DNA of 33,688 bases, from positions 1 to 33,688 of the forward strand of contig JAPPDJ010000050.1 in NCBI GenBank assembly GCA_028824555.1, in the 5' to 3' direction. Positions 1-33,688 of this stretch are shown in pieces (position 1 is the first letter of the stretch; every line of letters starts with the position of its first letter). The translations under genes were made by a program, and so were the position numbers. The stretch is from Gammaproteobacteria bacterium. Its GTDB lineage: Bacteria; Pseudomonadota; Gammaproteobacteria; Pseudomonadales; Azotimanducaceae. The notes beneath the pieces were generated by a model that was given only the letters and a program-made list of their open reading frames with translations, had not been told where the DNA came from and ran no database searches.

Positions 1-46
1 GGAGTCGAGAAATCGTCCTCGATTTCTCGGAGGGGGGGCCGCCGAC
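1..46 (+). repeat. Hairpin repeat R4, copy 1 (contig end)
   Basis: The stretch starts with GGAGTCGAGAAATCG and folds back through CGATTTCTC around a CCTC-type loop. It is followed by a G-run and CCGCCGAC. The reverse complement of this whole block recurs at 33501-33548 with changes in the stem that keep most pairs (GAGAAATCG versus GAGAAAAGCG and its partner). A third, truncated copy in the same orientation begins at 33664. The contig therefore appears to start inside a dispersed repeat. Confidence 0.75.
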
Positions 47-261
47 CCAAAGCCGACCCCTCCCCCAAACCCAGAACAAAGCCCCTCCCGTGTCACTTGA
101 TCGCCAAGCACGTACACCGAACAATGCCAAGGTCACGATGGTCCCCTTTGGGCGGGAGGGCGTCTCGCCCTCTGAAGCGTGGGTGGTGTCTCACTTTGGC
201 CCTTCCGGCAGTAGGGATGGGCGCTGGAAACCGGCCATCGTCTTCGACTGGCTGCGGGCCC

Positions 262-384
262 CACTTTGGAGGGAGGGCGTCCCGCCCTCCATCGCGCCGC
301 AAGGCGCGCAGAACACTCGCCGCACCCGCAAGATGCGCGCCCTTGCGGGCGCGGTGGAGGGCGGGACGCCCTCCCTCCAGAGTG
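262..384. repeat. Long inverted repeat R1, copy 1
   Basis: The arms at 262-298 and 348-384 are reverse complements over 37 bases with two differences. Each contains the palindromic core GGAGGGCGTCCCGCCCTCC. The inner part (299-347) again pairs with itself (AAGGCGCGCA against TGCGCGCCCTT). The same element lies in the opposite orientation at 19443-19558. A degenerate half copy of the core (GGGAGGGCGTCTCGCCCTCT) sits at about 152-172. No gene is seen in 1-569: it holds repeats and the leader of the next gene. Confidence 0.85.
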
Positions 385-507
385 CGACGCGCCACGCGCT
401 GTGCAAGTCAAACTGAGACACCAACCGAAGCGTGCGAAAGGCGTGCATTCTAGGGAAGGTGCGCGTCGAATTCAGCGGCGGACCTGCCCCCTGGTGGAGG
501 TGGCTCC

Positions 508-536
508 CTGCCGTGGGCGCGTGAAATGTCGATAAT
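508..536 (+). promoter_or_regulatory. Possible promoter for the RDD gene
   Basis: A GATAAT -10-like box at 531-536 lies 34 bases before the TTG start at 570, with CTGCCG at 508-513 as a weak -35 at 17-bp spacing. The -10 is good and the -35 poor, so this is a tentative call. Confidence 0.35.
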
Positions 537-569
537 GGCAGCACTGTTTGCGATTGCCAGGGAGCCGAC

Positions 570-1112
570 TTGTCTGAACCTTCCGAACCGACGGGCACGT
601 CGGGTGGCGACGAAGCCGAGCGGCGCAGCCTGCCGGAACCGGGGCGTGTGTTGGCGAGCCGTGGCCTTCGCCTAGGCGCGTTCCTTCTCGATCAGCTCAT
701 CGTTGGCTTCACCGCTGCCTTGCTCGTGTTCGTGCTCGGCATGGACGAGGAGCTGATGCGCGTGGTGGGCGGTGAGGAGCTTCCGTCCGGGTCGCTCTTG
801 GTGCGGATATTCATCGTCCAGGTCAGCGTGCATCTGGCCCTCAATGGCTACCTGCTCGGCTCGCGCGGCCAAACCATCGGCAAGATGCTCGTGGGCATTC
901 GCATCGTCGATGCCAGCAATGGCACGCTGCTGCCGCTGCCGAAGCTCTACGGCGTGCGCGAGTTCCTGCCGCGGGCGGTGTTCGCGCTTCCGACCGTTGG
1001 CCCCCTGATGATGTTGGCAGACGCGCTGTTCATCTTTGGCGACGCTCGCCGCTGCGTACACGACTACCTCTGCGGCACCGTGGTGGAAGAGGCACCCCGG
1101 CGGGAGCGCTGA
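570..1112 (+). CDS. RDD family integral membrane protein
   Basis: 180-residue membrane protein of the RDD family (Pfam RDD type), whose members are small inner-membrane proteins, some linked to ion exchange; the substrate here is unknown. Family marks are visible: R34, A37 and D41 at the entry of the first hydrophobic segment (about 35-60), a second hydrophobic stretch around 90-110, the GQTIGKMLVGIRIVD block near 112-127 that follows it in this family, and the late HDYLCGTVVV-like motif with H164-D165. Residues 1-28 are hydrophilic. The TTG start at 570 is preceded by CAGGGAG at 559-565 with a 4-5 base gap, and no in-frame ATG lies closer to the family N-terminus. It is the only gene between the left repeat block and the convergent fusion gene, so context says little. 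Confidence 0.8.
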   Translation: MSEPSEPTGTSGGDEAERRSLPEPGRVLASRGLRLGAFLLDQLIVGFTAALLVFVLGMDEELMRVVGGEELPSGSLLVRIFIVQVSVHLALNGYLLGSRGQTIGKMLVGIRIVDASNGTLLPLPKLYGVREFLPRAVFALPTVGPLMMLADALFIFGDARRCVHDYLCGTVVEEAPRRER

Positions 1113-1183
1113 TCGGGAGCGCGGGGCTACGAGGTCGGCCGCGAACCTACTTCCGCCCAGGGTTCTCGGAGAGGGGCATGTCC

Positions 1184-3235
1184 TCAAGCCTTGCCGTAGA
1201 GCCACTCCATTTGCTGCGCATCGAGAGCGATGTCGAGCGCCTTGAGCGAGCTGCGCGTTTCCGAGAGTTGCCGCGGCCCCACCAGCGGGAAGCAGGGGAA
1301 TGGTTGGTTCAACACCCATGCGAGTGCCACGACGATGGGCTCGACGCCTCGCTCCTTGGCGAGTGCCACCGCACGTTCGCGCCTTGCGAAATTGTCCTCG
1401 GCGAACCAGCAACGGCGCATTTCCGCATCCGAAGGCTGGTTGCCGGTCAGCACCGCCGCCGCCGGCGCCTCTGCCTGCACCGCGTCGAATCGCGGCGTGA
1501 AGAACCCCCGCGCCTGGCTCGACCACGGGAAGAGCGCCATTTGCTCTGCCGCGAGCCATGCCCGGAATGAAGGCGTGGAAGCCGCAATGCAGCCAGGCCA
1601 TACCGGGTCCACCATCCGCGCGAGGCTGAAGTTGTTCGACACCGCGACGAAGGGCTTGAGGCCGCTGCGCTCGGCATAGGCATTCGCCTCCTGCACCCGC
1701 GCAAGCGACCAGTTCGATGCGCCAAACGCCGTGATGCGGCCGGCGTCGCACTCCCGGTTCAGCACATCCATCCACTCCGACACGTCCACGTCCGTGTTGT
1801 CGCGGTGCAGGAAGTAGAGGTCCACATGGTCGGTCGCCAGCCGCTCCAGCGACACGTCGAGCTGCGGTGCCACTCGACCCGGAAAGTTGGCGGGCGTGTG
1901 CGCGCCCTTGCCGATCACCACCACCTCGTCGCGCACGCCACGGTTCGCCATCCACGCGCCGAGCAGCGACTCCATCCTGCCGCCGCCGTAGATGTGTGCC
2001 GTGTCAAAGGTGTTGCCGCCCTGCTCGAAGAAGTGATCGAACATCACCGACGCATGGGCGATGTCCGGCTGGTTGTCGCAGCCCATCACAAGACGCGAGA
2101 TGGGCTTGTCGATGCCACGCACGGCGCCGTGCTGCATGGACCGCGTTTCCCCACGCGTCACCCGTAGCGGGCGGCCATGCACCGGCACGGTCTGCCGTTC
2201 GGGGCGTTCCTGATCGAACACGAGACCGATGCTGCGCCGCCACGCATCGAGGGTGCGGGCATTGCCGAGGCTGTCCGCCCAACTCATGCACGGCGACTCC
2301 GTGCCGCCGCTTGCGAGCGCTTCGGAAACCGCTTCTACCTCATGCACATAGAGCGGCGCCGAGTTGCCCGACACCGTTTCGCTTTGGCCGTCGCCACGCA
2401 CAAGTTCGAAACTCCAATCGCCGTTCTCGTCCGCACAGCGCCACGGCTCGGCAATGTGGATGGCGCCTTGGGAACCGGACACCACCACCCGGTTCTGCAA
2501 CCCCACCGTGACCGCCGTCGCCACTTGCGCGACGATGCCGGAGGGAAACCGCAACACCGCCGCGGCGCAGGCGTCGACGCCCGTTTCGGCAAACGTGGCG
2601 CTGCCTTGCACATCCACCGGCTCTTCCTCGCCCGGCGGCACCCCGGCCGCCGCTGCGGCGATCAAGCGACTCATCGACACTGGGTAGCAGCCGACATCCA
2701 TGATGCCGCCGCCGCCGAGTTCGTTGGCGTACAGGCGGCTTTGGGGCCGATACGGCGCGTTGAAGCCGAAGCTCGCCTCGATGTGCCGCACTTCGCCGAT
2801 GGCGCCGCCTTGGACGAGCTCGACGATGCGGCCCGTCATCGGATGGGCGCGGTACATGAACGCCTCCATGAGGAAGCCACCGCTCGGATCTGCCGCGTCC
2901 ACCATCGCCATCACCTGCGGATAGTTGAGGCCCATGGGCTTTTCGCAGAGCACCGCCTTGCCGGCTTCGAGCGCCTTGATGGTCCATTCCGCGTGTTGCG
3001 GGTGCGGGGGCGCGATGTAGATGGCATCGACATCGGCGTCGTCGAGCAGTTCTTGGTAGCTGCCGTGGGGCTTCGCGCCTTGCCATCTGTCGACGAATGC
3101 TTGCGCGGATTCCTTGGTGCGACTGCCAACGGCAGTGAGCGTGGCGGTGGCCGATGCCTCCACTGCACCGGCGAATGTGTGCGCGATTCGGCCCGTGGCC
3201 AGGATGCCCCAGCGAGTTTTCATTCCAGATTCCAT
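1184..3235 (-). CDS. Gfo/Idh/MocA oxidoreductase - aldo/keto reductase fusion
   Basis: One uninterrupted 683-residue frame carries two NAD(P)-dependent oxidoreductases. Residues about 5-345 are a Gfo/Idh/MocA dehydrogenase: a glycine-rich nucleotide loop at the N-terminus (WGILATGRIA), the EKP signature at E98-K99-P100 and a C-terminal substrate-binding domain. Residues about 372-683 are an aldo/keto reductase with the full catalytic tetrad: D411 and Y416 (FDTAHIYG), K443 and H477 (FLHRD). Both halves look intact, so this is likely a bifunctional enzyme acting on sugars or polyols, perhaps passing a keto intermediate between sites; that role is inference. Two starts are possible, ATG at 3235 (GGGGG five bases upstream) or ATG at 3223, where the family usually begins. 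It is transcribed away from the phytase gene. Confidence 0.9.
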   Translation of the reverse strand: MESGMKTRWGILATGRIAHTFAGAVEASATATLTAVGSRTKESAQAFVDRWQGAKPHGSYQELLDDADVDAIYIAPPHPQHAEWTIKALEAGKAVLCEKPMGLNYPQVMAMVDAADPSGGFLMEAFMYRAHPMTGRIVELVQGGAIGEVRHIEASFGFNAPYRPQSRLYANELGGGGIMDVGCYPVSMSRLIAAAAAGVPPGEEEPVDVQGSATFAETGVDACAAAVLRFPSGIVAQVATAVTVGLQNRVVVSGSQGAIHIAEPWRCADENGDWSFELVRGDGQSETVSGNSAPLYVHEVEAVSEALASGGTESPCMSWADSLGNARTLDAWRRSIGLVFDQERPERQTVPVHGRPLRVTRGETRSMQHGAVRGIDKPISRLVMGCDNQPDIAHASVMFDHFFEQGGNTFDTAHIYGGGRMESLLGAWMANRGVRDEVVVIGKGAHTPANFPGRVAPQLDVSLERLATDHVDLYFLHRDNTDVDVSEWMDVLNRECDAGRITAFGASNWSLARVQEANAYAERSGLKPFVAVSNNFSLARMVDPVWPGCIAASTPSFRAWLAAEQMALFPWSSQARGFFTPRFDAVQAEAPAAAVLTGNQPSDAEMRRCWFAEDNFARRERAVALAKERGVEPIVVALAWVLNQPFPCFPLVGPRQLSETRSSLKALDIALDAQQMEWLYGKA

Positions 3236-3300
3236 CTTTTCCCCCGGTGGGGGTGGATTATGGTGCAGGAAGTGCAGGCGTTGCTTGGAGGACGGTGCGT

Positions 3301-4434
3301 ATGGATGGGAGAGGATTGGTGCGGCCCTGGCTCGCAGTCGTCACCTTGCTTGCGACGATGCTGGGCGGGTGCGATGCGGTGAACGATGTATTCGTGTGCT
3401 CGGTGGAGGCGGCGTTTCGGGCCGGGACTTCCTCCGCGCCGCCGCCAGCGGATGCCGTCACCGTTCCTGCTCATGTGGAAACGGAGCCGGTGGCGGACCC
3501 GTGCGATGCGGCGGACGATCCCGCCGTGTGGGTGAATCCCGACGCGCCCGCCGCCAGCCTGATCGTGGCCACCAACAAACGGCGGGGCTTGGCGGTGTAT
3601 GGCTTGGATGGTGGCCTCCTGGCGCAATTCGATGTCGGGCAGACGAACAACGTGGACTTGCGTTCGATGCCGCTTTCACCCGGACAGGCGGAGGAGGCGG
3701 TGGCGCTGGTGGCGGCGAGCAACCGCAGCAGCGACACGGTGGACATCCTTCACCTCTTCGCTAATGGTCGCCTCGTCCCGCAGCGGGCAATCCCGGCCGG
3801 CTTTGACGGCGAGTCGCCCTATGGCCTTTGCCTGTACCAAGGCCCGGCGAGTCTCTACGCCATCGCCACCTACAAGGACGGCGCCGTACGCCAATGGCGA
3901 CTCGCAGCGAGTGCTGACAGCCTCGTCCGCACCCTCCGGGTTTCCTCGCAAGTGGAAGGTTGCGTCGCTGACGACCCAGCGGGCGCGCTCTTCGTCGGCG
4001 AAGAGGACGCCGGCATCTGGCGCTTCGACGCCGAGCCGGACGGCACTACCGCCCCCATCCTCGTGGGCGCGATGCGCGAAGCCGGCGGCCACCTCGTCGC
4101 CGATGTAGAGGGCCTCGCCATCCACGCATCAAGCGGCTCCGCCGAATCCGGCTATCTGGTCGCCTCAAGCCAAGGCAACAGCTCCTTCATCCTTTACGAC
4201 CGCTCCCCGCCCCACAGCTACCGTGGCTCCTTCCGCATCGGCGCCGGCGGCGTCGACGAGGTGACCGACACCGACGGCATCGCCATCGCCTCCACTTCCC
4301 TGGGCGCCAGGTTCCCAACCGGCCTGCTGGTAGCCCAAGACGGCGACAACCAAGGCCCGGCCGGCGAATCCCAACACCAGAACTTCAAACTAATCCCTTG
4401 GCACAAAGTGACATCAACGGTGGGCGCGCACTAG
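3301..4434 (+). CDS. Beta-propeller phytase, lipoprotein
   Basis: A 377-residue 3-phytase of the beta-propeller type (Pfam Phytase, PF02333), calcium-dependent enzymes that release phosphate from inositol hexakisphosphate. It starts with a lipoprotein signal: basic N-terminus, hydrophobic core and lipobox LGGC with C24 as the lipid-bearing residue, so it probably sits on the periplasmic or outer face of the envelope. Family blocks are visible in order: ADDPAVWVNP, NNVDLR, GEEDAGIWRFD, DVEGLAIH, YLVASSQG, TDGIAIAS and GLLVAQDGDN. The ATG at 3301 is chosen because GGAGGA (3287-3292) precedes it by eight bases and the signal peptide begins there; the open frame extends upstream but without such support. 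It is divergent from the fusion oxidoreductase, and the 65-base gap must hold both promoters. Its stop is followed directly by repeat R1b. Confidence 0.93.
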   Translation: MDGRGLVRPWLAVVTLLATMLGGCDAVNDVFVCSVEAAFRAGTSSAPPPADAVTVPAHVETEPVADPCDAADDPAVWVNPDAPAASLIVATNKRRGLAVYGLDGGLLAQFDVGQTNNVDLRSMPLSPGQAEEAVALVAASNRSSDTVDILHLFANGRLVPQRAIPAGFDGESPYGLCLYQGPASLYAIATYKDGAVRQWRLAASADSLVRTLRVSSQVEGCVADDPAGALFVGEEDAGIWRFDAEPDGTTAPILVGAMREAGGHLVADVEGLAIHASSGSAESGYLVASSQGNSSFILYDRSPPHSYRGSFRIGAGGVDEVTDTDGIAIASTSLGARFPTGLLVAQDGDNQGPAGESQHQNFKLIPWHKVTSTVGAH

Positions 4435-4451
4435 CGCCGGTAAACACCGAA

Positions 4452-4589
4452 GCAGCCCCTGCCCCGCGAGGGCCCTTCTGGACGGAGGGCGTCCCGCCCT
4501 CCAAGCGTGCCGAAGGCGCGCACGCAGCGGAGCCGGCCAAAGCCACCGCAACCCGCGCTCCAGACAACGCCAACAAAGCGCCAGCCTCG
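4452..4589 (+). repeat. Dispersed repeat R1b, left copy flanking the operon
   Basis: About 138 bases that recur as the reverse complement at 10171-10309. Shared blocks include CAGCCCCTG, the palindrome GGAGGGCGTCCCGCCCTCC, AGCGTGCCGAAGGCGCGCAC, GCAGCGGAGC and ACAACGCCAACAAAGCGCC. The gap 4435-4686 contains this copy and the ribosome-binding site of the next gene; no separate gene is seen. Confidence 0.85.
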
Positions 4590-4686
4590 GACAACGCCAC
4601 CGACAAGCCAGCCTCTGCTTCACTTGCCCAAAGGCGGCCATCGTCGCACACTGCGGCACTTGCTCAAGGAACCTAAGGGGAGTCGC

Positions 4687-5736
4687 GTGGGGAGCACGGA
4701 CGCGGCGCAGTTGGTGTCAGCGCCGGACGATGCGTTGGCGGCCATCGACGCGTGTTTCGACAATGGCTGGACCGATGGCTTGCCGGTGGTGCCGCCGGAG
4801 CGGTCGCGGGTGGAAGCGATGCTGGCGATGGAGGGGCGACCGCCGGAGACGGTGATTGCGGCGCACCCGACCACGGGACTCGAGTGCTCGATCCTTGGCG
4901 CGGCCGCGAATGCGGTGATGGCGGGGTGTTTGCCGGAGTATTTCCCCGTCGTGGTCGCGGCGCTCGAAGCCGCCAGCGAAACGCCCTACAACTACCACGG
5001 CTCCGCGGCCAGCACCGGCGGTTCCTGCCAGATGCTGATCGTCAGCGGGCCCGTGGTGCAGGACATCGGCATGAACGCCGCCGGCAACGTCTTCGGCCCC
5101 GGCAACCGCGCCAACGCCACCATCGGTCGGGCCATGCGGCTGGTGCTCCTGAACGTCTTTCGCATGACGCCGGGCATCGCCGACCAATCCACCCAAGGCC
5201 ACCCCGGCAAACACACGATGTGCATCGCCGAACGGTCCGAGCGCAACCCGTGGATGCCGCTGCACGAGGAATTCGGCTACGGCCCGGACATCTCCAGCGT
5301 CACGGTCTATGCCGGCGCTGGCTTCTGCAACGTCGAGAACCACGGCGGCAACACGCCGGAATCCATCCTCGACTCGGTGGCAGACTCGATGGCCAATCTT
5401 GGCTGCATCACCGCCGGCGAGTCCGTGGTAGTGCTGTCACCGGAACACGCCGAGATCGTCGCAAGCACCGGCTGGAGCAAGGCGGATGCGCGCGAATACC
5501 TCTTCGAGCAGGCGCGCCAGCCGGTGGCCGAAATGCAGCGGGTGATGAAGTTCGTGCCACGAGAGTACGAGCACCAGGGGCGGGAAGACATGCACCGCGG
5601 CTACAGCGCGGACGACATCCTGATCACGGTTGCCGGCGGCGACGCCGGCGGCCACTCGGCCTTCATCCCTTCCTGGAGCCGAGGCCGCGGCTCGCTGATG
5701 CAGACCAAGCCCATTGGCGTCTGCATCGACTGTTAG
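4687..5736 (+). CDS. Conserved protein paired with UGSC selenoprotein, C-terminal CXXC
   Basis: A 349-residue protein of unrecognised function. Its frame is open 180 bases further upstream, but that part is translated repeat R1b; the GTG at 4687 has AAGGGGAG (4675-4682) just before it, and typical protein sequence begins there. It looks soluble, with no signal peptide. Notable segments are DNGWTDGLPVVPP near residue 30, a Gly/Ala/Asn-rich core (ASTGGSCQ, NVFGPGNRANATIGRAMR) and many cysteines. The chain ends in GVCIDC, a CXXC at residues 346-349, as seen for redox tails in other families. It is the first gene of a five-gene operon and lies 70 bases ahead of the selenoprotein. From memory such proteins accompany UGSC proteins, so I infer a shared thiol/selenol-redox process; no reaction can be named. 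Confidence 0.75.
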   Translation: MGSTDAAQLVSAPDDALAAIDACFDNGWTDGLPVVPPERSRVEAMLAMEGRPPETVIAAHPTTGLECSILGAAANAVMAGCLPEYFPVVVAALEAASETPYNYHGSAASTGGSCQMLIVSGPVVQDIGMNAAGNVFGPGNRANATIGRAMRLVLLNVFRMTPGIADQSTQGHPGKHTMCIAERSERNPWMPLHEEFGYGPDISSVTVYAGAGFCNVENHGGNTPESILDSVADSMANLGCITAGESVVVLSPEHAEIVASTGWSKADAREYLFEQARQPVAEMQRVMKFVPREYEHQGREDMHRGYSADDILITVAGGDAGGHSAFIPSWSRGRGSLMQTKPIGVCIDC

Positions 5737-5806
5737 TAGGGGAGTCCGCGGGCGAATCGGCTCGCGGCCGACCCGCAACCGATCTTGTAAACGAGAGGAG
5801 AAGACG

Positions 5807-6427
5807 ATGATCCAGATGGTGGACCCCGCCGGCACCGGCGGCGGCCAGAAACGCAGCATGGCGCCGAGGCTCGCGGAGCTCTCCCGCCTGAAAGTCGGAC
5901 TCTTGTCGAACGGCAAGGCCAATGCCGACGCGCTCTTGCACGAGACCGCCGCGCACTTCGAGCAGGGCCTCGGCTGTTCGGTGACGCAGTTGCTCGACAA
6001 GCTGAACGCCAGTCGCCCGGCACCGCCGGACTTCCTTGCCGAACTCGCCGCCGAGTCGGATTTCCTCATCACGGCGGTGGGGGATTGAGGGAGTTGCTCA
6101 ACGTGCAGTGTGCATGACGGCATCTCCTTCGAACAGCTCGGCAAACCGGCGCTGGTGATCTGCACCCATCCGTTCGAACTCACCGGGCGCAACATCGCCC
6201 GCACCCTCGGCGTGCCGGACTATCCGTTCGCCATGGTGGACCACCCCATCGGCAGCCGCACGCCGCCCGAAATCCGCGTTCGCGCGGCCGACGCCTTCGC
6301 CCAAGGGCAGCGAATCCTCACCGGCGGAGCCTTCAGCCCAGGGGAGCGCGAGGGGCCGCCCCTCGCTAGAGGAGCCTTCAGCCCAGGGGAGCGCGAGGGG
6401 CCGCCCCTCGCTAGAGGAGCGCCGTGA
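5807..6427 (+). CDS. UGSC family selenoprotein (in-frame UGA = Sec94)
   Basis: A standard reading stops at the TGA at 6086-6088, but the same frame continues without interruption to a stop at 6425-6427. Across the TGA the sequence reads AVGD-U-GSCSTCSVHDGI, the signature of the UGSC (seleno)protein family, where the residue is selenocysteine or cysteine. With Sec the product is 206 residues, U94 being the first residue of a UXXC redox-type motif (U94-G-S-C97) followed by C100. Start: ATG 5807 with AGGAG six bases upstream. Residues about 174-204 are two copies of a 15-residue repeat (GAFSPGEREGPPLAR) encoded by repeat R3, an addition not expected in the family. The function is unknown; a redox role is inferred from UXXC. 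Selenoprotein synthesis needs SelA/B/C/D, which must be encoded elsewhere. Its stop overlaps the hydrolase start (GTGA). Confidence 0.9.
6089..6116 (+). promoter_or_regulatory. Candidate bacterial SECIS hairpin
   Basis: Directly after the Sec codon, CGTGCA (6102-6107) and TGCATG (6111-6116) can pair as a six-base-pair stem with one G-T wobble around the loop GTG (6108-6110). The loop begins 19 bases after the UGA and starts with G, matching the general description of bacterial SECIS elements (a small apical loop with G in its first positions, about 16-37 bases after UGA). The stem is short, so confidence is moderate. Confidence 0.55.
6326..6419 (+). repeat. Repeat R3 short form, two 45-bp units
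   Basis: Two identical 45-bp units at 6326-6370 and 6371-6415 plus the start of a third. Each holds the hairpin GCGAGGGG / CCCCTCGC with a CCG loop. They encode the C-terminus of the selenoprotein in frame. Their junction sequence CTAGAGGAG also supplies the Shine-Dalgarno site (AGAGGAG, 6413-6419) of the hydrolase start at 6424. Confidence 0.9.
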
Positions 6428-8775
6428 CGGTTGAGTCGTTCGAGGTAACCGAGCACGGGCCCTATGCCGGCGGCCGACTGTTCGGCGACTTCGGCCCGTT
6501 CGAGATCAGCCATGGCCGCGTGCACTATGCGGTGGACCCCGAGTCGGCACGCAACGCCGCCGTGGTCGATCTCGCCCGTGCACCTCGGGACGACGACGGC
6601 AAGGTTCGCTTTCACGGCGATTTCACCTTCATCCGCACCGTCGCCGGAGGTGCCGGCAAACCAGCGCCCACTCTCCTGATCGACGTTCCGAACCGTGGCC
6701 GGCGCCTGTCGTTCTCGATGTTCAACCGGGCAAGGCCAGACGACCTCCTCGCCGATCCCTGTGCGCCCGGCGACGGCTTCCTGTTCGAACGCGGCTTCGC
6801 ACTCGCGTCCATCGGCTGGCAATGGGGCGTCGCCGCCGGCCTCGGCCTTGCGCCGCCCGAGGCGCTGGTGGATGGCGCTCCGGTCACGGGCGACGTGGTC
6901 TGTCGCGTGCAGCCGGGCTCGAACCGCCCGTTCGTCTCGTTCGGCCAACTTGGCGAGGTGGCTTATCCGCCGGCGAGCTCCTCTAGCGACCGGCTGTTTG
7001 AGCGCGCCCATGACAACGCGCCGCAGGTGCAACTGCCGCGAAGCGCCTGGCGCTTTGCCCGAATCCGCGAGGGGAAGCTGACGCCGAGTGCCAAGCACAT
7101 CCACCTCGACGGGGGCTTTCGCGCTGGTCGCATCTACACCCTGGTCTATCGCGCCCGCGGCGCACCGATAGTGGGCTGCGGCCTGCTGGCGCTGCGCGAC
7201 GCCGCCGCCGCGCTACGTCGAGGAGCCTTCAGCGTGGGGGAGCGCGAGGGGCTTCCCCTCGCTAGAGGAGCCTTCAGCCTAGGCGACCAGAAGTTCCGCG
7301 AAAGCGGAACTTCCAACGCGCCCGCGAGGGCGCGCGAGCGCGAGGGGCTTCCCCTCGCTAGAGGAGCCTTCAGCCTAGGCGACCAGAAGTTCCGCGAAAG
7401 CGGAACTTCCAACGCGCCCGCGAGGGCGCGCGAGCGCGAGGGGCTTCCCCTCGCTAGAGGAGCCTTCAGCCTAGGCGACCAGAAGTTCCGCGAAAGCGGA
7501 ACTTCCAACGCGCCCGCGAGGGCACGCGAGCGCGAGGGGCTTCCCCTCGCTAGAGGAGCCTTCAGCGTGAGCGACCAGAAGTTCCGCGCCAGCGGAACTT
7601 CCAACGCGCCCGCAAGGGCGCGCGAGCGGGAGGGGCTTCCCCTCGCTAGAGGAGCCTTCAGCGAAGGAAATCCCACAAACGACGGCTTCGACCGCGTTCT
7701 GGCCTTCGGCGCCTCGCAGACGGGGCGCGTGCTGCGCCATCTCCTGCACGCGGGACTCAACGTCAGCGAAGACGGCGAAGCCGTGTTCGACGGCGTCCAT
7801 GCCCACATCGCCGGTGGGCAGCGTGGCGACTTCAACCACCGTTTTGCACAACCCTCGGCCGCCGGCGTACCGGGTCCGGGCCAGCGGTTCCCCTTCGCCG
7901 GCGTCCGCCAAGCCGACCCCATCGGCGGCACGACCGACGGCCTCTACGAGCATCTGGAACACATGCCGAAGGTGATGCTCACCAACACTTCGTGGGAATA
8001 CTGGCGCGGCGACGCGGCGCTGACCCACGTCTCCCCCGATGGCCAGCACGACCTCGCGAGCCACCCCGACGAGCGCAACTACCTGTTCGCAGGAACCCAG
8101 CACACGAACGGCACGCTGCCGCGCACCGACACGTTTGCCGTCAGCGGCGAGCGGGCACGCTACCCGTTCAACGTGGTCGATCACGGCCCCCTCGTGCGCG
8201 CGGCCCTCGTCAACCTCGAGCGCTGGAGCCGCGGCATTGCGCCGCCGGAGTCCCGCGTGCCGACGCTCGGTGCAGGCACGTTGGTGGAACGGGGCTCCGT
8301 GCTCGCCAAGTTCGCTCGGCAAGCGGGCCTCGCCACCCTCGATGCGGGCGAGCTCGGCGGTCTCGCGCATGTGCAACTCGGCGCGGCCGTGGCCGAGGGC
8401 ATCTGCACCTTCCCCGCCGTCGAGTCCGCCGCCTATGCGCGACTCGTCGCCGATGTGAACGACACCCTCAACGAGGTGGCCGGCATCCGCCTGCCAGACA
8501 TTGAGGTGCCGCTCGGCTGCCACACCGGCTGGAATCCACGGCATCCGGATCACGGTGCGCCGATGCAGGCCGCCATGTTCGTCGGCTTCTCCCTGTTTCG
8601 GCCCATCGAGCTCTCGCGCGCGACGTACGAGACGCGCGTGCGCAAGGTGGCGGAGCGCCTCGCTCGGCAGCGCTACCTGCTTGAGGATGATGTCGATCTA
8701 GTGGTGGCGAACAGCCTCCGCCGCTATGACATCGCCGCCAAGACCCCGGCGGACTTGCCCTCGATGACTGCATGA
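6424..8775 (+). CDS. Alpha/beta hydrolase domain protein with in-frame repeat insert
   Basis: A 783-residue protein whose flanks match the large alpha/beta hydrolase family Abhydrolase_10 (PF20091). Evidence includes the nucleophile elbow GASQTG with S431, followed by RVLRHLLHAGLN and FDGVHAHIAGG, and late blocks such as PLGCHTGWNPRHP. Substrates of the family are mostly unknown; esters are a reasonable guess. Residues about 267-413 are foreign: one 15-residue and four 32-residue repeat units encoded by repeat R3. They are inserted in the linker between the strand ending VGCGLLALRDAAA and the strand before the nucleophile elbow. The frame is kept and all units lack stops; without them the protein would be about 636 residues, a normal family size. 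It starts at GTG 6424, overlapping the selenoprotein stop (GTGA), and ends overlapping the glycosyltransferase start (ATGA), so translation is probably coupled. Whether the repeat-bearing protein folds is open. Confidence 0.88.
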   Translation: MTVESFEVTEHGPYAGGRLFGDFGPFEISHGRVHYAVDPESARNAAVVDLARAPRDDDGKVRFHGDFTFIRTVAGGAGKPAPTLLIDVPNRGRRLSFSMFNRARPDDLLADPCAPGDGFLFERGFALASIGWQWGVAAGLGLAPPEALVDGAPVTGDVVCRVQPGSNRPFVSFGQLGEVAYPPASSSSDRLFERAHDNAPQVQLPRSAWRFARIREGKLTPSAKHIHLDGGFRAGRIYTLVYRARGAPIVGCGLLALRDAAAALRRGAFSVGEREGLPLARGAFSLGDQKFRESGTSNAPARAREREGLPLARGAFSLGDQKFRESGTSNAPARAREREGLPLARGAFSLGDQKFRESGTSNAPARAREREGLPLARGAFSVSDQKFRASGTSNAPARAREREGLPLARGAFSEGNPTNDGFDRVLAFGASQTGRVLRHLLHAGLNVSEDGEAVFDGVHAHIAGGQRGDFNHRFAQPSAAGVPGPGQRFPFAGVRQADPIGGTTDGLYEHLEHMPKVMLTNTSWEYWRGDAALTHVSPDGQHDLASHPDERNYLFAGTQHTNGTLPRTDTFAVSGERARYPFNVVDHGPLVRAALVNLERWSRGIAPPESRVPTLGAGTLVERGSVLAKFARQAGLATLDAGELGGLAHVQLGAAVAEGICTFPAVESAAYARLVADVNDTLNEVAGIRLPDIEVPLGCHTGWNPRHPDHGAPMQAAMFVGFSLFRPIELSRATYETRVRKVAERLARQRYLLEDDVDLVVANSLRRYDIAAKTPADLPSMTA
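7222..7662 (+). repeat. Tandem repeat R3: one 45-bp and four 96-bp units inside a gene
   Basis: The unit start GGAGCCTTCAGC occurs at 7222, 7267, 7363, 7459, 7555 and 7651. The first interval is 45 bases and the next four are exactly 96. Units 1 and 2 are identical, unit 3 differs at one base and unit 4 at several. Each 96-bp unit contains three hairpins in order: A, a 10-bp stem GAAGTTCCGC closed by GAAA (for example 7290-7313); B, CGCGCCC / GGGCGCG closed by GCGA; C, CGAGGGG / CCCCTCG closed by CTT. All lengths are multiples of three and both strands are open. Confidence 0.97.
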
Positions 8776-9545
8776 CGCCTTGCGTCGTGATACCGCTGCG
8801 CAACGATGCGACTGACTTGAAGCGGGCGGTCGCTGACCTCAGCGAACATGCCGCGCACTGGCCCGTGCTGGTGGTGGACGGTGACAGCACCGACGGCAGT
8901 GCGGCATTGGCCGAGGAGCTGATCGGCGACGGCACCGGTGAGTTGCTGCGCTCGGCACCAGGCCGAGGACGGCAACTGCGACTTGGCGCCGAGTGCGCCA
9001 TCGAGCGCGGCCACGACTGGCTCTGGTTCCTGCACGCCGACAGCCGCGTGAGCGGGCGGCTCGTGCGCGCGCTCGAAGCCATCGCCGACCGGCCAGCCTG
9101 GGGTCGCTGCGACGTCGCCTTCGACGCGGACGATTGGCGAATGGGCATTATCGCGAAGGCCATGAACGTGCGCTCAGCCGCTACGCACATATGCACGGGC
9201 GATCAGGGCATCTTCGTCCACCGCCGCCTGCTTGAAGCCGTCGGCGGCGTGCCGGATCAGCCCCTGATGGAGGACATCGAACTGGCGCGACGATTGCGCC
9301 GCGTGGGCGTGCCCATCCGCGTGCGTACGCCGCTGGTGACATCGGCACGGCGTTGGCAACGCGATGGCCTGCTGGCGACGGTGCTGCAGATGTGGGCGCT
9401 GCGTGCGCGCTACTGGCTCGGCGAGTCGGCCGAGGTGTTGGCGAGGGACTATTACGGCAGCCATCCGTACATGCCGATTGCCGGGGCCGACGAAGCGCAT
9501 CCACCGGTCAAGGGGCGGGCACGGCGCGAGCGCCGGCGCACTTGA
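8772..9545 (+). CDS. Family 2 glycosyltransferase, TIGR04283 type
   Basis: A 257-residue GT-A fold glycosyltransferase of the TIGR04283 group, named in databases for arsenosugar biosynthesis clusters although most members are uncharacterised. Visible marks are the N-terminal CVVIPLRND strand, LVVDGDSTDGS (the donor-binding D-x-S-x-DG block), PGRGRQLRLGAE, the metal site WFLHADSRV near residue 90 and MEDIELARRLRRVG near 170, which carries the catalytic acidic pair. No membrane anchor is seen before the C-terminus. Its ATG overlaps the hydrolase stop by four bases. It is paired with the TIGR04282 partner downstream, the usual companion of this family. No ArsM or other arsenic gene is visible, so arsenosugar synthesis cannot be claimed here. 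Confidence 0.88.
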   Translation: MTPCVVIPLRNDATDLKRAVADLSEHAAHWPVLVVDGDSTDGSAALAEELIGDGTGELLRSAPGRGRQLRLGAECAIERGHDWLWFLHADSRVSGRLVRALEAIADRPAWGRCDVAFDADDWRMGIIAKAMNVRSAATHICTGDQGIFVHRRLLEAVGGVPDQPLMEDIELARRLRRVGVPIRVRTPLVTSARRWQRDGLLATVLQMWALRARYWLGESAEVLARDYYGSHPYMPIAGADEAHPPVKGRARRERRRT

Positions 9546-9547
9546 GC

Positions 9548-10162
9548 GTGGGTGCCAAGAACCGGTCGCGGCTTGCGATATTGGCGCGGGCGGGTCGGCT
9601 CGGAGCGGTGAAGCGGCGATTGGCGGCGGACATCGGCGACGAGGCGGCGCTGGAGGCTCATCTCGCGCTGCTGCAAGACACGCTGACGGCGCTCGCACCG
9701 GGCACAGGAGCCTTCGACCCGGAACTTTGGCTCGCGGGCGAGGGTGAGTTGCCAGCGGGCGCATCGGCGCTGCCACGGCGGCAGCAGCCGGCTGGCGACC
9801 TTGGCGCAAGGATGCTGGCGGCGTTCGAGGATGGGGTGACGGTGCTGGTGGGCAGCGATGTGCCGACGCTGACGGCGGCGCACGTGGACGATGCCCTAGC
9901 GCGCCTTGCGTGGGCGGATTTGGCGTTCACGCCGACCGAAGATGGCGGCTACTGCCTCGTCGGCATGAACGCGCCGACGCCGGAGATCTTCCGTGACATT
10001 CCCTGGGGCACTCAGCGGGTGATGGAATGCACGCTAACGCGGACGGGCGGCCGACGTGTTGCCCTGACCGAGGCGCTGTGGGATGTGGACACGGTCAGCG
10101 ACTACCGCCGCTGGCAGGCGGGCAGGCCCCTTCAGCTTGGGGGACCAGAAGTTCCGCGCTAG
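9548..10162 (+). CDS. TIGR04282 glycosyltransferase-like (DUF2064) protein
   Basis: A 204-residue protein of the TIGR04282/DUF2064 family, a nucleotide-diphospho-sugar transferase fold that usually travels with TIGR04283. Diagnostic segments are the N-terminal LAILARAG with basic residues K/R following (the family's KTRL-like site, here VKRRLA), VLVGSDVPTLTAAHVDDAL (SD-P-L block) and FTPTEDGGYCLVGM. GTG 9548 is chosen; TTG 9542 would overlap the upstream TGA by four bases and is nearly as good. The last dozen residues (GRPLQLGGPEVPR) are not family sequence: they come from repeat R3 (10127-10158) read in a different frame from that used in the hydrolase gene, and the TAG stop lies just past the repeat piece. 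It is the last gene of the operon. Confidence 0.85.
   Translation: MGAKNRSRLAILARAGRLGAVKRRLAADIGDEAALEAHLALLQDTLTALAPGTGAFDPELWLAGEGELPAGASALPRRQQPAGDLGARMLAAFEDGVTVLVGSDVPTLTAAHVDDALARLAWADLAFTPTEDGGYCLVGMNAPTPEIFRDIPWGTQRVMECTLTRTGGRRVALTEALWDVDTVSDYRRWQAGRPLQLGGPEVPR
10127..10158 (+). repeat. Repeat R3 fragment at the operon's end
   Basis: CCCCTTCAGC followed by GACCAGAAGTTCCGCG matches the first third of the 96-bp R3 unit with few changes, but only the left arm of hairpin A is present. It forms the C-terminus of the TIGR04282 gene. Confidence 0.85.
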
Positions 10163-10170
10163 TAGTGAGT

Positions 10171-10309
10171 CGAGGCTGGCGCTTTGTTGGCGTTGTCTGG
10201 GACGCTTGCTTGCGGTGGCCTAGGCCGGGCTCCGCTGCGTGCGCGCCTTCGGCACGCTTGGAGGGCGGGACGCCCTCCTTCCAGCGAGGCCCTCGCATCG
10301 CAGGGGCTG
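10171..10309 (-). repeat. Dispersed repeat R1b, right copy flanking the operon
   Basis: This is the reverse complement of the copy at 4452-4589. It shares the GGAGGGCGGGACGCCCTCC palindrome, the GTGCGCGCCTTCGGCACGCT block and GGCGCTTTGTTGGCGTTGTC. The two copies face each other across the five-gene operon. Nothing else is seen between 10163 and the small gene ending at 10351. Confidence 0.85.
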
Positions 10310-10350
10310 GTGCGGTGCCCCTCCCTCCTTAGGCCCCGCGCTAAAGCCGG

Positions 10351-10551
10351 TTAACTTGCCTTGGCGGTGGTCTTGCGGCGACGGGAGATGACGATGTTCT
10401 TGCTGCGGCCCAGCTTGTCCTGGCCACTGACGCCCATGGGGACGTGTTCGATCTTCTTGCCGGAAGCGAGGAAAGCGGCGAGGTCGCGCTCTAGTCCCTT
10501 GCGAATTTCGATGTTGGATTGCGTAACGCGGTTCTTCTGTGCGCGACTCAT
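10351..10551 (-). CDS. Small basic hypothetical protein, 66 residues
   Basis: An unrecognised 66-residue basic protein. The start is well supported: GGAGGGAGG lies a few bases before the ATG at 10551. A helix-prone N-terminal half (RVTQSNIEIRKGLERDLAAFLASGKK) leads to a GVSGQDKLGRSK turn and a highly basic tail (SRRRKTTAK). The FL-x-x-GKK-I-x-x-VP pattern loosely recalls short helical tails of gammaproteobacterial RNA-polymerase-associated proteins such as SutA, but the likeness is too weak for a name. A nucleic-acid or polymerase contact is only a guess from the charge. It lies 264 bases downstream of sufE, on the same strand, with its own possible -10 (TAGAGT on the minus strand, 10730-10735) followed by a GCGCGCC discriminator. 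Confidence 0.7.
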   Translation of the reverse strand: MSRAQKNRVTQSNIEIRKGLERDLAAFLASGKKIEHVPMGVSGQDKLGRSKNIVISRRRKTTAKAS

Positions 10552-10815
10552 GGTCGTCCTCCCTCCGCAATGGGCAGCCAGCAACGCATTGCTGCGCCCA
10601 TCGGATGCGACTGATCTTCCCCCGACGCAGCCGCCGCTATGGCGGTTGCGCAATCCGTACCAATTGGAGATTTCGCGCTGTGCGCTTATGCTGGCACGAC
10701 TCAAGGCTACTTTCACAAACCCGGCGCGCACTCTAGCAGAGTCGGTGCCTGAGCGCACCCGTTGACGTGATTTTCGCGGGTTTTAGCGGCTCAATTGCGT
10801 GTTTTTTGGCCTGCT

Positions 10816-11295
10816 TCACTTCGCCGTGCTGGCGTGCCCATCCCCCGCTGCCCGGGCAACGGCGCGGATGCGCTGCACGATTACCCTCAGGCCATTGCCC
10901 CTGGTGGGGCTCAGGTGGCTGAGAAGGCCCAGTTCGTCGAACAACCCCTCGATGTCGAAGGCGACGATCTCGGCTGGCGAGTGGTCGTCGTAGACGGCCA
11001 GCAGGATGGCGATCAGGCCACGCACGATGTGGGCGTCGCTGTCGATGTCGAAGCGGACGTGGCCGGAGCCTTCATCGCGATGAGCGTGCAGCCAGACCTG
11101 ACTCTGGCAGCCACGCACCAGCGCTGCCGGGGTTCGCTGCCCGGGCGGCATCTCGGCCACCTCCTGGCCGAGGTCAATGACGAAGCGGTAGGTGTCCTCC
11201 CAGGCGTCGAACAGTTCAAACGCCATGCGGATGTCATCAAGGGCGGTGGCCGGCACGGACGTGCGCGCTGCGGGTTCAGAAGAGGCCCAGTTCAA
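10816..11295 (-). CDS. sufE: SufE sulfur-acceptor protein
   Basis: SufE accepts persulfide sulfur from the cysteine desulfurase SufS and stimulates it, feeding the SufBCD scaffold in the cytoplasm. The active-site cysteine is C63 in LVRGCQSQVWL, the invariant family motif; DLGQEVAEMP upstream is also typical. The TTG at 11295 is chosen because GAGGAGG stands six bases before it. It gives 159 residues and overlaps the sufT end by 20 bases. A GTG at 11256 would give 146 residues, closer to the usual ~140, but has no ribosome-binding site. It is the last gene of the suf operon. Confidence 0.9.
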   Translation of the reverse strand: MNWASSEPAARTSVPATALDDIRMAFELFDAWEDTYRFVIDLGQEVAEMPPGQRTPAALVRGCQSQVWLHAHRDEGSGHVRFDIDSDAHIVRGLIAILLAVYDDHSPAEIVAFDIEGLFDELGLLSHLSPTRGNGLRVIVQRIRAVARAAGDGHASTAK

Positions 11296-11851
11296 GCTGA
11301 GCCTCCTCGGACATCATGTCCCGACTCCAAGGCGGGTCGAACACGAGGTTCACGGTCACTTCGGTGACGAACGGCACCCTCGCAACCATCCGTTCCACGT
11401 CCTGGATCAGCACGGGGCCCATGCCGCAGCCTGGGGCGGTGAGGGTCATGTCGATATCGACCCGGCCGCCGTCCACCTCGCAGCGATAGATGAGCCCCAG
11501 ATCGACGATGTTGACGGGGATTTCCGGGTCGTGGACGGTGGCCAGCGCCTCCCGAACCTGCGCCTCGCTGACGCTGCCGTCGGCTGGCGCCGTCCATGCC
11601 GGCATCACCCGCTCGAAGCCGAGCGCGTCGGCGTTCTCGCCGTCGATGCGCGCCATGTTGCCGCCCCAGACCACCGTGTAGGCCGTGCCGAGGGACTGCG
11701 TGAGCGTGACGAAGGCGCCGCCGGGAATCGTCACCGGCGTGCCGGTGGGCACCAGCCGTGCCTCCGTGGTGCGGGTGAGAGGCACCACGCGCCGCTCCAT
11801 GTGGAGGCCGTCGAAGGGCAAGCCCTCTGTCGTCACCGATTCGTTGGACAT
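11276..11851 (-). CDS. sufT: SufT, DUF59/MIP18-type Fe-S assembly protein
   Basis: A 191-residue protein matching the SufT group (TIGR03406): an N-terminal extension of about 95 residues and a C-terminal MIP18/DUF59 domain with VHDPEIPVNIVDLGLIY (107-122) and the cysteine loop TAPGCGMGP with C142. SufT aids maturation of Fe-S proteins, especially under high demand, and its gene is commonly found within suf operons, as here. It lies 24 bases after the sufA-like gene and overlaps sufE. The ATG at 11851 starts the usual N-terminus. Confidence 0.9.
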   Translation of the reverse strand: MSNESVTTEGLPFDGLHMERRVVPLTRTTEARLVPTGTPVTIPGGAFVTLTQSLGTAYTVVWGGNMARIDGENADALGFERVMPAWTAPADGSVSEAQVREALATVHDPEIPVNIVDLGLIYRCEVDGGRVDIDMTLTAPGCGMGPVLIQDVERMVARVPFVTEVTVNLVFDPPWSRDMMSEEAQLELGLF

Positions 11852-11875
11852 CTCGACCGGCGTGCTAACGCACCC

Positions 11876-12232
11876 TCATTTGATGGCGAAGCTCTCGCCG
11901 CAGCCGCACTCGCTCACGGCATTGGGATTGTTGAAACGCAGCGCGGAGTTGAGCCCCTCGGTGACGTAGTCGATCTCGGTGCCCCGCACCAGCTCCCAAT
12001 GCTCGTCGGCGACGCAAATCGTCACGCCGCCGAAGTCGAAGCGCTTGAGCCCGGTCGCGTTGTCAACCCGCTTGCCGAGCCATTCGAGCTCGTACATGTA
12101 GCCGTTGCAGCCGCTCTCGCTGATGCCGAGGACCAAGGCGTCGGCACCGTGGCGCAGAAGCTGCCGCCGCACGTGCGCCTCGGCCGCCGGCGTGATGGAG
12201 ATGGTTTCCGGGTCGTAAATGTCGGCACCCAT
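11876..12232 (-). CDS. sufA: SufA/IscA-type Fe-S cluster carrier
   Basis: A 118-residue A-type carrier (HesB/IscA fold) that accepts [Fe-S] clusters from the SufBCD scaffold and delivers them to apoproteins. The three cluster-binding cysteines are present: C42 in ESGCNGYMYEL, and C109 and C111 in the C-terminal ECGCGESF. The N-terminal ISITPAAEAHVRR is the usual first helix. In family terms it could be named SufA, IscA or ErpA; the operon position favours SufA. The gap to sufS upstream is 74 bases. Confidence 0.92.
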   Translation of the reverse strand: MGADIYDPETISITPAAEAHVRRQLLRHGADALVLGISESGCNGYMYELEWLGKRVDNATGLKRFDFGGVTICVADEHWELVRGTEIDYVTEGLNSALRFNNPNAVSECGCGESFAIK

Positions 12233-12306
12233 ATTGGAGCCTCCTGAAGAGCTTTTGCCGCAAGCGGCACGTGGTAGCGTCGTTGCCGGCGTGCTTGGGG
12301 CCGGGG

Positions 12307-13518
12307 TTAGAGGAACTCCCTTGCCTTGCGCACCGCCTGCACGAATCGTTCCACGTCGCTCGCCGAATTATACAGAGCGAAGGAGGCGCGCACCGTGCCG
12401 GGGAGGCCCAAGGCTTCCATGAGCGGCATGGCGCAATGGTGGCCGGTGCGCACGGCGATGCCCTGCTGATCGAGCAACGTACCGATGTCCTGCGGATGCG
12501 CGTCCTCGATCGCAAAGGACACCACCGGGCCTTTGGCGGCGTCCGGGCCGATGATTTCGAGACCCTCCACCTGGCGCAGTCCCGACTCCGCCAACTGCAC
12601 GAGTTCCGTCTCGTGCGTTCGCAGGGCAGCGCCGTCGAGGCCGCCGAGATAGTCCGCCGCGGCGGCGATGCCGATGGCGCCAGCGATGTTGGGCGTGCCG
12701 GCTTCGAAGCGGAACGGCAGGCCGGCGTAGCTGGTGTGTTCGATGCGCACCTCCTCGATCATCTCGCCGCCGGTCTGCCAAGGCGGCATCTGCTCAAGCA
12801 GGTGCTCGCGTCCCCACAGCGCACCGATGCCGGTGGGCCCATACATCTTGTGCGCCGAAAAGGCATAGAAGTCGCAGCCGAGCGCGGCCACGTCCACGTC
12901 GAGATGCGCCATGGCCTGGGCACCGTCCACCACCACTGCAGCGTCGACCTTGCGGGCAAGCCGGGCGATGCCGGGGATGTCGTTGACGACGCCGAGGACG
13001 TTGGAGACGTGCACCACGGCGACGATGCGGGTGCGCTCGTCCACCTTGCCGGCAAGGTCGTCCTGGTCGATGCCGTGCATGGACACGTCCACGGCCTTCA
13101 GTTCCGCGCCGGTGCGCTCGCAGGCCACTTGCCACGGGACGATGTTGGAGTGGTGCTCCATGCGGGTGATGACCACGTTGTCGCCCGGGCCAAGCACGGT
13201 GGGTGCATAGGACGCAGCCACCAGGTTGATCGCCTCGGTGGTGCCTTTGGTCCACACGATCTCGTTCGGAGACTGGGCATGAATGCGCTGCGCCACGGTG
13301 CTGCGGGCGGCCTCGAATGCCTCGGTGGCGGCGCCGCTCAAGGCATGGGCGGCGCGATGGACGTTGGCGTTGGCGGTGCGATAGTGCTCGGCGATGGCGT
13401 CGAGCACCGCCTGTGGCTTTTGCGTGGTGGCGGCACTGTCGAGATAGACGAGATCCGGGCGATTGGCGATGAGAGGGAAGTCGTGCCGCAAGGCGGCGAT
13501 GTCGCGGGCCTGAGTCAT
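12307..13518 (-). CDS. sufS: SufS group II cysteine desulfurase
   Basis: A 403-residue PLP-dependent enzyme that releases sulfur from L-cysteine as a persulfide on an active-site cysteine. PLP lysine K224 lies in FSAHKMYGPTG, the cofactor-stacking histidine in MEHHSN (H122/H123), and the catalytic C362 in RTGHHCAMPLM, a short-loop arrangement typical of group II (SufS) enzymes that need SufE, which is also present. Length and N-terminus match the family. The ATG overlaps the sufD stop by four bases (ATGA), so the two are translationally coupled. Confidence 0.96.
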   Translation of the reverse strand: MTQARDIAALRHDFPLIANRPDLVYLDSAATTQKPQAVLDAIAEHYRTANANVHRAAHALSGAATEAFEAARSTVAQRIHAQSPNEIVWTKGTTEAINLVAASYAPTVLGPGDNVVITRMEHHSNIVPWQVACERTGAELKAVDVSMHGIDQDDLAGKVDERTRIVAVVHVSNVLGVVNDIPGIARLARKVDAAVVVDGAQAMAHLDVDVAALGCDFYAFSAHKMYGPTGIGALWGREHLLEQMPPWQTGGEMIEEVRIEHTSYAGLPFRFEAGTPNIAGAIGIAAAADYLGGLDGAALRTHETELVQLAESGLRQVEGLEIIGPDAAKGPVVSFAIEDAHPQDIGTLLDQQGIAVRTGHHCAMPLMEALGLPGTVRASFALYNSASDVERFVQAVRKAREFL

Positions 13519-14726
13519 TGCACTTCGCCACCGGCGCTCGCTACGTCCTCTGCGGGGGTGGCCCCGAGGGGCTCGCCCGCACCGGAAAATCCTGCTGCCA
13601 GAACGCCTATGGCCTCTTCCCCGGCAATGGCCTCGCGCAGGAAGCCGCGCAGCAGCAGGCCGCGAGCGGCGTCGCGGTCGATGCCACGGGACTCGCAGTA
13701 GAACAGCATGGCCTCGTCCAGGGCGCCCACCGTGGCGCCGTGGGAGCAGCGCACGTCGTTGGCGTAGATTTCCAGTTCCGGCTTCGCGTACACCTCGGCA
13801 TCCGTGCTTTCGAGCAGGTTCTTGGTGGTAAGGGAAGCGTCACTCGCCTGCGCGCCGGCGGCGATGTGGATGCGCCCGTTGAGCACGGCGCGGGCGCGAC
13901 CGCCGACGACGCCGCGGAAGGTCTGGCGGCTAGTGCATTCGGGGGCGAGGTGGTCCACCGTCACCTGATTGTCGAGATGCTCGCGGTCGCCCAAACGCCA
14001 GGCGCCGTTGAGGTGCGCCTCGGCGCCGCGGCCGGCGAGCGTGACGTGGATGTCGTTGCGGCGAAGTTCGGTGCCGCGGGCGACCAGCCAAAGCGAATAG
14101 TGAGCTTCCTCGTCAACTTTGGCCGCGATCAGGCCGCATTGGGGGGCTTGTCCCCGCGGCTGGACACGACGATGCATGAGCCTTGCCCCTTCCGCGACGA
14201 TGCACTCGACGACGCGATGGGTGGCAGTGATCGGCGTCTCCACCAGCGCTAGTTCCGCGCCGGGTTCGACGATGAGGAGGATGTGCTCGTAAGCCGCGCC
14301 GATATCGTCCACGTTCACCGGCTCGTCGATTCGGCGTCCTGCCGGCACTCGCACCACGACGCCGCTCCCTAGCAGGATGCGATTGACGGCGGCGAGCGGA
14401 TGGCGAGCGAGGTCGATGGCGGCGCCGAGGTGGTCGGCGAGGAACGGCCGGGCGGCGGGTTCGTCGAATCGATGCAGTTCCACGCCATCCGGGACGCAAG
14501 TCTCGCCCACGCTTGGGGCCTCTGCCGGCGCGAGTGCCGCCTGATACCACTTTCCCACGTTGCTGTATTTCCACGCTTCCGCACGAAACACCGGCAAACC
14601 ATCGGCGGCGATGCACCCGCGCGCGGCATCACGGTCAATTGCGGGGGCATAGGAGTACGTGCCCTTGCCAAGCAGCCTCGCGTACAGCACCTCAGCCGCT
14701 TGCGGGCCCTGAGTGCTAGCCCGCAT
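13515..14726 (-). CDS. sufD: SufD scaffold subunit
   Basis: A 403-residue beta-helix protein that pairs with SufB in the SufBC2D scaffold, where clusters are built. The conserved C-terminal block is present: EIYANDVRCSHGATVGALDE, with the histidine of CSHGAT that takes part in cluster assembly, followed by LFYCESRGID. The N-terminus is divergent, as usual. The ATG at 14726 lies inside the left terminal inverted repeat of the element between sufC and sufD, so the first few codons and the start are element sequence. If the element was inserted, the start codon was acquired or recreated. GGTGAG just upstream may serve as ribosome-binding site. Confidence 0.93.
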   Translation of the reverse strand: MRASTQGPQAAEVLYARLLGKGTYSYAPAIDRDAARGCIAADGLPVFRAEAWKYSNVGKWYQAALAPAEAPSVGETCVPDGVELHRFDEPAARPFLADHLGAAIDLARHPLAAVNRILLGSGVVVRVPAGRRIDEPVNVDDIGAAYEHILLIVEPGAELALVETPITATHRVVECIVAEGARLMHRRVQPRGQAPQCGLIAAKVDEEAHYSLWLVARGTELRRNDIHVTLAGRGAEAHLNGAWRLGDREHLDNQVTVDHLAPECTSRQTFRGVVGGRARAVLNGRIHIAAGAQASDASLTTKNLLESTDAEVYAKPELEIYANDVRCSHGATVGALDEAMLFYCESRGIDRDAARGLLLRGFLREAIAGEEAIGVLAAGFSGAGEPLGATPAEDVASAGGEVQ

Positions 14727-14962
14727 TTCTCACCAGACCTCGTTTGCGGACGACGATGCACTCGCTGTGGCTGCGCAAGTGCTCGTGCGTCCTACGGACG
14801 CATTCGCCTGTCCTTCGGACAGGTTCACTCCAGCCGGCTCGACATAGTGCCCAGCTATGCCTTCGCCGTCTTCCGCCGTGCCTCCTGGCACGCGTGCGCC
14901 CGCAGCCACAGCGGCGCCTCGTCGCCCTCGCTACGAGCGCTGGTGAGAAATGCGGGCTAGCA
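14714..14962. mobile_element. MITE-like element R5 between sufC and sufD
   Basis: A 249-bp segment with perfect 23-bp terminal inverted repeats: the left arm 14714-14736 begins TGCTAGCCCGCATTTCTCAC and the right arm 14940-14962 is its reverse complement. A second nested inverted pair is CGCTGTGGCTGCG (about 14762-14774) against CGCAGCCACAGCG (about 14899-14912). Between them lie small hairpins: TGCGTCC/GGACGCA, CTGTCC/GGACAG and GTGCC/GGCAC. It encodes no gene I recognise. The right arm contains the sufC stop (TAG) and the left arm the sufD start (ATG). Confidence 0.85.
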
Positions 14963-15708
14963 GGCATCCTCGATCCAGCTATAGCCGTCTCGGTCCAGAA
15001 GCTCTGCCAGGGTGCGGTCGCCGGAGCGGATGATGTTGCCGCCGGCCAGCACGTGGACGTGATCCGGGACGATGTAGTCGAGCAAGCGCTGGTAGTGGGT
15101 CACCAACACCACGGCGTTGCCGGTGTCGCGGAAGTCGTTGACTCCGGCCGCCACCACCTGCATGGCATCGACGTCGAGCCCGGAGTCGGTCTCGTCGAGA
15201 ATGGCGATGCGCGGTTCGAGCAGCAGCATTTGCAGAATTTCGTTGCGCTTCTTCTCGCCACCGGAAAAGCCCTCGTTGACGCCGCGCTTGAGGAAGCCGG
15301 CGTCCAGCCCCAGCCGCTCGGCGGTCGCCCGGGCGCGGCGGATGAACGCGGCGGCGGAAGGCGCGCCCTCGCCGCGGGCCAGGGCGTGGCTGTCGATGGC
15401 GGCCTTGAGGAACTCCATGTTGCTGACGCCGGGAATCTCGATGGGGTACTGGAAGGCGAGGAAGAGCCCGAGCAAGGCGCGTTCCTCGGGGCTCGCCTGG
15501 GTGATGTCCTCGCCGGCAAGCCGTACCGTGCCGCGCAGCACCTCGTAGCCTGGCCGGCCAGCCACCACGTTCGCCAGTGTGCTCTTGCCGGAACCATTCG
15601 GCCCCATCACGGCATGAACCTCGCCCGGCGCCACGGTCAGATGCACGCCGCCGAGAATCACCTGATCCTCCACCTGCACGTGGAGGTCTTCGATGTCGAG
15701 CAGCGGCA

Positions 15709-15709
<1 letters not shown>
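14957..15709 (-). CDS. sufC: SufC ATPase of the Suf scaffold
   Basis: A 250-residue ABC-type ATPase that drives conformational change in the SufBC2D complex. Walker A is GPNGSGKST (36-44), the signature FSGGEKKRNEI, Walker B with catalytic acid AILDETDSGLD and the switch histidine VTHYQRLL; all are intact. The ATG at 15709 is the family start and overlaps the sufB stop by one base (TGATG). The final codons and stop sit at the edge of element R5, whose right arm supplies the TAG, though the protein end (SWIEDAC) looks normal. Confidence 0.95.
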
Positions 15710-17187
<1,478 letters not shown>

Positions 17188-17260
17188 GGATGGGCTCGGT
17201 TTTACCGGTTGCGGCCCCACGGCCACGACTGGCCGCCCGCCATCGCCTAGGCGGAATGGG

Positions 17261-17266
17261 ATTGTA
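17261..17266 (-). promoter_or_regulatory. Possible -10 box of the suf operon
   Basis: TACAAT on the minus strand (ATTGTA on the plus) lies 74 bases upstream of the sufB start. No convincing -35 is seen at the right distance, so an activator-dependent promoter or a wrong call are both possible. Confidence 0.3.
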
Positions 17267-17332
17267 GCAGGGCCGGGGCACAGGCGGTCCTCGCCAGTGC
17301 AACCCCGGCTCGGACTTAGGCGGCCTCTAAGG

Positions 17333-17576
17333 GACGGGCTGTCCGGTGTCGAGTCCGTCGGTGCACTCAAGACGGGCGGGGACAAGCCCCGCCCCTACGC
17401 GTCCCGTGCCGAGTGCATCGATGCGTTCAAGACACCTTCCTCGTAGGGGACGGGCTTGTCCCGTCCCGGCGCGCCTGGACGGGCGCGTTGGCCGTTCGCT
17501 TGCGCGAACTGCTGGACTTCGACGAATTCCTCGGTACATTCAAGACGGGCGGGGACAAGCCCCGCCCCTACGGGGG
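17333..17576. repeat. R2 hairpin repeat cluster
   Basis: Three hairpins of one family: GGGCGGGG/CCCCGCCC around ACAAG at 17374-17394, the inverted GGGACGGG/CCCGTCCC type at 17446-17467 and another direct copy at 17544-17572. Each is preceded by variants of GAGTCCGTCGGTGCACTCAAGAC. Between the last two lie module B (GACGGGCGCGTTGG side) and a GTTCGCTTGCGCGAAC hairpin. The reverse complement of 17448-17575 matches 27135-27262 over about 130 bases. The gap 17188-17578 holds only these repeats and the suf leader. Confidence 0.9.
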
Positions 17577-17578
17577 CA

Positions 17579-19153
17579 CTAGCCGACGCGGCGGTCTCCT
17601 TGCCAGTAGGGCTCGCGGAGCTTGAATTTTTGCAGCTTTCCGGTGGCCGTTCGGGGCAGCTCGGGGCGGAATTCCACCGAGGTTGGGCACTTGAAGTGCG
17701 CCATCTGGTCACGGCAGAAGGCGATGAGTTCGGTTTCGGTGGCGGCGGCGCCGTCCCTCTGCACCACCAGCGCCTTTGGCGTCTCGCCCCAGCGCTCGTG
17801 CGGCACGCCGATGACGGCACACTCGAGCACGGCCGGGTGCTTGTAGAGCACGTCCTCAATGTCGGGGGAGCTGATGTTCTCGCCGCCGGAAATGATGACG
17901 TCCTTCTTGCGGTCGACGATGTGGATGTTGTTGAACTCATCCCATACGGCGAGGTCGCCGGTATGGAAATAGCCGTCGCGAATCGCCTCGGCGGTCTCCT
18001 CCGGCTGTTCCCAGTAGCCCTTGAAAACGACGTTGGAGCGGGCGCAGACCTCACCGACGGTCTCGCCGTCCTGGGGCACGGGGTTGTCGTCGTCGTCCAG
18101 CACCTTGAGGTCCACGCCGATGCCGGGCACGCCGGCGCGGGAGCGGCGCTGATAGTCCTGGACTTCGGTGTGGTGGTCCGGATGCGAGACCGTGAGCAGC
18201 GGCGCCGTTTCGGTTAGGCCATAGATCTGCAGGAACTCCCAGCCGAGTTCGGCCTCCAGCCGCTCGATGAACGCGGCCGGCGGCGGTGCGCCGGCGACGG
18301 TGAATCGAGGCCGGGTGGCGATGTTGTGGCGGTGCTTGTCGGGATAGTCGAGGATCGTGCGCAACACGGTGGGTGCCATGCAGGCGAAGGTAACCTTTTC
18401 CCGCTCGATGAGGCGGAAGATCTCGGCGCCGTCCACCGCGCGCAGGACGACATGGGTGCCGCCCATGCCGGTGATGGCGTACACGCCGCCCCAGCCGTTG
18501 CAGTGGAACATCGGCAGCGTCCAAAGTTCGACATCGTCGTGGGCGACGCGCAGGTGGGCGATCAGGCTGTAGGCGTTCACGTAGCAGTTGCGGTGGGTCA
18601 TCATCACGCCCTTGGGGCGGGCAGTGGTGCCGGACGTGTAGTTGATGGACACGAGGTCGTTCTCGTCCCGCTCGATGGCCGCCGGCGCCGTGTCCGGCTC
18701 GCCGGCGATGAGCGCTTCCCAGTCCTGCCAGCCTTCCGGCGCGTTGCCGGCGTCTTGCGCGACGACGAAGTCGCGGACGCTAGTGAGGCCGCCGCGGATG
18801 CCATCCACTACATCGGTGTACTCGTAGTCCACCAGCACCACCGCAACGCCGGCGTGATTGAGGATGTATTCGTGGTCCGCCGCCACCAAGCGGTAGTTCA
18901 GCGGCACAAGCACCGCACCGATCTGACTCGTGGCGTAGAAGCTCTCCAAGAAGAAATGCGAGTTGGGGCTCAAGATGCAGACCCGATCGCCTTGCGCCAC
19001 GCCGAGCGACAGCAAGGCATGCGAGAGTCGATTCACCCGCGCCTGCAATTCGGCATAGCTGAAGCGCAACTCGCCGTCCACGACCGCGGTCTTGTTTGGG
19101 TAGAGCAGAACGGATCGCCGCAGAAAGTCATCGACAAGAAGGGGAACCTGCAT
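17579..19153 (-). CDS. Acyl-CoA synthetase (AMP-forming)
   Basis: A 524-residue adenylate-forming ligase that activates a carboxylic acid (fatty, aryl or short-chain) to its CoA thioester. Motifs seen: NYTSGTTARPKG (171-182, P-loop), YGLTETAP, the YFHTGDLAVWD hinge-side aspartate, DRKKDVIISGGENISS and the catalytic C-terminal lysine K506 in RTATGKLQKFKL. No signal peptide. The ATG at 19153 follows AAGGAGA at ten bases; the frame is open further up through repeats but lacks support. Substrate specificity cannot be read from sequence. The neighbours (acyl-CoA dehydrogenase, SDR, GST, LLM oxidoreductase) suggest a catabolic route for fatty or xenobiotic acids. Its stop codon is followed at once by an R2 hairpin. 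Confidence 0.92.
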   Translation of the reverse strand: MQVPLLVDDFLRRSVLLYPNKTAVVDGELRFSYAELQARVNRLSHALLSLGVAQGDRVCILSPNSHFFLESFYATSQIGAVLVPLNYRLVAADHEYILNHAGVAVVLVDYEYTDVVDGIRGGLTSVRDFVVAQDAGNAPEGWQDWEALIAGEPDTAPAAIERDENDLVSINYTSGTTARPKGVMMTHRNCYVNAYSLIAHLRVAHDDVELWTLPMFHCNGWGGVYAITGMGGTHVVLRAVDGAEIFRLIEREKVTFACMAPTVLRTILDYPDKHRHNIATRPRFTVAGAPPPAAFIERLEAELGWEFLQIYGLTETAPLLTVSHPDHHTEVQDYQRRSRAGVPGIGVDLKVLDDDDNPVPQDGETVGEVCARSNVVFKGYWEQPEETAEAIRDGYFHTGDLAVWDEFNNIHIVDRKKDVIISGGENISSPDIEDVLYKHPAVLECAVIGVPHERWGETPKALVVQRDGAAATETELIAFCRDQMAHFKCPTSVEFRPELPRTATGKLQKFKLREPYWQGDRRVG

Positions 19154-19310
19154 TTCGTGGCATCTCCTTTGGCTGTGCGCGGCGCCCAACCCTCCGCGCG
19201 AAGCGGAGAATCCTACACCCGCACGGCGAGGCGCGGACAGCCATCCCACGCCTGCATCTGGCGGCTCGGCCATCATGCCGACCCCGCCCGTTTTAACGCA
19301 CCGGACGCAA

Positions 19311-19385
19311 GCAGTTGCGCAGCAAACTGCCAACGCGCCCGTCAGGGCGCGCCGGCACGGGACGGGACAAGCCCGTCCCCTACGA
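19311..19385 (+). repeat. R2 repeat, partial copy
   Basis: In order it holds GCAGTT/AACTGC (degenerate module A), CAA, module B CGCGCCC/GGGCGCG around GTCA, then GGGACGGG/CCCGTCCC around ACAAG. This is the same module order as in 27195-27262. It lies in the 19154-19591 gap, which also carries R1 copy 2 and a CTCCGC/GCGGAG hairpin at 19192-19208; no gene is seen. Confidence 0.85.
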
Positions 19386-19442
19386 ATTGCGTTCTACGGC
19401 AATCAAGCGAACGGATGCGTTGGCCTCTAGCGTCGCCGTCTT

Positions 19443-19558
19443 CTGGAGGGAGGGCGTCTCGCCCTCCATCGCGCCCGCGAGGGCGCGCATCCTTGTGGTG
19501 CGGCGAGTATTTCTGCGCGCCTTGCGGCGCGATGGAGGGCGAGACGACCTCCCTCCGA
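19443..19558. repeat. Long inverted repeat R1, copy 2
   Basis: This matches the reverse complement of 262-384, including the internal GTGCGGCGAGT-TTCTGCGCGCC stretch. The arms are GGAGGGAGGGCGTCTCGCCC and its near complement GGGCGAGACGACCTCCCTCC. It also contains hairpin module B (CGCGCCC/GGGCGCG with a GCGA loop, about 19469-19486) that recurs in R2 and R3. Confidence 0.85.
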
Positions 19559-19591
19559 GGCCCCGCGTATGTTCTAGGCGCTAGCCTGCCC

Positions 19592-20224
19592 CTACCACCG
19601 CAGCACGCTCTGGGCGGCGGGACGTTGCCGATAACGCTCGTCCCACGCGCGCAGCCGCTCGCGTTCGCCGAAGAGGTCCGCTTCCACAAAGCGCAGGAAC
19701 TGCAGCGACGCCTGCAAGGTGCAGTCGGCGATGGACACGCTCTCGCCCAAAAGCAGCGGCCGGCCGTCGGCGAGCAGGTTGTCCAGATAGTTGAGCGGGG
19801 TTTGCAGGCTCGCCTCCATCTGCGCGGCCTTTTGCGGGTCCGGCGGACGACCCAAGGGCGAGTTCTTGGCATGTCCGTACTGGCCCATCGGACCAGCGAC
19901 CCTTAGGTCGACGATGCGTTCGACGTCCCGGGCCCTGCCGCGGCGTTCCGGGCCGCCGGTGAGCAGCCGCCCGTCCGGGAAGGCGTCCTCCAAGTACTCG
20001 ATGATGGCCAGCGACTCGACGAGATAGCCGCCGTCATCGAGCTCCAAGACGGGCACGGTGCCGAACGGATTCCGCGCCAGGTGCGCGGGTTCCCGATGGC
20101 GCCCCTTGACCGTGTTCACAACGATTTGCTCGATGCCCATGTCCACGCCAAGCTCGGCGCGCTCGGCGATGTACAGCATGACCTTGGTCGGATTGGGCGC
20201 CAGCGGCACCATGTACAGCTTCAT
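19592..20224 (-). CDS. Glutathione S-transferase family protein
   Basis: A 210-residue soluble protein with a GST layout: an N-terminal thioredoxin-like domain (MKLYMVPLAPNPTKVMLYIAE; PFGTVPVLELDDG with the cis-proline; ESLAIIEYLED for the glutathione gamma-glutamyl contact) and an all-helical C-terminal domain (SIADCTLQASLQFL). Likely roles are conjugation, dehalogenation or isomerisation of an electrophile. The ATG overlaps the stop of the upstream LLM gene (ATGA), so the two are co-translated and probably act on the same compound. Confidence 0.9.
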   Translation of the reverse strand: MKLYMVPLAPNPTKVMLYIAERAELGVDMGIEQIVVNTVKGRHREPAHLARNPFGTVPVLELDDGGYLVESLAIIEYLEDAFPDGRLLTGGPERRGRARDVERIVDLRVAGPMGQYGHAKNSPLGRPPDPQKAAQMEASLQTPLNYLDNLLADGRPLLLGESVSIADCTLQASLQFLRFVEADLFGERERLRAWDERYRQRPAAQSVLRW

Positions 20225-21258
20225 TCGATGTCCTTCATCAAGTCGGCAATCTGTTCGAGAAGCTCGAAGCGGGCGGCACCGAGCGGGGCGCTGTCCAAGC
20301 CAAGCTTCAAGGTGGTGACGCCCACGGCACGATAGCGACGCAGTCTTTCGCGCACCATTTCGGCGGTTCCTAGCGCCTGAAACGCCGTCACCATGGCATC
20401 CGGCACGCGAGCGGCGGCCTCTTCGCGACGGCCAGCGAGCCACAGCGACTGCACCGCCTTGGCGTCCTCTTCATAGCCTGCCCGCCGGTAGGCGTCGTTG
20501 TAGAAGTTCGTGGTGGCCGAACCCATGCCTCCCAAGTTGAAGGCGACGCCGGGCTTGCGACGCTCGATCATCGCCTCCACATCGTCGCCGATTTCCACGC
20601 GCACCGAGACGCACAGGTCAAGGTTCGCCAGGGAGCGACCGGCGCGGCCCGCACCGTCGCGGATGAAATCCAGATGAGCCTCGGGATGATCCGGCGAAAA
20701 CGACGTGCCGAGCCAGCCATCCGCCGCGGCGCCAGTGAAACGGAGCGCATTGGGGCCTAAGGTCGCGAGGTAGATGGGCACTGCGGCAGGTTCGTGGGCA
20801 ATTCTGAGCGCCTTGCCTTCGCTGTCAGGCAGCGGCAACTGGAAAACCTGACCTTGGTAATCCACCTTCTCGCCAGCGAAGATCATCCGGCAGATTTCCA
20901 CCGTCTCCTTAAGCCGCGTCAGCGGCGTGCGAAAGCGAACACCGTGCAGCCCCTCCACCACCTGCGGCCCACTGGCCCCCAGGCCAAGTACGAATCGTCC
21001 GCCGGAGAGGTCATGCAGCGTCAACGCCGTCATGGCCACCATGGCTGGCGTGCGCGCCGTGACCTGCATGATGCCGGTCGCCAGCCGGATGCGTTGGGTC
21101 TTGTCCGCCAAAAACGCCAAGGGCGTCGCCGCGTCGCTCCACCAAGCCTCAGCCGAAAGCGCCAAGGCCGCGCCAAGCCGCTCCGCATGACGCACCCAAT
21201 CCGCCATGAGATCAAGGCCGCCGGCGCGGACCGCACCAATCTCCACGGCAAATCGCAT
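20221..21258 (-). CDS. LLM class flavin-dependent oxidoreductase
   Basis: A 345-residue TIM-barrel protein of the luciferase-like monooxygenase superfamily, most like the F420- or FMN-linked members. It shows the RIRLATGIMQVTARTPAMVAMTALTLHDLSGGRFVLGLGASGP core and IYLATLGPNALRFTGAAADGWLG. The cofactor (FMNH2 or F420H2) cannot be decided by eye. The ATG at 21258 opens the typical MRFAVEIG strand; the frame extends far upstream without a family match. It is co-translated with the GST and divergent from the acyl-CoA dehydrogenase gene across 244 bases, which must hold both promoters and show no other gene. Confidence 0.9.
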   Translation of the reverse strand: MRFAVEIGAVRAGGLDLMADWVRHAERLGAALALSAEAWWSDAATPLAFLADKTQRIRLATGIMQVTARTPAMVAMTALTLHDLSGGRFVLGLGASGPQVVEGLHGVRFRTPLTRLKETVEICRMIFAGEKVDYQGQVFQLPLPDSEGKALRIAHEPAAVPIYLATLGPNALRFTGAAADGWLGTSFSPDHPEAHLDFIRDGAGRAGRSLANLDLCVSVRVEIGDDVEAMIERRKPGVAFNLGGMGSATTNFYNDAYRRAGYEEDAKAVQSLWLAGRREEAAARVPDAMVTAFQALGTAEMVRERLRRYRAVGVTTLKLGLDSAPLGAARFELLEQIADLMKDIE

Positions 21259-21502
21259 CAGGTCTTGGCCTTTGTTTGCAGCGACATCCGGGCAGTTTAC
21301 GCACAGCCGCCGTTTGCAGAGAAGGCCACACGCCCACCAGGACTTGGACAGGCCAGGTTTCGGTTCGACGGTGGGGTTGGTGGTGGTTTCTTTTGCGTTC
21401 GCTCCAGGCTTGACGGCGGGCCTTAAGGCTGTGTGCTTGCAGTTCGGTGCCGCTTGCATGATGCTCTCGCGTCTTCGCCTTAGCCCGCGACTTAATGGAG
21501 AA

Positions 21503-22693
21503 ATGCCCTTGTCCGCCACCCTAGAATTCCGCGCCGAGACGCGCGCGTGGCTCGAAGAGAACTGTCCGGCCGGCGCCCGTGGTCCCGGCCCCATCCACAG
21601 CGGCAGCACCAAGATTCCGCTCACCGATCGCGACACCATTCTGTGGAAGGAGCGGATGGTGGAGAAGGGCTGGACTGCGCCCACCTGGCCGGCCGAATAC
21701 GGCGGCGGCGGTCTTTCGCACGAGGAGTACATGGTGCTCATCAGCGAGATGCGCGCCATTCGCGCCCGCTCTCCCCTCGGTGGCATGGGGCTGTCGCTGA
21801 TCGGCCCGACCCTGATCGAGCTTGGCACCGAGGATCAGAAGGCGCGGCACATTCCGCGCATCGTGCGCGGCGAGGTGGCCTGGTGTCAGGGCTATAGCGA
21901 ACCGAGTTCCGGCTCCGACCTTGCGAGCCTGCGCACCCGCGCCGAGGATGCGGGCGATCATTTCGTCATCAACGGCCAGAAAATCTGGACCTCTGGCGCG
22001 CAGTACGCCGACTGGATGTTCGCCCTAGTGCGAACAGACCCCGACGTGCCCAAGCACGTCGGCATCAGCTTCGTGTTGCTGACCATGGATCAGCCCGGCG
22101 TCACCGTGAAGCCGATCCGCCTCATCAGCGGCGAATCGCCCTTCTGCGAAACCTTTTTCGACAACGCCATCGCCCAGAAGGCCGACTTGGTGGGCGAACT
22201 GAACCAAGGCTGGACAGTCGGCAAGCGCCTGCTGCAGTTCGAGCGCGGCAGCATGGCGACGCTGGTCGGCGGCGCGGCCGCGGCAGACGCCGGCCCGAGC
22301 CTGGCCGGCGATGCCAAGAAGTACTCGGGCGAAGAGAACGGGCGCATTGCCGATGCCTCGCTGCGCCAGCGCATCGCCACCCACGAGATCAACGATCGCG
22401 CCTTCCGCCTCACCCAGCGCCGCACGGCGCAGGAGGCCGCCGACGGCAAGACCCCAGGGCCCGCCACCTCCATCTTCAAGATGTACGGCACGGAGCTCGA
22501 ACAGAGCCGTGCCCAGCTTCTTGTCGAGATGCGCGGCAGCCTCGGCGTCGGCTGGTCTGGCGATGGCTTCTCGCCCCGAGAGATTGGCGAGACGCGCGGC
22601 TTCCTGGCCGGTCGCGCCGCCTCCATCTACAGCGGCAGCAACGAAATCCAGCGCAACATCATCGCCAAGCGGGTGCTAGGCCTGCCGGATTAG
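21503..22693 (+). CDS. Acyl-CoA dehydrogenase family protein
   Basis: A 396-residue FAD-dependent dehydrogenase introducing an alpha,beta double bond into an acyl-CoA. Family blocks: PTWPAEYGGGGLS, WCQGYSEPSSGSDLASLRTRAE and GQKIWTSGAQYADW in the N-terminal and middle domains, and a C-terminal helical domain with QIQRNIIAKRVLGLP-type end (here SNEIQRNIIAKRVLG). A long low-homology insert (about 240-330) is common in members acting on steroid or branched acyl-CoAs. The ATG at 21503 has GGAG just three bases upstream, slightly close. It is followed nine bases later by an SDR gene, forming a two-gene operon. Confidence 0.92.
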   Translation: MPLSATLEFRAETRAWLEENCPAGARGPGPIHSGSTKIPLTDRDTILWKERMVEKGWTAPTWPAEYGGGGLSHEEYMVLISEMRAIRARSPLGGMGLSLIGPTLIELGTEDQKARHIPRIVRGEVAWCQGYSEPSSGSDLASLRTRAEDAGDHFVINGQKIWTSGAQYADWMFALVRTDPDVPKHVGISFVLLTMDQPGVTVKPIRLISGESPFCETFFDNAIAQKADLVGELNQGWTVGKRLLQFERGSMATLVGGAAAADAGPSLAGDAKKYSGEENGRIADASLRQRIATHEINDRAFRLTQRRTAQEAADGKTPGPATSIFKMYGTELEQSRAQLLVEMRGSLGVGWSGDGFSPREIGETRGFLAGRAASIYSGSNEIQRNIIAKRVLGLPD

Positions 22694-22702
22694 AGAAAAA
22701 CC

Positions 22703-23527
22703 ATGGACAACGTGCAGAACAAGGTCGCCGTCGTCACCGGCGCCGCCTCCGGGATCGGCCTCGGCATGGTACGGGCGCTCGCCGGCGCCGGGGTACACGT
22801 CGCCATGCTCGATGTTGAGGAAGGCGCCCTCGCGTCCGCCCATGCCGAGTTCGACACCGCCAATGTGGATGTGCAGCGCTTCGTCTGCGACGTAAGCGAG
22901 CGCGGCCAGGTGCGCGACGTTGCGGAATCGGTGCGGCGCCACTACGGCCGCGTGGACATCGTCTGCAACAACGCCGGTGTCGCCGCTGGCGGCCCCATCG
23001 ACGAGACATCCGAGGACGACTGGGACTGGGTGCTCGGCGTCAACCTGCACGGCGTCGTCAACGGCATGCGCACGTACGTGCCCATCATCAAGGCTGGCGG
23101 CGAAGGCGGCCACGTGGTCAACACCGCGTCCATCCTCGGCCACTTCACCGGGCCCCGGCAGTCGATCTATGCCGCCTCGAAGTACGCCGTGGTCGCCATC
23201 TCCGAGGCCTCGCGGGAAGACCTTGCACCTTTTGGCATCGGTGTTTCGGCGCTGTGCCCCGGCATGATCGCCACCCGCATCCTGCGCTCGGAACGCAATC
23301 GCCCGGCGGCTTTGGCGCGCCCCTCATCCGGCATGTTCGAAGGCCGTGCCGAAGTCGAGCAGCGCTTCGCCACCGAAGGGCTGAACCCGAACGTGGTGGG
23401 CGAGCAGGTGCTCGAGGGCATCCGCCGCAACAAGCCCTTCATCTTCACCCACGCCTCGCTCGCCGACGGCATCCGGGCGAGGATGAAGACGGTGCTCGAT
23501 TCGTTTGACGGGTCTGAGGTCGACTGA
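22703..23527 (+). CDS. Short-chain dehydrogenase/reductase (SDR)
   Basis: A 274-residue classical SDR: cofactor loop TGAASGIG (12-19), the acidic D37 after the second strand favouring NAD(H), NNAG (89-92), catalytic S143, Y156 and K160 (YAASK). It probably oxidises a hydroxyacyl intermediate or reduces a keto group in the pathway shared with the upstream acyl-CoA dehydrogenase. The ATG at 22703 lies nine bases after that gene's stop. The 170-base stretch after it, up to the convergent STAS gene, shows no gene. Confidence 0.92.
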   Translation: MDNVQNKVAVVTGAASGIGLGMVRALAGAGVHVAMLDVEEGALASAHAEFDTANVDVQRFVCDVSERGQVRDVAESVRRHYGRVDIVCNNAGVAAGGPIDETSEDDWDWVLGVNLHGVVNGMRTYVPIIKAGGEGGHVVNTASILGHFTGPRQSIYAASKYAVVAISEASREDLAPFGIGVSALCPGMIATRILRSERNRPAALARPSSGMFEGRAEVEQRFATEGLNPNVVGEQVLEGIRRNKPFIFTHASLADGIRARMKTVLDSFDGSEVD

Positions 23528-23697
23528 AGTTTCCAACCCCAGCGGGGAACGCTGGCGCCGCGAGACGTCCACCCACCGCACGCGGGCTTCTTTAACGCAA
23601 GCGGCGCGCGCCTGCCGGCGCGAACGAGAGCCTCAAGGGCCCTCCATTGCCTAAGGCCCGTCGCCCGGGTGGTCGATGGGCGTGGTCTTGGCGGGCG

Positions 23698-24027
23698 TCA
23701 GGCGGAAACGGCTTCGTCGCGGGTGTCGAAGATCTTGATGATCTGGTCGAAGCCGCTGATCTCGAACACTTCGCGGATCGGCGCCGAGAGGGAACAGAGG
23801 CAGAACTTGGCCTTGCGCTGGTCCAAGGACTTGGCGATCAGGAGCACGGCACGGAGCCCGGCGCTGCTGATGTAGATAAGGTCTGCGAGATCGATGACGA
23901 CGCGCTCATCAGAGTCTTGGATCGCACCGATGAGGGAGTCCTGAAAGTCGGTCGCGTTGCGGCCGTCGATGCGGCCTTCCGGCATTGCGACCAAGGTTGT
24001 TCCGTTTCGCTCGGTGGAGATGTCCAT
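23698..24027 (-). CDS. STAS-domain anti-anti-sigma factor-like protein
   Basis: A 109-residue single STAS domain resembling SpoIIAA and other anti-sigma factor antagonists. The regulatory loop DLIYISSAGLRAV carries S54 and S55, one of which is phosphorylated by a partner switch kinase in the family. MDISTERNGTTLVAMPEGRIDGRNA is the usual first hairpin. The kinase and phosphatase partners are not in the window, so the pathway regulated is unknown. It stands alone and convergent to the SDR gene, with its own promoter. Confidence 0.88.
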   Translation of the reverse strand: MDISTERNGTTLVAMPEGRIDGRNATDFQDSLIGAIQDSDERVVIDLADLIYISSAGLRAVLLIAKSLDQRKAKFCLCSLSAPIREVFEISGFDQIIKIFDTRDEAVSA

Positions 24028-24126
24028 TCGGGGAATCCTTGCCTGGCAAAGTGCAACCGCGACCGCGCCCTGCCAGACCTTCTGACGACGTGTGTCGCAT
24101 CCCAATCCCTCGCGGGAAGGCGGCGC

Positions 24127-24132
24127 ATTATA
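24127..24132 (-). promoter_or_regulatory. -10 box of the STAS gene promoter
   Basis: TATAAT on the minus strand within GGCTATAATGCGCC, about 100 bases ahead of the STAS start. TTTCAT lies 16 bases upstream as a weak -35. The GC-rich stretch right after the -10 is the kind of discriminator linked to stringent control. The remainder of 24028-24351 shows no gene. Confidence 0.6.
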
Positions 24133-24351
24133 GCCATTTGCCTGCCCAATGAAACGGCAAGTGCCGAGCTTTGCCGCAGTTAGGAGGCTGTCGGACTTCG
24201 GACGGCGCAAGCCGGCCGAGTGCCGACAGGGTGATGGGGCGGCCTGGGCCGGGGCAAGAAGCGTTGTCCGAAGGCACGGTTCTTGTGGCGTTAGCTTCCG
24301 CCCTGCTATGACTTTACGCCGTCGAGATGCGGCACAACTCCGGCCGGGCCA

Positions 24352-24990
24352 TCAGTCGGTTTCCACCTTGTCCCGATACTCGCAGAGATCCTCGATCACG
24401 CACGAACCGCAGCGCGGCCGGCGGGCGACGCAGACGTAGCGGCCGTGCAGGATCAGCCAATGGTGTGCGTCCACGCGGTATTCCGGCGGCACGAAGCGCA
24501 TCAGCTTGTCCTCCACCTGCCGCACCGTCTTGCCGGGAGCGATGCGGGTGCGGTTGGCCACCCGAAATATGTGCGTGTCCACGGCGATGGTGGGCTCGCC
24601 GAACGCCGTGTTGAGCACGACGTTGGCGGTCTTACGGCCGACGCCCGGCAACGCTTCGAGCGCCTCGCGAGTGCGCGGCACCTCGCCGTCGTGCTCGGCG
24701 AGCAGGATCTCGCACATGCGCACGACGTTCTCGGCCTTGGTGTTGAAAAGGCCAATGGAGCGGATGTAGTCCTTGAGTCCCGCGACTCCGAGTGCCGCGA
24801 TGGCCTCTGGCGTGTTGGCCACGGCGAACAGCGGCCCGGTTGCCCTGTTGACGCCCACATCCGTCGCCTGCGCCGAGAGGATCACGCTGACCAAAAGCTC
24901 GAACGGCGAGCCGAAGTTGAGCTCGGTGGTGGGTTTCGGATTCTCCGCCCGCAGCCGCTCGAATATCTCGCCTCGCTTTTGTCGATTCAT
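24352..24990 (-). CDS. nth: Endonuclease III
   Basis: A 212-residue DNA glycosylase/AP lyase of base-excision repair, removing oxidised pyrimidines. The helix-hairpin-helix LPGVGRKTANVVLN holds catalytic K120, and D138 (VDTHIFRV) is the catalytic acid. The [4Fe-4S] cysteines are C187, C194, C197 and C203 (C-x6-C-x2-C-x5-C). All positions coincide with the well-studied E. coli enzyme. It lies directly downstream of rsxE (23 bases), as in many Gammaproteobacteria. Confidence 0.97.
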   Translation of the reverse strand: MNRQKRGEIFERLRAENPKPTTELNFGSPFELLVSVILSAQATDVGVNRATGPLFAVANTPEAIAALGVAGLKDYIRSIGLFNTKAENVVRMCEILLAEHDGEVPRTREALEALPGVGRKTANVVLNTAFGEPTIAVDTHIFRVANRTRIAPGKTVRQVEDKLMRFVPPEYRVDAHHWLILHGRYVCVARRPRCGSCVIEDLCEYRDKVETD

Positions 24991-25013
24991 CGCTGCAGCA
25001 CCGCCTTCAGTTC

Positions 25014-25619
25014 CTACCCTTCATGCCGGACACGGTTCTCGAGGAACCTCTGCGCGAGGCGCGTCAATGCCAGCAACACCCCTGCCACCAAGAACGCTCC
25101 GGGAGCCATTGCCGCGAGTGGAAAGCCGAGCGCGAGGAATTCTCGCACCGCTCCCATCGCCAGCAATGCGAGCGCAAAGCCCGCCGCCGCGCCCGACGAC
25201 GACACCAGTGCCCGAAGGATGCCACTTCGGGTGGCGCCGCCGCCGGTCTGAGACCGCTCGATGTGCGCCAGGATCATGCAGTTGGTGACGATGATCTGCA
25301 CGAACAGGGCGATGCGCTGATAGAGCTCAAAGGCATACGCCTGCATGAGCAGCATGGCGACGGTGGTGAAGGTGGCGATGAGCAGCACGTAGCACGGCAG
25401 GCGCACTTGTGCCGGGATGATGCGGCTGAGCGCCGCCGCCAGCAGCGAGGAGCCGATCAGCACGCCGGCGCTCGCGACCGCAAGGCCAGCCGCGTTGGCG
25501 ACCGTGTTCGACACCGCGAGCAAAGGACACAGGCCCAATAGCTGCACCGCCGCCGGATTGCGCTCGATTGCAGCGCGGGCGAAGGAGCCGAGGGCGGTCT
25601 CTTGGGCGGGGGCAGTCAC
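25014..25619 (-). CDS. rsxE: RsxE/RnfE membrane subunit
   Basis: An integral membrane subunit of the Rnf/Rsx electron-transfer complex with about six hydrophobic segments. Diagnostic are NPAAVQLLGLCPLLAVSNTVANA and YQRIALFVQIIVTNCMILAH, which carry the two cysteines placed at the membrane iron site shared with RsxA. The GTG at 25619 overlaps the rsxG stop (GTGA) and gives 201 residues, with an N-terminus of normal length; the ATG at 25649 would add ten residues. The C-terminal part is shorter than in E. coli but ends in the usual ALVSSSG-GFALALLAMGAVREF and basic tail. Confidence 0.93.
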   Translation of the reverse strand: MTAPAQETALGSFARAAIERNPAAVQLLGLCPLLAVSNTVANAAGLAVASAGVLIGSSLLAAALSRIIPAQVRLPCYVLLIATFTTVAMLLMQAYAFELYQRIALFVQIIVTNCMILAHIERSQTGGGATRSGILRALVSSSGAAAGFALALLAMGAVREFLALGFPLAAMAPGAFLVAGVLLALTRLAQRFLENRVRHEG

Positions 25620-26128
25620 GGTGCCGCTTCGCTCGGCCCGGGCGGACATGCGCTGGGCGCTTCCACGTGCCGCCGCCGGGTTGCGGTCACGCCGTCGATG
25701 ACGGCGCGGGATGTGATGGTGGCGCCGGTCACCGCATGTACTTCCGCTTCCCCGACTCCGAATCCGGCCAGCCAGTCCGACTGCGGCAGCAGGATGTCCG
25801 CAAAGCCCGGGGTTTCCGCATGGTGCAGGACTCGTACGCCGGCAATGCGCCCGTCCTGGGCAAAGGCGACGATGTAGTCCACTTCTCCGCCATAGCCCCG
25901 AGTGGTGTCCCGCCGCAGCACGAGGTCCCGCTCGCACAGCAGCAGCGAGTCGTCCGGCACTGTCGCCGCCACACCGGCAAGCTCTCGAACCACTTGCCGC
26001 TCCGCGGCCAGGGCGTTGGCGCGCACGCGCTCCTCGGTGAGCTGCTGAACCGCGGCAAGGACCGCGCCGGCGGCGGCCATGAGCGCAGCAGTCACAAACA
26101 CGCCCTGAAGGGCTTGCCTAGCCTTCAT
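25616..26128 (-). CDS. rsxG: RsxG/RnfG flavoprotein subunit
   Basis: A 170-residue membrane-anchored periplasmic subunit: one N-terminal hydrophobic helix (about 8-28) and an FMN-binding domain with TGAT at 134-137, where T137 would carry covalent FMN attached by ApbE. The aspartate usually found three residues before this TGAT motif is H131 here (HAVTGATITS), a departure from the flavinylation consensus worth noting. E-T-P-G-F (near 105-109) is the conserved cap loop. The start overlaps the rsxD end. Confidence 0.92.
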   Translation of the reverse strand: MKARQALQGVFVTAALMAAAGAVLAAVQQLTEERVRANALAAERQVVRELAGVAATVPDDSLLLCERDLVLRRDTTRGYGGEVDYIVAFAQDGRIAGVRVLHHAETPGFADILLPQSDWLAGFGVGEAEVHAVTGATITSRAVIDGVTATRRRHVEAPSACPPGPSEAAP

Positions 26129-27047
26129 CGACGGTTCCCCGGCGCTCTAGCGCATCGAGCGCGGGGGCCGCGAGGTTGCCGAGCAGCACGGCGAATGCGA
26201 GGCCGTCGGGATAGCCACCGTCGGCGCGGATGAGAAAGGTCACTGCGCCAATGCCGATGCCGAACAGCCATTGATGCGCCGCGCCGCGGGGAGCGGTGAC
26301 CGGGTCGGTGGCGATGAAGAACGCGCCGAGCATGGTGGCGCCGCTGAACCAATGGAAGAGCGGCGAACCGAGGCTCTCGGAACTGCCGCCGTCGTGCAGC
26401 GCAAGTGCCGGCAGCCCCATCCCCAACAGCACCGCCAACGGGATGCGCCAGTGCACCACGCGTGTCGCCACGAGGTACAGCCCGCCGACGAGGGCTGCCG
26501 CGTTCACCCACTCGAACCCCCTGCCGCCGACGACGCCGAATGTCGCGGCGCGAAACGCCTCGTCCACCGTGTCCGCGCCGCGAAAGCGCAACGCGTCGAG
26601 GGCCGTGGCGCCGGTCTGGCCATCGACCCAGGTGAGGGCATGGGGCCATGCGACCAACACCGCCGCATAGCCGGCCATGGCGGGATTGAAGACGTTGCGG
26701 CCGAGCCCGCCGTAGGCCTCGCGGGCGAGGCCAAGCCCCACAAGCACTGCCACCGGTGTGATCCAAAGCGGGGCAGACGGCGGCACCGCGAGCGCGATGA
26801 GCAGGCACGTCACCGGCGCTGCGCCGTCCGCAAACACGCGCACCGGCAGCCCCCGGACGGCACGGGCACACCCTTCCACCACGGCACCGGCCCCCAGCGC
26901 CAGCGCGCAATGGGCGAGCGTGAGCGCACCGAATACGACCGTCGCCGTCGCGATGCACGGCACCAGTGCAACCACGACGCGGAACATGATGGCTTCGGTA
27001 GAAGCCGGCGGGCGTAGCAGGGACCCCACCACAGCCGCTGCCTTCAT
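26118..27047 (-). CDS. rsxD: RsxD/RnfD flavoprotein membrane subunit
   Basis: A 309-residue polytopic membrane subunit with a covalently bound FMN. The flavinylation site is DGQTGAT at 142-148, exactly matching the ApbE consensus, with T148 as acceptor, followed by ALDALR. GGLGRNVFNPAMAGYA (113-128), GWQWVN-like FEWVN and SGATMLGAFFIATDPVTAP (235-253) are family blocks. The ATG at 27047 (MKAAAVVG) is chosen because the open frame upstream is repeat sequence. The usual N-terminal cytoplasmic stretch is short. It is separated from the rsxC remnant by 281 bases of R2 repeat instead of the normal tight spacing. Confidence 0.93.
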   Translation of the reverse strand: MKAAAVVGSLLRPPASTEAIMFRVVVALVPCIATATVVFGALTLAHCALALGAGAVVEGCARAVRGLPVRVFADGAAPVTCLLIALAVPPSAPLWITPVAVLVGLGLAREAYGGLGRNVFNPAMAGYAAVLVAWPHALTWVDGQTGATALDALRFRGADTVDEAFRAATFGVVGGRGFEWVNAAALVGGLYLVATRVVHWRIPLAVLLGMGLPALALHDGGSSESLGSPLFHWFSGATMLGAFFIATDPVTAPRGAAHQWLFGIGIGAVTFLIRADGGYPDGLAFAVLLGNLAAPALDALERRGTVDEG

Positions 27048-27117
27048 ATGGAGCAAGCTGCGCAACCATATGCTTCCAGTTCGTTTTCTTCGTAGGGGCC
27101 CGTCTTCAGCGTACCGG

Positions 27118-27262
27118 TGGATTCGGCACCGGCCTCGTAGGGGCGGGGCTTGTCCCCGCCCGTCTTGAATGCACCGAGGAATTCGCCAAAGCACAGCAGT
27201 TCGCGCAAGCGAACTGCCAACGCGCCCGTCAGGGCGCGCCGGGATGGGACAAGACCGTCACC
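27118..27262 (+). repeat. R2 composite repeat between rsxC and rsxD
   Basis: In order: the hairpin GGGCGGGG/CCCCGCCC type at 27139-27161, the spacer CGTCTTGAATGCACCGAGGA, module A GCAGTTCGC/GCGAACTGC around GCAA, CAA, module B CGCGCCC/GGGCGCG around GTCA, and a decayed GGATGGGACAAGACCGTCAC. It matches the reverse complement of 17448-17575. It interrupts the otherwise close-packed rnf operon. No gene is seen in 27048-27328. Confidence 0.9.
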
Positions 27263-27328
27263 CACGGCCCATCCATCCGCAACGGCGAGCGTCGGTGAAG
27301 CCTGTTCCCTACGGTCCACGGCCTTGCG

Positions 27329-27697
27329 TCACTGGTTCCACGACCGACGCTGAGCCAAACGCTGCCGGCGGCGTTCGACGCTCGTGGCTGCCTGGCGCGC
27401 GAGCCGCTCTGTCCGCGCGTCGGAGCGCTCCCGCGCCTTGGCGGCGGCGGCGCTCCTCGCTCGCGCGGCGAAAAGCTCGCGCCTCGCACGCCGGAAGTCA
27501 CCGAGGAGGTCGATGCGGCTTGGGCAGACGCTGGTGCAGGCGCGGCATTCGACGCAGCGCGCGAGCGAAGCATCCTCCCGGCCCGTCTCGATGGCTTCGT
27601 GCAGGCGGTCCGGGAGCAGTGCCACCGGACAGGCCGGCGCACAGCGGCCGCAGCGAATGCAGGGGAGCGCACCGTACACGCCGGCAGGGTCAGACAT
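27329..27697 (-). CDS. rsxC: Short RsxC: only the bis-[4Fe-4S] C-terminal part
   Basis: A 122-residue protein corresponding to only the ferredoxin-like C-terminal section of RsxC/Rnf[14 protein letters not shown] (C13, C16, C19, C23) and [13 protein letters not shown] (C48, C51, C54, C58) bind two [4Fe-4S] clusters, followed by the RRARREL-type helix and a charged, coiled tail (about 70-122). A normal RnfC has several hundred residues before this, including the barrel-sandwich domain, the NADH/FMN-binding domain and the SLBB domain; none of that is found here or elsewhere in the window. The ATG at 27697 overlaps the rsxB stop by eight bases, so the short gene looks translated and coupled, not simply broken. 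Either the complex uses a different electron donor, or the N-terminal half is encoded elsewhere. Confidence 0.85.
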
Positions 27698-28211
27698 GGG
27701 CCGCTGGTGCATTTGCAGGGTGATCGCGCATCGCCATGTCGATGCAATCCACGGGGCACGCCGGCACGCACAGTTCGCAGCCGGTGCAGTGCTCCGGGAG
27801 GACCGCGTGCAGATACTTGGAAGCGCCGGCGATGGCGTCCACCGGGCAGGCGTCGAGACAGAGTGCACAGCCAATGCAGCGGGCAGCGTCGATGCGTGCG
27901 ACGACTGCTTCCGGCTCGGCGAGCGTATCGCGCCCCGCTTCGCGCCCGAGCAGTTCCCGCAAGGCCGCAGCCGTGTCCGGTCCGCCGGGCGGGCAACGGT
28001 CGAGCGGCGCTCCCGCCACCACGGCTTCCGCGTAGGGACGACAGCCCGGATGGCCGCACTGGCCGCACTGCGTCTGCGGCAGGAGGGCGTCCACCGCGTC
28101 CACCAAGGTGTCCGCGTTGGTTGCAGCGAGTGGCGCAAGCAGGTGGCGGGCAAGCCATAGCGCCAAGGCAACCAGGACGCCGATGCCGCCTAGGGCCAGC
28201 GCCGCGATCAT
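27690..28211 (-). CDS. rsxB: RsxB/RnfB iron-sulfur subunit
   Basis: A 173-residue peripheral subunit of the Rnf complex. It begins with a hydrophobic anchor helix (2-24), then the four-cysteine Fe4 domain (C49, C52, C57 in [10 protein letters not shown], and C73 in RCPPGG) and two ferredoxin-type [4Fe-4S] motifs, [17 protein letters not shown] (from C112) and [17 protein letters not shown] (from C142). It accepts or passes electrons between RsxC and the membrane subunits. The C-terminal tail is shorter than in E. coli (192 residues). The ATG overlaps the rsxA stop (ATGA). Confidence 0.95.
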
Positions 28212-28786
28212 GAACCGATGCCCTTGAGGCCAAAGAGCGCGAGTGACATGAACCCCACAGTCACCAATGCCAAGGGTGGACCCCGGAAGGCGCTCGGCAC
28301 GGCGGCGTCTACGATGCGCTCGCGCAGCGCCGCGAAGGCAACGATGGCGAGGCCGAAACCGAGGCCGGCACCGATCGCAAGGGTGAGCGTGTGGAGCAAG
28401 CCAAAGTCGCGCTCCACCGCAATCAATGCCACGCCCAGGACGGCGCAATTCGTCGTGATCAGCGGCAGGTAGATTCCCAGCAAGCGGTGCAGCACAGGGC
28501 TTGCGGCGCGCACGAACGCCTCGGTCAATTGCACCGCGGCGGCGATCACAACGATGAAGGCGATGACGCGCAGGTACTCGATCCCAAGCGGAGCGAGCAG
28601 CCAGGTGTGTACGGTCCAAGTTCCGAGTGCGGCGACGCAGAGAACGAAGGTCGTCGCCAGCGTCATCGGCACTGCGGTTTGAAGGCGCGCCGACATGCCG
28701 ACAAAGGGGCACAGGCCCAAGAACTGCACCAGCACGAAGTTGTTGACCAGCGCCGCCGAGAGCAGGAGCAGGAGCAGGTCGGTCAC
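28208..28786 (-). CDS. rsxA: RsxA/RnfA membrane subunit
   Basis: A 192-residue, six-helix membrane subunit, almost the length of the E. coli protein (193). Conserved blocks are [18 protein letters not shown] and [18 protein letters not shown], whose cysteines C25-like and C-in-TTNC line the membrane iron site with RsxE, and LFAALRER-like [10 protein letters not shown]. The GTG at 28786 aligns with the E. coli start (VTDLLLL for MTDYLLL); the frame is open 84 bases upstream but lacks family sequence. It is the first gene of rsxABCDGE and follows metG on the same strand. Confidence 0.95.
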
Positions 28787-28910
28787 GTCAAGCCGGCGCA
28801 GCAGCAAGACGCTGCACCCGAACCCGAACGGGCTTCGGGAGAACGCAGCGTGCCTTCCTCCGGAGCCCATCCAATGCCGTTGTGGTCATGGCGAACTGTC
28901 CGGCAGGTCG

Positions 28911-30929
28911 CTAGCGCACGACCATGCCCGGTTTGGCGCCGGGGTCTGGCGCGAGGAGGAAAATCTCCTTGTCGCCCTCGCCGGCCGCGAGCACCATGCC
29001 CTCAGAGGTGCCGAAGCGCATCTTGCGAGGGGCGAGGTTAGCAACGACGACGGTGTGCCGACCGACGAGGTCCCGAGCGTCGTAGGCCGACTTGATGCCC
29101 GAGAAAACGCGACGTTGATGGTCGCCGAGGTCCAGCGTGAGTTCGAGCAGCTTGTCCGCGCCCGCAACCGGCGCCGCGGCCGCGATCCGGGCAACGCGCA
29201 GATCCACCCTCAGGAACTCGTCGATGGAGATGGTGTCGCTGTCGCTCGCTTTGGCGTCGGCAGCGCCCGCTGGCGGCTGCTCCTCCTTCGCCTCGCCGCG
29301 GGTCGCTTCCACGACCCGGTTAAGCGCCTTGCGATCCATGCGCTGGAACAGCGGCTGAAAGGCTTCGATGCTGTGCCCGCGCAGCGGCTCGGCCGCATCC
29401 TCCCAAGACAAAGGCGGCACGCCCAGGAATGACTCCGCCCGCTCCGCCATCGCCGGCAGGATTGGCTTCAAGTACACCGCCAGCGCCCGGAAGACGTTGA
29501 TGCCGAGGGAGCACACCTCGTGCGCCTCGCCGCGCCGCTCCGGGTCCTGCACCGCCTTCCACGGCTCGTGCGCGGCGATGTGGCGGTTGGCGCGATCCGC
29601 CAGTGCCGTGATCTCACGCACCGCCCGCCCGACGTCGCCGCGTTCAAACAGTTCCGCAAGACCATGCCTGGCGTCCGACACCTCGCGCCAGAGCGCCTCG
29701 TCGTGAATGCGCTCGGTGAGGGTGCCGCCGAAGCTCTTGCCGATGAATCCGGCGCAGCGGGAGGCGATGTTGACGACCTTGCCCACTAGGTCCGAGTTAA
29801 CCCGCTGGACGAAGTCGTCGAGGTTGATGTCCATGTCGTCCGTGTTCGCCGCCATCTTGGTGGCGAAGTAGTAGCGCAGGTACTCGGGGTCGAGGTGGTC
29901 GAGATAGGTGGCGGCATTGATGAAGGTGCCCCGCGACTTCGACATCCGGGCGCCGTCCACGGTGATGAAGCCGTGCACGTGCACCCTGGTGGGGGTGCGG
30001 AAGTCCGATTGCGACAGCACCGCCGGCCAGAACAGGCAGTGGAAGTTGACGATGTCCTTGCCGATCACGTGATGCACCTCGGCCTCGCTGTCCGGGCGCC
30101 AGAAATCGTCGAAGTCGAGCCCCTCGGTGCGCTCGCAGAGGTTGGCGAAGCTCGCCATGTATCCCACCGGCGCGTCCATCCAGACGTAGAAGAACTTGCC
30201 GGGAGCGCCGGGAATGGGGAAGCCGAAGTACGGTTCGTCGCGGCTGATGTCCCAGGCCTTGAGGCCGCCGTCAAGCCATTCCGCCAGCTTGTTCGTCACC
30301 TCCGGCTGGACGGCGTCACTCGTGGTCCACTCGCGCAGGAACGACTCGAACTTGGCCAAGTCCACGAAGTAATGCTCCGAACGGCGCAGTTCCGGCTCGG
30401 CGTCGGACAGCACCGAGCGCGGACTGCCCAGATCCACCGCGTCGTACGTGGCGCCGCACACATCGCAGTTGTCGCCGGGCTGATCCTCCGCGCCGCAGCG
30501 AGGGCAGGTGCCGCGCACCTGCCGATCGGCAAGGAAGAGACCCCGCTCCGGGTCGTAGAGCTGCTCCACCTCGCGCGTGAACGTGTAGCCGCGTTCGGCC
30601 AGACGGGTGTAGATCAGGCTCGAATAGTGTTCGTTTTCCGGCGAGTGGGTAGAGTGGTAGTTGTCGTGGCTGATGTGGAAGCGCTTGAAGTCCGCCTCGT
30701 GCTCGCCCCGCAGCCGCTCGATCAGCGCCTCGGAGGTCACGCCCTCGCGTTCGGCGAGCAGCATGGTCGCCGTGCCGTGCGCGTCGTCGGCACAGACGTA
30801 AGTGCACTCGTTGCCCATCATGCGCTGGAACCGCACCCAGATGTCCGTCTGGACATGCTCGAACAGATGTCCGAGATGGATCGCGCCGTTGGCGTACGGC
30901 AGCGCACTGGTGACAAGGATTCGACGCAT
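28911..30929 (-). CDS. metG: Methionyl-tRNA synthetase
   Basis: A 672-residue class I aminoacyl-tRNA synthetase charging tRNA-Met. The HIGH motif is HLGH (18-21), the KMSKS loop RMSKS (328-332) and the zinc knuckle C142-PR-C145 and C155-DV-C158. A C-terminal tRNA-binding (OB-fold) domain spans about 575-672 ([14 protein letters not shown], with [15 protein letters not shown]), as in the dimeric E. coli enzyme. The ATG at 30929 is preceded by GAGG at eight bases. It stands upstream of the rsx operon, 124 bases away. Confidence 0.97.
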
Positions 30930-30968
30930 GACGGGAGCCTCAGCGAGGCGCAATCGTTTCGGGCGCGC

Positions 30969-30974
30969 ACTATA
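30969..30974 (-). promoter_or_regulatory. -10 box of the metG promoter
   Basis: TATAGT on the minus strand within GGCTATAGTGCGCGCC, 40 bases before the metG start. It has the same extended form (GGCTATARTGCGC) as the STAS promoter at 24127-24132. TGTAAC at 17-bp spacing is only a weak -35. Confidence 0.6.
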
Positions 30975-30992
30975 GCCGCCTTCTAAGTGTCG

Positions 30993-31538
30993 TTACACCA
31001 CGTCTTCCCGGTCGAACACCCGCTTCTGCAAACGCCGGTGCAGTTCCACGAGGTCTTCCGGGTCGGCAACGAACGGCATCGGGCCCTTCGGGGCATGGCG
31101 TTCCGGGTACCAGCGCAGAAACGGCAGATAGTTGCGGGCGACGCGACAGTCGCGTTTGGCCGCGCCACTCAGGGGCGAGGCGTAGCGTTCGAGCGCGAGC
31201 AGGATGCGGGCCACGGCAATGCGGCGGGCCACGTCCTTGGAACGCGGGTTGCCACGCACTTCGTTGCGGTACTCGGTGTGCAGTTCCCGGTGCAGCATCG
31301 ATAGTGGGTCGCGCCGCCGACACGCGCGGCTCTGGTGGAAGTCGTTGCGCAAAGCGGCATCGATCAGTGCCAGGAGCTTGAAGGCGTGGTCCTGGCGGGT
31401 CTCTTCCACCAAGGTGCCGCACATGGCGTCGCGCTCCCTTGGCGTGAGATACAGGAAGTGGTTTTCGTCGAGGCCGCGGATGCACCGCAGCGCGAACAGA
31501 TAGTCGTCGATCAGCGACTCTACGGTGATTTCGTGCAT
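30993..31538 (-). CDS. Hypothetical protein, 181 residues
   Basis: An unrecognised soluble protein, mostly helical by composition and rich in Arg, Leu and His. It opens MHEITVESLIDDYLFALRCIRGLDE, includes ERDAMCGTLVEETRQDHAFKL and REL-x-TEYRNEVRGNPRSKDVARRIAVARILLAL, and ends in FVADPEDLVELHRRLQKRVF. No catalytic signature, signal peptide or membrane segment is seen. The ATG at 31538 is chosen as the first plausible start; the frame is open upstream into the neighbouring intergenic stretch. It follows the 151-residue gene on the same strand by 44 bases and precedes metG, so these may form a transcription unit. Confidence 0.75.
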   Translation of the reverse strand: MHEITVESLIDDYLFALRCIRGLDENHFLYLTPRERDAMCGTLVEETRQDHAFKLLALIDAALRNDFHQSRACRRRDPLSMLHRELHTEYRNEVRGNPRSKDVARRIAVARILLALERYASPLSGAAKRDCRVARNYLPFLRWYPERHAPKGPMPFVADPEDLVELHRRLQKRVFDREDVV

Positions 31539-31582
31539 GGCATTTCCCGACAGTGGGTGGCGGCGTTCTACGGCGCTGCCTC

Positions 31583-32038
31583 CTAACGGATAAACCCAAC
31601 CAGGAAATCGTGGAAGCTGTCGCGGTTGAGCTTCCACGTCAGCGGCGGCCCGGTGCGTTCCTCCCGTCGGGCGAAGCACCACTCGCCGTCGCGCCGAATC
31701 AGCATGGCGAGACAGGCGTTGATGGACATGACATCGATGCGACCGTCGGCGCCGAGCACATGCCGTGCCACCGGAACGAGACTGAGCACCCGCTCATCGA
31801 CGAACACGAGCCGCACGCCCTCGGCCTCGTAGTCGCCAAGCAGCTCTTCGTGGATCGGCGTCGCCACGAAGCTCACATCCACATAGCCCTTGGTCTCGAG
31901 CGGTCGCAGCCAGTCGGCGATGCGCCTGGCAATCGCCCGGCACTCCAGAACCCAGCGCTCGCGAACGCCAGCGTGGCCGGCAAGATTGCGACGGCGCTCA
32001 TCCAGCCGCCGCTGGAGCAGTCTTTCGAGTTCGGTCAT
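31583..32038 (-). CDS. Hypothetical protein, 151 residues
   Basis: An unrecognised soluble protein. The N-terminal half is a charged helical region (TELERLLQRRLDERRRNLAG), followed by an alternating segment (GYVDVSFVATPIHEELLGDYEAEGVRLVFVDERVLSLVP) that looks like mixed alpha/beta. It ends WKLNRDSFHDFLVGFIR. The ATG at 32038 has GGAG at seven bases; an upstream TTG at 32050 overlaps that site and is less likely. It lies in tandem with the 181-residue gene. No function can be assigned. Confidence 0.75.
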   Translation of the reverse strand: MTELERLLQRRLDERRRNLAGHAGVRERWVLECRAIARRIADWLRPLETKGYVDVSFVATPIHEELLGDYEAEGVRLVFVDERVLSLVPVARHVLGADGRIDVMSINACLAMLIRRDGEWCFARREERTGPPLTWKLNRDSFHDFLVGFIR

Positions 32039-32163
32039 GGCGCACTCCAAGGTGGTTTGGAGCCGCCGATTGTGGCTCGGTCACGGGCCGCGGTATGTAG
32101 GCCAACCCGGTCGGGTCTTGTAGGAAATCGACGCTTCGGCGCGTCAGCAATCGCCTACACAGA

Positions 32164-32335
32164 CGGCTTGCCCGGTGCCGAGTCCATCGGTGAGTTCAAG
32201 ACACATTCCCCGTAGGGGACGGGCTTGTCCCGTCCCGTCTTCAATTCAAGATGGGCCTCGTGAGGGGTCGGGTCCCATGTCGAGTCCGTCGGTGCATTCA
32301 ACACGGGCGGGGACGAGCCCGACCCTACGGGGGCA
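32164..32335. repeat. R2 hairpin repeats, two copies
   Basis: Copy one, 32164-32241, has GAGTCCATCGGTGAGTTCAA and the hairpin GGGACGGG/CCCGTCCC. Copy two, 32262-32335, has GAGTCCGTCGGTGCATTCAA and the slightly decayed GGGCGGGGACGAGCCCGACC. Both match the 17333-17470 copies. The gap 32039-32351 holds these and no gene. Confidence 0.9.
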
Positions 32336-32351
32336 AGGTTCGCGCTAGCCG

Positions 32352-33344
32352 TCACCAACTGCGGGCCAGGCCTTGCTCCGCGAGTTCCTTCCACAGGGCG
32401 TCTGGGATGGCTGCGTCGATGAAGCCGAGGTTTTGCTCCACCTCCGCGTGCGCCCACACGCCGGGGATAACCGCAGCCACCGCCGGATGGCGGAGTGGAT
32501 ATTGCAGTGCCGCCGCGCGCGGGTCCACGCCGTGCCGCTCCGCGGTGCGGCGAATGGCTTGCGCCCTGTCGTAAAGCTCGTCCGAGGAGGGCTTGTAGTC
32601 GTAGGTGGCGCGGCGGCGGTCGTCAGTGGCGAGGATGCCGGAGTTGTACGGCCCGCCGATGATGATGGAGACGCCCCGCTCGACGCATTTCGGCAGGAAC
32701 GAGTCCAAGGGTTCCTGTTCGAGCAGCGTGAAGCGTCCGGCCAGGAGGAAGCAATCCACTTCGAAGCGGTCCATGACTTCGCTGCACACCTGCCACTCGT
32801 TGACGCCGAGGCCCACGGCCCGCACCACGCCTTGGTCGCGCAGTTCGCACAAGGCCGGCAAGGCGCCTTGCACTGCAGCGTCGAAGACGCCGGCTTGGGC
32901 GTCGCCGTGGGTCCACACGTCAATGTCGTGACAGAGGGCAATGTCGATGCGGTCCAGGCCAAGGCGCGTCAGGCTCGCATCGATGGACCGGCGCACCCCT
33001 TCGTAGCTGTAGTCGTAGCGGATGGCGAAGGGTTCGTTGTCACGCATCCCGGCGTAACGCTCGCCCTGTGCTGCCGGGACGAGCAGCCGCCCGACCTTGG
33101 ACGAGAGCGTGAACTCGTCCCGCGGCAAGGTCGCAAGCGCAGCCCCGAGCCGCCGTTCGCTCAGGCCGTGGCCGTAAAGCGGCGCGGTGTCGAAGTAGCG
33201 AATGCCGCCTTCCCAGGCGCGGTGGACGATGGCCGATGCGTCCGCCTCGGCAAGCCGATCCCCCACCGCCCCAAGCGGAGCGCCGCCGAAACCGAGCTTG
33301 GTGACTTGCGTTTGCGTTTTGCCGATGCGCCTCGCTTCAATCAT
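32352..33344 (-). CDS. Aldo/keto reductase
   Basis: A 330-residue NAD(P)H-dependent oxidoreductase of the aldo/keto reductase superfamily, with catalytic tetrad D52, Y57 (FDTAPLYGHG), K83 (LSSKVGR) and H139 (ALCHDIDVW). IIIGGPYNSGIL and the helix AALQYPLRHPAVAAVIPGVW form the cofactor side. The overall pattern is close to L-fucose or D-threo-aldose 1-dehydrogenases, so an aldose or lactone-forming role is possible but not certain. The ATG at 33344 follows AAGGAGG by six bases. A second, fused aldo/keto reductase domain occurs at the other end of the window, but the two are clearly different proteins. Confidence 0.92.
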   Translation of the reverse strand: MIEARRIGKTQTQVTKLGFGGAPLGAVGDRLAEADASAIVHRAWEGGIRYFDTAPLYGHGLSERRLGAALATLPRDEFTLSSKVGRLLVPAAQGERYAGMRDNEPFAIRYDYSYEGVRRSIDASLTRLGLDRIDIALCHDIDVWTHGDAQAGVFDAAVQGALPALCELRDQGVVRAVGLGVNEWQVCSEVMDRFEVDCFLLAGRFTLLEQEPLDSFLPKCVERGVSIIIGGPYNSGILATDDRRRATYDYKPSSDELYDRAQAIRRTAERHGVDPRAAALQYPLRHPAVAAVIPGVWAHAEVEQNLGFIDAAIPDALWKELAEQGLARSW

Positions 33345-33500
33345 GCGTGCCTCCTTCGCTTGAGGCGCCATGTTGCCAGATGCCGGTGCGATGGGGCGAG
33401 CGAGGAGGTAAGCGCTGCAGAAGCGGCGCTTGCGCCGGAGTTGAGAAGCCTCCCTCCTGACAGGGAGCTTCGTTCGAGGATTGGGGTGTACGGGGGTTGG

Positions 33501-33548
33501 GTCGGCGGCCCCCCCTCCGAGAAAAGCGAGGACGCCTTTCTCGACTCC
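33501..33548 (-). repeat. Hairpin repeat R4, inverted copy
   Basis: The reverse complement of the block at 1-46, with GTCGGCGGCC, a C-run, CCGAGAAAAGCG, loop and CCTTTCTCGACTCC. The stem bases differ from copy 1 while pairing is largely kept. Just after it, CTCCCCC/GGGGGAG around GCGA forms another hairpin (33545-33562). The rest of 33345-33688 shows no gene. Confidence 0.8.
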
Positions 33549-33639
33549 CCCGCGAGGGGGGAGTGACGGGTGGGGGCTCCGTCCCGGGTCGGGGGGCGTA
33601 CGGCCCTCGCACCCCCAACAACGTCGATGGCGCGCACTT

Positions 33640-33688
33640 TCCTGTCACTCCCCCCTCGAGGGGGAGTCGAGAAACGGCGTTCCTCGCC
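33640..33688 (+). repeat. Hairpin repeat R4, truncated copy at contig end
   Basis: CTCCCCCCTCGAGGGGGAG forms a hairpin, followed by GAGTCGAGAAACGGCG TTCCT CGCC at 33664-33688. The last part is the left arm and the beginning of the right arm of the R4 stem-loop, cut off by the contig end. Confidence 0.7.

What the first reader, a model, noticed from the sequence alone, without database searches (positions are those of the whole stretch)
5807..6427. UGSC-family selenoprotein encoded through an in-frame UGA
The frame before and after the TGA at 6086-6088 is the same, open on both sides and codes for one continuous protein. Across the codon it reads GD-U-GSCSTCSVHDG, the UGSC signature. An ordinary gene caller would split or truncate this gene. 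The protein's function is unknown, which makes the operon around it a lead to an undescribed selenium- or thiol-dependent process.
Basis: partly seen in the sequence, partly recalled or inferred. Interest (0 to 1): 0.85.

Follow-up and report, generated by a model that had tools for sequence, protein, structure and literature searches.

The report
UGSC selenoprotein and its linked partner
A gene whose mid-gene "stop" codon is almost certainly read as selenocysteine makes an orphan protein of the known UGSC family; it nearly always sits beside the same undescribed partner gene and looks like a distant cousin of bacterial selenium enzymes that cut small molecules by reduction.

Summary
TGA 6086-6088 interrupts one continuous frame (ATG 5807 to TGA 6425-6427). 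The joined protein matches Pfam UGSC across the codon (164.6 bits, cut-off 25). The genome has selA, selB, tRNA-Sec and selD above cut-off and three UGSC genes, each with one TGA. Cys homologues align at the codon. It is a new member of a known family of unassigned function.

Added here: (1) The upstream gene (4507-5736), without Pfam or NCBIfam match, is UGSC's near-constant partner: near it in 34 of 35 Cys loci, fused to it in 14 loci, and in the same 6 of 369 class genomes. (2) UGSC is probably a distant relative of GrdB/PrdB (hhalign 80.6%, Sec columns aligned; score 42.2 against at most 24.3 for ten unrelated families). (3) Its model is flavodoxin-like, not thioredoxin-like. (4) CoA-transferase (16 of 35) and thioredoxin reductase (6 of 35) genes recur nearby.

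Most likely mechanism (inferred): the partner presents a substrate, the selenolate attacks it, the UxxC pair closes, thioredoxin resets it.

The parts
5807..6427 (+). UGSC-family selenoprotein gene, 206 residues with Sec at residue 94; conserved domain about 5816-6322
6086..6088 (+). in-frame TGA read as selenocysteine; first residue of the U-G-S-C-S-T-C (UxxCxxC) motif
6086..6131 (+). SECIS-like hairpin starting at the UGA (apical stem at bases 17-22 / 26-31 counted from the T of TGA, GU at the start of the loop)
   Evidence: -22.7 kcal/mol, z -2.44; stronger in TGA than in Cys homologues; function as SECIS not tested
4507..5736 (+). partner gene (about 360-aa conserved domain from about 4678; start codon uncertain); fused to UGSC in paralogues; probably the Unknown_1 domain of PMC2398784 (inferred)
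   Evidence: no Pfam or NCBIfam match at E<=10
6326..6427 (+). two in-frame copies of a 45-bp dispersed repeat (6326-6370, 6371-6415) forming the C-terminal tail of the protein
6424..8775 (+). next gene, overlapping the UGSC stop by 4 bases; PF20091 alpha/beta hydrolase with in-frame repeats; linkage to UGSC not seen in the relatives' regions fetched

Best explanation
5807-6427 encodes a genuine UGSC-family selenoprotein: UGA 6086-6088 is decoded as Sec by the genome's own SelB/tRNA-Sec system, probably with the help of a hairpin just downstream (well supported, about 0.97). UGSC is one subunit of a two-protein enzyme with the upstream gene product (strongly inferred from linkage, fusion and co-occurrence). 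By inference UGSC is a distant relative of GrdB/PrdB and works like PrdB. The partner binds and presents a small electrophilic, probably carboxylate-type substrate. The selenolate of Sec94, at the N-terminus of a helix, attacks it and cleaves a carbon-heteroatom bond reductively. Cys97 resolves the Se adduct to a selenenylsulfide, which thioredoxin or thioredoxin reductase reduces. The substrate is not known. The confidence given is for the whole, mechanism included.
For: Selenoprotein: joined-frame family match; selA/B/C/D; 54 of 59 match rows with exactly one TGA; Cys at the same column in 35 loci, which were found with a Cys pattern; hairpin; selection after the TGA. Pair: partner near UGSC in 34 of 35 genome-contig loci and in 47 of 48 whole-genome locus rows, and in 19 of 20 larger regions; one UGSC-first fused frame in 14 distinct loci; UGSC in 6 of 369 and the partner in the same 6 of 369 class genomes, the own one included. 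Chemistry: hhalign UGSC vs PF07355-type proteins, probability 80.6, score 42.2, Sec columns aligned; maximum of 150 column shuffles 19.9, of ten unrelated families 24.3; positions 94 and 97 of UxxC invariant in 51 aligned rows; Sec94 just before helix 95-109 in a model of mean pLDDT 96.2. Thioredoxin reductase cluster in 6 of 35 loci and CoA-transferase III cluster in 16 of 35, within flanks of at most 8 kb (typed). PrdB chemistry as proposed in PMC3091704 (passages).
Against: No UGSC member tested reaches PF07355 by HMMER (11 scanned, E<=10). The hhalign signal is well below certainty and falls to 23.7% with Cys-type UGSC sequences alone. Raw folding energy does not tell TGA from Cys sequences (p 0.49), and the 60 bases from the gene's terminal TGA fold almost as well in raw energy (-21.6 kcal/mol, no z-score taken), so the hairpin case rests on the z-scores and the apical stem. 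Thioredoxin reductase is present in a minority of loci. One genus member (L035/L153, partner absent from a 17-kb region) and the Methanobrevibacter locus (L107) have UGSC without the partner nearby. Much of the wider neighbourhood differs within the genus and family, so no substrate is pointed to. The partner's fold gives no confident match. The third Cys (C100) is not invariant.
Confidence: 0.45

Rival explanations
1. UGSC is a selenoprotein, but a general thiol-disulfide or peroxide-reducing redox protein with no carbon-heteroatom chemistry; the partner is its dedicated client or scaffold.
For: UxxC is a generic redox motif (recalled) and its two ends are invariant here. PMC2398784 called the family 'likely' thioredoxin-like (passages). 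Thioredoxin reductase neighbours fit as well. A reference title seen in PMC3091704 reports peroxidase activity of GrdB itself.
Against: The model (pLDDT 96.2) has five beta-strands alternating with helices in a flavodoxin-like order, and no thioredoxin is among the 50 listed Foldseek hits. A general antioxidant would hardly need a ~360-aa partner in nearly every genome; the context reads to me as CoA-ester catabolism rather than stress response.
Confidence: 0.3
2. UGSC and partner form an enzyme of CoA-ester or carboxylic-acid catabolism whose Sec/Cys acts as an acyl- or thioester-forming nucleophile, not as a reductant.
For: CoA-transferase III cluster in 16 of 35 loci, with clusters of acyl-CoA dehydrogenase and AMP-ligase (typed through their window members) and of what looks by eye like enoyl-CoA hydratase nearby; 12 of 72 scanned neighbours are CoA_transf_3.
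Against: The second Cys in UxxC is as invariant as the first, which suggests a redox pair; thioredoxin reductase in the neighbourhood of 6 of 35 loci.
Confidence: 0.12
3. The TGA is a true stop or a broken gene, giving a 93-residue protein and an unrelated downstream ORF.
For: TGA is also the terminal stop of this same gene, and the sequence after that stop folds almost as well in raw energy.
Against: One TGA in 54 of 59 match rows from 25 genomes, Cys at that column elsewhere, selection after the TGA, a downstream hairpin stronger in TGA than in Cys sequences by z-score and a full Sec machinery.
Confidence: 0.02

Closest known systems
UGSC family (Pfam PF24696; NCBIfam NF041046)
   Same: Whole conserved domain, UGSC motif, Sec/Cys alternation; fusion to an extra domain was already noted as UGSC/Unknown_1 in PMC2398784 (passages).
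   Different: A 33-residue C-terminal tail from a dispersed repeat; NF041046 score 124.7, just under the cut-off of 125.
PF07355 GrdB/PrdB selenoproteins (glycine reductase B, D-proline reductase)
   Same: Sec/Cys column followed by xxC, downstream E..GIPTV segment and HPIG-like segment aligned; UxxCxxC in the window as described for GrdB (PMC13188914, passages).
   Different: No PF07355 score; no PF09338 (GrdE/PrdA) match in 24 genomes, though the control was silent; a different, undescribed partner; motif UGSC rather than UPVC/UPAC/UPLC.
Thioredoxin-fold UxxC selenoproteins
   Same: UxxC redox motif.
   Different: Flavodoxin-like model; no thioredoxin among the 50 listed Foldseek hits.

Membership tests
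UGSC (PF24696 / NF041046) | family profile match across the recoded codon | tested here: met
   PF24696 164.6 bits vs 25; NF041046 124.7 vs 125, marginally under
UGSC (PF24696 / NF041046) | UxxC motif with Cys homologues at the Sec column | tested here: met
   columns 94 and 97 invariant in 51 rows, U or C at 94; 35 Cys loci
Bacterial selenoprotein | selA, selB, selC and selD in the genome | tested here: met
   all over cut-off
Bacterial selenoprotein | SECIS-like hairpin just downstream of the UGA | tested here: met
   window z -2.44, 5 of 200 shuffles fold as well; 40 TGA vs 33 Cys sequences, mean z -1.22 vs 0.02, p 1.3e-6, raw energies p 0.49; apical stem 89% vs 66% paired. Function as SECIS not tested
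Bacterial selenoprotein | Sec found in the protein | not testable with these tools
   needs mass spectrometry or 75Se labelling
GrdB/PrdB (PF07355) | PF07355 profile match | tested here: not met
   none in 11 members at E<=10
GrdB/PrdB (PF07355) | remote homology with the Sec positions aligned | tested here: inconclusive
   hhalign 80.6%, score 42.2 vs shuffle maximum 19.9 and family-control maximum 24.3; Cys subset only 23.7%
GrdB/PrdB (PF07355) | pyruvoyl subunit GrdE/PrdA (PF09338) as partner | tested here: inconclusive
   0 of 24 genomes, but nothing rang in the controls
Thioredoxin fold | thioredoxin-like topology | tested here: not met
   predicted model is a flavodoxin-like alternating alpha/beta

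The most novel reading that the evidence does not exclude
UGSC plus its partner is a distinct two-subunit class of Sec- or Cys-dependent reductive-cleavage enzymes. It shares ancestry with GrdB/PrdB but uses an undescribed substrate-binding subunit instead of the pyruvoyl subunit, occurs in bacteria and haloarchaea, and would explain one of the most abundant orphan selenoprotein families of aquatic metagenomes.
Probability: 0.3. Interest if true: 0.78.

Novelty: new member of a known kind. Interest (0 to 1): 0.55.

Why it matters
UGSC is among the commonest selenoprotein families in aquatic metagenomes (255 sequences in PMC2398784; 8.2% of selenoprotein genes in PMC9402790; passages), yet none of the seven papers whose UGSC passages were read assigns it a function in those passages. 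A near-constant partner, named carriers of the selenium-free form (such as Sphingobium, Advenella, Natrialba, Conexibacter), a probable GrdB/PrdB kinship and a likely electron donor together turn an orphan into something that can be purified and assayed without selenium.

Tried and rejected
Rejected: (a) read-through as a chance ORF or pseudogene. (b) TGA reassigned genome-wide: unlikely because the gene's own terminal stop is TGA; no genome-wide codon test was run, and the terminal TGA's 60 bases fold at -21.6 kcal/mol against -22.7 for the internal one, so raw energy does not tell the two apart. (c) Thioredoxin fold. (d) Downstream genes (hydrolase, TIGR04283 glycosyltransferase, DUF2064) as part of a conserved system: no counterpart in the clusters from 20 fetched regions. 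(e) Fumarase-like or cyclic-amide-hydrolase-like fold for the partner: Foldseek best E 2.9e-4 but TM 0.26 and rmsd 12.9; viral library nothing at E<=0.001. (f) Solved-structure sequence searches: nothing for the UGSC profile A3; weak rows for the partner alone and its profile (E 1.1 and 0.49 at best); the window UGSC alone hit a chain named ORF169b at E 0.01 over residues 48-107, echoed by PF21435 at E 0.032 in 2 of 11 members, under its cut-off. I take that as chance, since the profile does not repeat it.

Counting notes: the 'FUSED' flags come from frames in which every TGA was read through. One search finds no TGA between the two domains in 19 of 25 flagged rows; leaving out a duplicate (L066) and four rows whose partner stretch itself holds a TGA (L037, L057, L097, L098) gives the 14 loci claimed (L003, L058, L061-L063, L065, L067-L073, L102); L058 is kept because one search shows its frame open to the end. 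ORF picking missed the partner in L165; one search finds it. In one search, 85 rows became 73: five lacked the motif pattern, the rest were duplicates or too short. The PF07355 set lacks 9 of 31 loci whose motif was not found by the pattern. One search scored at most five candidates per genome. Loci were given only for the best matches, so 47 of 48 rows (44 of 45 distinct places; in L057 the partner is cut by an end) is not all 59 rows. The Cys scan used one pattern, [GAC][DH]CGSC..., so it sees only close Cys forms. Cluster counts rest on single-linkage clusters typed by a few members.

Full report
OBSERVATION. The frame from ATG 5807 runs through TGA 6086-6088 to TGA 6425-6427 and reads GDUGSCSTCSVHDG across the internal codon. 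Mechanical ORF calling splits it at that codon. The joined product matches Pfam UGSC (PF24696) over residues 4-172 with 164.6 bits against a cut-off of 25, and NCBIfam UGSC_fam with 124.7 bits, a hair under its 125. The last 33 residues come from two in-frame copies of a 45-bp repeat scattered through the genome, not from family sequence.

IS THE UGA DECODED AS SEC? The genome (96% complete, 182 contigs) has selA 515.8, selB 382.6, tRNA-Sec 67.1 and selD 243.7 bits, all above cut-off, the first three on one contig. It has three UGSC genes, each with one TGA. Of 38 genomes searched (the own one and relatives), 25 carry the family, and 54 of 59 match rows contain exactly one TGA. A scan for the Cys form found 35 loci in named genomes, among them Sphingobium, Bordetella, Advenella, Natrialba, Natrinema, Conexibacter and Streptomyces. 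Sec or Cys at position 94 and Cys at 97 are invariant in 51 aligned rows. dN is lower after the TGA than before it in all ten comparisons made. The 60 bases from the TGA fold at -22.7 kcal/mol, z -2.44, with 5 of 200 shuffles as good. Over 40 TGA and 33 Cys sequences, mean z is -1.22 against 0.02 (p 1.3e-6), while raw energies do not differ (p 0.49). The apical stem is 89% paired in TGA sequences against 66% in Cys ones, and the loop begins with GU in 31 of 40 TGA sequences. As a caution, the 60 bases from the gene's terminal TGA fold at -21.6 kcal/mol. On a tree of 81 sequences the U/C label needs 6 changes, of which well-supported branches force at least 4; many long branches make the deep tree uncertain. 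I take Sec decoding as settled short of mass spectrometry.

THE PARTNER. The gene directly upstream (4507-5736) has no Pfam or NCBIfam match even at E<=10 (HMMER's filters drop most very weak matches). A profile of it lies near UGSC in 34 of 35 genome-contig loci (the exception is L107, Methanobrevibacter) and in 47 of 48 whole-genome locus rows (the exception is L035), upstream or downstream. In 20 larger regions UGSC is found in 20 and the partner in 19; the exception is again that genus member (L153, 17 kb). In the genome's third paralogue (L003) and in 13 other loci the two read as one protein, UGSC first. In an even draw of 369 genomes of the class, the own one included, UGSC occurs in 6 and the partner in the same 6. 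PMC2398784 reported a UGSC/Unknown_1 fusion (passages); identity of Unknown_1 with this partner is my inference. The partner's model has mean pLDDT 87.5 but no convincing structural relative.

WHAT UGSC IS. The model (pLDDT 96.2, pTM 0.90) has five strands alternating with helices; residue 94 sits just before helix 95-109. Foldseek's best hits are weak and, in my reading of their names, largely of flavodoxin-like or Rossmann-like kinds, with no thioredoxin among the 50 listed. This speaks against the 'likely' Trx-like fold of PMC2398784. Profile-profile comparison with PF07355-type proteins fetched from this and other genomes gives probability 80.6, score 42.2, with the Sec columns and the following E..GIPTV and HPIG-like segments aligned; 150 column shuffles reach at most 19.9 and ten unrelated families at most 24.3. 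Against this: none of 11 UGSC members scores with PF07355 by HMMER, and the Cys-only part of the family gives just 23.7%. I therefore say 'probably a distant relative, working like PrdB' and not 'a member of PF07355'. The own genome also has three PF07355-type genes with an in-frame TGA in a UPxC motif (L110, L115, L116).

CONTEXT AND MECHANISM. In the 35 Cys loci (flanks of at most 8 kb) a CoA-transferase III cluster occurs in 16 and a thioredoxin reductase cluster in 6; Pfam finds CoA_transf_3 in 12 of 72 scanned neighbours, and the three reductases tested match thioredoxin reductase in NCBIfam, two over the cut-off. The six come from Bordetella/Advenella and two actinomycete lineages. For D-proline reductase, PMC3091704 (passages) describes a pyruvoyl subunit that binds proline, a Sec that could attack the alpha carbon, a selenoether, its cleavage by a Cys, and re-reduction; glycine reduction is fed through thioredoxin reductase and thioredoxin. 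GrdB-like proteins are also proposed for C-F cleavage (PMC10838667, passages). By analogy I propose that the partner presents the substrate, Sec94 attacks, Cys97 resolves, and thioredoxin resets. Supported by calls: Sec codon, linkage and fusion, motif, predicted fold. Inferred: complex, kinship, chemistry, electron donor. Unknown: substrate.

LITERATURE. A full-text search for UGSC with selenoprotein found 8 papers; UGSC passages of seven were read, and none of these passages states a function or a GrdB/PrdB kinship; the eighth (PMC7435645) was not opened. A search for PF24696, NF041046 or 'UGSC family' found one paper. Subscription journals are mostly outside this library, so absence in print is not shown.

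VERDICT. A sound finding of a known kind. The value lies in the partner and the probable GrdB/PrdB link, which make an orphan family testable.

Noticed in passing
window 6326-6427 and 7222-7710; 21 places in the genome: A GC-rich dispersed repeat (CCCCTCGCTAGAGGAGCCTTCAGC core) occurs in-frame in the UGSC tail and five times at 96-bp spacing inside the next gene's ORF; 21 genome places with up to 2 mismatches, 0 in the reversed control. A coding-sequence-invading repeat is worth its own look.
   Followed up: partly
L110, L115, L116 (own genome C173, C27, C124): Three PF07355 (GrdB/PrdB-type) genes with in-frame TGA in UPVC/UPAC/UPLC motifs, so the genome has at least six selenoprotein genes of this probable superfamily.
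   Followed up: partly
L061, L065, L067-L073 (genome G369): One 3.5-Mb genome of the class carries nine UGSC genes, each with one TGA; several have the motif USS or UST instead of UGS.
   Followed up: no
L035 / L153 (G013, one contig): A type-A UGSC gene with no partner in a 17-kb region, the only such case among the 48 whole-genome locus rows and 20 regions examined.
   Followed up: partly
L107 (uncultured Methanobrevibacter): UGSC-like Cys protein without the partner in the 12-kb locus, following an archaeal lysyl-tRNA synthetase gene.
   Followed up: no
L084, L097, L098: Doubled arrangements: partner-UGSC-UGSC-partner in Conexibacter and partner-UGSC-partner in Natronomonas.
   Followed up: no
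window 1184-3235 and several genus or family loci: Aldo/keto reductase genes (typed by Pfam in the window) recur near the type-A UGSC pair: L154, L155, L156, L159, L161, L162 and the window.
   Followed up: partly
L112, L114: PF07355-type Cys genes are followed by a frame that looks by eye like a CaiB-type CoA-transferase (not scanned), the same neighbour type as UGSC has.
   Followed up: no
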